Shown here: positions 1 to 56,946 of the stretch, in pieces | How positions within the stretch are numbered: position 1 is the first letter of the stretch | How the letters are laid out: every line of letters begins with the position of its first letter | Origin: a bacterium | Lineage (GTDB): Bacteria > Patescibacteriota > Saccharimonadia > Saccharimonadales > UBA4665 | Assembly: GCA_021783725.1 (NCBI GenBank) | Contig: JAJXTN010000007.1 | Location: 1 to 56,946, forward strand | Reading direction: 5' to 3' | DNA length: 56,946 nt | Position numbers and translations under genes: made by a program | Notes under the pieces: model-generated | Database searches by the model: none | Told to the model about the DNA's origin: nothing | The model's input: the letters and a program-made list of their open reading frames with translations, nothing else

Positions 1-114
1 ATTGATGCCTGGTTAGTTAAGTATCACTCTTACCGGCCACATAAGGCCTTAGGCTACTTGACACCCAATGAATACAAAGCCAAACTAGAAGCTAACGAAG
101 TGGCGCTCATGTAG
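1..114 (+). CDS. IS transposase C-terminus, cut by window start
   Basis: The first 37 codons form an open frame ending in TAG at 112-114. The peptide contains the run HSYRPHKALGYLTPNEY, the typical C-terminal signature of DDE integrase-core transposases of the IS3/IS481 type (YN..RPH.ALG..TP.EY). The catalytic residues lie upstream of the window, so it cannot be judged whether the element is intact. It ends only 18 bp before the nusA promoter, so an insertion sequence abuts that promoter. Family-level call; the IS group is uncertain. Confidence 0.75.
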   Translation: MDAWLVKYHSYRPHKALGYLTPNEYKAKLEANEVALM

Positions 115-131
115 TGAACCTCCACAACTGA

Positions 132-160
132 TTGACTTATAGCATTACAGTAAGTATAAT
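132..160 (+). promoter_or_regulatory. Promoter upstream of nusA
   Basis: TTGACT at 132-137 and TATAAT at 155-160 are separated by 17 bp, which is near consensus for the housekeeping sigma factor. The start would be near 167, only a few bases before the terminator at 174-198, so much of the transcription may stop early. Confidence 0.7.
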
Positions 161-173
161 TATCGCTGTACTG

Positions 174-198
174 TCCGGCCGCTGTGGTCGGATTTTTT
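174..198 (+). terminator. Terminator/attenuator in the nusA leader
   Basis: TCCGGCC (174-180) pairs with GGTCGGA (186-192) around a 5-nt loop, with one G-T wobble, followed by six T. It lies between the promoter at 132-160 and nusA at 284, so it would release a transcript of about 30 nt unless read through. It could instead belong to the upstream insertion sequence. Confidence 0.65.
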
Positions 199-283
199 CA
201 TTCAAAGGCTTAAATATTCCAGCCACAGGCTGTCCTTAATTGAAAATTGTTAAATGTAAAACGAGAATTGGAGACAAACGATC

Positions 284-1444
284 ATGGATCTAGATATGAA
301 ACAACTGGCCGTCGCCATCAGGACGATAGCTGAAGAAAAGAACTTACCGGAAGACGCTGTCAAGGAAGTAGTTGAACAAGCTTTGGCCGCCGCCTATCGC
401 CGTGATTATGGCGATCGCGAGCAAGAAATCCGCGTGTCGATGAATTTGAATACCGGTGATGTAGATGCTTATATCACTAAGGAAATCGTTGACACTGTCG
501 ATAATGAGGCGTTTGAGATTAGTCTTAAAGACGCTAGCGTCATGCGCAAGAATGCCAAAGTTGGTGAAACCATCGAAATCCACCAGAAAGCTCAAGAATT
601 TGGTCGGGTTGCCGCCCAAACTGCTAAGCAGGTGATTCTGCAAAGACTACGTGAAGCCGAGCGTGAGATCATTATGAATGAGTACGAAGACAAAATTGGT
701 ACCGTCATCAACGCAACGGTCGCTCGGGTAGAGGGTAATATCGTCCGAATTGATTTGGGCAAAGCCCAAGGTATCATGCCGCGCAGTGAGCAAATCCAGA
801 ATGAGCGCTACTATCCTGGTCAGCGCCTAAAAGTCTTCTTGAAAGACGTCGAGCGCGGTTTTCGTGGTCCACAACTAGTCGTTAGCCGTGGCAATAAAGA
901 ATTTATGGAATGGTTATTCCGCGGTGAAGTTCCCGAGATGGAGAGTGGCGCCGTGGAGATCAAGGGTATTGCCCGTGAAGCCGGTGTTCGCAGTAAAATC
1001 GCCGTGGCCAGCAATGTCCCAGGTGTAGATCCAGTTGGAACTTTTGTCGGTGGTCATGGCACGCGAGTTAATGCTGTAATGAGTGAAGTTGGTGAACAGG
1101 AAAAAATTGATATTATCGTTTGGAAAGAAACTCCAACCGAATTCATAGCTGAAGCTTTGAGTCCAACCAAGGTCAGTAAAGTTATCATCGACGACAAGAA
1201 CAAGAAAGCCAAAGTATTAGTACCTGAAGATCAATTGAGTATTGCGATAGGTAAAAGTGGTCAAAACGTTCGCTTGGCTAGCAAATTAACTGGCTACGAA
1301 CTAGACATTGAAGCCGATAAATCGGCCGCTGTTGTTAGTGAAGGTGTCATTGAAACTACCGAATTACCAAAGATTCCGAAACTCAAGAAGAAGAGTGATC
1401 TCGAGAATTCATTGCTAGAAGCCATTGAAGAGCACGGCGAATAG
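284..1444 (+). CDS. nusA: Transcription termination/antitermination factor NusA
   Basis: NusA binds RNA polymerase and nascent RNA and modulates pausing, termination and antitermination. The 386 residues show the N-terminal polymerase-binding domain (about 1-125), an S1 RNA-binding domain starting near IGTVINATVARVEG (about 137-200), then two KH domains; the GKSGQNVRLASKLTGYELDI segment near 325 is the last KH motif. There are no C-terminal acidic repeats, as in short NusA proteins. GGAG sits 10 nt before the ATG. The usual partners rimP and infB are not adjacent. A terminator in its own leader suggests control by attenuation. Confidence 0.95.
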   Translation: MDLDMKQLAVAIRTIAEEKNLPEDAVKEVVEQALAAAYRRDYGDREQEIRVSMNLNTGDVDAYITKEIVDTVDNEAFEISLKDASVMRKNAKVGETIEIHQKAQEFGRVAAQTAKQVILQRLREAEREIIMNEYEDKIGTVINATVARVEGNIVRIDLGKAQGIMPRSEQIQNERYYPGQRLKVFLKDVERGFRGPQLVVSRGNKEFMEWLFRGEVPEMESGAVEIKGIAREAGVRSKIAVASNVPGVDPVGTFVGGHGTRVNAVMSEVGEQEKIDIIVWKETPTEFIAEALSPTKVSKVIIDDKNKKAKVLVPEDQLSIAIGKSGQNVRLASKLTGYELDIEADKSAAVVSEGVIETTELPKIPKLKKKSDLENSLLEAIEEHGE

Positions 1445-1480
1445 ACCAAACATTGTTCCATACCTAGCCATATCTAACCC

Positions 1481-1864
1481 ATGCCGACGATAGAAAATCA
1501 TCAGAATAAATCCAGTTATTTACGCGTTCATAGGCTAGCCGGTGCGTTTTTGGCTTTATCGGGCGCCACATTAGTAGCTGGTGATTACGCGTCGATAGCT
1601 AATGCTGTCTATGATTTTAAAATAGAAAATATTTGCCAGACAGCTGAAATCCCTGAAGGATATACATGTATGAGTTCCATAAGGGACACAATGGGTATCG
1701 GCGAAGGTGTATTGAGGGGTGTGGTTGGTATCGCCTTGTTTTCGGTCGGTACAACAACTTTATTACGATCATTTGGCTATAAAACTAAACCAGATATAAA
1801 GTTGTCGCCAACATTCCTATCGGTAGCTCAAGCTATCAATGAAAGATCTAATAATTCGCACTAG
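1481..1864 (+). CDS. Small hypothetical membrane protein
   Basis: Unrecognised 127-residue protein. Two hydrophobic segments are visible, about residues 18-40 (LAGAFLALSGATLVAGDYAS) and 85-105 (VLRGVVGIALFSVGTTTLL), with a loop between them carrying two cysteines. This suggests a two-span membrane protein with an extracytoplasmic loop that might hold a disulfide. It lies 36 bp after nusA with no clear promoter or strong Shine-Dalgarno sequence, so it may be read from the nusA transcript. No function can be assigned. Confidence 0.6.
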   Translation: MPTIENHQNKSSYLRVHRLAGAFLALSGATLVAGDYASIANAVYDFKIENICQTAEIPEGYTCMSSIRDTMGIGEGVLRGVVGIALFSVGTTTLLRSFGYKTKPDIKLSPTFLSVAQAINERSNNSH

Positions 1865-1953
1865 ACGAACGAGATTAGCACCTTTAATCCATAGTATTCC
1901 AGTGGAATAATATGTCGACACTAGCGAAGCGTCCCTCAACAGAATCGTAATAG

Positions 1954-1990
1954 TTAGCACTCTTGACTGTAGAGTGCCAAATGCTATTAT
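1954..1990 (+). promoter_or_regulatory. CIRCE operator overlapping the clpC promoter
   Basis: TTAGCACTC (1954-1962), a 9-nt spacer and GAGTGCCAA (1972-1980) match the CIRCE consensus with one arm mismatch. CIRCE is the operator of the heat-shock repressor HrcA, which is not encoded in this window. The spacer carries the -35 box TTGACT (1963-1968), and TATTAT (1985-1990) is the -10 box with a 16-bp spacing, so bound HrcA would block polymerase. The same module precedes clpP at 23190. Confidence 0.88.
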
Positions 1991-1996
1991 AGATGT

Positions 1997-2056
1997 ATGC
2001 AATTATCTGTACCTGTACTTAGATATAGCAAGAATATAGGAGGGCAAAACATATGA
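1997..2056 (+). CDS. Predicted leaderless 19-codon leader peptide of clpC
   Basis: An ATG lies at 1997, seven bases after the -10 box, exactly where clpP itself starts relative to its identical promoter. The frame runs 19 codons and stops at TGA 2054-2056, overlapping the clpC ATG (2053-2055) as ATGA. The clpC Shine-Dalgarno AGGAGGG (2039-2045) lies inside it and encodes GlyGly. Placement suggests a translated leader coupled to clpC. Too short to prove coding; it may simply reflect duplication of the promoter module. Confidence 0.45.
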   Translation: MQLSVPVLRYSKNIGGQNI

Positions 2057-4533
2057 TGCCGAATAGTCCAGATTTTCAAGAATTTCTTAATCATTTAACC
2101 ACTAATGCTTTACAAAGTTTGAAACACGCTGATGCCATCGCTCGTAGCTTTGGCAGTGCCTATGTTGGCACGGAGCATTTGTTGTTGGGATTGTTGGCTC
2201 AAGACGGCAGTATGGCCTCAAAGATTCTCGAAGGCACCGGTGTAACTCTCGACCGAGCGCGAATGGCGCTCAACTTAACACCCAAAACACTGGTTATTAA
2301 TGTCGGTGCTAAAGGTCTAAGTGAAACCGCAAAGTTGACACTCAAAATGGCTTATGACGTGGCCCAAGATTATAGCCAAGAATATTGTGGAACCGAACAC
2401 ATCCTATATAGCATCTTATCTCAGAAAAATGCCCGGGCGACTATCTTGCTACGCGACATGAATGTTAATGTCGCTGGCTTAACCCACGAATTGGAACAAT
2501 TCCTGAACCGTCAGCAATACGAAGAAAATGAAGTTGGCGCTGATGGCAAACGTCGTGGTGGCAAAAAAGCCAAGAAAACGGCCCTAGATTTCTTTGGGAC
2601 TGATTTGACGGCTCAAGCCCGCGAAGGCAAGTTAGATCCTGTAGTTGGACGCGAGAATCAAATTCGCCGAGTTATTACGATCTTGAACCGACGAACTAAA
2701 AACAATCCAGTACTCATCGGTGAGCCCGGTGTAGGTAAAACCGCAATTGTAGAAGGCTTGGCACAGCGAATTGTATCTGAGGATGTGCCGGATAGTTTGA
2801 TAGATAAACGAATTATTATGCTTGACCTAGCTGGTATGATTGCCGGTACTAAATATCGGGGTGAATTTGAAGAGAGATTGAAAAAAGTCATGGCTGAACT
2901 CGAGAAAGACACTAAAGCAATAGTATTCATAGACGAGTTACATTTAATCGTTGGCGCCGGCTCAGCGGAAGGATCAATGGATGCAGGTAATATCCTTAAG
3001 CCGTCTCTAGCTCGTGGCAAAATTCAGGTTATCGGGGCTACTACGACTTCAGAATACACTAAGCACATTGAAAAAGATGCGGCTCTAGAACGCCGTTTCC
3101 AGCCGATTCAGGTGCCAGAAACCACCCCAGGTGAGACCTTGGCGATTCTAAAAGGTTTGCGCAAACATTATGAGAATTTCCACGGTGTGAAACTGAGCGA
3201 TGAAGTGTTAGAGGACGCCGTGACGCTGTCAAAACGTTATGTCAATGATCGGTTTATGCCTGACAAGGCCATTGATCTAATTGATGAGACCTCGGCTTAT
3301 TTACGAGTTGATCAAGGCAAAACCAGTCCCGAAGTCCGAAAGCTTCAAAAAGAATTAAAGCTCATGAATGCTCGCATAGAAGAAGCTGTCGAAAGCGAAG
3401 ATTACGAGAAAGCCGCTCAATATAAAACCCGAGCTAGCCAGATCAATGATGAACTAGTTAAACTCCAAGCCAGCAACAAGCAAAATAAACGTTTGGTTGT
3501 GTCCAGTGAAGATTTAGCTGATGTTGTGTCCAGGATGACCGGTGTCCCAGTCAAGAAAGTCATTCGTAGCGAAGCTAAATATTTGTTGACACTCGAGAAA
3601 ACCTTGAGTAAGTATGTCATCGGGCAAGATGAAGCCGTCAAAGCTGTATCGAACGCCGTGCGACGCAATCGCAGTGGCATTAGTAGTGATCAACGACCAA
3701 TAGGCTCTTTCATTTTCTTGGGTCCAACGGGAGTTGGCAAAACAGAGCTAGCTAGAGTTTTGGCCCGCGAATTTTTTGGTAATGAAAGTGCGCTAGTCAA
3801 AATTGACATGAGTGAATTCAGTGAGCATCACAATGTGTCACGTCTAGTTGGCGCACCGGCTGGTTATGTCGGTTATGATGACGGCGGACAATTAACTGAC
3901 AAAATTCGTCGGCAACCTTACAGTCTAGTACTGTTTGATGAAATCGAAAAAGCCCACCCCGACGTATTTAATATGATGCTGCAGATGCTTGAGGATGGTT
4001 ATTTGTCTGACGCCAAAGGTCGTCGTATTGATTTCACTAATACGATTGTCATCATGACCAGCAACGTCGGTGCCAACAAATTGCAGAAAGAAGTACAATT
4101 AGGTTTTCATGCAACCAAAGCCAGTGAACTAAAGGATTTAGACGCTTTACATGAAGCCAACAAATCCAACGTTCAAGATGAGTTAAAGAAACTGTTAAGA
4201 CCGGAATTATTGAACCGGATTGACAAAACGATTGTTTTTCGAGCCCTAACTCGTAAAGATATCTATCGAATCATTGATTTGCAAATTGATGAGCTAAAAA
4301 ATCGTCTGTTGCGCAAGGGAATTAGCATTGAGTTAAATAAGGGTGCCAAACAGTATCTATTAGATAATGGCTATGATTCGCATAACGGTGTTCGTCCTCT
4401 GCGACGTTTAATCCAAGAGACTATTGAAGATCATTTAGCTTTAGAATTACTTGATGATAACTATTCCAAAGGTGATATTATTCAAGTAGCCGCTAAAGAC
4501 GGCGAACTTGCCTATGTTACCGCCAACGAATAA
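2053..4533 (+). CDS. clpC: ATP-dependent Clp protease ATPase subunit ClpC
   Basis: Hexameric AAA+ unfoldase that feeds substrates into ClpP. The 826 residues comprise a double Clp-N repeat (about 1-150), AAA-1 with Walker A GEPGVGKT near 223 and Walker B FIDELH near 292, a UVR-type middle segment ([19 protein letters not shown], about 440-470), AAA-2 with GPTGVGKT near 557, and a C-terminal small domain. The UVR segment points to ClpC rather than ClpB. An LGF tripeptide near 683 matches the ClpP-docking loop. AGGAGGG precedes the start; the second codon is also ATG. CIRCE upstream indicates HrcA control, shared with clpP. Confidence 0.95.
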
Positions 4534-5521
4534 CCATTCGCCAACACCAAAACGCCACCACGCCTATACCCTGGTGTTTCTATTAGTTTTGCTGGTGATA
4601 GTTGGGGTATTAGCTTCACAGCGTCAAGCTCTATATGATCAGTGGCGACTGTATAACTATGTCGCTCCAACCGCTGTCGCCAACTTAGCCACTCAAGATA
4701 CAATGACAGCCTACGCTCGTCGAATTTTCTACGTTAATCACCCTAAAATTACATCAGGCTCTGATTTTAGTCTATCTTGTCCCAATAATGGCGGTGAGAA
4801 AACGATAATTTTGGGCTGCTATCATGGCGGTCAACTCGGAATCACGTTATTGGCGGTTAATGATCCGTTATTAAACGGTGTCGAGCAGGTGACCGCCGCT
4901 CATGAAATGTTGCACTCGGCTTACGATCGATTGAGCTCAAGCGAGAAAAAGCGAGTCGATACTATGTTGCAAGATTACTACCAAACCGGACTTAAAGACC
5001 AACGTATCGTGTCGATTCTAGATGCTTACAGAAAATCTGAGCCTAATGATGTCGTTAATGAAATGCATTCAATATTTGGTACCGAAATCAGTAACTTACC
5101 ACCGTCGCTGGAACAATATTACAAACGTTACTTCACCAACCGAGCCCAAGTAGCAGCTTTTGCCGCCCATTATCAATCAGAATTTACCAGCCGGCAGGCG
5201 TTCATTAGTTCGGCGTCAGCTCAATTGGTAGTCCTAAAATCCCAAATTGACAGCCTTGAAAGTGACCTGGCGGTTAAACTGGCGGCTATCAATACCGAAC
5301 GCAGTCGACTCGACGCCTTACGTCATTCGGATCCGGCTGCTTATAATGCTAGCATCGCTAGCTATAACCAACTGGTCGATAGTTATAACGTTGAAGTAAA
5401 TCGTCTACAAGCTTTAATCAACCAATATAATACTCTTGTTGATCGGATGAATGCCGTGGCATTAGAAGAGAATCAATTGGTTAAAGAGCTCAGCGGTACC
5501 TCGACGACGATCAATAATTAA
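4508..5521 (+). CDS. Membrane-anchored HExxH-motif protein, putative metallopeptidase
   Basis: Unassigned family. From a TTG start (ATG alternative at 4514) the protein has a short cytoplasmic tail, one membrane segment at about residues 20-38 (LVFLLVLLVIVGVLA), then an extracytoplasmic domain with TAAHEMLHSAYDRL near residue 130. HEMLH fits the HExxH zinc-binding motif, with aspartate and glutamate candidates downstream for a third ligand. Residues about 230-325 are rich in Leu/Ser/Asn heptads (LVVLKSQIDSLESDLAVKL), suggesting a coiled coil. It overlaps the end of clpC by 26 bp, so it is probably translated from the clpC transcript and stress-induced with it. Protease activity is inferred only from the motif. 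Confidence 0.75.
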   Translation: MPMLPPTNNHSPTPKRHHAYTLVFLLVLLVIVGVLASQRQALYDQWRLYNYVAPTAVANLATQDTMTAYARRIFYVNHPKITSGSDFSLSCPNNGGEKTIILGCYHGGQLGITLLAVNDPLLNGVEQVTAAHEMLHSAYDRLSSSEKKRVDTMLQDYYQTGLKDQRIVSILDAYRKSEPNDVVNEMHSIFGTEISNLPPSLEQYYKRYFTNRAQVAAFAAHYQSEFTSRQAFISSASAQLVVLKSQIDSLESDLAVKLAAINTERSRLDALRHSDPAAYNASIASYNQLVDSYNVEVNRLQALINQYNTLVDRMNAVALEENQLVKELSGTSTTINN

Positions 5522-5569
5522 TTGATTTAACTTACAACTTTATAAACTTTATAAACTTCAACATAGAAG

Positions 5570-5578
5570 TGCTAAAAT
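5570..5578 (+). promoter_or_regulatory. Extended -10 promoter of radA
   Basis: TGCTAAAAT (5570-5578) is an extended -10 element with TG one base ahead of the hexamer. No good -35 box is visible. The start would be near 5585, giving a leader of about 16 nt that contains AAGGGG before the GTG at 5601. Confidence 0.5.
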
Positions 5579-5600
5579 TTTAAGATAATAAGGGGTTTCT

Positions 5601-6950
5601 GTGGCCAAAAGACCAACAACACAATATGTCTGTAGCAATTGCGGGTTTTCAACAACCAGTTGGAGCGGTAAATGTCCAGCTTGTGGTGAATGGAACACCC
5701 TAGCCGAACAACTAACTCCTGCGTCGATTGCCGGTAGTGTCGCCCACGGTCAAAGATTAGTTTCAGAATCGGTTGGAGTATCAGTTAAAGCCGATCAGCC
5801 ACGTTTAGTGAGTGGCATGAAAGAAGTCGATGAAGTTTTCGGTGGCGGGATAGTCGCTGGAAGCGTTAATTTGATAGCCGGGCAACCAGGTATCGGTAAA
5901 AGTACTCTGTTATTACAGTTAGCCTATGCTGTCGCCGCTAAAACACCGGTGCTGTATATAAGTGGTGAAGAATCGTTGCACCAAATAGGCTTGCGCGCCC
6001 AACGCTTGGGGACTCTGCGTAATGAACTACAATTAGCAACCAGTAGTTCGGCTGATGATATCGCCGCGACGATTGCTGGAGGCGAATATAAAGTAGTCGT
6101 AGTGGATTCAATTCAAACTGTGACTTGTAGTGCTATCGCTTCATCGGCCGGTACGGTGTCGCAAATCACCAATAGTACACAATTGTTAACTTTGGCCGCT
6201 AAGCAAAGCAATACAGCGGTCATATTGGTCGGACATGTCACTAAAGAGGGAGCGATAGCTGGGCCAAAAGTTTTAGAACACGTTGTCGATGTGGTCCTGC
6301 AGTTAGAGGGCGACCGGTACGGTGGTTTTAAGGTCCTTAGAGCTGTCAAAAATCGTTTTGGGTCAACTGATGAAGCCGCCATCTTTGAAATGGTCGAGCA
6401 GGGCTTAAAACCAGTCGACAACCCGTCGGCGGCTTTGTTATCAGAGAGGCAGGTTAGTGATGGATCGATAGTTCTAGCGACCCTAGAGGGTACCCGACCT
6501 TTATTAGTTGAAGTTCAGGCTTTAGTTAATCCGACTAGTTATGGCTATCCGAAGCGCGCAGCTAGTGGATTTGACTTGAACAGACTAAATCTATTAGTGG
6601 CGATGCTCGAACGTCGGACGAAACTCAAACTAGCCGATCAAGATATCTACATCAACATCGTCGGTGGTATGCAGATTCGCGAACCGGGAGCCGATCTAGC
6701 TGTCTGTTTAGCTATCGGATCAGCCGCTAAAGGCCTGCAACTCAAACAGAATTCAGTGGTGTTCGGAGAAGTCGGGTTGAGTGGAGAGGTTCGTCATGTG
6801 ACGCACGCCGACAAGCGTTTGAATGAAGCTAAAAAGCTCGGATTTGATGGGGGCATTGGCCCGCAACAAAAAACTGGTAAAAAACTCACCGGACTACACG
6901 GCGTCAGCGATGTCCGAAGTGCCCTCAATCATTTTCTAGAAAAAGACTAA
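5601..6950 (+). CDS. radA: DNA repair protein RadA
   Basis: RadA is a RecA-like, DnaB-related helicase that promotes branch migration in recombination. The 449 residues show a C4 zinc finger (YVCSNCGF...CPACGEW, about 9-30), a RecA-like ATPase with Walker A GQPGIGKST near 93, the diagnostic KNRFG motif near 250, and a C-terminal Lon-like domain that lacks a protease active site. The start is GTG with AAGGGG upstream. Its stop overlaps the convergent penicillin-binding protein gene by 4 bp. The zinc finger is intact here, in contrast to the cysteine loss in RpoC and L36. Confidence 0.95.
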   Translation: MAKRPTTQYVCSNCGFSTTSWSGKCPACGEWNTLAEQLTPASIAGSVAHGQRLVSESVGVSVKADQPRLVSGMKEVDEVFGGGIVAGSVNLIAGQPGIGKSTLLLQLAYAVAAKTPVLYISGEESLHQIGLRAQRLGTLRNELQLATSSSADDIAATIAGGEYKVVVVDSIQTVTCSAIASSAGTVSQITNSTQLLTLAAKQSNTAVILVGHVTKEGAIAGPKVLEHVVDVVLQLEGDRYGGFKVLRAVKNRFGSTDEAAIFEMVEQGLKPVDNPSAALLSERQVSDGSIVLATLEGTRPLLVEVQALVNPTSYGYPKRAASGFDLNRLNLLVAMLERRTKLKLADQDIYINIVGGMQIREPGADLAVCLAIGSAAKGLQLKQNSVVFGEVGLSGEVRHVTHADKRLNEAKKLGFDGGIGPQQKTGKKLTGLHGVSDVRSALNHFLEKD

Positions 6951-9900
6951 TGAACCGTAGTCGGTGAGCTAACGTCACCAGCACTATCCTTTACAGCTAT
7001 AGATGTACCTTTTGGAGCAGCCGTAGCTAAAGCTGTACAACTTTGAGAAGTTGTAGAACATAGAGCAAGCGTAGGATTATCTGTCCGATAGACGGTATAG
7101 GTGCCACTTCCACCGCTCCAAGAAACATTTAGACTAGCACCAGTAACTTTAGCCTCAACTCCGGTAATACCAGTTGGTGTAGGTGCGACTGGTGCAGGAA
7201 CGAGTGTAATTGTTGAACTGTCGGTGCCAGAATACAGCACGCTGTCTGTAACAGTCGCTATTAAATTGCCACTACCACTCGCTGTTGGGATGTAGTAAAA
7301 CGTTTTGGAGACCGGGGAAGTGTCATTGGCGTCGATAGTATAGCTGTAGATTGATTGGCCATTAAGTGTAACCGTGATCACTCCAGGGAAATTGGCGTAT
7401 TGCGGATCTGTCAGGGCGTGGGTGCCTTGGGAGGCAGTCACTGTAATGCTACAACCTTGACCGCCGTTGTCGGTGGCGTTGCAGGTAAGTCCAGCCGGAG
7501 CAGTCAGCGTAACGGTCGGTGGGCTGTCGCCACAGTTATGAACGTTGTCAGTGGCGGCTGTAGCCGACGCGCTACTGGTGTTTTTGTTCAGGGTACCGTC
7601 AACGAAATGATCGATAGAGAAAGCACTGACGTTACTATTGCCGCCAGAAGTCTGCTTGGCGAGGTCTGGAGTACAGGTAGTGGCTATCAATCCGGATACT
7701 TTATCGGTCACTTGAGCTGTGCTACCGGTTTTAGGCTGATACCAACCGGGGTATATGTCGGTGCTAGGCGATGGTTCGACTGATCCGAGACCAACATGAT
7801 TGGTTATGACAAAAGCTGGCGCCGTTTTGATAGTCGGCGGTTGAACCCAGTTAACTGGTTTAAGTCCGGCGTGGGCAAACTCCATCATGCCCCGGGTTAG
7901 GGGTTCGGTCATGTTTTCCATGTGGTGGCCGGCCATGGCTTTGTTGCGGGTATGGTAACCAACCCAGCTAACAACTGCATATTGCGTCGACCAACTAGTC
8001 ATTAGACCGTCGAAGTTGTCGTTGGTAGTTCCGGTTTTGACTGCGAAATCCCATCCATTATCATGCTGGAACTTTTGAGATCCGGCTGACAAATAGCTAG
8101 CATTTGGGTCACTAAGCATATTATTCATTATATAAGCGGTATCGGGGCTAATAACTTGAGTGCCTTTGGGCTGAGTCCATTTATATATGGTGTTACCGCT
8201 AGCATCAGTGATTTGGAGGATGAAAGTTCGCGGGATGGCATTCCCAAGTCGACCTAATGTCGCCAAACCATTGACATGATCATCTAGGTGCAGGAATGCG
8301 CCATCACCAATAGCTGATGAAGGATAGCAGGCGGTGGTATCGGCGGCAGTGGCGTTCGATAAGTCCGTACCAGCTGCATAGCAGTTGTACGCACTCTGAT
8401 GTTGACTCTGTAAGTAGGTGTTGGCCATCATAGCCGAAGCTGTACTAATAGTTTTGTTGACGCCGGCTTGTATCATGGCTTTGACGGCGGGCACGTTACG
8501 TGAACCACCCAAAGCATAGCGTAGAGTTAATGGTCCAGGATAGCGAAAATCGTAATCCCACAAACAGTTGGCATTTTTGTCGTTCCTAGGGTTGTTTTTG
8601 TTGGTACAAGGGTAGCCAGCACCAGTGACTGGGTCAATAATCGGTCCTTGGGTGTCGTACAGAACCGATCCAGCTCCAGCGTTCATTCCTTGATTATTGA
8701 TGAGAGTTGAATAGTCATAGGGCTTGAAGCTAGATCCTGGTGGTATCAAGACTTGGTCGGCGAAGTTGATTTGACCATATTCTGGTTGGTTAAAATCGAC
8801 CCCACCGACTAGAGCTTCAATTTGACCAGTTGGTACATTCTCGAGTACGGTCGCTTCCTCATCACCGCCGTATCGTTTGACATTTGCTAGATTACTGGCG
8901 ACCAAAGCTTCGGCTTTATTCTGGAAACTAACATTTAAGGTCGTGATAATTTTCCAGCCTCCTTGAGCTACCATCTGAGCGGTGTATTTCTGAATCAGTT
9001 GGTTTTTGGCAGCCAGTACGAAGTAAGGAGCTTTCATGTTGCTGTATTTGCTTTGTAGTGGCTGTACTTGAGCCAAAACGTCAACTTGTTTGGCGGCTTC
9101 GGCTTGAGCTTTGGTGATATATCCCTGTTTATACATTTGGTCTAGTATGTATTGCTGGCGACCAATCAGAGCACCCTTATCGAAAGTGTTGCTAGCCGCT
9201 GAGTTGAAAGTTGTACTGCCATATGGTGAATAGTAGTTAGGAGACTGAGGAATGGCTGCCAGCATCGCCGCTTGGGCCAAGCTCAAATCCTTGGCACTGA
9301 CATGGAAATAGTCTTGGGCGGCCGTTTCGACTCCATAATCAAGACCTCCGTAAGGCGCCATATTCAGATAGCCGGTCAAAATGTCGTCTTTGGTGTATTG
9401 CTTTTCCAGCTCTACCGACAGGATTAATTCTTTAACTTTTCTGGTCACTGTTCGATTTTCGGTCCAATTTTCATTTAATTTAACCAACTGCTGAGTAATC
9501 GTAGAGCCACCTTGCAATGATCCACCACCTCCAATGGTGTCGTGGATGGCGGCCCGTATTATACCTCGAACGTCGAATGCCCCTTCGTGGTAGAAGTTCT
9601 TGTCTTCAATAGCCACTGTGGCCTCTTTCATATAAGGGGAGATTTGATCTGTCGTAACCGGAGTTCGCTTAACTGCGTTATAGTCTTGCCATAACAGTAC
9701 TTTGCCGGTGCGATCCCAGTAGGTGATACTGCCACCGATATTACCAGCCAGATCTTTAATTTTTGGCAAATCTTTGCGAAAATATGCGAATAAACCAATG
9801 GTTAGGAAAAAGCCAATGACGATAGCGATGCCGACAATTTTCAGGGCCATAATGCCACCCTCTTGGCTAAACCAGTATTGAGCCAGCCGTTTAGGGCGCA

Positions 9901-10093
9901 TACGATAGGCGATGCGTTTGAAGCGATTCTTCGGCAGGGTGCTTAGATAGGCGGCTTTTTCAGTCTTACGGGCCATTTTCTTGGACTTTAAACGGTCACC
10001 AAGTGAACTGTTTAGACTGAGCGTTTTGCCACTTTTAGACGTAACTGTGTTTTTAGCTCGCCGAGATTGACCGGATTTGCGTGAAGGATTCAT
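6947..10093 (-). CDS. Class A penicillin-binding protein (transglycosylase/transpeptidase)
   Basis: Bifunctional peptidoglycan synthase of the PBP1A type, acting outside the cytoplasmic membrane. Visible in order: a very basic cytoplasmic tail of about 80 residues, one membrane anchor (IVGIAIVIGFFLTIGLFAYF), a GT51 domain with EDKNFYHEGAFD and GGSTITQQLVKL, a transpeptidase domain with the SxxK motif GSSFKPYD near 454 and KTGT near 683, then a Thr/Ser/Pro-rich C-terminal part that looks like beta-sandwich (fibronectin/Ig-like) repeats. The open frame reaches upstream to 10147, but the -10 box at 10134-10139 places the transcript start inside that extension, so the ATG at 10093 is preferred (1048 residues). 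Confidence 0.93.
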   Translation of the reverse strand: MNPSRKSGQSRRAKNTVTSKSGKTLSLNSSLGDRLKSKKMARKTEKAAYLSTLPKNRFKRIAYRMRPKRLAQYWFSQEGGIMALKIVGIAIVIGFFLTIGLFAYFRKDLPKIKDLAGNIGGSITYWDRTGKVLLWQDYNAVKRTPVTTDQISPYMKEATVAIEDKNFYHEGAFDVRGIIRAAIHDTIGGGGSLQGGSTITQQLVKLNENWTENRTVTRKVKELILSVELEKQYTKDDILTGYLNMAPYGGLDYGVETAAQDYFHVSAKDLSLAQAAMLAAIPQSPNYYSPYGSTTFNSAASNTFDKGALIGRQQYILDQMYKQGYITKAQAEAAKQVDVLAQVQPLQSKYSNMKAPYFVLAAKNQLIQKYTAQMVAQGGWKIITTLNVSFQNKAEALVASNLANVKRYGGDEEATVLENVPTGQIEALVGGVDFNQPEYGQINFADQVLIPPGSSFKPYDYSTLINNQGMNAGAGSVLYDTQGPIIDPVTGAGYPCTNKNNPRNDKNANCLWDYDFRYPGPLTLRYALGGSRNVPAVKAMIQAGVNKTISTASAMMANTYLQSQHQSAYNCYAAGTDLSNATAADTTACYPSSAIGDGAFLHLDDHVNGLATLGRLGNAIPRTFILQITDASGNTIYKWTQPKGTQVISPDTAYIMNNMLSDPNASYLSAGSQKFQHDNGWDFAVKTGTTNDNFDGLMTSWSTQYAVVSWVGYHTRNKAMAGHHMENMTEPLTRGMMEFAHAGLKPVNWVQPPTIKTAPAFVITNHVGLGSVEPSPSTDIYPGWYQPKTGSTAQVTDKVSGLIATTCTPDLAKQTSGGNSNVSAFSIDHFVDGTLNKNTSSASATAATDNVHNCGDSPPTVTLTAPAGLTCNATDNGGQGCSITVTASQGTHALTDPQYANFPGVITVTLNGQSIYSYTIDANDTSPVSKTFYYIPTASGSGNLIATVTDSVLYSGTDSSTITLVPAPVAPTPTGITGVEAKVTGASLNVSWSGGSGTYTVYRTDNPTLALCSTTSQSCTALATAAPKGTSIAVKDSAGDVSSPTTVH

Positions 10094-10133
10094 TATGTTT
10101 AGTTTAGCCCTCTCATGAAAAATACTAATGACT

Positions 10134-10142
10134 ATTATAGCA
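10134..10142 (-). promoter_or_regulatory. Extended -10 promoter of the penicillin-binding protein gene
   Basis: On the minus strand TGCTATAAT is a perfect extended -10 element; no convincing -35 box is seen. A start near 10127 gives a leader of about 34 nt before the ATG at 10093, with GAGAGGG as a somewhat distant ribosome-binding site. Confidence 0.6.
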
Positions 10143-10206
10143 AACACTCGTACATATATAATTGTTAATATAACTAAATTACTCAGGTAATCTTAAGTAA
10201 AGACTG

Positions 10207-10236
10207 TTGGTTAAGACCTGATGATTAAGCTATACT
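10207..10236 (+). promoter_or_regulatory. Possible tyrS promoter
   Basis: TATACT at 10231-10236 is a good -10 box; TTGGTT at 10207-10212 is a weak -35 box at 18 bp. The leader would be about 19 nt. The call rests mainly on the -10 box and on divergence from the upstream gene. Confidence 0.4.
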
Positions 10237-10261
10237 GTCTACAACTAAGACTAGGATATGT

Positions 10262-11506
10262 ATGACCCTTTCAGAAGAACTCAGCTGGCGCGGATTCGTC
10301 AACCAGACCACATACCCAAATATTAAAGCCATCGACGGACAGCCAATTAGTTTTTACTTAGGGGTTGATCCGAGTGCTGATTCGATGACTGTTGGCAATC
10401 TGGCGGTCGTGATGATGGTCCGTCACTTTGTCGAGCACGGCCACAAAGCCTACTTACTAGTTGGCGGAGCAACTGGTCTAATCGGTGATCCGGATGGTAA
10501 AAGTGATGAGCGCGAGCTTAAATCCTTGGATGAAATTGCCAACAATAAATCCAAAATTGCCGACCAGTATCGCCTGATTCTGTCCGATCAGCCGTTTGAA
10601 ATGGTTGATAATTACGATTGGTTTAAAGATTTTGGTTACCTAGAATTTTTACGTGACATCGGTAAGAATGTTCCATTAAGCCAAATGCTCGGCCGGGACT
10701 TTGTCCAGAAACGGCTTGGCGAGCAAGGATCCGGTATAAGTTATGCGGAATTCAGTTATGCGCTAATTCAAGCCTATGACTTCTTGCACCTCCACCGCGA
10801 AAAGGGGGTTAATTTGCAGGTTTGTGGCGCCGATCAATGGGGTAATAGTATCGCCGGCGTTGATTTGACGCGACGAATAACTGGTGACAGTGTTGATGTC
10901 TGGTCGGCACCATTGGTAATAAACAAGACGACTGGTATCAAATTCGGTAAATCCGAAGGTGGCGCCGTTTGGCTGTCAGCCGACAAGACCAGTCCTTACG
11001 CTTTCTATCAGTTTTGGTTAAACGTCGAAGACGATAATGTCGAGGATTATTTGAAAATTTATACCTTACTATCGAAAGACGACATCGACAATGTTCTTAA
11101 AGACTTTAGCAATAATCGTAGTGGTCGCGTCGCCCAGAAAACATTGGCTTACGAAGTCACTAAGCTTATTCATGGCCAAGACCAGGCCGAAACTCAAGCG
11201 AATATTGCCAAAACTATTCGTGGCGAAGCCCCAATCGCCGATCTGGATAGTTCGGCGCTCGACACATTGCGCCACGAGATTCCTAATGCCAAAGTGAATT
11301 TAAGTGATTCAGTGACAGCAACCTTGCACAGTTGTGGTTTGGCTAGCTCATTAACTGAAGCTCGAAGATTATTAGCTGGTAATGCTGTCACGTTAAATGG
11401 TCAGAAAATTGATCGTGATAATTTTGAAACTAGTGATTTCCAAAACGGCGTAGCTTTGATTCGCCGCGGTAAAGCTTACAAAGATTCAGCTCTAATCGAG
11501 CTCTAG
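10262..11506 (+). CDS. tyrS: Tyrosyl-tRNA synthetase
   Basis: Charges tRNA-Tyr with tyrosine in the cytoplasm. The 414 residues begin with a Rossmann catalytic domain in which GVDPSADSMTVGNL (about 34-47) holds the HIGH-class signature as TVGN, and IKFGKSEG (near 227) is the KMSKS-class loop as KFGKS. CGADQWGNSIAG is the conserved substrate pocket. A C-terminal S4 RNA-binding domain (about 345-410, ARRLLAGNAVTLNGQKI) completes the bacterial TyrS layout. It is transcribed divergently from the penicillin-binding protein gene and is followed 34 bp later by recG. Confidence 0.96.
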   Translation: MTLSEELSWRGFVNQTTYPNIKAIDGQPISFYLGVDPSADSMTVGNLAVVMMVRHFVEHGHKAYLLVGGATGLIGDPDGKSDERELKSLDEIANNKSKIADQYRLILSDQPFEMVDNYDWFKDFGYLEFLRDIGKNVPLSQMLGRDFVQKRLGEQGSGISYAEFSYALIQAYDFLHLHREKGVNLQVCGADQWGNSIAGVDLTRRITGDSVDVWSAPLVINKTTGIKFGKSEGGAVWLSADKTSPYAFYQFWLNVEDDNVEDYLKIYTLLSKDDIDNVLKDFSNNRSGRVAQKTLAYEVTKLIHGQDQAETQANIAKTIRGEAPIADLDSSALDTLRHEIPNAKVNLSDSVTATLHSCGLASSLTEARRLLAGNAVTLNGQKIDRDNFETSDFQNGVALIRRGKAYKDSALIEL

Positions 11507-11540
11507 GTTATTAGTTGATTATTTACGTATACTAAAAGCT

Positions 11541-13577
11541 ATGACGCTTGAAAGTTCGGTTGGTGAGATTAAGGGTGTTGGCGAGGTTTTGGCCAAAAAG
11601 TTTGGCCAGTTGGGCATTAAGTCAGTCGCCGATCTGATAGATTATTACCCCAGGCGCTACGATGATTATTCGGCTATCAGCCCGACCAATAGCTTACATC
11701 CGGGTGTGGTGACCATTGAAGCCGAAATCAAGCAGGCTAGTGGTCGTTATGTTAGACGAGGTATGCACATTACTGAGGCTATCGCATCTGATGCCGTCGG
11801 TAGTATTCGATTGATTTGGTTCAACCAGCCGTATCGGGTTGGATCATTGAAAGCCGGGCAAAAATACTTCATCACCGGCAAATACGAGCTTAGCCACCAG
11901 CGTTTTGCAATTATGAATCCAGCTATTGAGTTAGCTAATGAGTTTCCAGTTAATACTGCTCGAATTGTGCCAATATACCGCGAAACCAAAGGTTTGACCT
12001 CGCGTCAAATCCGTCAAGCACTTAAGCAAGCGATGAGTTTGATCGAGTCTTTAGTCGAAACTTTGCCAACCGAGGTTGTCAACCAATATAAGTTAGTTGA
12101 TCGGAGCTCGGCACTTAAAACTATTCATTTCCCAGAGTCAGACGCTGATTTGCAAGCCGCTCGCTATCGTTTGGGCTTTGAAGAAGTATTCCAGTTAAGT
12201 CTAGCCAGCCTACTCAACAAACAAGCCAATCTACAGCAGTTAGCACCGCCCATTATGTTTAATGAGAAGTTGGCTAAAACTTTTGTGTCGGAACTACCAT
12301 TTAAATTGACCAACGCTCAAAGAGCCGCAATCTGGCAAATATATTTAGACTTACAGAAACCGCAACCGATGAATCGACTGATTGAAGGCGATGTTGGCTC
12401 TGGAAAGACAGTGGTTGCCACGATGGCCGCTTTAATGGCTCTAGAGCAGGGTTGGCAAGTGGCATTCATGGCGCCGACAGAGCTATTAGCCCGTCAACAC
12501 GCTGATACTATCCATAAATTGTTAAGACCACTTGGTTTAGAAACTAAAGTAGATCTGTTGGTTGGCAGTTTGAGTCCAGCTCAGAAAACTAAAGCTCGAG
12601 CGGCGGTAGCTAGTGGACAGGCTCAATTCATTGTTGGCACTCAGGCCTTAATCCAAGACAAAGTTGATATGCACAAGCTAGCTTTAATAATTGTCGATGA
12701 ACAACACCGCTTTGGAGTCGACCAACGCAAAACCCTGATGTCCAAAGCCGGACATATGCCCCACGTACTGAGCCTGACAGCCACACCTATACCACGAAGT
12801 TTGGCTTTAACGGTTTATGGAGAATTAGATATATCAATTATTAATATTAAACCTGGCGGACGATTGCCGATCATAACTAAACTAGTATCCCCAAATTCTA
12901 CCAAAGCGGTCTATCAGTTTGTTGAGTCCGAACTACAGGCTGGTCGGCAAATATTCGTGGTCTGTCCGTTGATCAAAGAATCAGATGTCATCCAAGCTAA
13001 CTCAGCTGAGAAAGTTTATGAAACTTTGCGCACCGGAGTATTTAAACATTGGCGAATCGGTTTACTCCACGGCAAAATGAAACCGTCTGACAAGAATCAA
13101 ATAATGACCGATTTTGTTAACCACAAGTTGGATATATTGGTTTCGACGACAGTGATAGAAGTCGGCGTCGATGTACCAAATGCTAGCGTCATGTTGGTCG
13201 AAGGTCCTGAAAGATTCGGACTTGCCCAGATACACCAATTACGTGGACGAGTTGGTCGCAGTCACGATCAAGGTTATTGTTACCTGATGCTAAGTGATTC
13301 CAAGCAACCAAGCAGGCGGTTGAAAGCTTTAGAAAGTTCGAGTGATGGGTTTAAGCTAGCCGAACTTGATTTGGAAATACGCGGACCTGGAGCGATATAC
13401 GGCACATCACAATCAGGTGATTTAGATCTGCGGATAGCTAAACTTAGTGACACGCATTTGATTGCCGCCGCTCGACAAGCCGCCAGTCAACTTATCGAAC
13501 GCCAAGTAAATTTGTTACAATATAAGCAATTGATGACTAACGTAACGCGCTTGCAATCAGTTACCAATCTAAATTAA
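11541..13577 (+). CDS. recG: ATP-dependent DNA helicase RecG
   Basis: Remodels stalled replication forks and Holliday junctions. The 678 residues have an N-terminal wedge/OB domain (about 1-230, starting with the helix-hairpin-like GEIKGVGEVLAKKFGQLGI), helicase motif I GDVGSGKT near 282, motif II DEQH near 386, motif III SLTATPIPRS, and motif VI QLRGRVGRS. Length is close to the usual 690. It starts 34 bp after tyrS, probably in the same transcription unit. Confidence 0.95.
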   Translation: MTLESSVGEIKGVGEVLAKKFGQLGIKSVADLIDYYPRRYDDYSAISPTNSLHPGVVTIEAEIKQASGRYVRRGMHITEAIASDAVGSIRLIWFNQPYRVGSLKAGQKYFITGKYELSHQRFAIMNPAIELANEFPVNTARIVPIYRETKGLTSRQIRQALKQAMSLIESLVETLPTEVVNQYKLVDRSSALKTIHFPESDADLQAARYRLGFEEVFQLSLASLLNKQANLQQLAPPIMFNEKLAKTFVSELPFKLTNAQRAAIWQIYLDLQKPQPMNRLIEGDVGSGKTVVATMAALMALEQGWQVAFMAPTELLARQHADTIHKLLRPLGLETKVDLLVGSLSPAQKTKARAAVASGQAQFIVGTQALIQDKVDMHKLALIIVDEQHRFGVDQRKTLMSKAGHMPHVLSLTATPIPRSLALTVYGELDISIINIKPGGRLPIITKLVSPNSTKAVYQFVESELQAGRQIFVVCPLIKESDVIQANSAEKVYETLRTGVFKHWRIGLLHGKMKPSDKNQIMTDFVNHKLDILVSTTVIEVGVDVPNASVMLVEGPERFGLAQIHQLRGRVGRSHDQGYCYLMLSDSKQPSRRLKALESSSDGFKLAELDLEIRGPGAIYGTSQSGDLDLRIAKLSDTHLIAAARQAASQLIERQVNLLQYKQLMTNVTRLQSVTNLN

Positions 13578-13664
13578 TAATCAGGATCCAAAAGTTATTA
13601 TTCACTTCGTTAACACCATTATTAATTATGTTTGGCAAAAATTTGTCATCCAAGGTATAGCCTA

Positions 13665-14477
13665 ATGTATTCTGGCTCAACTTTTACCGTCATTTCTGGC
13701 CGGGTCATGGGGGCTCATCAGAAAATCGATCGGGTCGCCCGATTACATTTACAAAGACTGGTGCCCAAAGTTCAGTTTCCGGCGATACGTACAATACTCC
13801 ATTTTGAAGGCGGCAACGGTCCAGATTCGATTAAACGTAAAAGTCCGGCCAAGAACGAACCTTGGCATTATTTTCAGCCGTTTGACGAATCTGACACTCA
13901 ACTATTGGTGCAAATTCAGGATCATTATTTGGCTTTAGTTAAGTCGTTAAAAGACAAAGATGATGTGCGTGCGGGATTTGAAGCGGCTTGGTTAGCTCAC
14001 GCTGTGGTTGATGGACTGACGCCGGCCCATCATTATCCCTATGAAGAAAAATTAGTCGAACTAATGAGTGGTAAGGGGATCGAAACACGAACAACTATTA
14101 AACATAAGTTGGTTATGCCGGGCAATAACCGGGTTCATCAAATTAAGAATAACTGGAAAATGTGGGGTCCCAAGGGGCTGTTCGTTACCCATTCAGCTTT
14201 CGAACTAGGTTTTGCGACTTTGATAGCGCCTATGCGACTTTATCGGGCAATGCCGTCGGCTGAAATATTGATGGCATTCGAAAGGTTGCCCCTTGATGTT
14301 TGGTATCGTCAGGTAGCTCAGGATATTGCCAGTTCGCACTTTTACGACTCGTTTTATAAAACTGGTTGGACATTGCCCCTAGCTCGACGTGTTCGGCGAC
14401 AACTTGCGCCGAAAATTGTGCAAGCAGTAACCTTAATATGGTATCGTGCAGCTAATGAAGCCAGTAGTTCCAAATAG
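13665..14477 (+). CDS. Unknown protein, possibly zinc phospholipase C/S1 nuclease-like
   Basis: Not firmly recognised. The 270-residue reading from ATG 13665 is preferred over an upstream TTG at 13632 because AAGG sits 9 nt ahead and the extra residues look unrelated. The segment AWLAHAVVDGLTPAHHYPYEE (about residues 104-124) has the H-x3-D and clustered histidines typical of the trinuclear zinc site of bacterial phospholipase C/S1 nuclease folds, and an early HQKIDR might supply further ligands. No signal peptide is evident. It sits between recG and rsmD, 6 bp before the latter. Function is an inference from the motif only. Confidence 0.6.
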   Translation: MYSGSTFTVISGRVMGAHQKIDRVARLHLQRLVPKVQFPAIRTILHFEGGNGPDSIKRKSPAKNEPWHYFQPFDESDTQLLVQIQDHYLALVKSLKDKDDVRAGFEAAWLAHAVVDGLTPAHHYPYEEKLVELMSGKGIETRTTIKHKLVMPGNNRVHQIKNNWKMWGPKGLFVTHSAFELGFATLIAPMRLYRAMPSAEILMAFERLPLDVWYRQVAQDIASSHFYDSFYKTGWTLPLARRVRRQLAPKIVQAVTLIWYRAANEASSSK

Positions 14478-14483
14478 GTAAAT

Positions 14484-15011
14484 ATGCGTATTATAGCCGG
14501 CAATTTAGGCGGACGTAACTTTGAAAGCCCGAGAGGTAATCGGACCCATCCAATGAGTGACAAAATTCGAGGTGCCTTATTCAATGCTTTAGGTGACATC
14601 GACGGTTTGACGGTTCTCGATGCTTTCGCCGGTAGTGGCGCTATCAGTTATGAAGCTGTCAGTCGCGGTGCTAAGAAAGTCACGGCTATCGATAACGATC
14701 GTAATGCTCAGCAAGCTATCGCTCAGAATCTGAGTAGCTTGGGGATTACTAATGTCCGGTTAATCAAATCGGGGGCTGGTGCTTGGTTGAAAAAAGATCA
14801 AGCTAAATTCGATATTGTCATTTTGGACCCACCGTATGATTTCGTGCAATCGGAGTTGCTAGTTAAGTTAGCCGCCAGAACTAAGCCTCAAGCCATCGTG
14901 GTAATATCACTGCCGCCAACTGATAACTTCGTTCTAAAAACCGACTACGAATTACTGCAATCTAAAAATTATGGTGACGCGACTCTAGCTTTTTACCGCC
15001 GTCTCTCGTAA
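14484..15011 (+). CDS. rsmD: 16S rRNA (guanine-N2) methyltransferase RsmD
   Basis: Methylates G966 of 16S rRNA during small-subunit assembly (E. coli numbering). The 175 residues start with MRIIAGNLGGRNF, typical for RsmD, followed by the RTHPMSDKIRGALFNAL segment, SAM-binding motif I LDAFAGSGAISYEAVSRGA (about 49-67), and the catalytic DPPY near 114. Length is typical. It lies 6 bp after the phospholipase-like gene and closes the tyrS-recG cluster. Confidence 0.92.
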   Translation: MRIIAGNLGGRNFESPRGNRTHPMSDKIRGALFNALGDIDGLTVLDAFAGSGAISYEAVSRGAKKVTAIDNDRNAQQAIAQNLSSLGITNVRLIKSGAGAWLKKDQAKFDIVILDPPYDFVQSELLVKLAARTKPQAIVVISLPPTDNFVLKTDYELLQSKNYGDATLAFYRRLS

Positions 15012-15063
15012 AATACCATCTATCCTATCGGAAATTCATCGACTAAAGTTTATGTGTTTCGGA

Positions 15064-15146
15064 AAAGAGTAGCGAGCTTGGTTTGCCTTGGCAAACTCGG
15101 CTAGGCCGACGAGCGATGAGAAAAACCGGAGGTTTGTCTCATTTAA
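15064..15146. repeat. Palindromic noncoding block before tRNA-Leu
   Basis: Contains three tandem inverted repeats: GTTTGCC/GGCAAAC around TT, TCGGC/GCCGA, and ATGAGA..AACC/GGTT..TCTCAT ending at the tRNA. It is more GC-rich than neighbouring intergenic DNA and holds no convincing gene. It may be a REP-like repeat block or a structured leader of the tRNA transcript. Confidence 0.4.
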
Positions 15147-15230
15147 GCGGATGTGGTGGAATGGTAGACACGCTAGTTTTAGGAGCTAGTGCCGTAAGGC
15201 ATGGAGGTTCAAGTCCTCTCATCCGCACCA
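15147..15230 (+). tRNA. tRNA-Leu (anticodon UAG)
   Basis: Acceptor arms GCGGATG and CATCCGC pair perfectly; CCA is encoded at 15228-15230. The anticodon stem CTAGT/GCTAG encloses loop TTTAGGA, giving anticodon UAG for CTA/CTN leucine codons. A class II long variable arm (TGCC..GGCA) and T-arm GGAG-GTTCAAG-TCCTC (5-bp stems allowing for the flanking base) fit tRNA-Leu. Its 3' end from 15213 is duplicated at 15491. Confidence 0.93.
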
Positions 15231-15268
15231 AATAAAAACACTCGGCTTAGATCGAGTTTTTTTATTTG
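15213..15268 (+). repeat. Direct repeat copy A: tRNA-Leu 3' end plus terminator
   Basis: This 56-nt segment, from the tRNA T-stem through the terminator, recurs at 15491-15545 with one missing A and two substitutions. A tRNA 3' end repeated downstream is the usual footprint of site-specific integration, but the intervening 222 bp holds no integrase. Confidence 0.8.
15238..15263 (+). terminator. Terminator of tRNA-Leu
   Basis: ACTCG (15240-15244) pairs with CGAGT (15253-15257), followed by a run of T; flanking A and T tracts extend the stem. A second, better-paired version is at 15508-15544. Confidence 0.75.
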
Positions 15269-15490
15269 GACACTGCCGGCATGAGAGAACGTCGAACCTC
15301 ATTGAGTGAGCGGAGCGAACGGGAGGCATCGTAACGAGGAAGCGCGCAGGAATTTATTCCGGTGAACGAGGAACGGAGTGATGAACCAAGCTCGCTTGAG
15401 TTCAACACGAGTACCACAGGAAAGAGCGAAGCGACGCACGCCGCAGTGGAGAAGGATCCTGAATCAAGTTCAGGACAGGCTCCGTCCGCT
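15269..15490. other. GC-rich noncoding spacer between tRNA-Leu repeats
   Basis: No credible gene: the frames open here are short and of odd composition. The segment includes an inverted repeat CCTGAA/TTCAGG (15458-15474) preceded by AAGGATC, resembling widespread REP-like intergenic repeats, and the phrase GAGTGAGCGGAGCGAAC, similar to GAGTGAGCGAGCGAC found in the predicted ncRNA near 22230. Possibly the remnant of a small inserted element. Confidence 0.45.
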
Positions 15491-15545
15491 GTCCTCTCAT
15501 CCGCACCAAATAAAACACTCGGCTTAGGTCGAGTGTTTTTATTTG
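15491..15545 (+). repeat. Direct repeat copy B: tRNA-Leu 3' remnant plus terminator
   Basis: A 55-nt near-copy of 15213-15268. It carries only the 3' part of the tRNA with CCA, so it cannot make a tRNA. Its terminator stem CACTCG/CGAGTG is one pair longer than in copy A and is followed by five T. Confidence 0.8.
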
Positions 15546-15626
15546 TATACTGCTATATATAGTGCTGAGCATTGATTTTGTCATTCAATCTGTAATAATA
15601 TTCCAGTTAAATCAGGTTTTATTATT

Positions 15627-16259
15627 ATGAAAATATTTGGTTATGATCCCGAAAAAAGTCGATTAGACGCAGCCGTTAAACGTGAATCATTGGTGCTGAG
15701 CGGCCAGTTGACTAGCGGTGACATAGATTTAATATTTCACGCTAACGATTCTGGAATAGCCAGTATCGAAGCCAAACTTATCGATAAACAACGTCGGATT
15801 AATTTGTTACAAAAACTCAGTATCTCAGTTGGTGTTATGGCTACCGCTTGCGCTGCATTCATCTATTATCAGAACTCAAGTCTCGATAAAGCGCTAGAAA
15901 CCAAGCATGTTTTGGAGGTTGCAACAGCTATCGATAGCGGACTTCCGTCAGACGGCTTTGAGTCAGTTGATATATCAGGCGATCCGACTTTCATTAACTA
16001 TCCTGACGAAGTTGCGATTGGCAAAATGATATTATCTCAATCCGACAGCACTGCTTTCACCGATTTAGCAGTTGCTGAGCGGCCGGGTTGTGTTATCCGG
16101 AATGTCACTTTGAAGTATGTAAGTAACGATAGTACTACGGCTGTAGCGGGCTTTACTAGCTACGAGACCGACGGTACGGAGCTTAACTATTCCAGCTTCA
16201 AAGATTTGCAAGCCAAACTTGGCTTAGACCCCTGCAAAGACGTAGTGTTAAATAGCTAA
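15627..16259 (+). CDS. Hypothetical single-span membrane protein
   Basis: Unrecognised 210-residue protein. About 65 charged N-terminal residues precede one hydrophobic span (LSISVGVMATACAAFIYYQ, about 69-87); the remaining 120 residues would be outside the membrane and contain two cysteines (CVIRN and DPCKD), possibly a disulfide. No catalytic motif is seen. It lies alone between the tRNA-Leu repeats and hisS. Confidence 0.65.
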   Translation: MKIFGYDPEKSRLDAAVKRESLVLSGQLTSGDIDLIFHANDSGIASIEAKLIDKQRRINLLQKLSISVGVMATACAAFIYYQNSSLDKALETKHVLEVATAIDSGLPSDGFESVDISGDPTFINYPDEVAIGKMILSQSDSTAFTDLAVAERPGCVIRNVTLKYVSNDSTTAVAGFTSYETDGTELNYSSFKDLQAKLGLDPCKDVVLNS

Positions 16260-16274
16260 AAATTTAACCATTCA

Positions 16275-16304
16275 TTTCTTAAGCCGTAACAGGTTTGTTA
16301 CAAT
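16275..16304 (+). promoter_or_regulatory. Extended -10 promoter of hisS
   Basis: TGTTACAAT (16296-16304) is an extended -10 element; TTTCTT at 16275-16280 is a weak -35 box at 18 bp. The start near 16311 leaves a leader of about 12 nt that contains AAAGGAAA as ribosome-binding site. Confidence 0.5.
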
Positions 16305-16322
16305 AATGCCTAAAGGAAACAG

Positions 16323-17627
16323 ATGACATTATCTACTCAACCATATAAAGGCGCGCGCGATTTTTATCCCGAGGATAAGCGCAAACAGAAATATATGTTC
16401 AACAAATTACGACAAGTCGTCGAGCGTTATGGCTATGAAGAATACGACGCGCCGATTCTAGAGCCTTTAGAAATATATTTAGCGAAAACTGGTGAAGAAA
16501 TCGTCAACGAGCAAACCTATGTGTTTGAAGACCGCGGTGGTCGCAAAGTAGTTATCCGCCCCGAAATGACGCCGACAGTCAGTCGCATGGTGGCCGGTAA
16601 GCGCCAACAGCTGGCCTACCCTTTGCGCTGGTACAGTATTCCGAATTTATGGCGTTATGAGCGACCCCAGCGCGGTCGCTTACGCGAACACTGGCAATTG
16701 AATGTCGATATATTTGGCGTGGCTTCGACTGATGCCGAACTAGAAATAATCAAACTTGTCAGTGACATCTTTAGTGCTTTCGGAGCCGACAAAGATATGT
16801 ACGTAATTAATCTGAACAGCCGTAAATTAGTTGATTATATGCTTAACGATTACCTAGGTTTTGATCAAGCTGAAGCTCACGCTATTGCGAAGCTAATCGA
16901 TCGTTTGCACAAAATGGAAACCAATGAGTTCATTGCCAAAGCCGATACTGCGGTCAGTGCTGAACATCGTGAAAAGGGAAGTATCGAAAAGTTGATGACT
17001 ATATTATCAGCCAATTCTTTGAAAGATCTGCCCAAACAGCTTGTCGAACATGATTCGTCCAAAGAATTACAGGCATTGCTCGACATTCTGCATAATAACG
17101 GCATAACCAACGCCAAGTTCGATGTTAGTCTGATGCGCGGTTTTGACTATTACACCGATATCGTTTTTGAGGTTAATGATACTCACCCCGAGAATAATCG
17201 TTCAATGATGGGTGGTGGCCGATATGACGGTCTAGTTGGCCTGTTCGGAGTCGACCCGGTGCCGACCGTCGGTTTTGGTTGGGGGGATGTGACTCTGGCT
17301 AATTTCTTAGATCTTCATCATTTGTTACCAGAGCTCGGTTCCGAGACACAGCTGTATGCAATTCTGGTCGGCGATATCAAGTCACAGGCCGACGACTTAA
17401 TTAGTCAATTGAGGGCTGGAGGAGTAAATGTGGCTGTAGATTGGAGTGGTCGTAAGATTGGCGATCAAATTAAGTCAGCCGAAAAGAAACTCATCGGACA
17501 TGTTATTATCATTGGTGAAAACGAAATTAGTGACAACAACTATAAAATTAAAAATCTCAAAACTGGCGAAGAACAATCTTATGATATTCAACAAATAATC
17601 GATAATTTTAAAACGAAACAACCATAA
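16323..17627 (+). CDS. hisS: Histidyl-tRNA synthetase
   Basis: Class II synthetase that charges tRNA-His. The 434 residues open with QPYKGARDFYPEDK, the usual HisRS N-terminus; motif 2 is visible around RWYSIPNLWRYERPQRGRLREHWQ (about 102-125), the histidine-binding RGFDYYTDIVFEV near 275, and motif 3 GGGRYDGLVGLFG near 300. A C-terminal anticodon-binding domain follows (about 330-430). Length is typical. It is followed after 3 bp by a membrane protein gene. Confidence 0.95.
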   Translation: MTLSTQPYKGARDFYPEDKRKQKYMFNKLRQVVERYGYEEYDAPILEPLEIYLAKTGEEIVNEQTYVFEDRGGRKVVIRPEMTPTVSRMVAGKRQQLAYPLRWYSIPNLWRYERPQRGRLREHWQLNVDIFGVASTDAELEIIKLVSDIFSAFGADKDMYVINLNSRKLVDYMLNDYLGFDQAEAHAIAKLIDRLHKMETNEFIAKADTAVSAEHREKGSIEKLMTILSANSLKDLPKQLVEHDSSKELQALLDILHNNGITNAKFDVSLMRGFDYYTDIVFEVNDTHPENNRSMMGGGRYDGLVGLFGVDPVPTVGFGWGDVTLANFLDLHHLLPELGSETQLYAILVGDIKSQADDLISQLRAGGVNVAVDWSGRKIGDQIKSAEKKLIGHVIIIGENEISDNNYKIKNLKTGEEQSYDIQQIIDNFKTKQP

Positions 17628-17630
17628 TCA

Positions 17631-18092
17631 ATGCGCGCCATCAATCATGCTTTAACTGGGGCAATTATCGGCTTGGCTAGTGGTAACGTTTGGGTTGCGG
17701 CTCCAGCAGCTGTAGCTTCGCATTTTGCTTTAGATGTCATACCTCATCACAATTTCAAGGGCGAAAGTATGCATCGGCCAATATTTTTCAAAGTGTTAGT
17801 GTTAGATTTCATATTTTGTATGGTTTTTGCCGGCCTACTGTTTTATTGGCGACCGAATGACTGGCCGTTGGCTATCGTATGTGCGTTTTTGGCTGTGGCG
17901 CCCGACTTTATGTGGTTCCCGAAGTATAAACGAGCCAAAAATGGTCACCATCCAGTCGAGCATACTGGAATTATTAGGTTTCATCATGACATCCAGTGGT
18001 TCCAACGGCCAATTGGTGGCGTAGTGGAAATAGCTTGGTTTTTTGCGGCATCATTTATGTTATATGCCGTAATTCACTATTCTTGGTTCTAG
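17631..18092 (+). CDS. Integral membrane protein, possible YdjM-type metal-dependent hydrolase
   Basis: The 153 residues contain about four hydrophobic spans. The N-terminal HALTGAIIG and SHFALDVIPHH segments, and a later HHPVEHTG and RFHHD, give a histidine/aspartate-rich pattern like the membrane-bound YdjM/LexA-regulated hydrolase family (H...H..LD..PH). Substrate unknown. It begins 3 bp after hisS, so the two are probably cotranscribed. Family assignment is by motif resemblance only. Confidence 0.6.
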   Translation: MRAINHALTGAIIGLASGNVWVAAPAAVASHFALDVIPHHNFKGESMHRPIFFKVLVLDFIFCMVFAGLLFYWRPNDWPLAIVCAFLAVAPDFMWFPKYKRAKNGHHPVEHTGIIRFHHDIQWFQRPIGGVVEIAWFFAASFMLYAVIHYSWF

Positions 18093-18109
18093 CCAAGCCG
18101 TCAATCATC

Positions 18110-18118
18110 TGTTACACT
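18110..18118 (+). promoter_or_regulatory. Promoter of tig giving a near-leaderless mRNA
   Basis: TGTTACACT (18110-18118) is an extended -10 element located 8 nt before the tig ATG at 18127. Transcription would start within about two bases of the start codon, and no Shine-Dalgarno sequence is present. Confidence 0.55.
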
Positions 18119-18126
18119 AGCTTTCT

Positions 18127-19410
18127 ATGCAAGTAAAATCCGAACAATTATCTGCTACTAAAGTTAAACTATTGATTTCGGGCGATGACAAAATCATTGC
18201 CCAAATAAAGCAAGCAACTTTGGCCGAGCTTAGTCCAAATGTTAAAGTCCCAGGTTTTCGTCCTGGAAAAGCTCCAGCCAATTTGATAGAAAAACAAATC
18301 GATCAATCAGTTTTGCAGTCCGAATTTCTCGAACAAGCCGTTAATCATCTCTACGTAGAAGCCGCCAAGCACCAAAAACTACGGCCGGTCACTCAACCGG
18401 AGATTGAAATTACCAAATTTGTGCCATTTAGCACTTTAGAGTTTTCGGCCGTTGTTGAGTCAGTCGGAAAGATTGAGTTACCTGACTACAAGAAGGTTAG
18501 AGTTACCGTTGAGCCTAAAACTATTTCTGCTAAAGATGTTAATCAAGTTATCGATAATTTGCTAAGTCGTGGCGCCAGCAAGAAGCCCGTCAATAGACCA
18601 GCCAAAGCTGGAGATGAAGTATTGATCGATTTCTTTGGTACTGACGCCAAAACCAAAGAACCAATTAGTGGCGCCGATGGTAAAGCTTATCCTTTGTTAC
18701 TGGGAAGTAAAACATTTATCCCTGGCTTTGAAGATGAATTAATTGGCGCATCAAAAGACGATGTTCGTGAATTCGTTCTAACTTTCCCTAAAGATTACGG
18801 CGTCAAAGCTTTGCAGTCTAAAAAAGTTAACTTCAAAGTTACCGTTCATGAAGTGTTAGAAGTTGCCAAACCGAAACTAGATGATGAATTCGCTAAGTCC
18901 GTTGGACCTCTTAAGACGGTCGCCGAGCTCAAGTCTGATATCAAAAAGCAGTTGGAAGTTGAGGCTAAGAGCGAGTATAACCGTATTTTCGATAACCAAT
19001 TACTCGAGAAAATCGCCGATAAAAGTAGCGTGGCCATCCCCGAGGTTCTGATCGAAGAAGAAATCGACCGTATGGAAGCTGAAGAGAAAAGCAACGTCGC
19101 TTATCGCGGTCAAACTTGGCAGGAACATCTAGATGAAGAAGGCCTGACAGCCGAAGCACACCGCGAGAAACAGCGCACTGGCGCCGATATGCGAGTTAAA
19201 GCCGGGCTAGTATTAGCCGAAATTGCTGATGCCGAGAACATCATCGTTACGCCCGAAGAATTAGAAATACGAATTCAACTACTGAAAGGCCAATATACCG
19301 ACGCCCAAATGTTAGCCGAGATCGATAAAACTGAAAACCGCCGTGATATCATGAACCGCATGATTAGCGAGAAAACCCTCGATCGCTTGCGTTCATTCAG
19401 TGCCAAATAG
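18127..19410 (+). CDS. tig: Trigger factor
   Basis: Ribosome-associated chaperone and peptidyl-prolyl isomerase for nascent chains. The 427 residues carry the ribosome-docking signature GFRPGKAP (about 44-51), an FKBP-type domain (about 150-245, AGDEVLIDFFGTD to FKVTVHEV) and a helical C-terminal chaperone domain with NRMISEKTLDRL near the end. Length is typical. It is not adjacent to clpP here: the accessory region 19.4-23.2 kb separates them, whereas tig-clpP is a common pairing. Confidence 0.93.
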   Translation: MQVKSEQLSATKVKLLISGDDKIIAQIKQATLAELSPNVKVPGFRPGKAPANLIEKQIDQSVLQSEFLEQAVNHLYVEAAKHQKLRPVTQPEIEITKFVPFSTLEFSAVVESVGKIELPDYKKVRVTVEPKTISAKDVNQVIDNLLSRGASKKPVNRPAKAGDEVLIDFFGTDAKTKEPISGADGKAYPLLLGSKTFIPGFEDELIGASKDDVREFVLTFPKDYGVKALQSKKVNFKVTVHEVLEVAKPKLDDEFAKSVGPLKTVAELKSDIKKQLEVEAKSEYNRIFDNQLLEKIADKSSVAIPEVLIEEEIDRMEAEEKSNVAYRGQTWQEHLDEEGLTAEAHREKQRTGADMRVKAGLVLAEIADAENIIVTPEELEIRIQLLKGQYTDAQMLAEIDKTENRRDIMNRMISEKTLDRLRSFSAK

Positions 19411-19447
19411 AGCCTTTAGTGGCATCGTTAGCCTAAACCACGTGCCG

Positions 19448-19478
19448 GCTAGGCGACCTCCACTCATAGCAAGTAAAC
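19448..19478 (+). repeat. Shared upstream motif, copy 1
   Basis: GGCTAGGCGAC followed by AGCAAGTAAAC after a diverged middle. The same ends occur at 20541-20573 and, inverted, at 22710-22734. This copy is about 40 bp ahead of the predicted ncRNA start at 19519. Confidence 0.55.
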
Positions 19479-19504
19479 AGCTCTAGTACAGCGTAAGCGT
19501 TTCT

Positions 19505-19670
19505 GGTATAATATAAGTACTGTTTCGTGATGGGCGACCTAGGTCAATTGACCAATAAACGGGCGCATGCCAAGGATAATAGAAGCGAAACAGGTGACTA
19601 CCGATACCAACAGGCGTCACAGACAAACTATGAAGATTATTCATATAAGTCTGTGACGCCTTTTTCTTTG
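19505..19670 (+). ncRNA. Predicted structured ncRNA 1 with promoter and terminator
   Basis: Extended -10 TGGTATAAT ends at 19512, giving a start near 19519. The RNA has a closing helix CTGTTTCG (19520-19527) with CGAAACAG (19586-19593), an internal GGTCAATTGACC palindrome, and ends in a strong terminator GGCGTCACAGAC/GTCTGTGACGCC followed by TTTTT (19613-19665). Expected length is about 145 nt. It matches no RNA class I can identify; it lacks the marks of RNase P RNA, tmRNA or SRP RNA. It ends 48 bp before tRNA-like gene 1 on the same strand. Confidence 0.6.
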
Positions 19671-19713
19671 GCTGGTAATGGGTATTGCACTTTTACATCA
19701 CAATAAGTAGTAT

Positions 19714-19791
19714 GCCCCAGTAGCTCAGCTGGATAGAGCGACGCGTTTGCTAAACCGTAGGTCACAGGTTCAATTCCTGTCTGGGGAGCCA
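19714..19791 (+). tRNA. tRNA or tRNA-like gene 1 (apparent anticodon GCU)
   Basis: The D-arm (GCTC/GAGC, GG in the loop), T-arm (ACAGG-TTCAATT-CCTGT) and encoded CCA are canonical. The acceptor pairs except for G1 opposite A72. The anticodon arm is 18 nt instead of 17: ACG-C-GT pairs with AC-CGT only if one C is bulged two pairs below loop TTGCTAA, giving anticodon GCU (Ser), yet the variable loop is only 5 nt, unlike normal tRNA-Ser. A -35/-10 pair (TTGCAC, TAGTAT) at 19685-19713 abuts the first base. Functional identity is uncertain. Confidence 0.65.
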
Positions 19792-19805
19792 ACAAGGCCA
19801 GTGCC

Positions 19806-19847
19806 TTAAAAGTAAAAGACCCCGAAGGGTCTTTGACGCGTTTGCTG
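19806..19847 (-). ncRNA. Predicted antisense sRNA 1 against tRNA-like gene 1
   Basis: On the minus strand an extended -10 TGCTATAAT (19862-19854) would start an RNA near 19847. It begins with AGCAAACGCGUC, perfectly complementary to 12 nt of the anticodon arm of tRNA-like gene 1 (19740-19751), and then forms a terminator AAAGACCC-TTCG-GGGTCTTT followed by a T-rich tail. Length is about 42 nt. It is convergent with the tRNA gene, starting about 56 bp beyond its 3' end. Confidence 0.55.
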
Positions 19848-20071
19848 AATCCAATTATAGCAAACGCATATTAAAAGTACACGTCAAAATGACGATGTGC
19901 TAGTTCAAAATATCTTAAATTAAATGAATATATGTAACACCCAAGTACTCACAAAGTTACTTAAACGAGTTTGTCTTTCGCTACAACTTTCGAGAAATAG
20001 CTATTTATCCGATTCTTTTGGAACGGGATAACACGCATTCTTATTAAGTTTCTTGAATAGTTTTTTGCTCA

Positions 20072-20473
20072 TCATTTCAATTTTAAAAGCAGTGCAATTA
20101 TAGAAACTAATAGCGCTATAAGTGAGATGACTATAGGGACTACGCTACCTACAACACCTACAAGGGCATTCATGTAATAAGTCCAAGATGATATAAGCTT
20201 TAGACCATCCCCCGTAATACGAACATGCTGCTGGCCGTTGTTATGCTTATAATCTACATACTTGTCATGACTGGCAATCGCGAAGGTCATTCGAGCAATC
20301 GTATCGTCGTAACTATATTTTTTTTGGAATACTTTCTTACAATGCAAAAGTGTTGGCAGCTCACCCCGTTCTGCAAATATATAGGTAGGGTCGTTGGTTT
20401 CATCAAATATAACCTTCACTAATCGCTTCACCCTGACAACATACTTCATGCGCCAAATTATACGCTTCATCAT
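20072..20473 (-). CDS. Hypothetical tail-anchored membrane protein
   Basis: Unrecognised 133-residue protein starting with a strongly basic segment (MMKRIIWRMKYVVRVKRLVK) and ending in one long hydrophobic span (VVPIVISLIALLVSIIALLL) before KLK. The middle has no known motif. GGAG precedes the double ATG. It is divergent from the gene at 20595 across the inverted repeat 20508-20574. Its topology resembles the neighbouring small membrane proteins, suggesting related accessory functions, but none can be named. Confidence 0.55.
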   Translation of the reverse strand: MMKRIIWRMKYVVRVKRLVKVIFDETNDPTYIFAERGELPTLLHCKKVFQKKYSYDDTIARMTFAIASHDKYVDYKHNNGQQHVRITGDGLKLISSWTYYMNALVGVVGSVVPIVISLIALLVSIIALLLKLK

Positions 20474-20507
20474 TCAACTCCAATCAAAAAAACACTCAAA
20501 AGAGTTT

Positions 20508-20574
20508 GGTTACTTGCCATAAGGGGGGGTAGTTGCCACCAGCTAGGCGACTATCCCCTGACAGCAAGTAAACC
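20508..20574. promoter_or_regulatory. Inverted-repeat regulatory element between divergent genes, motif copy 2
   Basis: Two imperfect arms of about 29 bp face each other around ACCAGCTA (20538-20545): the right arm reads GGCGACTATCCCC then TGACAGCAAGTAAACC, the left arm is its near reverse complement (GGTTACTTGCC, GGGGGTAGTTGCC). It lies between two divergent membrane-protein genes, so it is a good candidate for a symmetric operator or divergent promoter. Part of it recurs at 19448 and 22710. Confidence 0.6.
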
Positions 20575-20594
20575 ATTCAGGGTATACTATGCAC

Positions 20595-20999
20595 ATGGCA
20601 AAAAAGACTAAGGCTAGTCGCTTCAAAAGGTGGTGGACTGTCACTAGGAGTGCTCTTACCCCACTACATTCTGACGGGCATACCCCTATGCTGGAACTAC
20701 ATAGAGGTATTGACGTGCGAGACAATGCTTCGTATATTCCTCTCGCCATATTCGATAAGCCAGAGGACGTAGCCCGGCGTAACATAGAAAAACTAGAGGT
20801 GGCGAAACTAGAGCAAGATAGAGACGCGGTAAATAAGAATTTGAGGGCTCAACATAGGTTGATGCTTGCCGCATTAGCCGCCGTTGTCGTGGCAATACTT
20901 TCGTCTATAGTGGCTGTAATTATAGCCTTACATACTAAAGCACCAACAGTTATAATAAAGGGTACTAATGTCAAAGAAACTATTCAAACGACTAATTAA
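20595..20999 (+). CDS. Hypothetical single-span membrane protein
   Basis: Unrecognised 134-residue protein. A basic start (MAKKTKASRFKRWW), a charged middle with a predicted helix (EKLEVAKLEQDRDAVNKNL), and one span near the C-terminus (LMLAALAAVVVAILSSIVAVI, about 94-114). TATACT at 20583-20588 puts the transcript start at or next to ATG 20595, so the mRNA is probably leaderless and an earlier ATG at 20589 is excluded. Its stop overlaps the stop of the convergent transposase gene by 4 bp. Confidence 0.6.
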   Translation: MAKKTKASRFKRWWTVTRSALTPLHSDGHTPMLELHRGIDVRDNASYIPLAIFDKPEDVARRNIEKLEVAKLEQDRDAVNKNLRAQHRLMLAALAAVVVAILSSIVAVIIALHTKAPTVIIKGTNVKETIQTTN

Positions 21000-21847
21000 G
21001 AAAGCGTCACAGCCCGTTCCAAAAGAACAGGGAAAATAGGCTGTAGCCTGTAATTATAGCGAAAAGTAAACTCATCCACATACGACTGTAAGTACTTGGG
21101 CGATACGGCGTGATATGTACCGTCAATAGAGCGTTTTAGTTGCGACCAAAAGCCCTCAATAGTATTTGTGTAGGCGGTACCTCGCACGTACTCCAGTTTT
21201 GAGTGATTAACTGTAGTATGTGAATAGCCACGCCGTCTTAAGGTTTTATACGCTTGCCACTCATCGCTATGTATGTGCGCCCCTTGCGCCACATTGCCTT
21301 CAATTAGCGGTAACAATACCCTTGCACCAGCAGTTTTAACTTTGACTGCTAATGCACGTCCATCTCGCTCAACTGCTCCGAATACGATGCTCTTATTATC
21401 AAACTTATGAGCAAGTTTACGCCTACCGCCGATATAGGTTTCGTCTATCTCTACAATATCGCCATTACCACCTAGCGGATTGTTTTCGCTTTCCATAAGC
21501 AATCGTATTTGTTTTGCCATACGCCAAGCTGTTTTATAGGTAACGCCAAGCGAGCGCTCTAGTTCTTTTGCAGATACACCGTTTTTAGATACTGAAAACT
21601 GGTAAATTGCATAAAACCAGTTCCATAGGCTAGTTTCTGACTTGCGAAATATCGTATCTGCAAGGGGATAAATATGCCTGTCGCACTCTGAACACACAAA
21701 GCCCTTGCGACCTGTGATAGGGTGCCATTTTACGCCTATAACACCACAACGAGGGCAAGTATCGCCGTAGCGGTTTTCTAGTACCGCTAGTAGACAGGCT
21801 TGATCGTCTGGAAACTCTGTCCTGAACTGCTTGAATGTGTATCTCAT
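20996..21847 (-). CDS. IS1595-family (ISXO2-like) transposase
   Basis: DDE transposase of about 283 residues. It has a zinc ribbon (CPRCG...CSECD, about 32-55), a helix-turn-helix-like SAKELERSLGVTYKTAWRM, and the DDE_Tnp_IS1595 domain with EIDETYIGG, HSDEW and NTIEGFWSQLKR carrying the acidic residues. The open frame extends upstream to 21934, but TTGACA-17-TAAAAT at 21883-21855 places the transcript start at ATG 21847, making it leaderless. No terminal inverted repeats were found by eye, and its stop overlaps a cellular-looking gene, so it may be a stranded or domesticated copy. Confidence 0.85.
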   Translation of the reverse strand: MRYTFKQFRTEFPDDQACLLAVLENRYGDTCPRCGVIGVKWHPITGRKGFVCSECDRHIYPLADTIFRKSETSLWNWFYAIYQFSVSKNGVSAKELERSLGVTYKTAWRMAKQIRLLMESENNPLGGNGDIVEIDETYIGGRRKLAHKFDNKSIVFGAVERDGRALAVKVKTAGARVLLPLIEGNVAQGAHIHSDEWQAYKTLRRRGYSHTTVNHSKLEYVRGTAYTNTIEGFWSQLKRSIDGTYHAVSPKYLQSYVDEFTFRYNYRLQPIFPVLLERAVTLS

Positions 21848-21854
21848 TGCTTTC

Positions 21855-21883
21855 ATTTTAGCAAAAATATACTTGCTTGTCAA
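21855..21883 (-). promoter_or_regulatory. Promoter of the IS1595-type transposase
   Basis: On the minus strand TTGACA (21883-21878), 17 bp, then TAAAAT (21860-21855) preceded by TGC. This is close to consensus. The expected start is at or one base before the ATG at 21847. Confidence 0.65.
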
Positions 21884-21996
21884 GGAATATAATAAGGTGT
21901 TACTACTGTACCTTTCTTGTGTGTTTTGAGACATAGCAACCTAGCCCTTTACTGGTTAAAAGGTTGTGTTTAGTTCGTCGCTTGCTATACTAGAAT

Positions 21997-22040
21997 GTGA
22001 CTAGCCTACCAGCCCACTACGCAAATAGTGGGCTTTTCTT
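21997..22040 (+). ncRNA. Predicted antisense sRNA 2 against tRNA-like gene 2
   Basis: Extended -10 TGCTATACT (21983-21991) would start an RNA at about 21997. It begins with GUGACUAGCCUAC, perfectly complementary to 13 nt of the anticodon arm of tRNA-like gene 2 (22109-22121), then forms a terminator GCCCACTA/TAGTGGGC followed by TTTTCTT. Length is about 42 nt. Layout, size and order match sRNA 1. Confidence 0.55.
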
Positions 22041-22071
22041 ATGACTGTTTTTTATTTAGAGTGTCTGTTTT

Positions 22072-22146
22072 TGGTGGAGTCACGGGGAGTTGAACCCCGG
22101 ACTGCAAGGTGACTAGCCTACAATTTTGCCGTTAAACTATATCCCC
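22072..22146 (-). tRNA. tRNA or tRNA-like gene 2 (apparent anticodon AGU)
   Basis: The T-arm (CGGGG-TTCAACT-CCCCG), D-arm (GTTT/AAAT with GG in the loop), 5-nt variable loop and encoded CCA are canonical. The acceptor GGGGATA/TGACTCC has an A-A mismatch and two wobbles. The anticodon stem pairs only with a bulged T two pairs below loop CTAGTCA, which would give anticodon AGU (Thr), rare in bacteria. It could be a divergent functional tRNA, a decaying tRNA or a tRNA-like RNA; the sequence does not decide. Confidence 0.6.
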
Positions 22147-22163
22147 ATAACACGGTCTTGTAC

Positions 22164-22267
22164 GAAAAAAGCCACTAACTCGGATTGCTCAATTTAAGCT
22201 AAATCCTTGTTAGTGGCTGCGTAGTCGCTCGCTCACTCCGGCAAGTTACCGTAAGCGTATTATAACA
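22164..22267 (-). ncRNA. Predicted ncRNA 2 with promoter and terminator
   Basis: Minus-strand extended -10 TGTTATAAT (22267-22259) gives a start near 22252. The RNA of about 88 nt ends in a terminator with arms GCCACTAAC/GTTAGTGGC (22217-22209 and 22179-22171), an inner GGATT/AATCC helix, and TTTTTT. It ends 18 bp before tRNA-like gene 2 on the same strand, the same order as ncRNA 1 and tRNA-like gene 1. The two ncRNAs share little primary sequence. Confidence 0.5.
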
Positions 22268-22321
22268 TAAGCAAGCTGAGTACGGTGATGCTACAATATA
22301 ACCATAAATCTGGAGAACAAT

Positions 22322-22480
22322 ATGAACGATAATAAAGAAGATTTAGACCGATATAATGCCTGGAAACAAGCACAAGAAGCTGAGAGAAAAGAGGAAGGAA
22401 GAGCTATGCTCGCAATCTGGGGGCTCTGGATATGCGTTGGGGTGGTGATTGGTATACCTATCGGAAAGTTTTTACTCTAA
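22322..22480 (+). CDS. Small single-span membrane protein (52 residues)
   Basis: Unrecognised. A charged amphipathic N-terminal half (DLDRYNAWKQAQEAERKEE) is followed by one hydrophobic span (MLAIWGLWICVGVVIGIPIG). GGAG lies 6 nt before the ATG. It is convergent with the next small gene, with 5 bp between their stops. Size, topology and ribosome-binding site argue for a real gene; function unknown. Confidence 0.55.
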   Translation: MNDNKEDLDRYNAWKQAQEAERKEEGRAMLAIWGLWICVGVVIGIPIGKFLL

Positions 22481-22485
22481 GGTGA

Positions 22486-22653
22486 CTACTTTTTATTCCC
22501 TCTATCTCCTATTTTAATGATTATGGCTACTATAATTAAGCACGCTAGTAGACCATAGATGGGTCTATTACCAGAAGCAATGCTATTTAATGTTCCTAGT
22601 ATGACTATTGCTACTAGAACCCACCAGTACCAGCGCATGTTAGGTTTTTTCAT
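22486..22653 (-). CDS. Small two-span membrane protein (55 residues)
   Basis: Unrecognised. A short basic start (MKKPNMRWYWW) is followed by hydrophobic stretches WVLVAIVILGTL and YGLLACLIIVAIII and a charged tail (KIGDRGNKK), giving a hairpin of two spans. AAGAAGG precedes the ATG. An inverted copy of the shared motif (22710-22734) lies about 57 bp upstream in the same orientation as the copy before the gene at 20595. Confidence 0.5.
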   Translation of the reverse strand: MKKPNMRWYWWVLVAIVILGTLNSIASGNRPIYGLLACLIIVAIIIKIGDRGNKK

Positions 22654-22709
22654 ACTTTATCGCCTTCTTTCTTTATAGCTATATCCTATCACTAAATCCC
22701 AGTCGTACG

Positions 22710-22742
22710 TACTTGCTGTCATGGGATAGTCGCCACCAGCTA
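22710..22742 (-). repeat. Shared upstream motif, copy 3
   Basis: On the minus strand GGCGACTATCCC then ATGACAGCAAGT matches the right arm of the element at 20508-20574 with one difference over about 24 bp, and the CCACCAGCTA loop sequence is also kept. The opposite arm is missing. It points toward the minus-strand gene at 22653. Confidence 0.6.
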
Positions 22743-22745
22743 CTA

Positions 22746-22774
22746 TTGCTAAAAGCTGAGTTGTGGTATATAAT
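22746..22774 (+). promoter_or_regulatory. Promoter of the 22783 small ORF
   Basis: TTGCTA (22746-22751), 17 bp, TATAAT (22769-22774). The start would fall within two bases of ATG 22783, so the transcript is probably leaderless. Confidence 0.6.
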
Positions 22775-22782
22775 AGGTTTTT

Positions 22783-22899
22783 ATGAAACCGCGTACTGAT
22801 GGTCTTGAAGGCCTAGAATTAAATGGTGATCGAGATTTAACAATTGCTTTTGTGTCATTGCATTTCGCCATAGGCGGCGCAAAAATAGCTCAATTCTAG
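22783..22899 (+). CDS. Small hypothetical ORF (38 residues)
   Basis: Unrecognised. It begins 8 nt after a consensus TATAAT and reads 38 codons with a charged first half (PRTDGLEGLELNGDRDL) and a more hydrophobic end. It ends 5 bp before the next gene, which lacks its own ribosome-binding site, so it may be the first gene of a two-gene unit. It could also be a broken gene; coding status is unsure. Confidence 0.4.
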   Translation: MKPRTDGLEGLELNGDRDLTIAFVSLHFAIGGAKIAQF

Positions 22900-22904
22900 A
22901 TTTA

Positions 22905-23162
22905 ATGTTGAAGAAAGTTGAAGATAAGTTTATTCTTGCTGGATCTGTCAACGAAGGTCATTACGATAATCCAGCTAATAGCCGACAGTCTGTAATATTT
23001 GACGATCGAGAGTCTAGTGTTTTCATGAGAGTTCTTGACCGGGCTGTGGAATATCATCCAGATGCTAGGATTGTTAGTTCGGCTACGGCGATGATGGCTG
23101 AAGTAGCTAAATTTGACGCTAATCAAAGCTATCAAAGTTCTCGATCATTGCACACCGTCTAG
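22905..23162 (+). CDS. Hypothetical soluble protein (85 residues)
   Basis: Unrecognised, soluble, mixed-charge protein (for example IFDDRESSVFMRVLDRAVEYH). No membrane segment and no motif known to me. There is no Shine-Dalgarno sequence; the start lies 5 bp after the stop of the small ORF at 22783, so translation may be coupled. It ends 27 bp before the CIRCE element of clpP. Confidence 0.45.
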   Translation: MLKKVEDKFILAGSVNEGHYDNPANSRQSVIFDDRESSVFMRVLDRAVEYHPDARIVSSATAMMAEVAKFDANQSYQSSRSLHTV

Positions 23163-23189
23163 GATTACGAAGGGTTGAAAATATGTATA

Positions 23190-23227
23190 TTGGCACTCTT
23201 GACTATCGAGTGCTAATTTCATAATAT
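23190..23227 (+). promoter_or_regulatory. CIRCE operator overlapping the clpP promoter
   Basis: TTGGCACTC (23190-23198), 9-nt spacer, GAGTGCTAA (23208-23216): CIRCE with one mismatch. The -35 box TTGACT (23199-23204) lies in the spacer, and TAATAT (23222-23227) is the -10 box at 17 bp. The following AGATGTATG is identical to the clpC module, and the ATG is clpP itself at the +1 position. Confidence 0.9.
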
Positions 23228-23233
23228 AGATGT

Positions 23234-23842
23234 ATGAATAAAATATCTGATTCAGTACTAGTACCAACCGTTATAGAAAGCGAAGGCCGTTACGAAAGGG
23301 CTTATGACATCTATAGCCGATTACTTAAAGATCGGATAATTTTCTTAGGTAGTGATGTCAATGAAGTGTCGGCTAATGTGGTGGTCGCGCAATTATTGTT
23401 CTTGCAAGCTGAAGATTCTAAAAAAGACATTTATTTCTATATCAACAGTCCTGGCGGTAGTGTTTATGATGCCTTAGCCATTTATGACACGATGCAATAC
23501 GTTACTAATGATATCCAAACAGTCGGTATTGGCGTCCAAGCTTCAGCGGCCGCTTTCTTGCTAAGTAGTGGAACCAAGGGTAAGCGCTTTGCATTGCCGA
23601 ATTCGACGGTCATGATTCACCAGCCATCTAGTGGCACTCGAGGTAAGGTTACTGATCAAGAAATTGATTTGCGCGAAAGCTTACGTATCAAGAAATTGCT
23701 GGAATCAATCATGGCTAAGAATACTGGCCAGAAACCCGACAAAATCCATGAAGACATGGAACGTGACAAGTGGCTAACAGCTGAAGAGGCCCAGAAATAT
23801 GGGATTGTCGACGCCGTCATAACCACGCCACCTAAAGTTTAG
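23234..23842 (+). CDS. clpP: ATP-dependent Clp protease proteolytic subunit
   Basis: Serine protease that forms the barrel served by ClpC. The 202 residues contain the nucleophile segment [14 protein letters not shown] (usually ASMGA, here ASAAA), the histidine in VMIHQPSSG, and the aspartate segment [18 protein letters not shown]. Length is typical. The ATG coincides with the expected transcription start, so the mRNA is predicted to be leaderless. CIRCE upstream indicates HrcA repression, as for clpC. Confidence 0.95.
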
Positions 23843-23850
23843 TCTATCTT

Positions 23851-24444
23851 GTGAGCTATCGCCGACAACTAAATACTCCCGAAGTTAACTTACAGCCATT
23901 ATCGCCTGCAAGGGCACTACAACAAAGCTGGACAATCAATTATTTAGTTAACAAAAATGCTCATTGGCTAGCGGTGACTAATCCCGACGTGGTCGATATA
24001 TACGGTGGATCAAAGCTGAAAACGTTGGCCGCAGTCTGGCGCCATAAGGCAGTAACCGATGTCACAAATTATATTGTCGAAATCGATGCTTCAGCCTATG
24101 GTATGGCCTCTATAAGTACCGATACTGTTGATATTCAATCGGGCAGTCTGACCGGTCGCCGGTTGGATTATTGGGTTACCCCCCGATTCAATGAGCGGAT
24201 ACATCAAGCAATCGGCCAAGCTTTAATGCGGAAATGTGCTACCCGACCTGACGATCTGCCACTTTTTGGGTTGATTAATCGATCGGAAGATTTATTGTTG
24301 GCCCCAACTGGACTCACCAAAGTTTTACCTTTAGTAATCAAAAACGCAGTGCTTGCTCAGTCCGATCTACATAGCCATGGCATGACGATCGTTGACTCTA
24401 CATATGACATTCATTATAGAAGTGGTAAACCAACGGTTATATAA
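23851..24444 (+). CDS. Hypothetical protein (197 residues)
   Basis: Unrecognised. Starts at GTG 8 bp after clpP, so it should be cotranscribed. The protein looks soluble and globular with mixed alpha/beta composition (IYGGSKLKTLAAVWRHKA, LDYWVTPRFNERIHQA) and no membrane segment. No catalytic motif is evident. Cotranscription suggests a role tied to stress or proteolysis, but this is only guilt by association. Confidence 0.65.
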   Translation: MSYRRQLNTPEVNLQPLSPARALQQSWTINYLVNKNAHWLAVTNPDVVDIYGGSKLKTLAAVWRHKAVTDVTNYIVEIDASAYGMASISTDTVDIQSGSLTGRRLDYWVTPRFNERIHQAIGQALMRKCATRPDDLPLFGLINRSEDLLLAPTGLTKVLPLVIKNAVLAQSDLHSHGMTIVDSTYDIHYRSGKPTVI

Positions 24445-24445
24445 G

Positions 24446-24474
24446 TTGACATAATTGCAAACTTGGTCCAGAAT
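24446..24474 (+). promoter_or_regulatory. Candidate rpoB promoter; long noncoding leader follows
   Basis: TTGACA (24446-24451), 17 bp, CAGAAT (24469-24474). It would give a leader of about 230 nt to rpoB. I see no gene or clear conserved structure in 24475-24696 apart from a GGGGG Shine-Dalgarno-like stretch at 24690-24694. Confidence 0.45.
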
Positions 24475-24708
24475 GTTAATCAAGAAGTAGAGTAACTTAG
24501 GAAGCTTTTATCATTTAAGCCAAATATCCCTACAGTTAGAATCTTCGGCCGAACCGCAAAACATATCAAATAGAAACTAGAAAACAGGATTTTTAATCTG
24601 AAGTATATTGGTGTGTTTGTGATTACAAATAGCTGATACGCTTGTCGATTATGAATTCAAAAACAGTCTAATCAATTAATCTAATTTCAGGGGGCATTGC
24701 TGAAGTCT

Positions 24709-27700
24709 ATGGCAAAAACAACCGCAAACTCAACTGGTAAGCGCGTATTTTTCACGCGTCCAGATGACGCATTAGATCTACCAAGCTTAGTAGACCATCA
24801 AAATAAGTCATTTCAATGGTTTGTTGAAGAAGGATTGGGCGAATTATTGGCCGAAATCAGTCCGATCGACGACTATACGGGCGCAAAATTATCATTAAGC
24901 TTCAAAGATTATCATTTCGGTGATCCGAAGCTTTCAGAAGCTACCGCTCGAGAAAACAATGTCAGCTATGAAGCACCATTAATGGCTAACGTCGAGCTAG
25001 TCAATAAAGTAACTGGTGAAGTCAAAGAACAAGAAATTTACCTTGGTGATTATCCGTGGATGACTAAACGAGGGACATTCGTCATCAATGGTGCTGAACG
25101 AGTTGTGGTTAGTCAGTTGATTCGTTCGGCCGGCGTTTTCTTTACTGCTGAACAACACGGTGCAACTAATCTATATGGCGCCAAAGTTATTCCTGGACGT
25201 GGTGCTTGGTTGGAATTCGAAACTTCTGCCAATGGTGCAATTTTCGTCAAAATTGACCGTAAGCGCAAGATTGCCGTTACGACCTTACTGCGTTCATTGG
25301 GCGTGTCAGAAGCTAGTATGCGCGATAGTTTCAAACACGTCGATACTGGCAAAATAAACTATCTCGATGCGACTCTCGAAAAAGACCCAACGCACGGTCA
25401 AAACGAAGCCTTAATCGAAGTCTATCGTCGATTGCGACCTGGCGACTTGGCAACTGTCGATAATGCCAAGAGTTTAATTGAAAACATGTTCTATAACTAT
25501 AAACGATTTGACTTTAGCCGTGTCGGACGCTACAAAATCAACAAACGCCTCAACCTTGATGTTACCAACACGATTGAAAATCGAGTCATGCGCCTCGAAG
25601 ATATTACAGCTATTATCGCTGAAGTCATTCGACTTAACAACACTCAAGAGCCTGCTGATGACATAGATTCGTTAGCTAATCGTCGAGTGAAATTGGTAGG
25701 TGAGTTGGTTCAACGTCAATTCCGTATCGGTCTATTACGTATGGAACGCAACACTAAAGACCGTATGAGTATGAGTGAGATCGAGACAGTTGCTCCCGGG
25801 CAGTTAATCAACGCCCGTCCGATTGTCGCCGCCGTCCGAGAATTCTTTGCTAGTTCTCAGCTTAGTCAGTTCATGGACCAAATCAACCCACTATCGGAGT
25901 TGGCTCACAAGCGTCGTCTAAGTTCAATGGGACCTGGTGGACTAAGTCGTGAACGTGCCGGTTTTGAAGTTCGTGATGCTCACGCTACGCACTATGGGCG
26001 GATCTGTGCGGTTGAAACCCCAGAAGGCGCTAACATCGGGCTAGTGCTTAACCTGGCTAATTTTGCGCGAGTTAATGACTATGGATTTATTGAAACTCCT
26101 TACCGAGTCGTCAAAAACGCTGCGACCGCTAAAGAAGCCGTTGGATATTTTGCCGCCGAAGACCTATTGGATGATAAAAAGAAAGTTATCGTTAAAGCTG
26201 GAGCTAAAATTACGGCTGCTGATTCTGTCAAACTGGCCAAAGTTACTTCTAAAGTTACTTGGCCTATCCGAGCTAAAGTCACCAACGAAGTCGTTTACCT
26301 TGATGCCTACGATGAAGAGTCTGCGATCATCGCTGGTGGCGGTAGTGAAGTTGACGCCGACGGCTACTTTGTTGATGAGCGCGTGAGTGCTCGTTTACGC
26401 CTTAAGTCTGGAGAATTTGACGCCAATGACGTCACCCACATGGATGCTTCACGCAATCAAATTATTGGTTCGAGTGCCGGATTGATTCCATTTATTGAGA
26501 AAAACTATGTTTATCGATCGTTAATGGGTAGTAACCAGCAACGACAGGCCGTGCCTTTGATCCAACCAGCTAGCCCAATTGTCGGTACTGGTTTAGAAAA
26601 AGTTGCCGCTCACAACACCGGTCAAGTAATTCTAGCTGAAGCAAGCGGTGAAGTTACCCGAGCCGATGCTCAAGCTGTGGTAGTCAAATACAAAGACGGT
26701 AGTGTCACCTACGAACCACAACGCTTTATCCGTAGTAACGAAGGCACGTCGGTTAATCAGAAAGTTGTTGTTAGTACTGGCGATCAAGTTAAGGCCGGTG
26801 ATGTGTTGATTGAAGGTATGTCAATATCAAATGGCGAACTGGCATTAGGTAAGGATTTGATCGTCGCCTTCATGCCTTGGGCCGGATATAACTTCGAAGA
26901 CGCGATAATTATTAGTCGCAAACTAGTTGAGGACGACACTTTGACTAGCATTCACATCGTTGATTTCATGATTGAAGTTCGAGAAACCAAGCTTGGTCCA
27001 GAAATCGTCACTCGCGATATTCCAAATGTCTCGGAAGAAACATTGCGCCACTTAGACGATGATGGAATTGTTCGCATTGGAGCCGAAGTGCATCCTGGCG
27101 ACATCCTAGTCGGTAAGATTACACCGAAAGGTGAGCAAGAATTGAGTTCCGAAGAGCGTTTACTACGAGCGATATTTGGTGAAAAAGCTAAAGAAGTTCG
27201 AGATACTTCTCAACGCATGAGTAATGGTAAGCACGGTAAAGTTGTCGGCGTTAAGGTTTTCAGCCGCGAAAACGGTCACGAACTCAAAGCCGGCGTTATT
27301 ATGCAAATTCAAGTATTCGTCGCTCAAATGCGTAAAATCGCCGTAGGTGACAAACTTGGTGGTCGTCACGGTAACAAAGGTGTTATTGCCCGTATCTTGC
27401 CTATCGAAGATATGCCATTCATGGCTGACGGTACGCCAGTCGATATCGTACTTAACCCGTTAGGTGTGCCTTCTAGAATGAACGTCGGACAGCTGTTCGA
27501 AACTCACCTAGGTATGGCCGCGCGTATGCTCGGAATGAAAGTCGCTAGCCCATCGTTTGACGGTGTCCCATCAGCCAAAATCCGAGAATTGCTCAAAGAA
27601 GCTGGCTTACCAGAAGATGGCAAGCAACAATTATTTGACGGCCGAACAGGCGATGCCTTTAAGGAATTAACTACCGTCGGTAGTATGTACATGATCAAGT

Positions 27701-28266
27701 TGAACCACATGGTAGCCGACAAGATTCACGCCCGTTCTACCGGTCCATATACCATGGTTACTCAGCAACCTCTCGGCGGTAAAGCTCAGAATGGTGGACA
27801 GCGCTTTGGAGAAATGGAAGTCTGGGCACTGGAAGCTTATGGGGCCGCTACCACTCTGCAAGAAATGCTAACCATTAAGTCTGATGATGTCTACGGCCGT
27901 AGCAAAGCTTACGAGTCGATCATCAAGAAGACCGAAATTGTTGGTCCGAAAGTACCGGAAAGCTTCAACGTGCTAGTTAAGGAACTTCAAGGTTTAGGCC
28001 TGAAAGTCGATCTAGTTCATTCCGAAGGGGTTGTCGATGCTGAAGCTGTTTTGGCTGGCAATATTCACGAAGAAGCTACTCACCCTATCGAAGTCGAAGT
28101 ACCTCAAACTGAAATATCAGATATTGATGTAACTGAAGAATCAGTGACCGATGAGTTTACGGTTGTCGGCGTTGATGATCAACTTCCGGGCACTGAAGAT
28201 GCGGTACTAATTACGGCCGATGAAGAGACCACTGATACAAATGCAACCGAAAAGGAGGATGCGTAA
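24709..28266 (+). CDS. rpoB: RNA polymerase beta subunit
   Basis: Forms with RpoC the catalytic core of RNA polymerase. About 1185 residues from ATG 24709; a TTG at 24697 would add four residues, but MAKTTANSTGKRVFF looks like the natural start. Conserved blocks include the fork loop and rifampicin region (SQLSQFMDQINPLSELAHKRRLSSMGPGG), GYNFEDAIIIS, GDKLGGRHGNKGVI and the C-terminal GGQRFGEMEVWALEAYGAA. An acidic tail of about 70 residues follows the usual end. rplJ and rplL, which often precede rpoB, are absent here. The stop abuts the rpoC ATG. Confidence 0.97.
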   Translation: MAKTTANSTGKRVFFTRPDDALDLPSLVDHQNKSFQWFVEEGLGELLAEISPIDDYTGAKLSLSFKDYHFGDPKLSEATARENNVSYEAPLMANVELVNKVTGEVKEQEIYLGDYPWMTKRGTFVINGAERVVVSQLIRSAGVFFTAEQHGATNLYGAKVIPGRGAWLEFETSANGAIFVKIDRKRKIAVTTLLRSLGVSEASMRDSFKHVDTGKINYLDATLEKDPTHGQNEALIEVYRRLRPGDLATVDNAKSLIENMFYNYKRFDFSRVGRYKINKRLNLDVTNTIENRVMRLEDITAIIAEVIRLNNTQEPADDIDSLANRRVKLVGELVQRQFRIGLLRMERNTKDRMSMSEIETVAPGQLINARPIVAAVREFFASSQLSQFMDQINPLSELAHKRRLSSMGPGGLSRERAGFEVRDAHATHYGRICAVETPEGANIGLVLNLANFARVNDYGFIETPYRVVKNAATAKEAVGYFAAEDLLDDKKKVIVKAGAKITAADSVKLAKVTSKVTWPIRAKVTNEVVYLDAYDEESAIIAGGGSEVDADGYFVDERVSARLRLKSGEFDANDVTHMDASRNQIIGSSAGLIPFIEKNYVYRSLMGSNQQRQAVPLIQPASPIVGTGLEKVAAHNTGQVILAEASGEVTRADAQAVVVKYKDGSVTYEPQRFIRSNEGTSVNQKVVVSTGDQVKAGDVLIEGMSISNGELALGKDLIVAFMPWAGYNFEDAIIISRKLVEDDTLTSIHIVDFMIEVRETKLGPEIVTRDIPNVSEETLRHLDDDGIVRIGAEVHPGDILVGKITPKGEQELSSEERLLRAIFGEKAKEVRDTSQRMSNGKHGKVVGVKVFSRENGHELKAGVIMQIQVFVAQMRKIAVGDKLGGRHGNKGVIARILPIEDMPFMADGTPVDIVLNPLGVPSRMNVGQLFETHLGMAARMLGMKVASPSFDGVPSAKIRELLKEAGLPEDGKQQLFDGRTGDAFKELTTVGSMYMIKLNHMVADKIHARSTGPYTMVTQQPLGGKAQNGGQRFGEMEVWALEAYGAATTLQEMLTIKSDDVYGRSKAYESIIKKTEIVGPKVPESFNVLVKELQGLGLKVDLVHSEGVVDAEAVLAGNIHEEATHPIEVEVPQTEISDIDVTEESVTDEFTVVGVDDQLPGTEDAVLITADEETTDTNATEKEDA

Positions 28267-31200
28267 ATGTTTCCACAACGCTATTCCAACAACAATGGCA
28301 ATGATATTGCAGATTTCGACGCAGTACGTTTAGCTGTCGCTAGCCCAGAAGACATTGTCGATTGGAGCTATGGTGAAGTCACCAAGCCTGAAACTATTAA
28401 CTATCGAACTCAAAAACCGGAACGAGATGGGCTATTTTGTGAACGAATTTTCGGTCCAGTCAAAGACATAAACCCACACGACGCAAAATACAAAGGTGTT
28501 CGTAGTCGCGAAGCTGCCGTTGATAAAAATGGTGAATTAGTTACACGTAGCATCGTTCGTCGCGAACGTATGGGCCACATTAGCCTAGCTGTTCCAGTGG
28601 CTCACATCTGGTTCTTGCGTGGTACACCTTCGGCCATCGGCCTATTACTTGGCATGACCGTCAAGAATCTGGAGCGCGTCGCTTATTTCGCTGGTTATAT
28701 CATTAAATCAGTTGATATCGATAAGAGAGCTCAGTTACTAACTGATAAGGAAGCCGAGTTGTCAGCTGCTAAAGAAGCTATCAAAATTCGTTTTGAGAAA
28801 GAAGCTGAAGACGAGAAGGCCAACATCAAAGCTTTGGCCGAACTTCAAACGAAAGAGACCGAAGAAGTTACTAAAGAGTTTGAGCTATACAAAGAGCAAT
28901 TAACTAGTCTTGAAAAACTACATCTGATTAACGAGACTGACTATCGTAACTTACCTGATGATTTGAAATCAATCGTCACCGTCGGTATGGGTGCGGCCGC
29001 CCTCAAAGATCTATTGAACGAAATCGATCTAAAGCAATTAATTGCCGATCTTAGCTCCGAAGCTGAAGAAGCCAAAGGCCAGCGCAAGAAGAAGCTGATG
29101 AAGCGCTTACGATTGCTGGAAAGCATGGACCGCGCTGGTATCAAGCCTAGCAGTATGTGCTTGAGTGCTTTGCCGGTTATCCCGCCCGATCTTCGACCAA
29201 TGGTTCAGTTAACTGGTGGACGTTTCGCAACTTCTGATTTGAACGATTTATATCGTCGAGTGATTAACCGCAACAATCGCCTTAAGAAGTTGATAGATTT
29301 GAATGCTCCAGAAGTCATCCGTCGCAACGAACAACGCATGCTTCAAGAAGCTGTTGACGCTTTGATTGATAACAACTCGGCTCGTAGCGGTCGCGCCGTA
29401 GCTGCCACTGGTCAACGTCGCCGCTTGAAGTCTTTGAGCGACATGCTCAAAGGCAAACAAGGTCGTTTCCGACAGAATTTACTCGGTAAGCGAGTTGACT
29501 ATTCCGGTCGTTCAGTGATTGTGGCTGGTCCAGAACTTAAAATCCACCAGTGTGGATTACCGAAAATGATGGCCTTAGAATTATTCAAACCATTCGTCAT
29601 CGGTGAGCTAATTGCTCGTGAGCAAGCCCACAACATCCGTAGCGCTTCTCGTTTAATTGAAATGGGTGAGACGGTCGTTTGGGATGCACTGGACGAAGTG
29701 ATTAAAGGCAAATACGTGTTATTGAACCGTGCTCCATCACTTCACCGTTTGAGTATTCAGGCCTTCCAGCCAGTATTGATTGAAGGCCGAGCGATTCAGC
29801 TCCATCCATTAGTCTGTAAAGGTTTCAATGCCGACTTTGATGGTGACCAAATGGCCGTTCACTTACCACTTAGTGACGCCGCTCAAGAAGAAGCTCGCAC
29901 AATCATGGCCGCTAACCGTAACTTGCTAAAACCGGCTGACGGTTCGCCAATCTTGCACATTGAGCAGGATATCGTCCTTGGTTGTTACTACTTGACATAC
30001 GATCGTCCGAATGTCGACAAAACCGACATTCACGTTCTGTCTAGCTTGAACGAAGCTTTGATGAGTTTAGATGCAGGAGTGATCACTCTCCAGAGTTATG
30101 TACGTTTGCCATTCCGTGGCCAAGTTCGTGATACGACTTTGGGACGAATTCTATTCAATGAGATGTTCCCCGAAGATTTTGACTTCCAAGACGAAGCTAT
30201 GACCAAGAAGCGTCTGCAAAAAGTTATGGGACAAGTCTATGCCAAGTACGGCCAAGAACAGACCGCTTTGATAGCCGATGATCTAAAAGATATCGGTTTT
30301 GAATACGCGACTCAGTCTGGACTAAGTATGGGTATGGGTGATTTCGAAGAAATCAACGGTATGGACGATTTGCTCGAAAAAGGTGAAGAACGTTCGGCCG
30401 CCATTTCTGACCAGTATGACCAAGGTTTCATTACCGATGAAGAGCGTTACCGCTTAACCGTTGAGAACTGGACTAGAGTTGATGCCAATGTTCAAGATTT
30501 ATTGGCGACGCAAATGGTTGACCGTGACAGCTCGATGGCTATCGCCATTACATCTGGTGCTCGTGGTAACATCTCACAGATGAAAAACGCCGTCGGTATG
30601 CTTGGCGTTCAGTCGGATGCATCTGGTCAACCTATCGAATTGCCAATCAAATCTGGTTATATCAAGGGCTTAAACCCACTTGAATACTTCACTGGTACTC
30701 GTGGTACTCGAAAAGCTTTGATTGATATCGCCCTTAAGACAGCTGACGCGGGCTACTTAACTCGACGATTGGTAGATGTGTCTCAAGATGTATTTACGCT
30801 AGATGACGACACTACTGACTCTGGTTTCGCAATGTTAAGAGCTGACGCTGAAGAAATTGGTGTTAGCTACGCTTCGAGACTATTAGGTCGATTCGCGGCT
30901 GAAACCGTTAAAGGTCATATCAAGAAGGGTGAACTATTCACTGCTGAAATCGCCGATAAGATTGGCGCCGATGAAACCATCGATGGAGTCAAGATCATGA
31001 GTGCCTTAAGTGGTACTAGTGTTCGTGGCGTGTCGCGCAAATCATATGGTGTTGACCCAGCCACTGGCGAAATCGTTGCTGACCATCACCCGATTGGCGT
31101 TATCGCCGCTCAGAGTATTGGTGAGCCAGGTACCCAGCTTAGCCTTGACAGTAAGCACCGTGGTGGCGCTGTTTTGGCCGACGATACAGCTCAAGGTTTG

Positions 31201-32121
31201 AGCCGTATTGAAGAGTTGTTCGAAGTTCGCACGCCTAAAGGTCAAGCTTACTTAACTGAGATCGCCGGTACAGCTAACACTTGGGAAGAAGGCGATCATT
31301 ACGTCGTTCAAGTTACGGCTGATACCAAAGAGAAAGTTACACTTAAACTCGGTGAACGCAAAGCGCACGTCCGTAGCGGCACTGATGTAACTGTTGGTGA
31401 TGTTGTGGCCACTCTAGAAGACGCATCTGAGCCACTAGTGGCGCCGATGTCTGGTAAAGCTCAAGTAACTGATAAGGCTGTCATCATTACGCCAACCGCT
31501 CAGAGTGTTGTGCGTTACGAAATTCCGGGCTTCAAACAATTGTTTGTTAGCGATGGCGAAATAGTTATCGCTGGACAGCGTTTGACCAACGGTTCGATAA
31601 ACTTACATGATTTGATCCGTCTGCAAGGTGTTGAGCCAACCCAGCGTTACATCATGAACGAAATTTTGCGCATCTTCGCCGCTCAGGGTCAGAACATATC
31701 TGATAAACACCTTGAGATCATAGTTCGCCAGATGTTTAGCCGAGTCCAAATCGAAGAAGCTGGTGACAGTGACTTCGTTACCGGTGATATTGTCAGTAAA
31801 CTAGCAGTGGCTGAAGCTAATGAACTATTGGTAGCTGATAACAAGCAACCAGCTAAGTTCAACCAGTTACTGCTGGGCATTACCAAGGCCTCATTGAGTA
31901 CTGATTCATTCCTGAGTGCCGCTTCCTTCCAAGATACTACTCGTGTCTTGATTGCCGCCGCTACTAGTGGTAAGGTCGACCGACTATATGGCTTGAAGGA
32001 AAACGTTATCTTGGGTCGTAAGATTCCAGTTGGCACAGGCGTCAAGATTGAAGAAGACCTTGAAGTAGATGAGCTAGAAGCCGAAGCCGATCAGATCATC
32101 GGTGAACCTGTCGAAGCCTAG
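28267..32121 (+). CDS. rpoC: RNA polymerase beta' subunit lacking both zinc sites
   Basis: Catalytic subunit; [12 protein letters not shown] near residue 521 holds the three magnesium-binding aspartates. The 1284 residues cover the whole family. Both zinc sites appear lost: the N-terminal cysteine cluster that normally follows CERIFGP reads [11 protein letters not shown]...AAVDKNG with no CxC or CxxC, and the C-terminal site reads [13 protein letters not shown] near 917, with Gly/Ser in place of the usual cysteines. A Lys/Glu-rich helical insertion (about 155-225) is also notable. It starts directly at the rpoB stop. Confidence 0.97.
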
Positions 32122-32141
32122 GCAGACAAAACAGGCTTACA

Positions 32142-32198
32142 GACTTACAGATGTCAGAAATCAGACAGATGTGTCTCATTGTTTGTCATCTGTAAGTC
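32142..32198. repeat. 12-bp perfect inverted repeat after rpoC
   Basis: GACTTACAGATG (32142-32153) and CATCTGTAAGTC (32187-32198). No T-run follows, so it is not a standard terminator. The loop repeats parts of the arm (CAGATG twice). It may protect the rpoC mRNA 3' end or be an intergenic repeat. Confidence 0.55.
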
Positions 32199-32207
32199 GG
32201 CTGGCGC

Positions 32208-32236
32208 TTGCGAAGCTAGATTTAATCTGTTAGAAT
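32208..32236 (+). promoter_or_regulatory. Promoter of the rpsL-rpsG-fusA operon
   Basis: TTGCGA (32208-32213), 17 bp, TAGAAT (32231-32236). Expected start near 32243. The 75-nt leader contains GGAAG/CTTCC (32265-32282) overlapping TGCTT/AAGCA (32276-32289), two hairpins that cannot form together, then AAGGAG before rpsL. Confidence 0.55.
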
Positions 32237-32317
32237 AGTCACATTATATAAGCAGTCCGAGCCAGGAAGTAGGCATGCTTCCCGAAGCAGCAGATTGCAG
32301 CCGTAGAAGGAGATTTA

Positions 32318-32731
32318 ATGCCAACAATCAATCAGTTAGTGCGCAAACCGCGTGTCAAGGTGACTACTAAAACCAAGTCGCCCGCTATGCAACGCGTCAC
32401 TAACAACCTCAAAACTCGTAATTACGAGAAACCAGCGCCATTCAAACGTGGTGTCTGTGTCAAAGTTACCACCAAAACACCTAAGAAGCCGAACTCAGCT
32501 TTACGTAAAGTCGCTCGTGTGCGTCTCAGTAATGGTTATGAAGTCTGGGCTTACATCGGTGGTGAAGGTCATAACCTACAGGAACACGCCGTGGTACTCG
32601 TCCGTGGTGGTCGCGTTAAGGACCTTCCAGGTGTACGTTACCACATTGTTCGTGGTTCGCTTGATCTCCAAGGTGTTCAGAACCGCAAACAGGGTCGTTC
32701 TAAGTACGGCGCTAAGAAAGCGAGCAAATAA
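32318..32731 (+). CDS. rpsL: 30S ribosomal protein S12
   Basis: S12 lines the decoding centre. The 137 residues start with [12 protein letters not shown] and contain the conserved [20 protein letters not shown] and the [13 protein letters not shown] segment; the lysines that determine streptomycin response in other bacteria (in KKPNSA and in [10 protein letters not shown]) are both present. AAGGAG precedes the start. The stop overlaps the next gene's ATG by one base. Confidence 0.97.
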
Positions 32732-32940
32732 TGAACTCCAATTTTACACCTGATTATCTGCGTCAAGCTGGTATCGTTGTGCCTGCACTAGATGCGCCAC
32801 AATCCGATGTTGATATGTTCGCCGACCGGATTATTGAATTCGTTCCTAATATTTCGCCTGATTTTGCTGCATTCGCTGCCCGAACGATTATGGTTGATAA
32901 AGTAGTACATCCATTTGAAGGAGATACCCATGCCTCGTAA
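32731..32940 (+). CDS. Hypothetical small protein between rpsL and rpsG
   Basis: Unrecognised 69-residue acidic protein (SDVDMFADRIIEFVPNISPDF). It starts at the rpsL stop (TAATG) and its end overlaps rpsG by 11 bp, enclosing the rpsG Shine-Dalgarno AAGGAG. Two-sided coupling argues that it is translated. In most bacteria rpsL is followed directly by rpsG. It could be a genuine small protein or a coupling cistron that controls rpsG translation. Confidence 0.55.
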   Translation: MNSNFTPDYLRQAGIVVPALDAPQSDVDMFADRIIEFVPNISPDFAAFAARTIMVDKVVHPFEGDTHAS

Positions 32941-33409
32941 AAAGACCGCTTCATTAGTCCGTGACATTCCAGCTGATCGAATATACGAAAGTGTGGCTGT
33001 CCAGCGCTTGATTAATCGTGTTATGTTGCACGGCAAGAAACAAATCGCCGAACGTTTAGTCTATGGTGGTATGCAAAAAGCCGCCGCTAAACTAAAAGTT
33101 GATAATCCCCTGGAAGTTTTCGATCAAGCCATGAAAAACATTCAACCACACATGGAAACCCGCAGTCGTCGTGTCGGTGGTGCTAACTACCAGATACCTT
33201 TTGAGGTTCGCGGTCAACGCCAGAACCACCTAACTACTATGTGGTTTGTGGCTGCTTGCCGCGCTCGTAAAGGTATTAGCATGGAAGATCGTATCGCCGC
33301 TGAGCTGATGGATGCCTATAATGGTCAGGGTGCCGCCGTCCGTAAGCGCGAAGATGTTCACAAGATGGCTGACGCTAACCGTGCTTTTGCTCACTTCGCA
33401 AGGACTTAG
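32930..33409 (+). CDS. rpsG: 30S ribosomal protein S7
   Basis: S7 nucleates assembly of the 30S head. The 159 residues begin MPRKKTASLVRDIPAD, chosen over an in-frame ATG 15 bp upstream because AAGGAG is correctly spaced for ATG 32930. The conserved RSRRVGGANYQIPFEV segment and the C-terminal KREDVHKMADANRAFAHFA are present. It lies in the rpsL-rpsG-fusA order typical of the str operon. Confidence 0.96.
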   Translation: MPRKKTASLVRDIPADRIYESVAVQRLINRVMLHGKKQIAERLVYGGMQKAAAKLKVDNPLEVFDQAMKNIQPHMETRSRRVGGANYQIPFEVRGQRQNHLTTMWFVAACRARKGISMEDRIAAELMDAYNGQGAAVRKREDVHKMADANRAFAHFART

Positions 33410-33420
33410 TAGCCAAAATT

Positions 33421-33753
33421 ATGGTTGCTAGTTTTAATCGACCGCCAAGATGTCAAGACTGTGAACTTGCAGGTATGGAAGGAATGAGCCGGAATTGCAA
33501 AGGTCCTGTGCTGGCCCAAGATTTAACAACTATCAATGACAGATTCAGTATCGATAAACAAGGCGACATAGTTCGCACACCGACTGATAATGATGGTAAT
33601 ATCGGTGCTTTAGTCTGTCGAAACCCTAAATTGAATGAAGTCTTGGTTATGACAGCTGTCGAAGAATTGTATGCTGCCGCCGATGACAGCGCTATCCGCC
33701 GACAAACTACAGCCAACGAACATTTTTTTGGATCAGATTATAACGGTGACTAA
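33421..33753 (+). CDS. Hypothetical protein with paired cysteines
   Basis: Unrecognised 110-residue protein. The N-terminal PPRCQDCELAG has a CxxC pair and a third cysteine (NCKGP) follows about ten residues later, with another in LVCRNP, so metal or disulfide binding is possible. The rest is acidic and soluble. It sits between rpsG and fusA with short gaps on both sides (11 and 19 bp), so it should be part of the operon. No function assigned. Confidence 0.6.
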   Translation: MVASFNRPPRCQDCELAGMEGMSRNCKGPVLAQDLTTINDRFSIDKQGDIVRTPTDNDGNIGALVCRNPKLNEVLVMTAVEELYAAADDSAIRRQTTANEHFFGSDYNGD

Positions 33754-33772
33754 ACTTTAAATAAGGAACTAT

Positions 33773-35860
33773 ATGGCAGACAAGAAAACCCCAATCGACA
33801 AAATTCGTAACATTGGTATCATTGCTCACATTGACGCCGGTAAAACCACTACCACAGAAGGTATTCTGTATCGTACTGGCCTTAAGCACAAAATTGGCGC
33901 AGTTCATGAAGGCGAGACCACTACTGACTGGATGGCCCAAGAACGCGAACGTGGTATTACGATTGTGTCGGCGGCGGTTACCAGCTATTGGAAAGGTCAT
34001 CAGATTAACATTATCGATACGCCCGGCCACATTGACTTCACTGTCGAGGTTGAGCGGTCATTGCGCGTACTCGATGGCGCCTGCGTGGTTTTCGACGGCA
34101 AAATGGGTGTCGAAAGTCAGTCAGAAACCGTTTGGCGGCAGGCTGATAAGTATGGCGTACCTCGAATCTGTTTTATTAATAAAATCAACCAAACTGGCGG
34201 TGACTTCTATAAGTCTCTTGATACGATTCACGCTCGCTTAACTAAGCGCGCTTTCCCGATTCACTTACCGATTGGTTTTGAACAGTCAATCAATGGAATT
34301 GTCGATTTGGTCAGTATGAAAGCTTACACCTACAAAGACTTTACCGACCACGAGCTGGTTGAAGGTGAAATCCCAGCTGACATGCTTGATCAAGCTACCA
34401 AAGCTCGATCACTTCTAGTTGAAAATGCCGTAGCTGAAGACGAAACCATACTCGAGAAGTATTTTGAAGTCGGTGAAGAAGGACTTAGTGTCGACGAAAT
34501 CAAACAAGCTATTCGTACGGCCGTATTAAGCGGTAAATTCTTTGCTGTTACTGGTGGTGATGGCCGTGGCGTGATAGTTGAGAAAGTTCTAGATGCCGTT
34601 AATGAATTTTTGCCAAGTCCATTAGACCGGGGTAGTACATGGGGAACTCATCCGAAAACTGGTGATGAAATCGAGCGCAAACCTTCGGAAGCTGAGCCTT
34701 TTGCTGGTCTGGCATTCAAGATTGCTACCGATCCTTTTGTCGGTAAACTAGCTTATTTCCGGGTTTATTCTGGTAAATTGCAATCGGGTAGCTATGTGTT
34801 GAACAGTTCAACCGGCGAGCGCGAGCGAGTTGGTCGAATAGTCCGAATGCAAGCCGATAAGCGTGAAGATGTGACTGAAGTAGGTGCCGGTGACATTGCG
34901 GCCATCGTTGGCCTCAAAGGCACGACGACCGGTAATACGGTATGTGATATTGATCATCCGATTGTGTTGGAGAGCATTACTTTCCCAGAACCACCAGTCT
35001 CGATTGCTATCGAACCAAAGACCAAAGCCGACCAAGAAAAAATGAGTGTTGCTATGCAACGCTTAGCTGAAGAAGATCCGACTTTCCGAATCCGCGTCGA
35101 TGAAGAAACCGGCCAAACTATCATCAGTGGAATGGGCGAGCTTCACCTTGAAATCATTGTTGATCGAATGAAGCGCGAGTTTGGTGTGGAAGCTAATGTT
35201 GGACAACCTCAAGTAGCCTACCGCGAATCGATTCGCAAGTCGGGCGTTGAAGTCCAAGGTAAGTTCATCCGACAGAGTGGTGGTCGTGGTCAGTATGGTG
35301 ATGTTTGGTTGCGAATCAGTCAAAATGATGAAGGTGCCGGCTTTGAATTCATTAACTCGATTAAAGGTGGTGTTGTACCTAGTGAATACATCAAACCAGT
35401 TGAGCAGGGAATTATCGAAGCCATGGCCAACGGCGTTATCGCCGGCTACCCAGTGGTTGATGTTAAAGCCGAATTATATGACGGTAGCTACCACGAAGTT
35501 GACTCCAACGAAATGGCCTTCAAAATAGCCGGTTCAATGGCGTTACAGGAAGGTGTCCGTAAAGCCAGCCCAGTATTGCTTGAACCTATCATGAAAGTCG
35601 TCGTTGTCACGCCTGAGCAATTCATGGGTGATGTTATCGGTGATTTGAATAGTAAGCGTGGCCGAATCGAAAGCATGGAAGACCTGAGTGCTGGCATCAA
35701 AGAAATCACAGCTTTCGTACCCTTGGGTGAAATGTTCGGCTACACTACTAACTTACGAAGTTCGACTCAAGGTCGCGCCAGTTCCAGCATGGAACTAGAC
35801 CACTACGCTGATGTTCCGAACAACGTTGCTGAAGCTATCATTGCCAAAAACGCTAAATAG
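33773..35860 (+). CDS. fusA: Elongation factor G
   Basis: GTPase that drives translocation. The 695 residues have the G1 motif [12 protein letters not shown], switch region RERGITI, G3 DTPGHIDF, and NKINQTG as the G4 element (usually NKMD). Domains II-V follow, with the [10 protein letters not shown] segment of domain IV and the C-terminal [22 protein letters not shown]. Length is typical. AAGGA precedes the ATG. Position after rpsL and rpsG is the classical str-operon order. Confidence 0.96.
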
Positions 35861-35872
35861 GTTTCTAAAAAT

Positions 35873-36532
35873 ATGAGTGAAATTGTTACCACTTCACCAG
35901 TTGCCAGAATCATGGAGTTGCATCCAGATGTGTTTACAGCCTTAGCCGGTATCGACAAACCACCGACTAGTTTTAGAACACTAGAAGCTAGACAACGGCT
36001 GGCTGATGACTTGCCGACGGCGCTGAATAATTATGAAGTGGCTGAACTGGGCATTAAGGTGCGCTTTGCTCGACCGCCTGAATTAGATGCTCGACCATCA
36101 GGTCTCAAGGGCGAAATCGCCGCCATCAAATGGCTGGGAATTAATGCCGTAAATAGTGATATCAAGACCGGTATGGTTACTTTTGAAAGCTGTTTAAATC
36201 GACTCGAGGCACTTAAACAAGAAGCGCCAATTCGAGCATCGATTGCAAGGTTTGCTTTAAGACGCCAGTTACCAGAAGTCTATAATTCAAGTATCGGTGA
36301 CACTAAAGCCAATCTGACTGCTATTGGCTTCGCTGACCAAAAGCCAGATGATGCCGATTTGTTATTTGCTAGTCGTCTTGCTAATCAAAAATTAGCCGAA
36401 CATCTATCTTCTAAATACCGTGCCGGCAGCTTGCAATCAGCTACTTTGGATGTTAAACGTCGTGAGCTAGAGATGACAGCTGATAATGCTATGGAAAACC
36501 TAGTAAATGCTCGACGAGCACCTCTTAAATAA
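35873..36532 (+). CDS. Hypothetical protein between fusA and tuf
   Basis: Unrecognised 219-residue soluble, helix-rich protein (RLEALKQEAPIRASIARFAL, DVKRRELEMTADNAMENLV). It begins 12 bp after fusA, probably on the same transcript. A promoter for tuf lies immediately after it. No known motif. Confidence 0.6.
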   Translation: MSEIVTTSPVARIMELHPDVFTALAGIDKPPTSFRTLEARQRLADDLPTALNNYEVAELGIKVRFARPPELDARPSGLKGEIAAIKWLGINAVNSDIKTGMVTFESCLNRLEALKQEAPIRASIARFALRRQLPEVYNSSIGDTKANLTAIGFADQKPDDADLLFASRLANQKLAEHLSSKYRAGSLQSATLDVKRRELEMTADNAMENLVNARRAPLK

Positions 36533-36558
36533 TAATAAATAGTAGCTCTCAGTAAGTC

Positions 36559-36587
36559 TTTACAAAATAATGATTCTTCTCTATACT
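36559..36587 (+). promoter_or_regulatory. Promoter of tuf
   Basis: TTTACA (36559-36564), 17 bp, TATACT (36582-36587). Start near 36594, giving a leader of about 74 nt that includes the palindrome TTAACTAGTTAA (36634-36645) and AAGGAG before the ATG. Confidence 0.65.
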
Positions 36588-36667
36588 GTCTTCGGTAACC
36601 TGTGTGGGGTCTAATATCCGCATGCATACAACAATTAACTAGTTAAATAATCAAGGAGCCTAACTAC

Positions 36668-37852
36668 ATGGCAGAAAATTTCGATCGCAGTAAGCCTCAC
36701 GTCAACGTCGGAACTATGGGTCACGTTGACCACGGTAAAACTACTCTAACCGCCGCTATCACGGCTGTCTTGGCTAAGAAATTGCCAAGCGCAATCAACA
36801 AACCGGTCGCTTATGACCAAATCGATAACGCTCCAGAAGAGCGCGCTCGTGGTATTACGATTGCCACCTCTCACCAAGAATACGAAAGTGAAAAGCGTCA
36901 CTACGCTCACGTCGACATGCCTGGTCACGCCGACTACGTCAAGAACATGATTACCGGAGCTGCTCAAATCGATGGCGCCATTCTAGTTGTTGGCGCTAAC
37001 GACGGTCCATTACCGCAAACACGCGAGCACGTTTTGTTGGCTCGCCAGGTTGGTGTTCCTTCAATTTTGGTATTCATGAACAAAATGGACTTGGCTGATC
37101 CTGAATTGGTTGAGTTAGTCGAAGAAGAAATTCGCGATTTACTCGAAAAGAATGGTTTTGACCGTAACTGCCCAATCATCAAAGGTTCAGCTACCAAAGC
37201 TCTAGAAGGCGATGCAGCTAACGAAGAGGCCATTATGGAACTCGTCAAAGCTATGGATGATTTCATTCCTGAACCTAAGCGCGAACTCGACAAGCCTTTC
37301 CTGATGCCTATCGAAGATGTTTTCTCTATCAAGGGTCGTGGAACAGTTGCTACTGGACGTGTTGAAGCTGGAATCGTCAAAGTTAACGAAGAAGTTGAAA
37401 TAGTCGGTATCCGACCAACTACTAAAAGCGTTGTAACTGGTGTCGAAATGTTCAAGAAGAATCTTGATCAAGGTCAAGCTGGTGACAACGTTGGAATTTT
37501 GCTTCGTGGTATTGAGCGTGATGATATCGAGCGCGGTCAAGTTTTGGCTAAGCCAGGTAGCATTACACCACACACTGAATTTGATAGTGAAGTTTATATC
37601 CTTACCAAAGATGAAGGTGGTCGTCACACACCATTCTTCAAGGGTTACAAGCCTCAGTTTTACTTCCGTACGACTGACGTAACCGGTGAAGTTGAACTTC
37701 CAGCCGATAAAGAAATGGTCATGCCAGGTGACACCATTACTTTCAAAGTAAAATTGCTAGCTCCAATTGCTATGGAGCAAGGACTACGCTTCGCTATTCG
37801 TGAAGGTGGTCGCACAGTTGGTGCCGGTGTTGTTACTAAAATCATCAAATAG
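36668..37852 (+). CDS. tuf: Elongation factor Tu
   Basis: Delivers aminoacyl-tRNA to the ribosome. The 394 residues include G1 [12 protein letters not shown], switch I/II elements [16 protein letters not shown] and [19 protein letters not shown]4 NKMDLAD, then domains 2 and 3 ending in [14 protein letters not shown]. Length is typical. It has its own promoter and is followed by a strong terminator, so it can be expressed apart from the str operon. Confidence 0.97.
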
Positions 37853-37870
37853 TTAACTAGTATTTGATTG

Positions 37871-37902
37871 TCAAAAAGCTCCGAGCAATCGGAGCTTTTT
37901 GA
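37871..37902 (+). terminator. Terminator of tuf
   Basis: AAAAAGCTCCGA and TCGGAGCTTTTT form a 12-bp stem around GCAA, with the T-run formed by the 3' arm. Its symmetry means it could work in both directions. Confidence 0.85.
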
Positions 37903-37976
37903 TATCCAGTATCCCGGTAGTATGATATGACATATATCAAAGTTGCCAAGATTATTGATTATAAGGAGAATGTTAG

Positions 37977-38285
37977 ATGTCCGAACAATCATTATATTTT
38001 CACTTTTATGGACCGCCTCACAACACTACTGAAGGTTATGAGCGATGTTTTTCAATTGGCTACACCCTTAAACTAGGAGCAGTCGCTTTTAGAAATTACG
38101 GTGATCGTGACGTTAGAATTAGCTATCTAGAAATATATGATCACTCCGAGGGCTACGATGATTTTAGTAGATTGGCCGGAGCAATTTCCGGAGACCCTAA
38201 AGATTTAGTAGATCTAATGTCTAACGACCGTGATTTGGCTTGGGCGGTGGAAATGGCTTCAGATAAACAAGGGGCTTTTAAATAG
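37977..38285 (+). CDS. Hypothetical protein (102 residues)
   Basis: Unrecognised acidic soluble protein (DHSEGYDDFSRLAGAISGDP). AAGGAGA lies 9 nt before the ATG. It stands between the tuf terminator and the S10 promoter together with the next small gene. No motif; coding is supported by the ribosome-binding site and protein-like composition. Confidence 0.55.
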   Translation: MSEQSLYFHFYGPPHNTTEGYERCFSIGYTLKLGAVAFRNYGDRDVRISYLEIYDHSEGYDDFSRLAGAISGDPKDLVDLMSNDRDLAWAVEMASDKQGAFK

Positions 38286-38371
38286 CGACATACATCGTAT
38301 TCGTGCAACCCGACTATCGGTTAAGTTGAGTTGAGTTGTTTAATTATAGCTATTAAGTATCGGAGTTAATT

Positions 38372-38635
38372 ATGGCAAATGAAAATCAGCTTCCTTGCAC
38401 TGTAGATTTTGTTAATAAAGCTTTAAATCATGGTTTCGGTCAAGAAGCGGTCGATTATTTACAAACAGAATCTGGTCAATTATTCTGTCGTAGGTCTGGA
38501 GAGTGCGCTTTGAACATAGATAAACAGGGTAATATGACGGTAAATATCTGTGAACGACTGCCGGGAGTTGCTGCATTACTAGTGAATCGTTTTTCTAGTG
38601 AACCACTTGTACCGGACGCATCGCGTACATACTAA
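38372..38635 (+). CDS. Hypothetical protein (87 residues)
   Basis: Unrecognised soluble protein with four cysteines (LPCTVDF, FCRRSGEC, NICERL). Spacing CRRSGEC could bind metal, but there is no matching second pair in a known finger arrangement. It follows the previous small gene after 86 bp and precedes the S10 promoter. Confidence 0.5.
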   Translation: MANENQLPCTVDFVNKALNHGFGQEAVDYLQTESGQLFCRRSGECALNIDKQGNMTVNICERLPGVAALLVNRFSSEPLVPDASRTY

Positions 38636-38655
38636 CTACTTATTGGTAACTAAGC

Positions 38656-38684
38656 TTGAAAAAAGTCATTAAAACAGATATAAT
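38656..38684 (+). promoter_or_regulatory. Promoter of the S10 operon
   Basis: TTGAAA (38656-38661), 17 bp, TATAAT (38679-38684). The start near 38691 gives a leader of about 160 nt to rpsJ, containing the repeat at 38718-38795 and the hairpin at 38820-38837. Confidence 0.7.
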
Positions 38685-38717
38685 CCGCTTATACAACTAA
38701 TTTTGCTGACTAAAAGT

Positions 38718-38795
38718 GACCGCCAGGCGGTCATCCTGAGCCAAGCCAAAGGATCTCGTTGATGTACGAGATTCCTCCACTCCGGTCGGAATGAC
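38718..38795. repeat. REP-like palindromic repeat in the S10 leader
   Basis: GACCGCC/GGCGGTC (38718-38732) overlaps a larger structure closed by GTCAT/ATGAC (38730-38734, 38791-38795) with an inner ATCTCGT/ACGAGAT hairpin (38753-38772). The phrases CATCCTGAG, AAGGATCTCG and CGGAATGACA resemble a repeat family widespread in bacterial intergenic DNA. A separate hairpin ACCGAT/ATCGGT (38820-38837) sits just before the rpsJ Shine-Dalgarno. Confidence 0.65.
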
Positions 38796-38851
38796 ACTGA
38801 CGAGCATGTTACAGCAACGACCGATATAACGATCGGTAAGGAGATATGATT

Positions 38852-39178
38852 ATGGCAGACGCCAAACCAGAAGTGAAACAACGAATTCGGATTCGTCTAA
38901 AAGCCTATGACCACAAAGTCATCGATCAGGCCGCCAAGCAAATTATTGACACCGCTTTGCGCACCGGCGCTAGCCTAGCCGGACCGATTCCATTGCCAAC
39001 TCGACGCAGTACTTTTACAGTCATCAAAAGCCCACACGTCTACAAAAAAGGTCGTGAACAATTTGAAATGCGTGTTCATAAGCGTTTGATTGACGTATTT
39101 GAACCAACACCCAAGACTATCGATTCATTAATGAATTTGTCACTGCCAGCCGGTTGTGACGTTGAAATCAAGATGTAA
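38852..39178 (+). CDS. rpsJ: 30S ribosomal protein S10
   Basis: S10 is part of the 30S head and also partners NusB in antitermination. 108 residues from ATG 38852; an ATG at 38846 is too close to the AAGGAG site. The [16 protein letters not shown] start, [19 protein letters not shown] core and [21 protein letters not shown] end are typical. Unlike the usual S10 operon it is separated from rplC by about 600 bp holding a terminator and a small gene. Confidence 0.96.
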
Positions 39179-39202
39179 TCATACCTGGTAAGCATTAACT
39201 AC

Positions 39203-39233
39203 TTGACTATAGCTATATTACAACCTAGTATTG
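39203..39233 (+). promoter_or_regulatory. Promoter upstream of an early terminator
   Basis: TTGACT (39203-39208), 17 bp, TAGTAT (near 39226-39231). The start near 39239 lies 40 bp before the terminator at 39279-39310, so it would yield a short RNA or an attenuated transcript for the gene at 39325. Confidence 0.45.
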
Positions 39234-39278
39234 AATGCATATGATCAGACATAAACAAAGACTTATTCATTAATGCGG

Positions 39279-39310
39279 AATCGCCCAAGCAATTGGGCGA
39301 TTTTTTTTTA
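39279..39310 (+). terminator. Terminator between rpsJ and rplC
   Basis: AATCGCCCAA and TTGGGCGATT pair around GCAA-type loop, followed by a run of nine T. Very strong intrinsic terminator. It splits the S10 operon after rpsJ and sits 14 bp before the small gene at 39325. Confidence 0.85.
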
Positions 39311-39324
39311 TAAGGAGACATAAT

Positions 39325-39573
39325 ATGACTCAAAGTGTAGACAATAGACCATTAAGCCATGAGTTGAGCGGACTAAATCGGCCGGTAGAATTGTACAGTT
39401 TAGAACCGGGCGATCTTATTCGTGCCGAATTGCCTCTAACATGTCGAAGCTGTCCAGAACTTCAAGCAAAGCTAGGAGAAATGGCTTTTTGGATACCTGA
39501 AGGCCGTATTTCTCCCCAGAAAGCCGCTAACTTGTTAATTGAAAAGACTATCTGTTGCAAAACTCAGTACTAG
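39325..39573 (+). CDS. Hypothetical protein with cysteine pairs (82 residues)
   Basis: Unrecognised. TCRSCPEL and TICCKTQ give a CxxC pair and a CC pair about 45 residues apart, which could form a metal site. AAGGAGA lies at a good distance from the ATG. The gene stands between the strong terminator and rplC. Function unknown. Confidence 0.55.
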   Translation: MTQSVDNRPLSHELSGLNRPVELYSLEPGDLIRAELPLTCRSCPELQAKLGEMAFWIPEGRISPQKAANLLIEKTICCKTQY

Positions 39574-39631
39574 TCAATTGAAATGTTGGCAATAAATTAT
39601 CGACCAAACGTATTGTAGAATTAGCAACGCA

Positions 39632-39661
39632 TTGACAGGAGTAATCAATAAGTGCTACTCT
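39632..39661 (+). promoter_or_regulatory. Possible promoter of rplC and downstream genes
   Basis: TTGACA (39632-39637) with TACTCT (39656-39661) at 18 bp. The -10 box is weak. A promoter is expected here because a strong terminator lies upstream. Confidence 0.35.
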
Positions 39662-39777
39662 ATTACGGTATCTTTGAAAGACAAGTACTTGGAATACTAA
39701 GTAGGTCTGCCCATAACAGAGGTAGAAACCACTTGTAACCAAGATTTTTTATGTCAGCTATTGATACGGAAACACCT

Positions 39778-40392
39778 ATGAAAGCTTTAATTACCCGCAA
39801 ACTAGGCATGACTAGCACCATCGCAGATGATGGTGTGGTTCAAGCCATCACTTTGCTATCCGTTTCTGAACACACAGTATTGCATCACAAGACTGACGAA
39901 AAAGACGGCTATACTGCCATTCAAGTCGGCGCCGAAACAGCCAAGAAGCTTAGTAAAAGCGTCGCCGGTCATGTCAAATCAGCTAAGGTTATGCCAAAGA
40001 TTATTCGTGAATTCCGCATTAATGACATACCTGAAGAACTCAACGTCGGCAGCAAAATCAGCGCCGACGTTTTTAGTGTCGGCGACACAGTTAATGTTAC
40101 CGGTTTGACTAAAGGTAAGGGTTGGGCTGGTACTATTCGTCGCCACAACTTCCACCGTCAACGCAAAACTCACGGTGGTAAAGGCGATACTCGTAAACCA
40201 GGTTCAATCGGTTCAATGTACCCCCAGCACATTTTCAAAGGCACACGCATGGCCGGCCAACTTGGTCACGAGCAAATCACTGTCCGCAATCTGAAGATTG
40301 CTTTGGTCGATATGGAACGTGGCGTCATTGGTGTCACCGGTGCTGTGCCTGGACCAAACAAAGGCATTCTGCTTGTTAAGGGAGTCAAATAA
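39778..40392 (+). CDS. rplC: 50S ribosomal protein L3
   Basis: L3 helps nucleate 50S assembly near the peptidyl-transferase centre. 204 residues from ATG 39778, where MKALITRKLGMT aligns with the family start; an in-frame ATG at 39751 would add nine residues and has no ribosome-binding site. The signature KGKGWAGTIRRHNF and HGGKGDTRKPGSIG is present. The TAATG overlap with rplD indicates coupling. Confidence 0.95.
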   Translation: MKALITRKLGMTSTIADDGVVQAITLLSVSEHTVLHHKTDEKDGYTAIQVGAETAKKLSKSVAGHVKSAKVMPKIIREFRINDIPEELNVGSKISADVFSVGDTVNVTGLTKGKGWAGTIRRHNFHRQRKTHGGKGDTRKPGSIGSMYPQHIFKGTRMAGQLGHEQITVRNLKIALVDMERGVIGVTGAVPGPNKGILLVKGVK

Positions 40393-41033
40393 TGGCGATC
40401 GCAACTTATACAAAGACTGGCACTAAAGCCACTACTGCCGCCAAACTTGATAAGCAAGTTTTTGGTATCATTCCAGAGAATCATGATTTATTGAAATTGG
40501 CTTACACTACCTACTTATCAAATGGTCGTGAAAATTTAGCTGTAACTAAAACTCGTGGTCTCGTCAGCGGTGGTGGTAAGAAACCTTGGAAGCAAAAAGG
40601 TACCGGCCGAGCTCGTTTCGGTTCGACTCGTAACCCTATTTGGCGCGGTGGTGGTATTGCTTTTGGTCCAACCGGCGAAGAGAATTACACCAAACAGCTT
40701 AATCTTAAATCCAAGCGCCAAGCTATTCGCCAAGCTCTAAGCCTAGCCTCTGAATCCGGTAAAGTTAGCGTTATCGAAGCTCTAGAAATCAAGACTGGCA
40801 AAACTAGCGATCTAGTCAAATTATTAGCTAAAGTCAGTGCCGTCCGTAATGTACTAATCGTCGTCGACCACAAATCACCTGAACTAACTCGAGCTAGCAA
40901 AAACCTGACAGAAGTTAAAGTCGTAGCCGCCAAATATCTAAATGTTTTCGACATATTAAATGCCGATAGTATTTTGTTCACCAGTTCAGCTCTAGCTCCA
41001 GTCAGTGACTGGTTGGGCAAGGAGACTAAATAA
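40392..41033 (+). CDS. rplD: 50S ribosomal protein L4
   Basis: L4 lines the peptide exit tunnel and in many bacteria regulates the S10 operon. 213 residues with the tunnel-loop segment GGGKKPWKQKGTGRARFGS and the conserved GGGIAFGP. The last codons, AAG GAG ACT AAA, double as the Shine-Dalgarno of rplW. Start and stop overlap neighbours by one base each. Confidence 0.95.
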   Translation: MAIATYTKTGTKATTAAKLDKQVFGIIPENHDLLKLAYTTYLSNGRENLAVTKTRGLVSGGGKKPWKQKGTGRARFGSTRNPIWRGGGIAFGPTGEENYTKQLNLKSKRQAIRQALSLASESGKVSVIEALEIKTGKTSDLVKLLAKVSAVRNVLIVVDHKSPELTRASKNLTEVKVVAAKYLNVFDILNADSILFTSSALAPVSDWLGKETK

Positions 41034-41479
41034 TGAGTAAAACTATCACTTTGCGTCCTCGCTTGAACGAGAAAACCTACGCCTTGAGTAACTCGCGAGT
41101 TTACGTCTTTGAAGTCGACAAGAATGTTAACAAGCACTCTATTGCCCGAGCTGTTGAAGCTCAGTTTGAAGTTAAAGTCCAGTCGGTTAACACGACTAAT
41201 ATTTCTGGTAAAGCCAAGCGAATCATCAGTCTTAATGGTAAGCGCATGGTCAATGCTGACGGCAATCGTAATGATATTCGTAAAGCCTATGTCACCCTAG
41301 AAGACGGTCACAGTCTGCCATTCTTCAATGCCGTTGAAGAAGCTGAGCAGAAACAGGATGCTATTCAGGAAAAAGTTGATAAAGCTGTAACTAAGCAAGC
41401 GGCTAAAGATTCTAAGCCTAAGCGCGGACTACACTTACCTTTGACTAAAAAATCAGCTGACGACAAGGAGACCAAGTAA
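41033..41479 (+). CDS. rplW: 50S ribosomal protein L23 with C-terminal extension
   Basis: L23 sits at the tunnel exit and docks trigger factor. The core (about 1-95, RPRLNEKTYALSNSRVYVFEV, KRIISLNGKRM) is normal, but the 148-residue total is about 50 longer than usual because of a charged tail (EAEQKQDAIQEKVDKAVTKQ). The final KETK codons contain the rplB Shine-Dalgarno. Confidence 0.93.
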   Translation: MSKTITLRPRLNEKTYALSNSRVYVFEVDKNVNKHSIARAVEAQFEVKVQSVNTTNISGKAKRIISLNGKRMVNADGNRNDIRKAYVTLEDGHSLPFFNAVEEAEQKQDAIQEKVDKAVTKQAAKDSKPKRGLHLPLTKKSADDKETK

Positions 41480-42333
41480 TGGCTATTAAAGCTTACAATC
41501 CAACGACTCCTGGCCGTCGTGGCATGACTACTCAGGACTTTGACTCCATTACTACCAAGAAACCATTGCGTTCATTATTGGTGGCTAAACGTCGCGGTAA
41601 CGGCCGCAACAATCAAGGTCGGATCACGACTCGGCACAAGGGTGGTGGCGCTCGTAAGTTTTACCGCTTAGTTAATTTCAACTTGGCTACCGGTATCACG
41701 GCTACTATTGAGCACATTGAATATGATCCAAACCGTAGTGCCCGTATTGCTCGCATCAAAGAAGCTAATGGTATTTATCATTACATTTTGGCCGCCAATG
41801 GTATGCAAGTTGGCCAAGTCATTACTAGTGGTGACGAAGTCTCGATCGATGTCGGCAACCGCTTACCACTCAAGAATATTCCAGTTGGTAGTACTATCCA
41901 CGCCATTGAACTGCAAGCCGGCCGTGGCGCCCAACTAGTTCGAAGTGCTGGCAACAGCGCACAACTAATGGGTCGTGACAACGGTTACGCACAAGTGCGC
42001 TTGCCGAGTGGTGAAGTACGCTTGATTAACGAGATGTGTACCGCTAGCCTGGGTGTTATTGGTAACGAGCAGCATCAGAACGTCAAAATCGGTAAAGCTG
42101 GACGTAATCGTCATCTTGGCAAACGACCAAGTGTTCGTGGAGTTGTTATGAATGCCGTTGATCACCCACATGGCGGTGGAGACGGTGGACGACATGGTGT
42201 TGGTGGTGGTAAAGATCATGGTGCTGCACCCAAAACTCCTTGGGGTCAGAAAACTCTTGGCTTCAAAACTCGTCGACGTAAGAGTACTACTAAATTTATT
42301 GTAAGAAGCCGTCATTTGGCTAAGAGGAAATAA
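41479..42333 (+). CDS. rplB: 50S ribosomal protein L2
   Basis: L2 binds 23S rRNA near the peptidyl-transferase centre. The 284 residues include [19 protein letters not shown] near the N-terminus and [20 protein letters not shown] with the conserved histidine near 235. Length is typical. It follows rplW with a TAATG overlap and precedes rpsS by 2 bp. Confidence 0.97.
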
Positions 42334-42335
42334 GC

Positions 42336-42614
42336 ATGTCACGTTCACTCAAAAAAGGACCATTCATCGATTTCAAACTTTCCAAGAAAGTTAATGCTCT
42401 TGGTAATGACGACCGTACGATTATCAAAACTTGGGCTCGTGGTAGTACGATTTCACCAGAATTCGTGGGTCGCACAATTGCAGTTCACAATGGCAAAGTT
42501 CATGTTCCGGTGTTTATTACTGAAAATATGGTTGGCCATAAACTTGGTGAATTCAGCCCAACTCGTAAATTCCGTAGCCATGGTGGCAAAATGGCGAAAG
42601 GTGCAAAGGCTTAA
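42336..42614 (+). CDS. rpsS: 30S ribosomal protein S19
   Basis: Head protein that contacts the A-site finger. 92 residues starting [19 protein letters not shown] and containing the signature [24 protein letters not shown] (slightly rearranged around the usual VGHKLGEF). Typical length; 2-bp gaps on both sides in the operon. Confidence 0.96.
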
Positions 42615-42616
42615 TT

Positions 42617-43000
42617 ATGGCAGTTCAAGCAATCGCTAAAGGAGTTAGAATGAGCCCTCGTAAAGTGGCTGTTGTGGCGGCTTTAGTTCGTGGTCGAAGC
42701 GTTGAAGACGCTTTGACGATACTTGAACATACTCCACGCCGAACAGCTTTGCCAGTTAGTAAAGTCATCGCTAGCGCCAAAGCCAATGCTGAGCACAATC
42801 ACAATCTCAAACCAGGCACATTGCAGATTGTTGAGATTACTGTGACTCATGGGCCACGATTGAAGCGTTATCGTCCAGCCGCTCACGGTCGGGCCTTGCC
42901 ATTCCAACGCCGTAGCAGTCACATTAAAGTTGTTGTTGACGGTGAAGTTCGTGAAGTAAAGAAGCCAGTTAAAGCTGCTGTTAAGAAAGAGGCAAAATAA
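42617..43000 (+). CDS. rplV: 50S ribosomal protein L22
   Basis: L22 extends into the exit tunnel. 127 residues with KGVRMSPRKVAVVAALVRGR, the loop HGPRLKRYRPAAHGRALPF and a short basic tail (VKKPVKAAVKKEAK) beyond the usual end. The ATG is the normal start; the stop overlaps rpsC by one base. Confidence 0.95.
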   Translation: MAVQAIAKGVRMSPRKVAVVAALVRGRSVEDALTILEHTPRRTALPVSKVIASAKANAEHNHNLKPGTLQIVEITVTHGPRLKRYRPAAHGRALPFQRRSSHIKVVVDGEVREVKKPVKAAVKKEAK

Positions 43001-43629
43001 TGGGACAAAAAGTTAACCCCATCAGCTATCGCCTGCAATTGAACAAAAACTGGCGTAGCAAATGGTTCGTCAATAAGCGTGATTATGCTAAATTCTTGCA
43101 TGATGATTTAGCTGTGCGCCGTTTGATCCAGAACAAACTCGGCAGTCGAGCAGCTATCAACAAAGTTGAAATTAGCCGCACGCCTAACCTAGTCACTGTG
43201 ACGATTGCGACAGCTAAAGCTGGTGTCGTGATTGGCCGTGGTGGTACAGGTGCAACTGAACTCAAAGACGCTATTGAACGAATTTATGAAACATCAGTCC
43301 GAGTCAATATCGAAGAAGTTAAAAAGCCTGATTTATACGCCAAATTAGTGGCTGAGAACATCGCTCACCAACTGGAACGCCGGATGAGTTTCCGTCGAGC
43401 TATCAAATCAACAGCCGCCGCTACCATGCGCGCTGGGGCCAAAGGTGTGCGTATTCAAGTATCCGGTCGTCTGAATGGCGCTGAAATGTCGCGTCGCGAA
43501 AAAGAAGTCGCCGGCAGTGTGCCATTGCACACTCTGCGCGCTGATATCGACTATGCTCAAGTGACCGCACAAACCGTAGCCGGTACTATCGGCGTTAAAG
43601 TATGGATATATAAGGGAGAAGCTCAGTAA
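43000..43629 (+). CDS. rpsC: 30S ribosomal protein S3
   Basis: S3 guards the mRNA entry channel. 209 residues starting [13 protein letters not shown]; a KH domain with [18 protein letters not shown] (about 67-84) and the C-terminal domain with [19 protein letters not shown] and [13 protein letters not shown]. Length typical. Overlaps rplV and rplP by one base. Confidence 0.96.
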
Positions 43630-44042
43630 TGTTAATGCCTAAGCGGACTAAATTCCGCAAAATTCGCAAAGGAAAGATCCGTGGCGTTGCTACCAGTGGC
43701 GACTACATTGCTTTTGGCGATTACGCCCTGCAAGCTCAAGGCAATGAACGGATTACTGCCCGACAGATTGAAGCCTCACGTCAAGCTATGACGCGTTACA
43801 TCAAGCGAGGTGGCAAAATTTGGATTCGAATTTTCCCACACATTGCCGTGACTCGTAAGCCGCTTGACGTCAAAATGGGAAGCGGTAAGGGTAGTCCTGA
43901 GTTCTTCGTGGCTAAAGTTCGTCCCGGTACAATCTTGTTCGAGATGCAAGGTGTTAGCGAAGAAATTGCTCGTGAAGCAATGCGCTTGGCTTCCAATAAG
44001 TTGCCAGTTAAAACTAAGTTCTTGATGCGGGAGGATTCATAA
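43629..44042 (+). CDS. rplP: 50S ribosomal protein L16
   Basis: L16 organises the A-site region of the 50S subunit. 137 residues; [17 protein letters not shown] is the usual start, so ATG 43635 is an alternative to ATG 43629, which adds two residues and overlaps the rpsC stop. Contains the [19 protein letters not shown] and [17 protein letters not shown] motifs. Typical length. Confidence 0.95.
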
Positions 44043-44043
44043 G

Positions 44044-44244
44044 ATGAAAGTCACTGATATCCGCAAGCTATCAACTACCGAATTGGCTGTCGAAAGCACT
44101 AAAATGCGTGAAGAAATCACCGAACTAAAACGCCGTTTACACATGGGTGAATTACAGAACAATCGGATCATTCGCTCAAAGCGCAAAGATCTAGCTCGAA
44201 TGCTGACTGTTCTAGGCGAAGCACTAACCAAGGAGACCAAGTAA
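44044..44244 (+). CDS. rpmC: 50S ribosomal protein L29
   Basis: Small helical-hairpin protein at the tunnel exit. 66 residues with VTDIRKLSTTELAVE, RRLHMGELQNNRIIRSKRKDLAR core. The terminal KETK codons carry AAGGAG for rpsQ. Starts 1 bp after rplP and overlaps rpsQ by one base. Confidence 0.94.
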   Translation: MKVTDIRKLSTTELAVESTKMREEITELKRRLHMGELQNNRIIRSKRKDLARMLTVLGEALTKETK

Positions 44245-44591
44245 TGGCTAAATCTATCATCGGTATAGTGTCGTCTAGCAAAGCTGATAAAACTATAGTA
44301 GTTACAGTACAGACTCGCAAAACCCACCCACTATATCGCAAACAATATACCGTCAGTTCTAAGTTCATGGCTCATGATGAGAAAAATGAAGCCCAGAACG
44401 GTGATAAAGTTGAAATCGTCGAAACTCGACCAATCAGCGCTCGTAAACATTTCAAGCTCAATCGCATTATCGAAAAGCCTAATTTGCGTGAAGATTCGCT
44501 GAAAGTTATCAAAACTGATGAGACTAATCACGTTGCTTCAAAGTCGAAGCATGTTGAGACTGATGCCGACACCAAGGAGACAGCCAAATGA
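44244..44591 (+). CDS. rpsQ: 30S ribosomal protein S17 with C-terminal extension
   Basis: OB-fold protein of the 30S body. The core ([55 protein letters not shown]) spans about 85 residues; a further 30 residues rich in Lys/Asp/Thr extend the C-terminus. Its last codons contain AAGGAG, and it overlaps rplN by 4 bp. Confidence 0.94.
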
Positions 44592-44956
44592 TCCAACAAG
44601 AATCTCGATTAGTCGTCTGTGACAACAGTGGTGCCAAGGAAATCTTGTGTATTCGAGTTCTTGGTGGCACGCGACGCCGTTACGCCGGTGTTGGAGATGT
44701 CATCGTGGCAACTGTTAAACAAGCCAGCCCCAGTGGTGCCGTCAAGAAAAAGTCAGTTGTTAAAGCTGTAGTCGTTCGGACTCGCAACCAAATTCGTCGC
44801 AAAGATGGTTCGACCATCAAGTTTGACGATAACGCCGCTGTGATTATTGGTGACGATAAGTTACCTCGTGGTACTCGTATATTTGGCCCAGTTCCTCGCG
44901 AACTGCGCGATCAAGGTTATGCCAAGATTATTTCTTTGGCTCCGGAGGTTCTATAA
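44588..44956 (+). CDS. rplN: 50S ribosomal protein L14
   Basis: L14 forms intersubunit bridges. 122 residues, beginning [19 protein letters not shown] with the family signature, and containing [13 protein letters not shown] and the C-terminal [28 protein letters not shown]. Length and sequence fully typical. ATGA overlap with rpsQ. Confidence 0.96.
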
Positions 44957-45300
44957 TGACTAATCCTACAACTAAGAAAGTATTTAAAATCCGACTCAAA
45001 AAAGGCGATTTAGTTATTGTCCGAGCCGGCAAGCACAAAGGCCAAACTGGCAAAATTACCGCCGTTCATCCAACTGAAAATAAAGTTACAGTTGCGGGCA
45101 TAAATATTGTTAAGAAAAGTGTCAAACCCAACCAAGTGCATCCTCAAGGTGCCATCGTTGAGATTACTAAGCCGATTTGGGTTAGTAAAGTTTCGATAGT
45201 CGAACCAACTTCCAAGAAAGCTAGCCGCATTGGTTACAAGCTTGACGCTAAGGGTGTCAAAACTCGTTACTACAAGTCAACAGATAAGGACATTAAGTAA
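44956..45300 (+). CDS. rplX: 50S ribosomal protein L24
   Basis: Assembly-initiating 50S protein. 114 residues with the KOW motif KKGDLVIVRAGKHKGQTGKI (about 15-34) and the NIVKKSVKPNQVHPQGAIVE segment. A short N-terminal lead of about ten residues precedes the KOW domain. Overlaps rplE by one base. Confidence 0.94.
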   Translation: MTNPTTKKVFKIRLKKGDLVIVRAGKHKGQTGKITAVHPTENKVTVAGINIVKKSVKPNQVHPQGAIVEITKPIWVSKVSIVEPTSKKASRIGYKLDAKGVKTRYYKSTDKDIK

Positions 45301-45896
45301 TGGCTACAACTACTAAAGCAACTAAAGCCGTAAAAGCTGTCGATAATTCAGCTCGTTTGCAGGTGCAATACTTTACTGAGATTGTTAAACAGCTACAAGA
45401 CGAACTGAAGTTAACTAATGTTCACCAAGTTCCTAAATTGGAAAAGGTCGTAGTTAACTGTGGCTTAGGTACAGCCAAAGATGATAAGAAAATCATGGAA
45501 GTTGCCACTAATACCCTACGCAAAATCACCGGTCAACAGCCAGTAGCTACTATTGCCAAGAATTCTATCGCGGGTTTTAAGTTACGCGAAGGCAACAAAA
45601 TTGGCCTGAAAGTAACTTTGCGCGGTGAAAGAATGTATGAATTCAGCGATCGATTGATTAACATTGTTATGCCTCGATTGCGTGACTTCCACGGTGTTAG
45701 TGCCAAAGCTTTCGATAAGCAGGGGAACTACTCGATCGGGTTCACTGATCAATCAGTTTTCCCCGAATTAACTTTTGAAGAAACGACCACGCCTCACGGT
45801 CTTCAAGTAATATTTGTAATTAAGTGTCAGCAAAAGGAACATGCTCGAGCTCTGCTAGAGAAGTTCGGTATGCCTTTTGAAAAGGAAGGTAAGTAA
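45300..45896 (+). CDS. rplE: 50S ribosomal protein L5
   Basis: Binds 5S rRNA and contacts the P-site tRNA. 198 residues, about 15-20 longer than usual through an N-terminal Thr/Lys/Ala-rich lead. Conserved [38 protein letters not shown] and [19 protein letters not shown] segments are present. TAATG overlap with rpsN. Confidence 0.95.
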
Positions 45897-46165
45897 TGGC
45901 TAAGAAATCAATCGTCGCCCGAGATGCTAAACGAATCAAAATGATTGATCAATACGCTGTCAAACGCGCGGAACTTAAGGAATTGGGTGATCTAGAAGGT
46001 TTAGCCAAATTACCTCGTAACAGTAGTCCGACGCGTCGGACAAACCGTTGCGTCGAGACAGGCCGGTCGCGCGGTTACATGCGCCAATTTGGCCTAAGTC
46101 GTCTTAGCTTCCGTGAACATGCAAGCAAGGGTGAAATCCCTGGCGTAACGAAATCGAGCTGGTAG
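45896..46165 (+). CDS. rpsN: 30S ribosomal protein S14 (zinc-free type)
   Basis: Head-assembly protein. 89 residues with the C-terminal family motif [20 protein letters not shown] followed by [18 protein letters not shown]. It is the longer form without the CxxC pairs of zinc-binding S14, matching the cysteine loss in RpoC and L36. One base overlap with rplE. Confidence 0.95.
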
Positions 46166-46173
46166 GAGATATT

Positions 46174-46575
46174 ATGAGCACAACATCTACAGACCCCATC
46201 GCAGATATGTTTACCCGAATTCGCAACGCGATTGCCGTTCATAAAAACGAAGTCAGCTTGCCGCACTCTAGCATCAAAGAATCAGTTGCTAAATTGCTTC
46301 AAGCCAGTAACTTCGTAGATCACGTCAGTGTCGCCGATGCCGAAGTCGGAAAAGTATTGAAAATTCGGATTAACAGCGAAGACACCAACGCTCGCATTAC
46401 CGAAATTGTTCGCATCAGCAAACCCGGACGTCGTTACTACGTTAATAGCAAGGAAATCCCAGTTGTTAAACGTGGTCGTGGACTAGTTATTGTGTCAACC
46501 AGTAAGGGTATCATGACTGGCGATCAAGCCAAGTCAGCTCATATTGGTGGCGAATTAATTTGTAAAGTATATTAA
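46174..46575 (+). CDS. rpsH: 30S ribosomal protein S8
   Basis: Binds helix 21 of 16S rRNA and regulates the spc operon in E. coli. 133 residues: TDPIADMFTRIRNAIAVHKNEV start, GRRYYVNSKEIPVVKRGRG and the C-terminal GIMTGDQAKSAHIGGELICKVY. GGAG lies before the ATG. Typical length. Confidence 0.96.
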   Translation: MSTTSTDPIADMFTRIRNAIAVHKNEVSLPHSSIKESVAKLLQASNFVDHVSVADAEVGKVLKIRINSEDTNARITEIVRISKPGRRYYVNSKEIPVVKRGRGLVIVSTSKGIMTGDQAKSAHIGGELICKVY

Positions 46576-46593
46576 GGATTAAAGGATAATAAT

Positions 46594-47133
46594 ATGAGTC
46601 GAATAGGAAAACTACCGATCGCCATTCCGAGCGGTGTGACAATCACTGTCGATGATTCTGATATAACCGTTACTGGTAGCAAGGGAACTCTCAAGCAGTT
46701 CACAATGCCGGAGATTAGTGTTAAACAAGAAGCCGACAACTTGATAATTTCGCGGATTAACGATATGCCCAAAGTTCGGGCCAAGCACGGATTGATGCGA
46801 GCTTTAATCAACAACATGGTAATAGGCGTCAGCCAAGGCTTCACTAAGAAGCTAGAAATTAACGGTGTTGGTTATCGTGTTGCCGCTCAAGGTACCGATT
46901 TAAAATTGAACTTAGGTTTCTCGCACGACGTTATTTATAAAATGCCAGCTGGAGTTACGGCTACTATTGATCAGAACACCATAACTGTCAGTGGCATCAG
47001 TAAACAACAAGTCGGCCAAGTTGCGGCAGAAATCCGCGCTCTCAAGAAACCAGAACCCTACAAGGGCAAAGGCATCAAGTATGAAGGTGAACGCATCATC
47101 CGTAAAAGCGGCAAAAGCGGGAAGGACAAATAA
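46594..47133 (+). CDS. rplF: 50S ribosomal protein L6
   Basis: Located near the sarcin-ricin loop. 179 residues starting [15 protein letters not shown], two tandem L6 domains, and the conserved C-terminal [25 protein letters not shown]. Typical length; 18-bp gap after rpsH with an AAGGAT ribosome-binding site. Confidence 0.96.
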
Positions 47134-47135
47134 TC

Positions 47136-47489
47136 ATGAATAATTTAGCCCACAAATTACACAATCGTCAGCTCCGCAAGCACCGCGTTCGTTCGCAGAT
47201 TAGCGGAACGACTGAACGACCACGCTTAAGCATTAGTATCAGCAACTTGCATATCACTGCTCAGCTGATTGATGACACTACTTCCAAGACATTGGCTCAC
47301 GCTTCGACTATCGGTAAGAAAACAGTCGGTACTCGAGTTGAACAAGCCGCTTGGGTTGGTACCGAAATTGCCAAGCAGGCAAAGACTAAGAAAATTAAAT
47401 ATGTTGTTTTTGACCGAGGCAGTAAACTGTATCACGGTCGTATAGCCGCTTTGGCTGAAGCAGCTCGTAATGCAGGACTGGAGTTTTAA
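47136..47489 (+). CDS. rplR: 50S ribosomal protein L18
   Basis: 5S rRNA-binding protein. 117 residues with [20 protein letters not shown] near the N-terminus and [26 protein letters not shown] at the end. Typical length. It follows rplF after 2 bp and precedes rpsE by 2 bp. Confidence 0.95.
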
Positions 47490-47491
47490 TC

Positions 47492-48028
47492 ATGGCTGAT
47501 GTCAATCAAGATCGTCGTCGTCGCAACCCTGAAATGGTCCAGGAAGAGAAGCAGTATGATGAGCGTACATTGCACGTTGATCGGGTCGCCCGAGTAGTTA
47601 AAGGTGGTCGTCGTTTCCGTTTCCGAGCTCTTGTAGTCGTCGGTGACCGCAAACATCGTGTCGGTATTGGTAGCGCCAAGGCAGCTGACGTTACCGCCGC
47701 TGTCACTAAAGCGACTGAAGTCGCCAAGAAGCACTTTGTTGAAGTTTCGCTCTATAAAGGCACGTTACCGCACGAAATTGAATCAAAAGTCAGTGGAGCT
47801 AAAATCCTACTTAAGCCAGCTAGCCCTGGTACTGGTTTAATCGCTGGTGGTGTTGTTCGAACTATCCTGGAAGTTGCCGGCGTTAAGAACGCCTTAAGCA
47901 AGTCATTGGGTTCGACCAACAAAACTAACACTGCCTATGCAACAATCGCCGCGCTTCAAAGCTTAACTCCATCCAAGGATTGGGTTACTACCAAGAATAA
48001 CGCCAAGCTTGCTGAAGGAAAGAAATAA
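47492..48028 (+). CDS. rpsE: 30S ribosomal protein S5
   Basis: Contributes to decoding fidelity and mRNA unwinding. 178 residues: N-terminal DERTLHVDRVARVVKGGRRF with the S5 signature, then the GTGLIAGGVVRTILEVAGV segment and the C-terminal TAYATIAALQSL. It overlaps rplO by one base; rpmD (L30), which normally lies between rpsE and rplO, is absent. Confidence 0.96.
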   Translation: MADVNQDRRRRNPEMVQEEKQYDERTLHVDRVARVVKGGRRFRFRALVVVGDRKHRVGIGSAKAADVTAAVTKATEVAKKHFVEVSLYKGTLPHEIESKVSGAKILLKPASPGTGLIAGGVVRTILEVAGVKNALSKSLGSTNKTNTAYATIAALQSLTPSKDWVTTKNNAKLAEGKK

Positions 48029-48498
48029 TGAAATACAGCGATCTGAAATTAACTAAGTCCAAGAAAGCCAACCGCGTCGGGCGTGGTATCGCCGCTGGCC
48101 AAGGTAAAACTGCTGGTCGTGGTACTAAAGGTCAGATGTCTCGTACTGGTTCATCGAAGAACCCAGGTTTTTCTGGTGGCCAAAATCCATTAATGCAACA
48201 GTTGCCTAAATTGCCAGGCTTTCGTAGCCATCATCTCAAACCAGAAGTTGTCTATACTGGACAATTGGATCAATTCGCCAACAAGATTGTTGACGCCGAA
48301 ACCCTAAGTAAAGCCGGGCTGATCAGCAACGCTTACGTCAATGTTAAATTATTGACTAAAGGCGAAGTCACCAAGAAAGTTACTGTCAAATTGCCAACCG
48401 CTAGCGAAAGCGCCATTGCCGCAGTCCAGCAAGCCGGCGGTAGTTTCGAAAAAGTTAATCGCCTAGCTAGAGTCAAAACCAGCACCAAGAAAAACTAA
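48028..48498 (+). CDS. rplO: 50S ribosomal protein L15
   Basis: Late-assembly 50S protein. 156 residues with the glycine-rich N-terminal GRGIAAGQGKTAGRGTKGQ and SRTGSSKNPGFSGGQNPL, and a C-terminal domain (KAGLISNAYVNVKLLTKGE). Typical length. It ends 86 bp before secY, where a hairpin is found. Confidence 0.95.
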   Translation: MKYSDLKLTKSKKANRVGRGIAAGQGKTAGRGTKGQMSRTGSSKNPGFSGGQNPLMQQLPKLPGFRSHHLKPEVVYTGQLDQFANKIVDAETLSKAGLISNAYVNVKLLTKGEVTKKVTVKLPTASESAIAAVQQAGGSFEKVNRLARVKTSTKKN

Positions 48499-48514
48499 AA
48501 AGTTATCTGTTAAT

Positions 48515-48546
48515 TTTGGCTAACAAATTTAAATATTTGTGCCAAA
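48515..48546 (+). other. Hairpin in the rplO-secY gap
   Basis: TTTGGC (48515-48520) pairs with GCCAAA (48541-48546) and, inside a 2-nt bulge, ACAAAT (48523-48528) pairs with ATTTGT (48535-48540). No T-run follows. It may be an mRNA processing or stability element before secY. Confidence 0.5.
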
Positions 48547-48583
48547 TATGATTAAATAGAGCGAACTGAATTAAAGGGTAATC

Positions 48584-50089
48584 ATGAACTGGAAAATCAT
48601 CGTACGTTCGTTGGGCCATAAAGATATGCGCAAACGCATTATGGCTGTGGTTGGGATTTTGATTATTTTCCGAATACTGGCTCATATCCCAGTTCCTTTG
48701 GCCAACCCAGAGACGCTTCATCAAGTACTTCAGAATTTATTCGCATCGAACAATACGCCTCAACTATTGAGCTTTATCAACGTACTGTCGGGAGGAGCCT
48801 TAGAAAACTTTTCGATAATGATTGCTGGACTAGGTCCATACATTAACGCCTCGATTATCATGCAACTTTTGACCAAGGCGATTCCGCGTCTCGAAGCTCT
48901 GCACAAAGAAGGCGAATTCGGCCAGAAAAAAATCAACCAATATACTCGTATTTTGACCTTTCCGCTAGCTATTATTCAATCAATTGGTTCGATCTATTTG
49001 ATCCGACAAGCAGCTAATAGTATTGGTGGTATTGGAGATATTACGGCTCACTCTTCATTCATGCAATGGGTATTAATGGTAGCGGCGCTAACCGGTGGTT
49101 CAATGCTATTGATGTGGCTGGGCGAGTTAATTACCGAGCAAAGCATTGGCAATGGTATATCGTTGATTATTACTGTCGGTATAGTTAGTCGGTTACCGTC
49201 GAACATTTCTAGCATTTTCAGTTCAGTGATCTCTAAAACTAATCACTGGCAATTATTTGGCTGGGATTTGCCAGTCAATAAAGGCGCTTTAATCTATGGT
49301 CTGGTCATTGCCGCCGCTGTGCTAGTGACGACTTGGATAGTTGTAATGCTTAACGAAGCGGCGCGTAACCTGACGGTTAATTATGCTAAACGCGTTCAGG
49401 GCAATCGAACTTATGGAGGTATAACGACCATATTGCCGGTTAAACTTATCACCGCTGGTGTCGTTCCGATAATTTTTGCCGTGGCTTTTTTGAGCGTTCC
49501 AAGTTTTGCTGGCCAGCTATTGTCTAGTAGCCATAGTGCGACTTTGGCCCATATCGGCTCGAACTTAACTACTTGGTTCCAAACGCCTTCAGCGTCGACT
49601 TTCGCTACCCAAGGGTGGAAAGCCTATATTTATCCACTGACTTACTTCGTATTGGTATTTGCTTTTACGTTCTTCTATACCAGCATTACTTTTAACTCCA
49701 ATGAAATTGCCGAGAACTTGCACAAACAGGGTGGATTTATCGAGGGTGTCAGGTCTGGATTGCAAACTGAAAAATATCTGGCCAAAATCGTTAATCGTCT
49801 AACATTTTTCGGAGCTCTAAGCTTGGGGTTATTAGCGATTACTCCGATAATTGCCCAAGTGTTCGTTAATACTAGTATTACTATTGGCGGTACTAGTGTC
49901 CTTATCTTGGTATCGGTAGCCTTACAGACATTGCGATCAGTCGAATCTAGAGCCCTTATGGTGACTTACGATCAATATAGCCAGCCAGACTTCTTCTATG
50001 AGTCAACAACCGGTGTAGAGGCCGCTACTGGCGGTCGTAGACTACGATTTCTACCTCGCATCGGTCGCAAGAAATCTTCCAAAAACTAG
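48584..50089 (+). CDS. secY: Protein translocase subunit SecY
   Basis: Channel subunit of the Sec translocon. The 501 residues show ten hydrophobic spans, the plug-region sequence FSIMIAGLGPYINASIIMQLL (TM2), and the conserved cytoplasmic loops, including the NGISLIITVGI and the ENLHKQGGFIEGVRSG segments. It is about 60 residues longer than E. coli SecY, with a longer periplasmic loop near 315-345 (SSSHSATLAHIGSNLTTW) and a C-terminal tail. AAAGGG precedes the ATG. adk and map, often next, are absent. Confidence 0.96.
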   Translation: MNWKIIVRSLGHKDMRKRIMAVVGILIIFRILAHIPVPLANPETLHQVLQNLFASNNTPQLLSFINVLSGGALENFSIMIAGLGPYINASIIMQLLTKAIPRLEALHKEGEFGQKKINQYTRILTFPLAIIQSIGSIYLIRQAANSIGGIGDITAHSSFMQWVLMVAALTGGSMLLMWLGELITEQSIGNGISLIITVGIVSRLPSNISSIFSSVISKTNHWQLFGWDLPVNKGALIYGLVIAAAVLVTTWIVVMLNEAARNLTVNYAKRVQGNRTYGGITTILPVKLITAGVVPIIFAVAFLSVPSFAGQLLSSSHSATLAHIGSNLTTWFQTPSASTFATQGWKAYIYPLTYFVLVFAFTFFYTSITFNSNEIAENLHKQGGFIEGVRSGLQTEKYLAKIVNRLTFFGALSLGLLAITPIIAQVFVNTSITIGGTSVLILVSVALQTLRSVESRALMVTYDQYSQPDFFYESTTGVEAATGGRRLRFLPRIGRKKSSKN

Positions 50090-50109
50090 TCTTAATGTGA
50101 TAATATTGA

Positions 50110-50145
50110 TTTGACGGTTAATCCCATAACACGTCAAATTGTTTT
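50110..50145 (+). terminator. Possible terminator after secY
   Basis: TTTGACG (50110-50116) pairs with CGTCAAA (50132-50138), followed by TTGTTTT. Moderately strong; the promoter of infA follows directly. Confidence 0.5.
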
Positions 50146-50160
50146 AAGGTAATAAAACAC

Positions 50161-50190
50161 TTTACAAACTGTTGTGGGACCTGCTATAAT
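50161..50190 (+). promoter_or_regulatory. Promoter of infA
   Basis: TTTACA (50161-50166), 18 bp, TATAAT (50185-50190) preceded by TGC (extended -10). The leader before ATG 50208 is only about 11 nt and has no Shine-Dalgarno sequence. Confidence 0.65.
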
Positions 50191-50207
50191 TATGCCTTGT
50201 TATATCT

Positions 50208-50429
50208 ATGGCAGCAAATAAAGAAGTTATCGAGCTGACGGGCACAATCGTCGAGACCCTACCAGGGACTCAGTTCCGTGTAGAGCTCGAAAACGGCCAT
50301 AAGATTATAGCTCACGTTGCCGGTAAGATGAGGAAACATTTCATCCGCATCGTACCAGGTGACAGCGTTACAGTAGAGTTGACGCCTTACGATCTTACGA
50401 AGGGTCGGATAACGTACCGCAAAAGTTAA
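50208..50429 (+). CDS. infA: Translation initiation factor IF-1
   Basis: Binds the 30S A site during initiation. 73 residues, one OB fold: [20 protein letters not shown], the central [20 protein letters not shown] and the end [12 protein letters not shown] match the family closely. Very short leader without a ribosome-binding site, unlike most genes in this cluster. It heads the rpmJ-rpsM-rpsK-rpsD-rpoA-rplQ alpha-operon block. Confidence 0.96.
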
Positions 50430-50476
50430 TCAATATTAAGAGCAGTGAGTCATCGCTGAAGAGGAGCATGATCCGC

Positions 50477-50593
50477 ATGAAAGTGCGTGCCAGTGTCAAA
50501 AAGATAAGTCCTGATGATAAAATAGTCCGCCGTAAAGGTCGGATCTATGTTATTAACAAGCTCAAACCTAAGCATAAGCAGAGGCAGGGTTAA
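50477..50593 (+). CDS. rpmJ: 50S ribosomal protein L36 (zinc-free form)
   Basis: 38 residues starting [19 protein letters not shown] and ending KPKHKQRQG, clearly L36. In the zinc form the middle has CxxC and a later Cys and His; here the positions read ISPDDK and VINKLK, so no cysteine remains. GAGGAG lies about 10 nt before ATG 50477; an ATG at 50468 is less likely. It precedes rpsM as in many alpha operons. Confidence 0.95.
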
Positions 50594-50595
50594 TC

Positions 50596-50748
50596 ATGAC
50601 TTCGTCATTCCATTTAACATTTAGCAATGATCAATTTGCAATGAATTATCAATTATCAATTACCAATTTCAATTTCCCATCGCTAAATGCTATTGCATTG
50701 ATAAATGATAAATGCTACCTGCTAATTGCTGACCGGAGGTCTGCTTAA
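50596..50748 (+). CDS. Small ORF coupled to rpsM, paralogue of the one before rplQ
   Basis: A 50-codon frame fills the gap from 2 bp after rpmJ to 1 bp before rpsM. It starts MTSS and ends CYLLIADRRSA; the frame at 53179 starts MTSS and ends CYLLIAGRRTA, while the middles differ. The rpsM Shine-Dalgarno CGGAGG is formed by its Arg-Arg codons, inside a small hairpin GC-T-GACC-GGA-GGTC-T-GC (50728-50744). Reading-frame conservation at two loci suggests translation, though a duplicated regulatory RNA that happens to be open is possible. The AT-rich middle is repetitive (ATCAATTATCAATTACC). Confidence 0.5.
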   Translation: MTSSFHLTFSNDQFAMNYQLSITNFNFPSLNAIALINDKCYLLIADRRSA

Positions 50749-50749
50749 T

Positions 50750-51136
50750 ATGGCCCGAATTTCCGGAGTTACAATTCCGTCTGAGAAGCAAGTTTGGGTA
50801 GCATTGACTTATGTCTATGGTATTGGTCCCAAAACTTCTTTGACAATTATCGAAAAAGCTAAAGTCGAGAAAACCACACGCGTTAAAGATTTGACCGATG
50901 CTGAGATTTCTCGCATTCAAGATATTATCAATGCTGATTTACTGGTTGAAGGTGAATTACAAAGAATCGTTAGCGGCAACATTAAGCGACTAAAGGATAT
51001 TAATTCTTACCGTGGTTTAAGGCACAAAGCTAACTTACCATCACGTGGTCAACGAACTAAGACTAACGCTCGTACCCGTCGTGGTAAGAAAGTCACCGTT
51101 GGTGGCACAGCCAAGAAGGTGGCATCTAAGACTTAA
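50750..51136 (+). CDS. rpsM: 30S ribosomal protein S13
   Basis: Head protein contacting tRNA and the 50S subunit. 128 residues from ATG 50750 (MARISGVTIPSEKQVWVALT), selected because GGAGG lies 10 nt upstream; the longer open frame is only the read-in from the leader. Helix-hairpin-helix YGIGPKTSLTIIEKA and the basic tail RGLRHKANLPSRGQRTKTNARTRRG (quoted in part: LRHKANLPSRGQRT) are typical. Confidence 0.95.
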   Translation: MARISGVTIPSEKQVWVALTYVYGIGPKTSLTIIEKAKVEKTTRVKDLTDAEISRIQDIINADLLVEGELQRIVSGNIKRLKDINSYRGLRHKANLPSRGQRTKTNARTRRGKKVTVGGTAKKVASKT

Positions 51137-51144
51137 GGTTTAAT

Positions 51145-51579
51145 ATGGCAGACGAAATTACTACACCAATTACTACTACTGAAACAACCACAGCTACAGC
51201 ACCGATTAAGCGCAAGAAATCCAAGCGAGTTGTGGCTAGCGGTCAAGTTCGAGTCCTAGCAACCTTCAATAACACAATAGTTAGTTTTACTGACAATAGT
51301 GGTAATGTTCTAGCAACTAGTAGCGCTGGAGCCTGCGGTTTCCGCGGTTCTAAAAAGGGTACGGCTTATGCCGCTCAAGTGGCCGCTGAACGAGCCGGTC
51401 AAATCGCTAAGCAACAATACGGCTTTAGCCGAGCCGAAGTAATCATCAAAGGCATCGGTCTAGGTCGCGATTCAGCTGTCCGAGCACTGACTGGTTTAGA
51501 TATTTATGTTGAAAGCATTAAAGATGTCACCGGCGTACCTCACGGTGGCGTTCGACCATCTAAGGCAAGAAGGATTTAG
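51145..51579 (+). CDS. rpsK: 30S ribosomal protein S11
   Basis: Platform protein near the E-site codon. 144 residues; about 30 Thr/Lys-rich N-terminal residues, then VRVLATFNNTIVSFTDNSGN and the C-terminal signature DVTGVPHGGVRPSKARRI. Slightly longer than usual because of the N-terminal lead. 8 bp after rpsM and 3 bp before rpsD. Confidence 0.95.
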   Translation: MADEITTPITTTETTTATAPIKRKKSKRVVASGQVRVLATFNNTIVSFTDNSGNVLATSSAGACGFRGSKKGTAYAAQVAAERAGQIAKQQYGFSRAEVIIKGIGLGRDSAVRALTGLDIYVESIKDVTGVPHGGVRPSKARRI

Positions 51580-51582
51580 CTC

Positions 51583-52206
51583 ATGGCACGTGATACTCAA
51601 TCTATCGTAAAAATGAGTCGACGTGAAGGCTATGCTCTTCACCCCAAAGCTCACAAAGCTTTAGTTAAACGCTCTGGTATGCCTGGCGCTGGCCAGCAAA
51701 GTCGTGGCCGTCGTGGTGGATCGGCTAGCCAATACTCTTTGCAGTTACGCGAAAAGCAAAAAGTTAAACGATTATACGGTTTACTCGAACGGCAGTTCAG
51801 CAACCTCATGAAAGAAGCATCGCGCAAACAAGGTCAAGCTGGAGCTGTCTTATTACAATTACTCGAACAACGAGCCGACAACGTTATCTATCGGGCCGGA
51901 TTCGCACCAAGTCGCCGTGGAGCCCGTCAGTTGGTGTCACACGGTCATTTCTTACTTAATGACGTTCGAGTTGATATCCCATCGATTCGCATGAAACCCG
52001 GAGACATTTTAAGCTTGCGACCGCACAGCGCTCAGACTGAATATTTCAAACGCCTTGATGACACCAGCCCAGCACCATCAGAGATCCCTGGCTGGCTTAA
52101 AGTCGATCGCAAAAAGGTAGTTGTCACCATTACTGGTGTACCTGCCCGTGAAGACGCTGAAGTAGATATTAATGAACAACTAATCGTGGAATACTATTCA
52201 CGCTAA
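51583..52206 (+). CDS. rpsD: 30S ribosomal protein S4
   Basis: Assembly-initiating protein that in E. coli also represses the alpha operon. 207 residues with SASQYSLQLREKQKVKRLYG and an S4 domain, RADNVIYRAGFAPSRRGARQLVSHGHF. No zinc-binding cysteines at the N-terminus. Ends 13 bp before rpoA, with GGAGG between. Confidence 0.95.
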   Translation: MARDTQSIVKMSRREGYALHPKAHKALVKRSGMPGAGQQSRGRRGGSASQYSLQLREKQKVKRLYGLLERQFSNLMKEASRKQGQAGAVLLQLLEQRADNVIYRAGFAPSRRGARQLVSHGHFLLNDVRVDIPSIRMKPGDILSLRPHSAQTEYFKRLDDTSPAPSEIPGWLKVDRKKVVVTITGVPAREDAEVDINEQLIVEYYSR

Positions 52207-52219
52207 CGGAGGAAGCAGC

Positions 52220-53176
52220 ATGTCAAATACTATTCACACACCAGGACTCGTAAACGTCGACGCACACAGCGCTACTAGCGCAACTTTTGTTGTCGAACCA
52301 CTACACAGTGGTTACGGAATGACATTGGGTAACAGTCTCCGTCGAGTATTATTGTCTAGTATATCTGGTGCGGCCGTAACTTCTTTCAAAATTGAAGGTA
52401 TAACTCACGAATTCACATCAGTACCTGGTGTCAAAGAAGACGTTGTTGATATCATGCTTAATCTTAAGGGAGTGCGTTTCCGAGTTTATGGAACTGAAAC
52501 CCAGAACGTCCGAATCACTAAAACCGGCAAAGGCTCAATCACCGCTAAAGACATACAGACCAACGCCGACGTCGAAATCGTTAACCCTGAGCACGTAATT
52601 GCGACTATTGACGACCCTAAAGCCAAAGTTGTTATTGACTTGAGCGTTGAAGTTGGCCGCGGTTATCGTACTATCGAAGAAGGTACAGCTAAAAAAGCTA
52701 GTGATATGATTGCTATCGATGCCATATTTAGCCCAGTCTTACGCGTGCGCTACAAAGTCGAAAATACTCGTGTTGGCCAAGCAACCGATCTTGATAAACT
52801 GCTAATCACGGTTGATACTGACGGTTCTATCACTCCCGAGGATGCTTTCGAAGAAGCCGCTGCAATACTGGTAAATCAATATACTGCTTTAGCTGGCAAA
52901 ACCCGCATCGTAGCTGTTGAAGCTGAAACCGAGACCAACGGTGGCGACGATTCCGAATTCGGTGGAGAAATGCTGGGTGAAGAGACTACGGCCTTGAATA
53001 CATCAATTGAAGACTTGAACTTATCGGCTCGTACCACTAATGCGCTGATTAATAACGATATTCATACTATTCGGGATTTATTCGCACTTAATGACGCTGA
53101 ACTCCGCGACCTCAAAGGTTTTGGAAGCAAAGCTCTTGATGAAGTTAAAGAGAAATTGGCAGAGCTGGAGCTATAG
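52220..53176 (+). CDS. rpoA: RNA polymerase alpha subunit
   Basis: Assembles the polymerase core. 318 residues: N-terminal dimerisation domain with GYGMTLGNSLRRVLLSSISGAA (about 31-52) and GVKEDVVDIMLNLKG, a linker rich in acidic and Gly residues (about 235-255), and a complete C-terminal domain (SIEDLNLSARTTNALINN to KALDEVKEKL) able to contact UP elements and activators. Typical length. Followed by the small ORF before rplQ. Confidence 0.97.
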   Translation: MSNTIHTPGLVNVDAHSATSATFVVEPLHSGYGMTLGNSLRRVLLSSISGAAVTSFKIEGITHEFTSVPGVKEDVVDIMLNLKGVRFRVYGTETQNVRITKTGKGSITAKDIQTNADVEIVNPEHVIATIDDPKAKVVIDLSVEVGRGYRTIEEGTAKKASDMIAIDAIFSPVLRVRYKVENTRVGQATDLDKLLITVDTDGSITPEDAFEEAAAILVNQYTALAGKTRIVAVEAETETNGGDDSEFGGEMLGEETTALNTSIEDLNLSARTTNALINNDIHTIRDLFALNDAELRDLKGFGSKALDEVKEKLAELEL

Positions 53177-53178
53177 AC

Positions 53179-53337
53179 ATGACTTCTTCAACACAATTTG
53201 CTATTAGCAAAGACCGATTGTCAATAGATTGCCAGTTACCAATTGGCAATGTCGTAGCAAATCGCCAAACTTCGATTGCTACTTCATTGCTACCTGCTAA
53301 TTGCTACCTGCTAATTGCAGGCCGGAGGACTGCCTAA
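53179..53337 (+). CDS. Small ORF coupled to rplQ, paralogue of the one before rpsM
   Basis: A 52-codon frame starts 2 bp after rpoA and stops at TAA overlapping the rplQ ATG as TAATG. It begins MTSS and ends NCYLLIAGRRTA, like the 50596 frame. The rplQ Shine-Dalgarno CGGAGG lies in its final Arg-Arg codons within a hairpin GCAG-GCC-GGA-GGA-CTGC (53317-53333) of the same shape as before rpsM, with compensating base changes. It also contains a tandem 14-bp repeat TACCTGCTAATTGC (53291-53318). Translation is likely but unproven. Confidence 0.5.
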   Translation: MTSSTQFAISKDRLSIDCQLPIGNVVANRQTSIATSLLPANCYLLIAGRRTA

Positions 53338-53810
53338 TGCATCGTCACGGATACAAAGGTCGTAAATTTAACCGAGAAACCGATCAACGTCGGGCTCTGA
53401 TGAAGGGTCTAGCTGATTCGCTAGTTAAGTATGAATCAATAGAAACTACTTTGCCAAAAGCTAAAGAAATCGTGCCCTACGTCGAGAAACTAATCACCAA
53501 AGCCAAAAAAGGTGATTTGCACAACCGTCGTCAAGTCATTAGCGATTTACAGACTATCGCTAGTGCTCATAAATTAGTTGATGAGATCGCTCCTAAGCTT
53601 AGTGGTCGCGACAGTGGTCACTTGCGTATTGAGAAAACCGGTATGCGCCGCGGCGATAACGCTCAACTGGCTCGGGTTAGTTTCGTTGATGATCTAAAGG
53701 CAGAAGTAAAACCAGCTGTTGTTAAGACTGAAAAAGTCGCTACTGTTAAAAAGCCAGTCGCCAAGAAACCTGCCACTACCAAGAAACCAACAGCCAAGGA
53801 GACTAAATAA
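53337..53810 (+). CDS. rplQ: 50S ribosomal protein L17 with C-terminal extension
   Basis: Located near the tunnel exit. 157 residues from ATG 53337 (MHRHGYKGRKFNRETDQRRALMKGL in part). The core ends near 115; the rest is a Lys/Ala/Pro/Thr-rich tail (VKKPVAKKPATTKKPTAKETK in part) not seen in short L17. The last codons include the AAGGAG of rplM. TAATG overlap with rplM. Confidence 0.94.
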   Translation: MHRHGYKGRKFNRETDQRRALMKGLADSLVKYESIETTLPKAKEIVPYVEKLITKAKKGDLHNRRQVISDLQTIASAHKLVDEIAPKLSGRDSGHLRIEKTGMRRGDNAQLARVSFVDDLKAEVKPAVVKTEKVATVKKPVAKKPATTKKPTAKETK

Positions 53811-54250
53811 TGAAAACTTACAGCGCTAAGCCAACCGATGTAGTCCGCAAATGGTATGTGGTTGATGCTTCTGAAGCTCCTTTGGGTCGAGTTGCGACTC
53901 AAATTGCAACCCTTCTAACCGGTAAAGCCAAGCCTCAATTCACTAAGCATATTGATTGCGGTGATTTCGTAGTCGTTATTAACGCTGAGAAAATTGTCGT
54001 TACGGGTGATAAAACTAATAAGAAGATTTATTACAAACACAGTGATTTCCCAGGTGGTCTTAAGGAAACTTCTTTGAGCGATAAACTAGAGCGTGACCCA
54101 ACTTTCGCTATAACTAAAGCTGTCCGTGGTATGTTGCCAGTCAACAAACTTCGTGATGGCCGTTTGGCTCGACTTAAAGTCTACGCCGGTAGTGAACATC
54201 AACACACTGCCCAGCAACCTGAAGTCTATTCAGTTAAGGAAGGCAAATAA
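53810..54250 (+). CDS. rplM: 50S ribosomal protein L13
   Basis: Early-assembly 50S protein. 146 residues with KWYVVDASEAPLGRVATQIA, CGDFVVVINAEKIVVTGDK, and KAVRGMLPVNKLRDGRLARL with the family signature. Typical length. TAATG overlap with rpsI, the usual rplM-rpsI pair. Confidence 0.96.
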   Translation: MKTYSAKPTDVVRKWYVVDASEAPLGRVATQIATLLTGKAKPQFTKHIDCGDFVVVINAEKIVVTGDKTNKKIYYKHSDFPGGLKETSLSDKLERDPTFAITKAVRGMLPVNKLRDGRLARLKVYAGSEHQHTAQQPEVYSVKEGK

Positions 54251-54648
54251 TGGCTAAGGATACATATTTCTACGCTTTAGGTCGTCGCAAAAGCGCTACG
54301 GCTCGAGTTCGATTAATGGGTGGTAAAGGTGTTATCACTATTAACGCTAAGCCGGCTAGCGAATATTTTGCAGATAGCAAGTACCTCTTGGCTAAGCTTC
54401 AAGAACCGTTTATCGCTCTCGACCAAGTTAACAAATATGATGTTAGCGTCGTTGTTTCCGGCGGTGGTCATGATGGCCAGGTCGAAGCTATCCGTTTAGG
54501 TATCAGCAAAGCTTTGACAGTTATGAACGAAGACCTGAAAGCTACACTTAAGAAGGCTGACTTGTTGGGTCGTGATCCTCGCGAACGCGAACGTAAGAAG
54601 TTTGGTCTTAAGAGCGCTCGTAAGCAACGTCAGTTCACAAAGCGTTAG
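54250..54648 (+). CDS. rpsI: 30S ribosomal protein S9
   Basis: Its C-terminal tail touches the P-site tRNA. 132 residues with YALGRRKSATARVRLM at the start, GGHDGQVEAIRLGISKAL in the middle and the tail DPRERERKKFGLKSARKQRQFTKR (in part KKFGLKSARKQRQFTKR). Typical length. The transcript continues into the attenuator at 54654. Confidence 0.96.
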   Translation: MAKDTYFYALGRRKSATARVRLMGGKGVITINAKPASEYFADSKYLLAKLQEPFIALDQVNKYDVSVVVSGGGHDGQVEAIRLGISKALTVMNEDLKATLKKADLLGRDPRERERKKFGLKSARKQRQFTKR

Positions 54649-54653
54649 GTCAT

Positions 54654-54728
54654 ATGTTAGCTACTCAGAACAACCAATATTGGTTTACCGACACTTCCCG
54701 TGGCGGTCTGTTCTGTGCCTTTAGCTAA
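54654..54728 (+). CDS. Candidate leader peptide of the trpS attenuator
   Basis: A 24-codon frame beginning 5 bp after rpsI reads MLATQNNQYWFTDTSRGGLF then CAFS and a TAA. It contains one Trp codon (54681-54683) next to Tyr. A ribosome stalled there would cover one strand of the hairpin described for 54656-54773 and favour read-through into trpS; a ribosome reaching the stop would allow termination. Only a weak AGG precedes the ATG. Translation is inferred from layout. Confidence 0.45.
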   Translation: MLATQNNQYWFTDTSRGGLFCAFS

Positions 54729-54773
54729 CTCACCAAAGATATTGAAGAAACCGCCACCACAGGCGGTTTTTTT
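54656..54773 (+). promoter_or_regulatory. Attenuator/structured RNA upstream of trpS
   Basis: A branched structure is closed by GTTAGCTA (54656-54663)/TAGCTAAC (54722-54729) and CAGAACA (54666-54672)/TGTTCTG (54709-54715). Inside are the palindrome AACCAATATTGGTT and hairpin ACCGACAC (54687-54694)/GTGGCGGT (54700-54707). A terminator AAACCGCC/GGCGGTTT with a T-run follows (54748-54773). GTGGCGGT is also perfectly complementary to ACCGCCAC (54750-54757) in the terminator, so the two structures exclude each other: the hallmark of an attenuator or riboswitch. Confidence 0.7.
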
Positions 54774-54797
54774 ATAAGTCTAAACAAGGAATACATT

Positions 54798-55022
54798 ATG
54801 GACAATCACGAAGCCCGAGCAATTTTACAAAATAGACAGATAGAAATCGATTTAGGCGATCATCGTCAGCCAACCGAAATACTGGCGTCTATCTTAGCCA
54901 AGCAAGCTGTTAGGCGGTCGGCGGTTATTGCACAGGTCACAGGCCATGACGACCTACCAGTTGAATTACCTAAACTACGAACCGCTCAAGATGGTATTCG
55001 CTACAACCCATACTTTGCTTAG
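54798..55022 (+). CDS. Hypothetical small protein before trpS
   Basis: Unrecognised 74-residue soluble protein (EARAILQNRQIEIDLGDHRQ). AAGGAA lies before the ATG. It stands between the attenuator and trpS, 14 bp ahead of trpS, so it would be controlled by the same termination decision. No motif known to me. Confidence 0.55.
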   Translation: MDNHEARAILQNRQIEIDLGDHRQPTEILASILAKQAVRRSAVIAQVTGHDDLPVELPKLRTAQDGIRYNPYFA

Positions 55023-55036
55023 AATAAGGTATAATA

Positions 55037-56065
55037 ATGACAATGACTAAACCTGTAATACTGACTGGCTTGCGCGCTAATAATGATTTGCACCTAGGTA
55101 ATTATCTTGGCGCCCTTCTACCGATAGTTGATTTAGCTCGTGCTAAAGCCGGTGAATATCAAATTAATGCCTTTGTGCCCGATTTACATAGTTTCACCAC
55201 ACCAATAGATCACAATACGCTTCAGGAACAAATCAAGCAAAACCTTAAACTATTTATCGCCGCTGGACTGCCCATCGATAATGATAATGTTTTCATCTAT
55301 CGACAGAGCTATATCCCGGCACACTCCGAATTGACGTGGATACTGGATTGCTTCACAGGTTTTGGAGAGTTAAGCCGAATGACTCAATTCAAAGATAAAT
55401 CACAAGCTATAATAGATGATCGAGTCAGCGTTGGGCTATTCAACTATCCGGTGTTAATGGCGGCAGATATTTTACTGTACGACGCCGAATATATACCAGT
55501 TGGCGACGACCAAACTCAACATTTGGAATTTACGCGTGATATTGCCGAGCGGATGAATTCCAAATTTGGTGATTTATTCGTTGTGCCTAAACCGGTTGCC
55601 GAACAGCACCAATTCTTCAATAAAGACCAAGGATTACGAATTAGAAATCTTCAAGACCCAACCAAGAAAATGAGTAAAAGCGATGACAGTAGTAAAGGTG
55701 TAATTTTTCTAACCGATACACCGGAAGAGGCACGTAATAAGATAATGGGCGCTACTACCGACGGCTTAAGCGAAGTTCAATATGATTACGCCGTTAGGCC
55801 TGGCGTGTCTAATCTGTTGGATATCTTAAGTTTGCTAGGTGGCGACAAACAAGCCTTTATCGGACAGACCCAGTATGGTCCGCTCAAATCGGCCGTTAGT
55901 GATAAAGTGGCTGAATTCCTGGCTGAATTTCAGAGTAAAATGGCGGCCATCAATGAGCGTGACATATGGCACAAACTAGAAGAAAGTGAATTTCTACTTC
56001 GCAATGTCACACTTCAGAAGCTTTATAAAGTTCAACAAGCTGTTGGTTTAAGATCTCAGAAATGA
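55037..56065 (+). CDS. trpS: Tryptophanyl-tRNA synthetase
   Basis: Charges tRNA-Trp. 342 residues, class I fold: TGLRANNDLHLGNYLGALLP (about 10-29) with the HIGH-type motif as HLGN, the tryptophan pocket region around GDDQTQHLEFTRDIAERMN, and KKMSKSDDS near 212. An ATG at 55043 is an alternative start. The stop TGA overlaps the next gene (ATGA). The upstream attenuator suggests control by tryptophan or tRNA-Trp charging. Confidence 0.96.
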   Translation: MTMTKPVILTGLRANNDLHLGNYLGALLPIVDLARAKAGEYQINAFVPDLHSFTTPIDHNTLQEQIKQNLKLFIAAGLPIDNDNVFIYRQSYIPAHSELTWILDCFTGFGELSRMTQFKDKSQAIIDDRVSVGLFNYPVLMAADILLYDAEYIPVGDDQTQHLEFTRDIAERMNSKFGDLFVVPKPVAEQHQFFNKDQGLRIRNLQDPTKKMSKSDDSSKGVIFLTDTPEEARNKIMGATTDGLSEVQYDYAVRPGVSNLLDILSLLGGDKQAFIGQTQYGPLKSAVSDKVAEFLAEFQSKMAAINERDIWHKLEESEFLLRNVTLQKLYKVQQAVGLRSQK

Positions 56066-56916
56066 GTAATTTAGAAATATCGCGAGCCGAGCGCTTAGAT
56101 CATTATGTGACCACTAAGCTCCCGGAATTTAGCCGTGCCCATGTGTCTAAACTTATCGACTCGGGAATTGTTCAGGTTAATGGCGAAGTGGTTACTAAAT
56201 CCGGTTATAAAATACGTCCCACTGATGAAATAATCATAGATTTTGAGATGTCGGCTCAGCCACCATTGCCAGAAATTGAGCTTCAAGTAATATACGAAGA
56301 CGACGATTGCATAGTGATCAATAAACCGTCAGGTGTCCTAAGTCACAGTAAAGGCGCCTATAACCCCGAAGCGACAGTCGCCAGCTGGTTGCAAAGTCGC
56401 TTGCGTGGCATTGAAGGTGAACGAGCTGGTATTGTCCATCGGCTTGATCGGGCCACTAGTGGCGTCATGATATGTGCCAAGAATGAAGCCGCTTCCAGCT
56501 GGTTACAGAAACAGTTCTCCCAACGTAAAGTTAAGAAGGTCTATCAAGCGGTAGTAAAGGGTAGTCTAGACCCTCTGCAGGCCTTAATTGAAATGCCGAT
56601 CGAGAGGAATCCCAAGAAACCGCAGACTTTTCGGGTCGGTAGCAATGGTAAAACCGCCCAAACTGAATACCTGGTTATCAAATCTGACGGCAACTACAGC
56701 ACTCTTGAGCTCAAACCGACGACTGGTCGTACACATCAACTGCGCGTCCATCTCGAGCACTTAGGTCATCCGATCGTAGGAGATAGCCTATATGGTGGCG
56801 AACCGGCCGATCGGTTGTATTTGCACGCTAAAAGTCTAGAGATCACATTACCGAGTCGTCAAAGAAAAGTCTTTGAGTCGAAAGTACCAGATGAATTTTC
56901 CAAACTCTATGAATAA
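56062..56916 (+). CDS. RluA-family rRNA pseudouridine synthase
   Basis: Converts specific uridines in 23S rRNA to pseudouridine. 284 residues: N-terminal S4 domain (about 1-60, SRAERLDHYVTTKLPEF, SRAHVSKLIDSGIVQVNG), then the catalytic domain with GIVHRLDRATSGVMI, where Asp129 in HRLD is the expected nucleophile, and LKPTTGRTHQLRVHL. This layout fits RluD/RluC. Which site it modifies cannot be read from the sequence. Overlaps trpS by 4 bp. Confidence 0.93.
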   Translation: MSNLEISRAERLDHYVTTKLPEFSRAHVSKLIDSGIVQVNGEVVTKSGYKIRPTDEIIIDFEMSAQPPLPEIELQVIYEDDDCIVINKPSGVLSHSKGAYNPEATVASWLQSRLRGIEGERAGIVHRLDRATSGVMICAKNEAASSWLQKQFSQRKVKKVYQAVVKGSLDPLQALIEMPIERNPKKPQTFRVGSNGKTAQTEYLVIKSDGNYSTLELKPTTGRTHQLRVHLEHLGHPIVGDSLYGGEPADRLYLHAKSLEITLPSRQRKVFESKVPDEFSKLYE

Positions 56917-56946
56917 CTTAGTCATTCATCCAACTACTAAATTGCA

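Follow-up and report, generated by a model that had tools for sequence, protein, structure and literature searches.

A transposon-borne module in Saccharibacteria pairs a tRNA-like gene with a predicted antisense RNA against its anticodon arm

Antisense RNAs are known for mRNAs and for plasmid replication primers. In type I toxin-antitoxin systems such as hok/Sok and SymE/SymR, the antitoxin RNA targets the mRNA for a toxic protein, and in the transposon IS10 the antisense RNA-OUT blocks translation of the transposase. Anticodons are read by RNA in T-box leaders, which pair with host tRNAs at the anticodon triplet (through the specifier) and at the CCA end and control the downstream gene. To our knowledge, tRNAs with an alanine body and a foreign anticodon, or with the 8-nt loop of a frameshift suppressor, are laboratory or host mutants. 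In the type VIII system CreTA, the toxin CreT, a small RNA, acts by sequestering a rare tRNA, and its transcriptional repression by CreA requires Cascade (PMC8501985). Here we describe a locus in a 56,946-nt contig of a Saccharibacteria genome (JAJXTN010000007.1 of assembly GCA_021783725.1; hereafter the window) where a tRNA-like gene adjoins a short RNA predicted to pair with its anticodon arm. With somewhat better than even confidence, we read the pair as a mobile all-RNA module of IS1595-family transposons, in which a tRNA that may miscode has its anticodon masked by an antisense RNA, most likely as a toxin-antitoxin system.

The sequence GTGACTAGCCTAC occurs on the plus strand at 21997-22009 and again at 22109-22121, and no further site was found in the 843-kb genome with one mismatch allowed. 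The copy at 22109-22121 is complementary to the 5′ strand and loop of the anticodon arm in a minus-strand tRNA-like gene at 22072-22146, which is called by ARAGORN and scores 39.6 bits against the Rfam tRNA model RF00005 (gathering threshold 29). This gene has a GGGGATA acceptor with G3-U70, A73, an encoded CCA, and a loop, CTAGTCA(C), that can be read as 7 or 8 nt. The copy at 21997-22009 is the antisense 5′ segment of a predicted plus-strand small RNA of ~43 nt (21997-22040), which continues into an intrinsic terminator (AGCCCACTA-CGCAAA-TAGTGGGCT-TTTCTT; 22011-22040; fold -14.6 kcal/mol) and is preceded by an extended -10, TTGC-TATACT (21982-21991). The initial annotation had proposed just such a unit, with an exact 13-nt complement to the anticodon arm, an extended -10, and an immediate terminator, and each of these elements was located. 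On the minus strand, inverted-repeat and fold analysis places another intrinsic terminator directly upstream of the tRNA-like gene (22169-22218), with a promoter-like TGTTATAAT ahead of it (22267-22259).

The pair is carried by a transposon, a point missed in that first reading of the sequence. Element B (20546-22734) is a complete IS1595-family transposon with the terminal inverted repeat (TIR) GGCGACTATCCCCTGACAGCAAGTA at both ends (25 nt each, 96% complementary; 20546-20570 on the plus and 22710-22734 on the minus strand), and it is flanked on both sides by ACCAGCTA, a perfect 8-bp target site duplication (TSD; 20538-20545 and 22735-22742). It contains a transposase, three small ORFs, and the RNA pair. 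The minus-strand transposase (20996-21934) combines the ISXO2-like DDE domain (Pfam DDE_Tnp_IS1595, PF12762, 2e-41) and the zinc ribbon (PF12760, 6.5e-06) by which the IS1595 family is recognized. Its true start is likely at about 21847, behind a promoter of its own that we read as TTGACA (21883-21878) and TAAAAT (21860-21855), beyond the RNA module. The small ORFs comprise a 136-aa passenger with a C-terminal membrane segment (20589-20999, plus strand; only a weak DUF7201 match in Pfam) and two membrane-type ORFs (22322-22480 on the plus and 22486-22653 on the minus strand).

A related pair, locus 1, lies in element A (19452-20537), an inverted, non-autonomous IS1595-family relative with TIR-like ends. 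Its flanks, GCCGGCTA and ACCAGCTA, agree at six of eight positions, a decayed target duplication, and its transposase is reduced to a plus-strand C-terminal remnant (19934-20041; the last 36 codons, residues 277-312, 61% identical by tblastn). Here tRNA-like gene 1 (19714-19791, plus strand) has an Arg-like body, the loop TTGCTAA, and a one-base bulge in the anticodon stem. The copy of its arm at 19835-19846 falls within predicted antisense RNA 1 (19806-19848, minus strand), which has an opposing TGC-TATAAT (-10 TATAAT at 19859-19854). A 133-aa passenger ORF follows on the minus strand (20072-20473). Elements A and B have the same order when read from the transposase. The initial annotation had regarded loci 1 and 2 as independent, unrelated sequences that follow one design; the common order stands, but the two are not independent inventions because both reside in members of one transposon family.

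Because direct DNA searches of relatives matched only tRNA arms and the transposase remnant, homologous modules were sought through the transposase, in genomes from the host's family (93) and from its order (393), plus extra stretches. This identified 13 further Saccharibacteria elements with a module (L060, L063, L074, L075, L080, L114, L115, L117, L118, L119, L122, L136, and L138; L and G numbers are our handles for loci and genomes), or 15 modules with the two window loci, by a route that misses transposase-free copies. In the 13 relatives, the tRNA-like gene lies just upstream of the transposase and the arm copy downstream of the tRNA-like gene. Every one of the 15 has a tRNA-like gene, an intrinsic-terminator hairpin, and an exact 10-15-nt copy of the anticodon arm, usually with an opposing extended -10 of the TGCTANAAT type. 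Five modules (window element B, L117, L118, L119, and L138) are enclosed by TIRs and a perfect 8-bp TSD. Most members come from fragmented draft assemblies, yet the target duplications are exact, which makes an assembly artefact very unlikely as the source of the modules. Many transposase relatives belong to plain insertion sequences that lack the module, and it was not found outside Saccharibacteria in the stretches examined around transposase relatives in a 380-genome sample of the phylum.

To what extent does the copy track the arm? All 15 arms are distinct, with all four bases present at every one of ten columns, and the match between an arm and its own copy is 10-15 nt, against at most 8 nt in the 210 cross pairs. 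Arm copies of 10 nt or more lie downstream of 15/15 module tRNAs but of 0/94 native tRNAs, whose downstream matches reach at most 8 nt (Fisher p about 1e-18, with the loci treated as independent, although related elements are only partly so). Shuffled downstream sequence gave a 10-nt match in about 0.1% of trials. Chance origin of the arm copies is excluded. Pairs of related modules illustrate the same behavior. Locus 2 and L136 have the tRNA body in common and nearly identical terminator hairpins in the short RNA; their anticodon arms differ, and five arm substitutions recur in the copy. In L074/L138 and L080/L118, the arms are swapped and the antisense segments are changed likewise. Independent drift of the two copies in homologous loci, the outcome that the initial annotation named as speaking against it, is the opposite of what is seen, since the copy always follows the arm. 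The dedicated antisense RNA that it had predicted thus extends to 15 loci with 15 different arms.

In computed energies, too, the predicted short RNA of every module pairs best with its own tRNA among the 15. For host tRNAs, the energy scan gave antisense RNA 2, that of locus 2, a slightly better score on tRNA-Leu(UAG) (-28.0) than on its own tRNA (-26.5), but the 24-nt query took in the terminator arm and this comparison is hence uninformative. Exact complementarity to a specific partner, covarying across homologs, is what identifies a cis-encoded antisense RNA, and it is found here; the predicted pairing of arm and antisense segment is well supported as a design. The covariation also bears on a DNA-level origin of the copy, as debris of a tRNA pseudogene or the scar of an attachment site, in which case promoter and terminator would be look-alikes. 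Two facts count for such an origin: integration cores often lie in anticodon arms, and the genome has broken tRNA copies at other sites. We nevertheless find it scarcely credible. Promoter, terminator, and spacing have been retained; within TIR/TSD-bounded elements, arm and copy covary across 15 loci; and in no case does a tRNA 3′ half come after the distal copy. The last two observations refute an attachment-site scar as the main explanation.

The short RNA is predicted to be 43-50 nt long, with a free 5′ segment of 11-15 nt, complementary to the anticodon loop plus the 5′ strand of the stem, followed by the intrinsic terminator. As predicted signals, its extended -10 (most often TGCTANAAT-like) and its terminator are conserved. 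Meanwhile, 12/15 modules have a strong intrinsic terminator 7-53 nt ahead of the tRNA, versus 8/36 native tRNAs (p = 0.0003); tRNA expression therefore probably depends on read-through and is weak. In the window, L135, L136, L138, and L074, the leader before the tRNA-like gene has a common motif, similar to CGGTAA..YTTACG..ACGGC, ahead of the terminator; it is possibly a regulated attenuator.

A complementary segment directly before an intrinsic terminator and behind a strong extended -10 could instead make the short RNA the regulated partner, with the tRNA acting as a sensor or sponge, or with arm pairing relieving the terminator of the short transcript in the manner of a T-box. The likeness to a T-box lies in the short complementarity to a tRNA anticodon just ahead of a terminator. 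However, the module RNA covers 10-15 nt of one adjacent tRNA and no gene follows: what lies beyond the terminator is the opposite strand of the tRNA gene and nothing else. An antiterminator alternative is not evident, T-box features are absent, and the Rfam T-box model had no match in the window or in the homologous loci. We consider a regulated short RNA improbable.

Another possibility is repression of the transposase transcript by the antisense RNA, on the pattern of RNA-OUT in IS10, the tRNA then being a by-product. Both cases involve a transposon-encoded antisense RNA near a transposase gene; here the antisense promoter lies between the tRNA and the transposase, and a read-through transcript from the tRNA would be complementary to the antisense RNA. 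Yet RNA-OUT covers the transposase start, whereas the short RNA of the module points away from the transposase and would target a cargo tRNA, at its anticodon arm. Past the module, the transposase is served by a separate TTGACA/TAAAAT promoter, plain insertion sequences of the family do without the module, and conservation follows the anticodon arm rather than the transposase leader. Transposase control is thus, in our judgement, highly improbable, and we return to the reading in which the tRNA itself is the target.

The module tRNAs have the cloverleaf, covarying stems, and CCA of genuine tRNAs. Among the 13 members that parsed well, pairing in the acceptor, anticodon, and T stems reaches 96-100%, far above shuffled partners. 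Anticodon stems are 97% paired with four to six pair types per position, and the acceptor and T stems covary too (up to six); these counts come from parsed stems, the MAFFT alignment of the tRNA-like genes not being structure-aware. L117 and L122 are poorer cloverleaves, and L122 has a poor acceptor stem and is the member without CCA, which is encoded in 14/15. U33 is kept in most loops. By sequence, the window tRNA-like gene of locus 2 is nearest to tRNA-Ala and tRNA-like gene 1 to tRNA-Arg.

What sets these genes apart is the disagreement between body and anticodon. G3-U70 with A73 is present in six module tRNAs, none of which has an alanine anticodon, and the two with alanine anticodons (L074 and L138) have no G3-U70. 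Among tRNAs with non-alanine anticodons, G3-U70 occurs in 6/13 module genes versus 0/75 native ones, and the native tRNAs examined have it only in tRNA-Ala (9/9). G3-U70 is the main alanine determinant, and arginine identity is given by A20 with C35, position 36, and A/G73 (PMC9976931). In addition, L075 and L114 have 8-nt anticodon loops with U33. Module tRNAs with a body/anticodon mismatch or an 8-nt loop would be expected to insert a wrong amino acid or to shift the frame. The bodies of L074, L119, L138, L117, and L122 have no clear amino-acid identity by sequence, so that miscoding need not hold for every module member. G3-U70 bodies with non-alanine anticodons and extended loops recall suppressor and mistranslating tRNAs; unlike those, the module tRNAs recur as cargo within one transposon family, and every one comes with a predicted antisense RNA of its own.

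As for the native tRNA set, tRNA-Ser(GGA) is the only tRNA-Ser found in the genome that holds the window (G000, a 97.8% complete assembly), where genes for Ser-GCU, UGA, and CGA, Ile-GAU, Ala-UGC, and Arg-GCG/ACG were not found; most relatives do show a Ser-GCU tRNA. The same genome has unusual sites adjoining tRNA-Met, Phe, Gln-UUG, and Gln-CUG (L002, L013, L019, and L020), with partial tRNA copies broken at the anticodon loop, hairpin-stuffed tRNA-Gln copies, and a tRNA-Met located within another tRNA, which it splits.

The module genes may be plain tRNAs under antisense control. More specifically, they could be a regulated, harmless tRNA supply for codon usage or suppression, with the antisense RNA tuning the level. 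The retained U33 and intact stems would suit this, as would the GCU loop of tRNA-like gene 1 in an assembly that shows no Ser-GCU, UGA, or CGA tRNA, although the missing tRNA-Ser genes could easily be due to assembly gaps. Against it, bodies and anticodons disagree, the anticodon changes in nearly every copy, L075, L114, and, in one reading, also the window tRNA have 8-nt loops, and a supply gene does not need a dedicated antidote. We therefore hold a supply role to be unlikely and favor a tRNA that is masked because it may be harmful.

The module appears to travel. Similar modules sit on distant branches of the transposase tree (the window with L136; L119 with L074/L138), which indicates that it moves between transposons as a unit. 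Some sister elements have passengers that resemble toxin-antitoxin or nuclease genes (a Panacea antitoxin domain in L138, NYN in L119, and a weak PBECR match in L061), in keeping with cargo that enforces retention. A phage origin was rejected: blastn against phages returned ordinary tRNA genes only, the module-specific hairpin was not found in viral contigs, the transposase search of viral contigs gave no match, and the passenger ORF had no phage match.

Several loci depart from the common arrangement. Upstream of the transposase in L062 (G030), a tRNA 5′ half is fused directly to an arm copy and antisense promoter, which looks like the product expected from deletion between two direct copies. 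At L073 (2050-2323; G009), a tRNA-like gene with a TTC anticodon adjoins a plain insertion sequence, and an upstream promoter-terminator unit on the same strand has a 9-nt complement to its anticodon arm; this is perhaps a rearranged version of the module. L150 (G134 contig 6) has 71-bp tandem repeats that contain a GGGGTGAGACCC motif and adjoin a transposase fragment. Finally, a second, non-tRNA RNA occupies the module slot upstream of the transposase in L059 (about 1384), L061 (about 383), L064 (minus strand), and L135, in the order leader terminator, RNA, convergent terminator unit, transposase. This type II RNA has a conserved hairpin of 10 bp and 9 bp with an asymmetric bulge and ends in UGGCCA. 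It is present in L135, and a tRNA in the sister transposon L136; the slot therefore swaps its RNA cargo. No antisense complementarity of at least 9 nt to the type II RNA was found in sister elements, and we rejected it as an instance of the same antisense design.

We suggest the following mode of action. The tRNA with its altered anticodon arm would be transcribed behind an intrinsic terminator, hence probably at a low level, and the strongly promoted RNA of ~45 nt, encoded convergently just downstream, would be made separately. In the cell, the unstructured 5′ end of this RNA would pair with the loop and 5′ strand of the anticodon arm, open the arm, and keep the tRNA from being used by the ribosome. 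An unmasked tRNA, charged as its body dictates (with alanine via G3-U70, or as an Arg-like tRNA), would read other codons or four bases and poison translation, and the short RNA would be its antidote. Loss of the element, or a shut-off of transcription (for example by phage), would leave the stable tRNA unopposed, and the transposon would become hard to lose, or cells with transcription shut off would die. The proposed toxin role of the tRNA-like gene derives from the mismatch of body and anticodon, and the proposed antitoxin role of the short RNA from predicted pairing energies. At even odds, we propose that these elements constitute an undescribed mobile class of toxin-antitoxin systems, in which the toxin is a tRNA that miscodes, by mischarged codons or by four-base reading, the antitoxin is the arm-masking antisense RNA, and the modules are exchanged among IS1595 transposons of Saccharibacteria while their arms diversify against cross-neutralisation.

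CreTA and type I modules are closest in action, and the module has the defining features of neither. Like CreTA, it would comprise two small RNAs, one probably hitting translation through tRNA and the other neutralising it, with a strong antitoxin promoter and the logic of addiction. Unlike CreTA, its putative toxin is the tRNA itself, its partner pairs with the anticodon arm, and it includes no Cas protein; on inspection, the short RNAs consist of 10-15 antisense nucleotides and a terminator hairpin, with no repeat-like handles such as those of the CreTA antitoxin. It resembles type I systems in its predicted short antisense RNA, which starts with an unstructured segment, ends in an intrinsic terminator, and is encoded next to its target, but that target is a structured tRNA-like RNA without an ORF. 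An antisense RNA dedicated to a bacterial tRNA anticodon arm was not found in a full-text literature search, beyond whose reach lie most subscription papers and preprints. As far as the literature searched shows, no RNA family has been described whose members are each devoted to the anticodon arm of a single neighbouring tRNA.

The module accounts for anomalous tRNA genes that annotation tools label as undetermined in these reduced genomes. If our interpretation is true, the tRNA itself would join the weapons of selfish elements, a transposon would be able to carry a protein-free addiction module, and Saccharibacteria would offer at least 15 tRNA/antisense switches that are orthogonal by nature.
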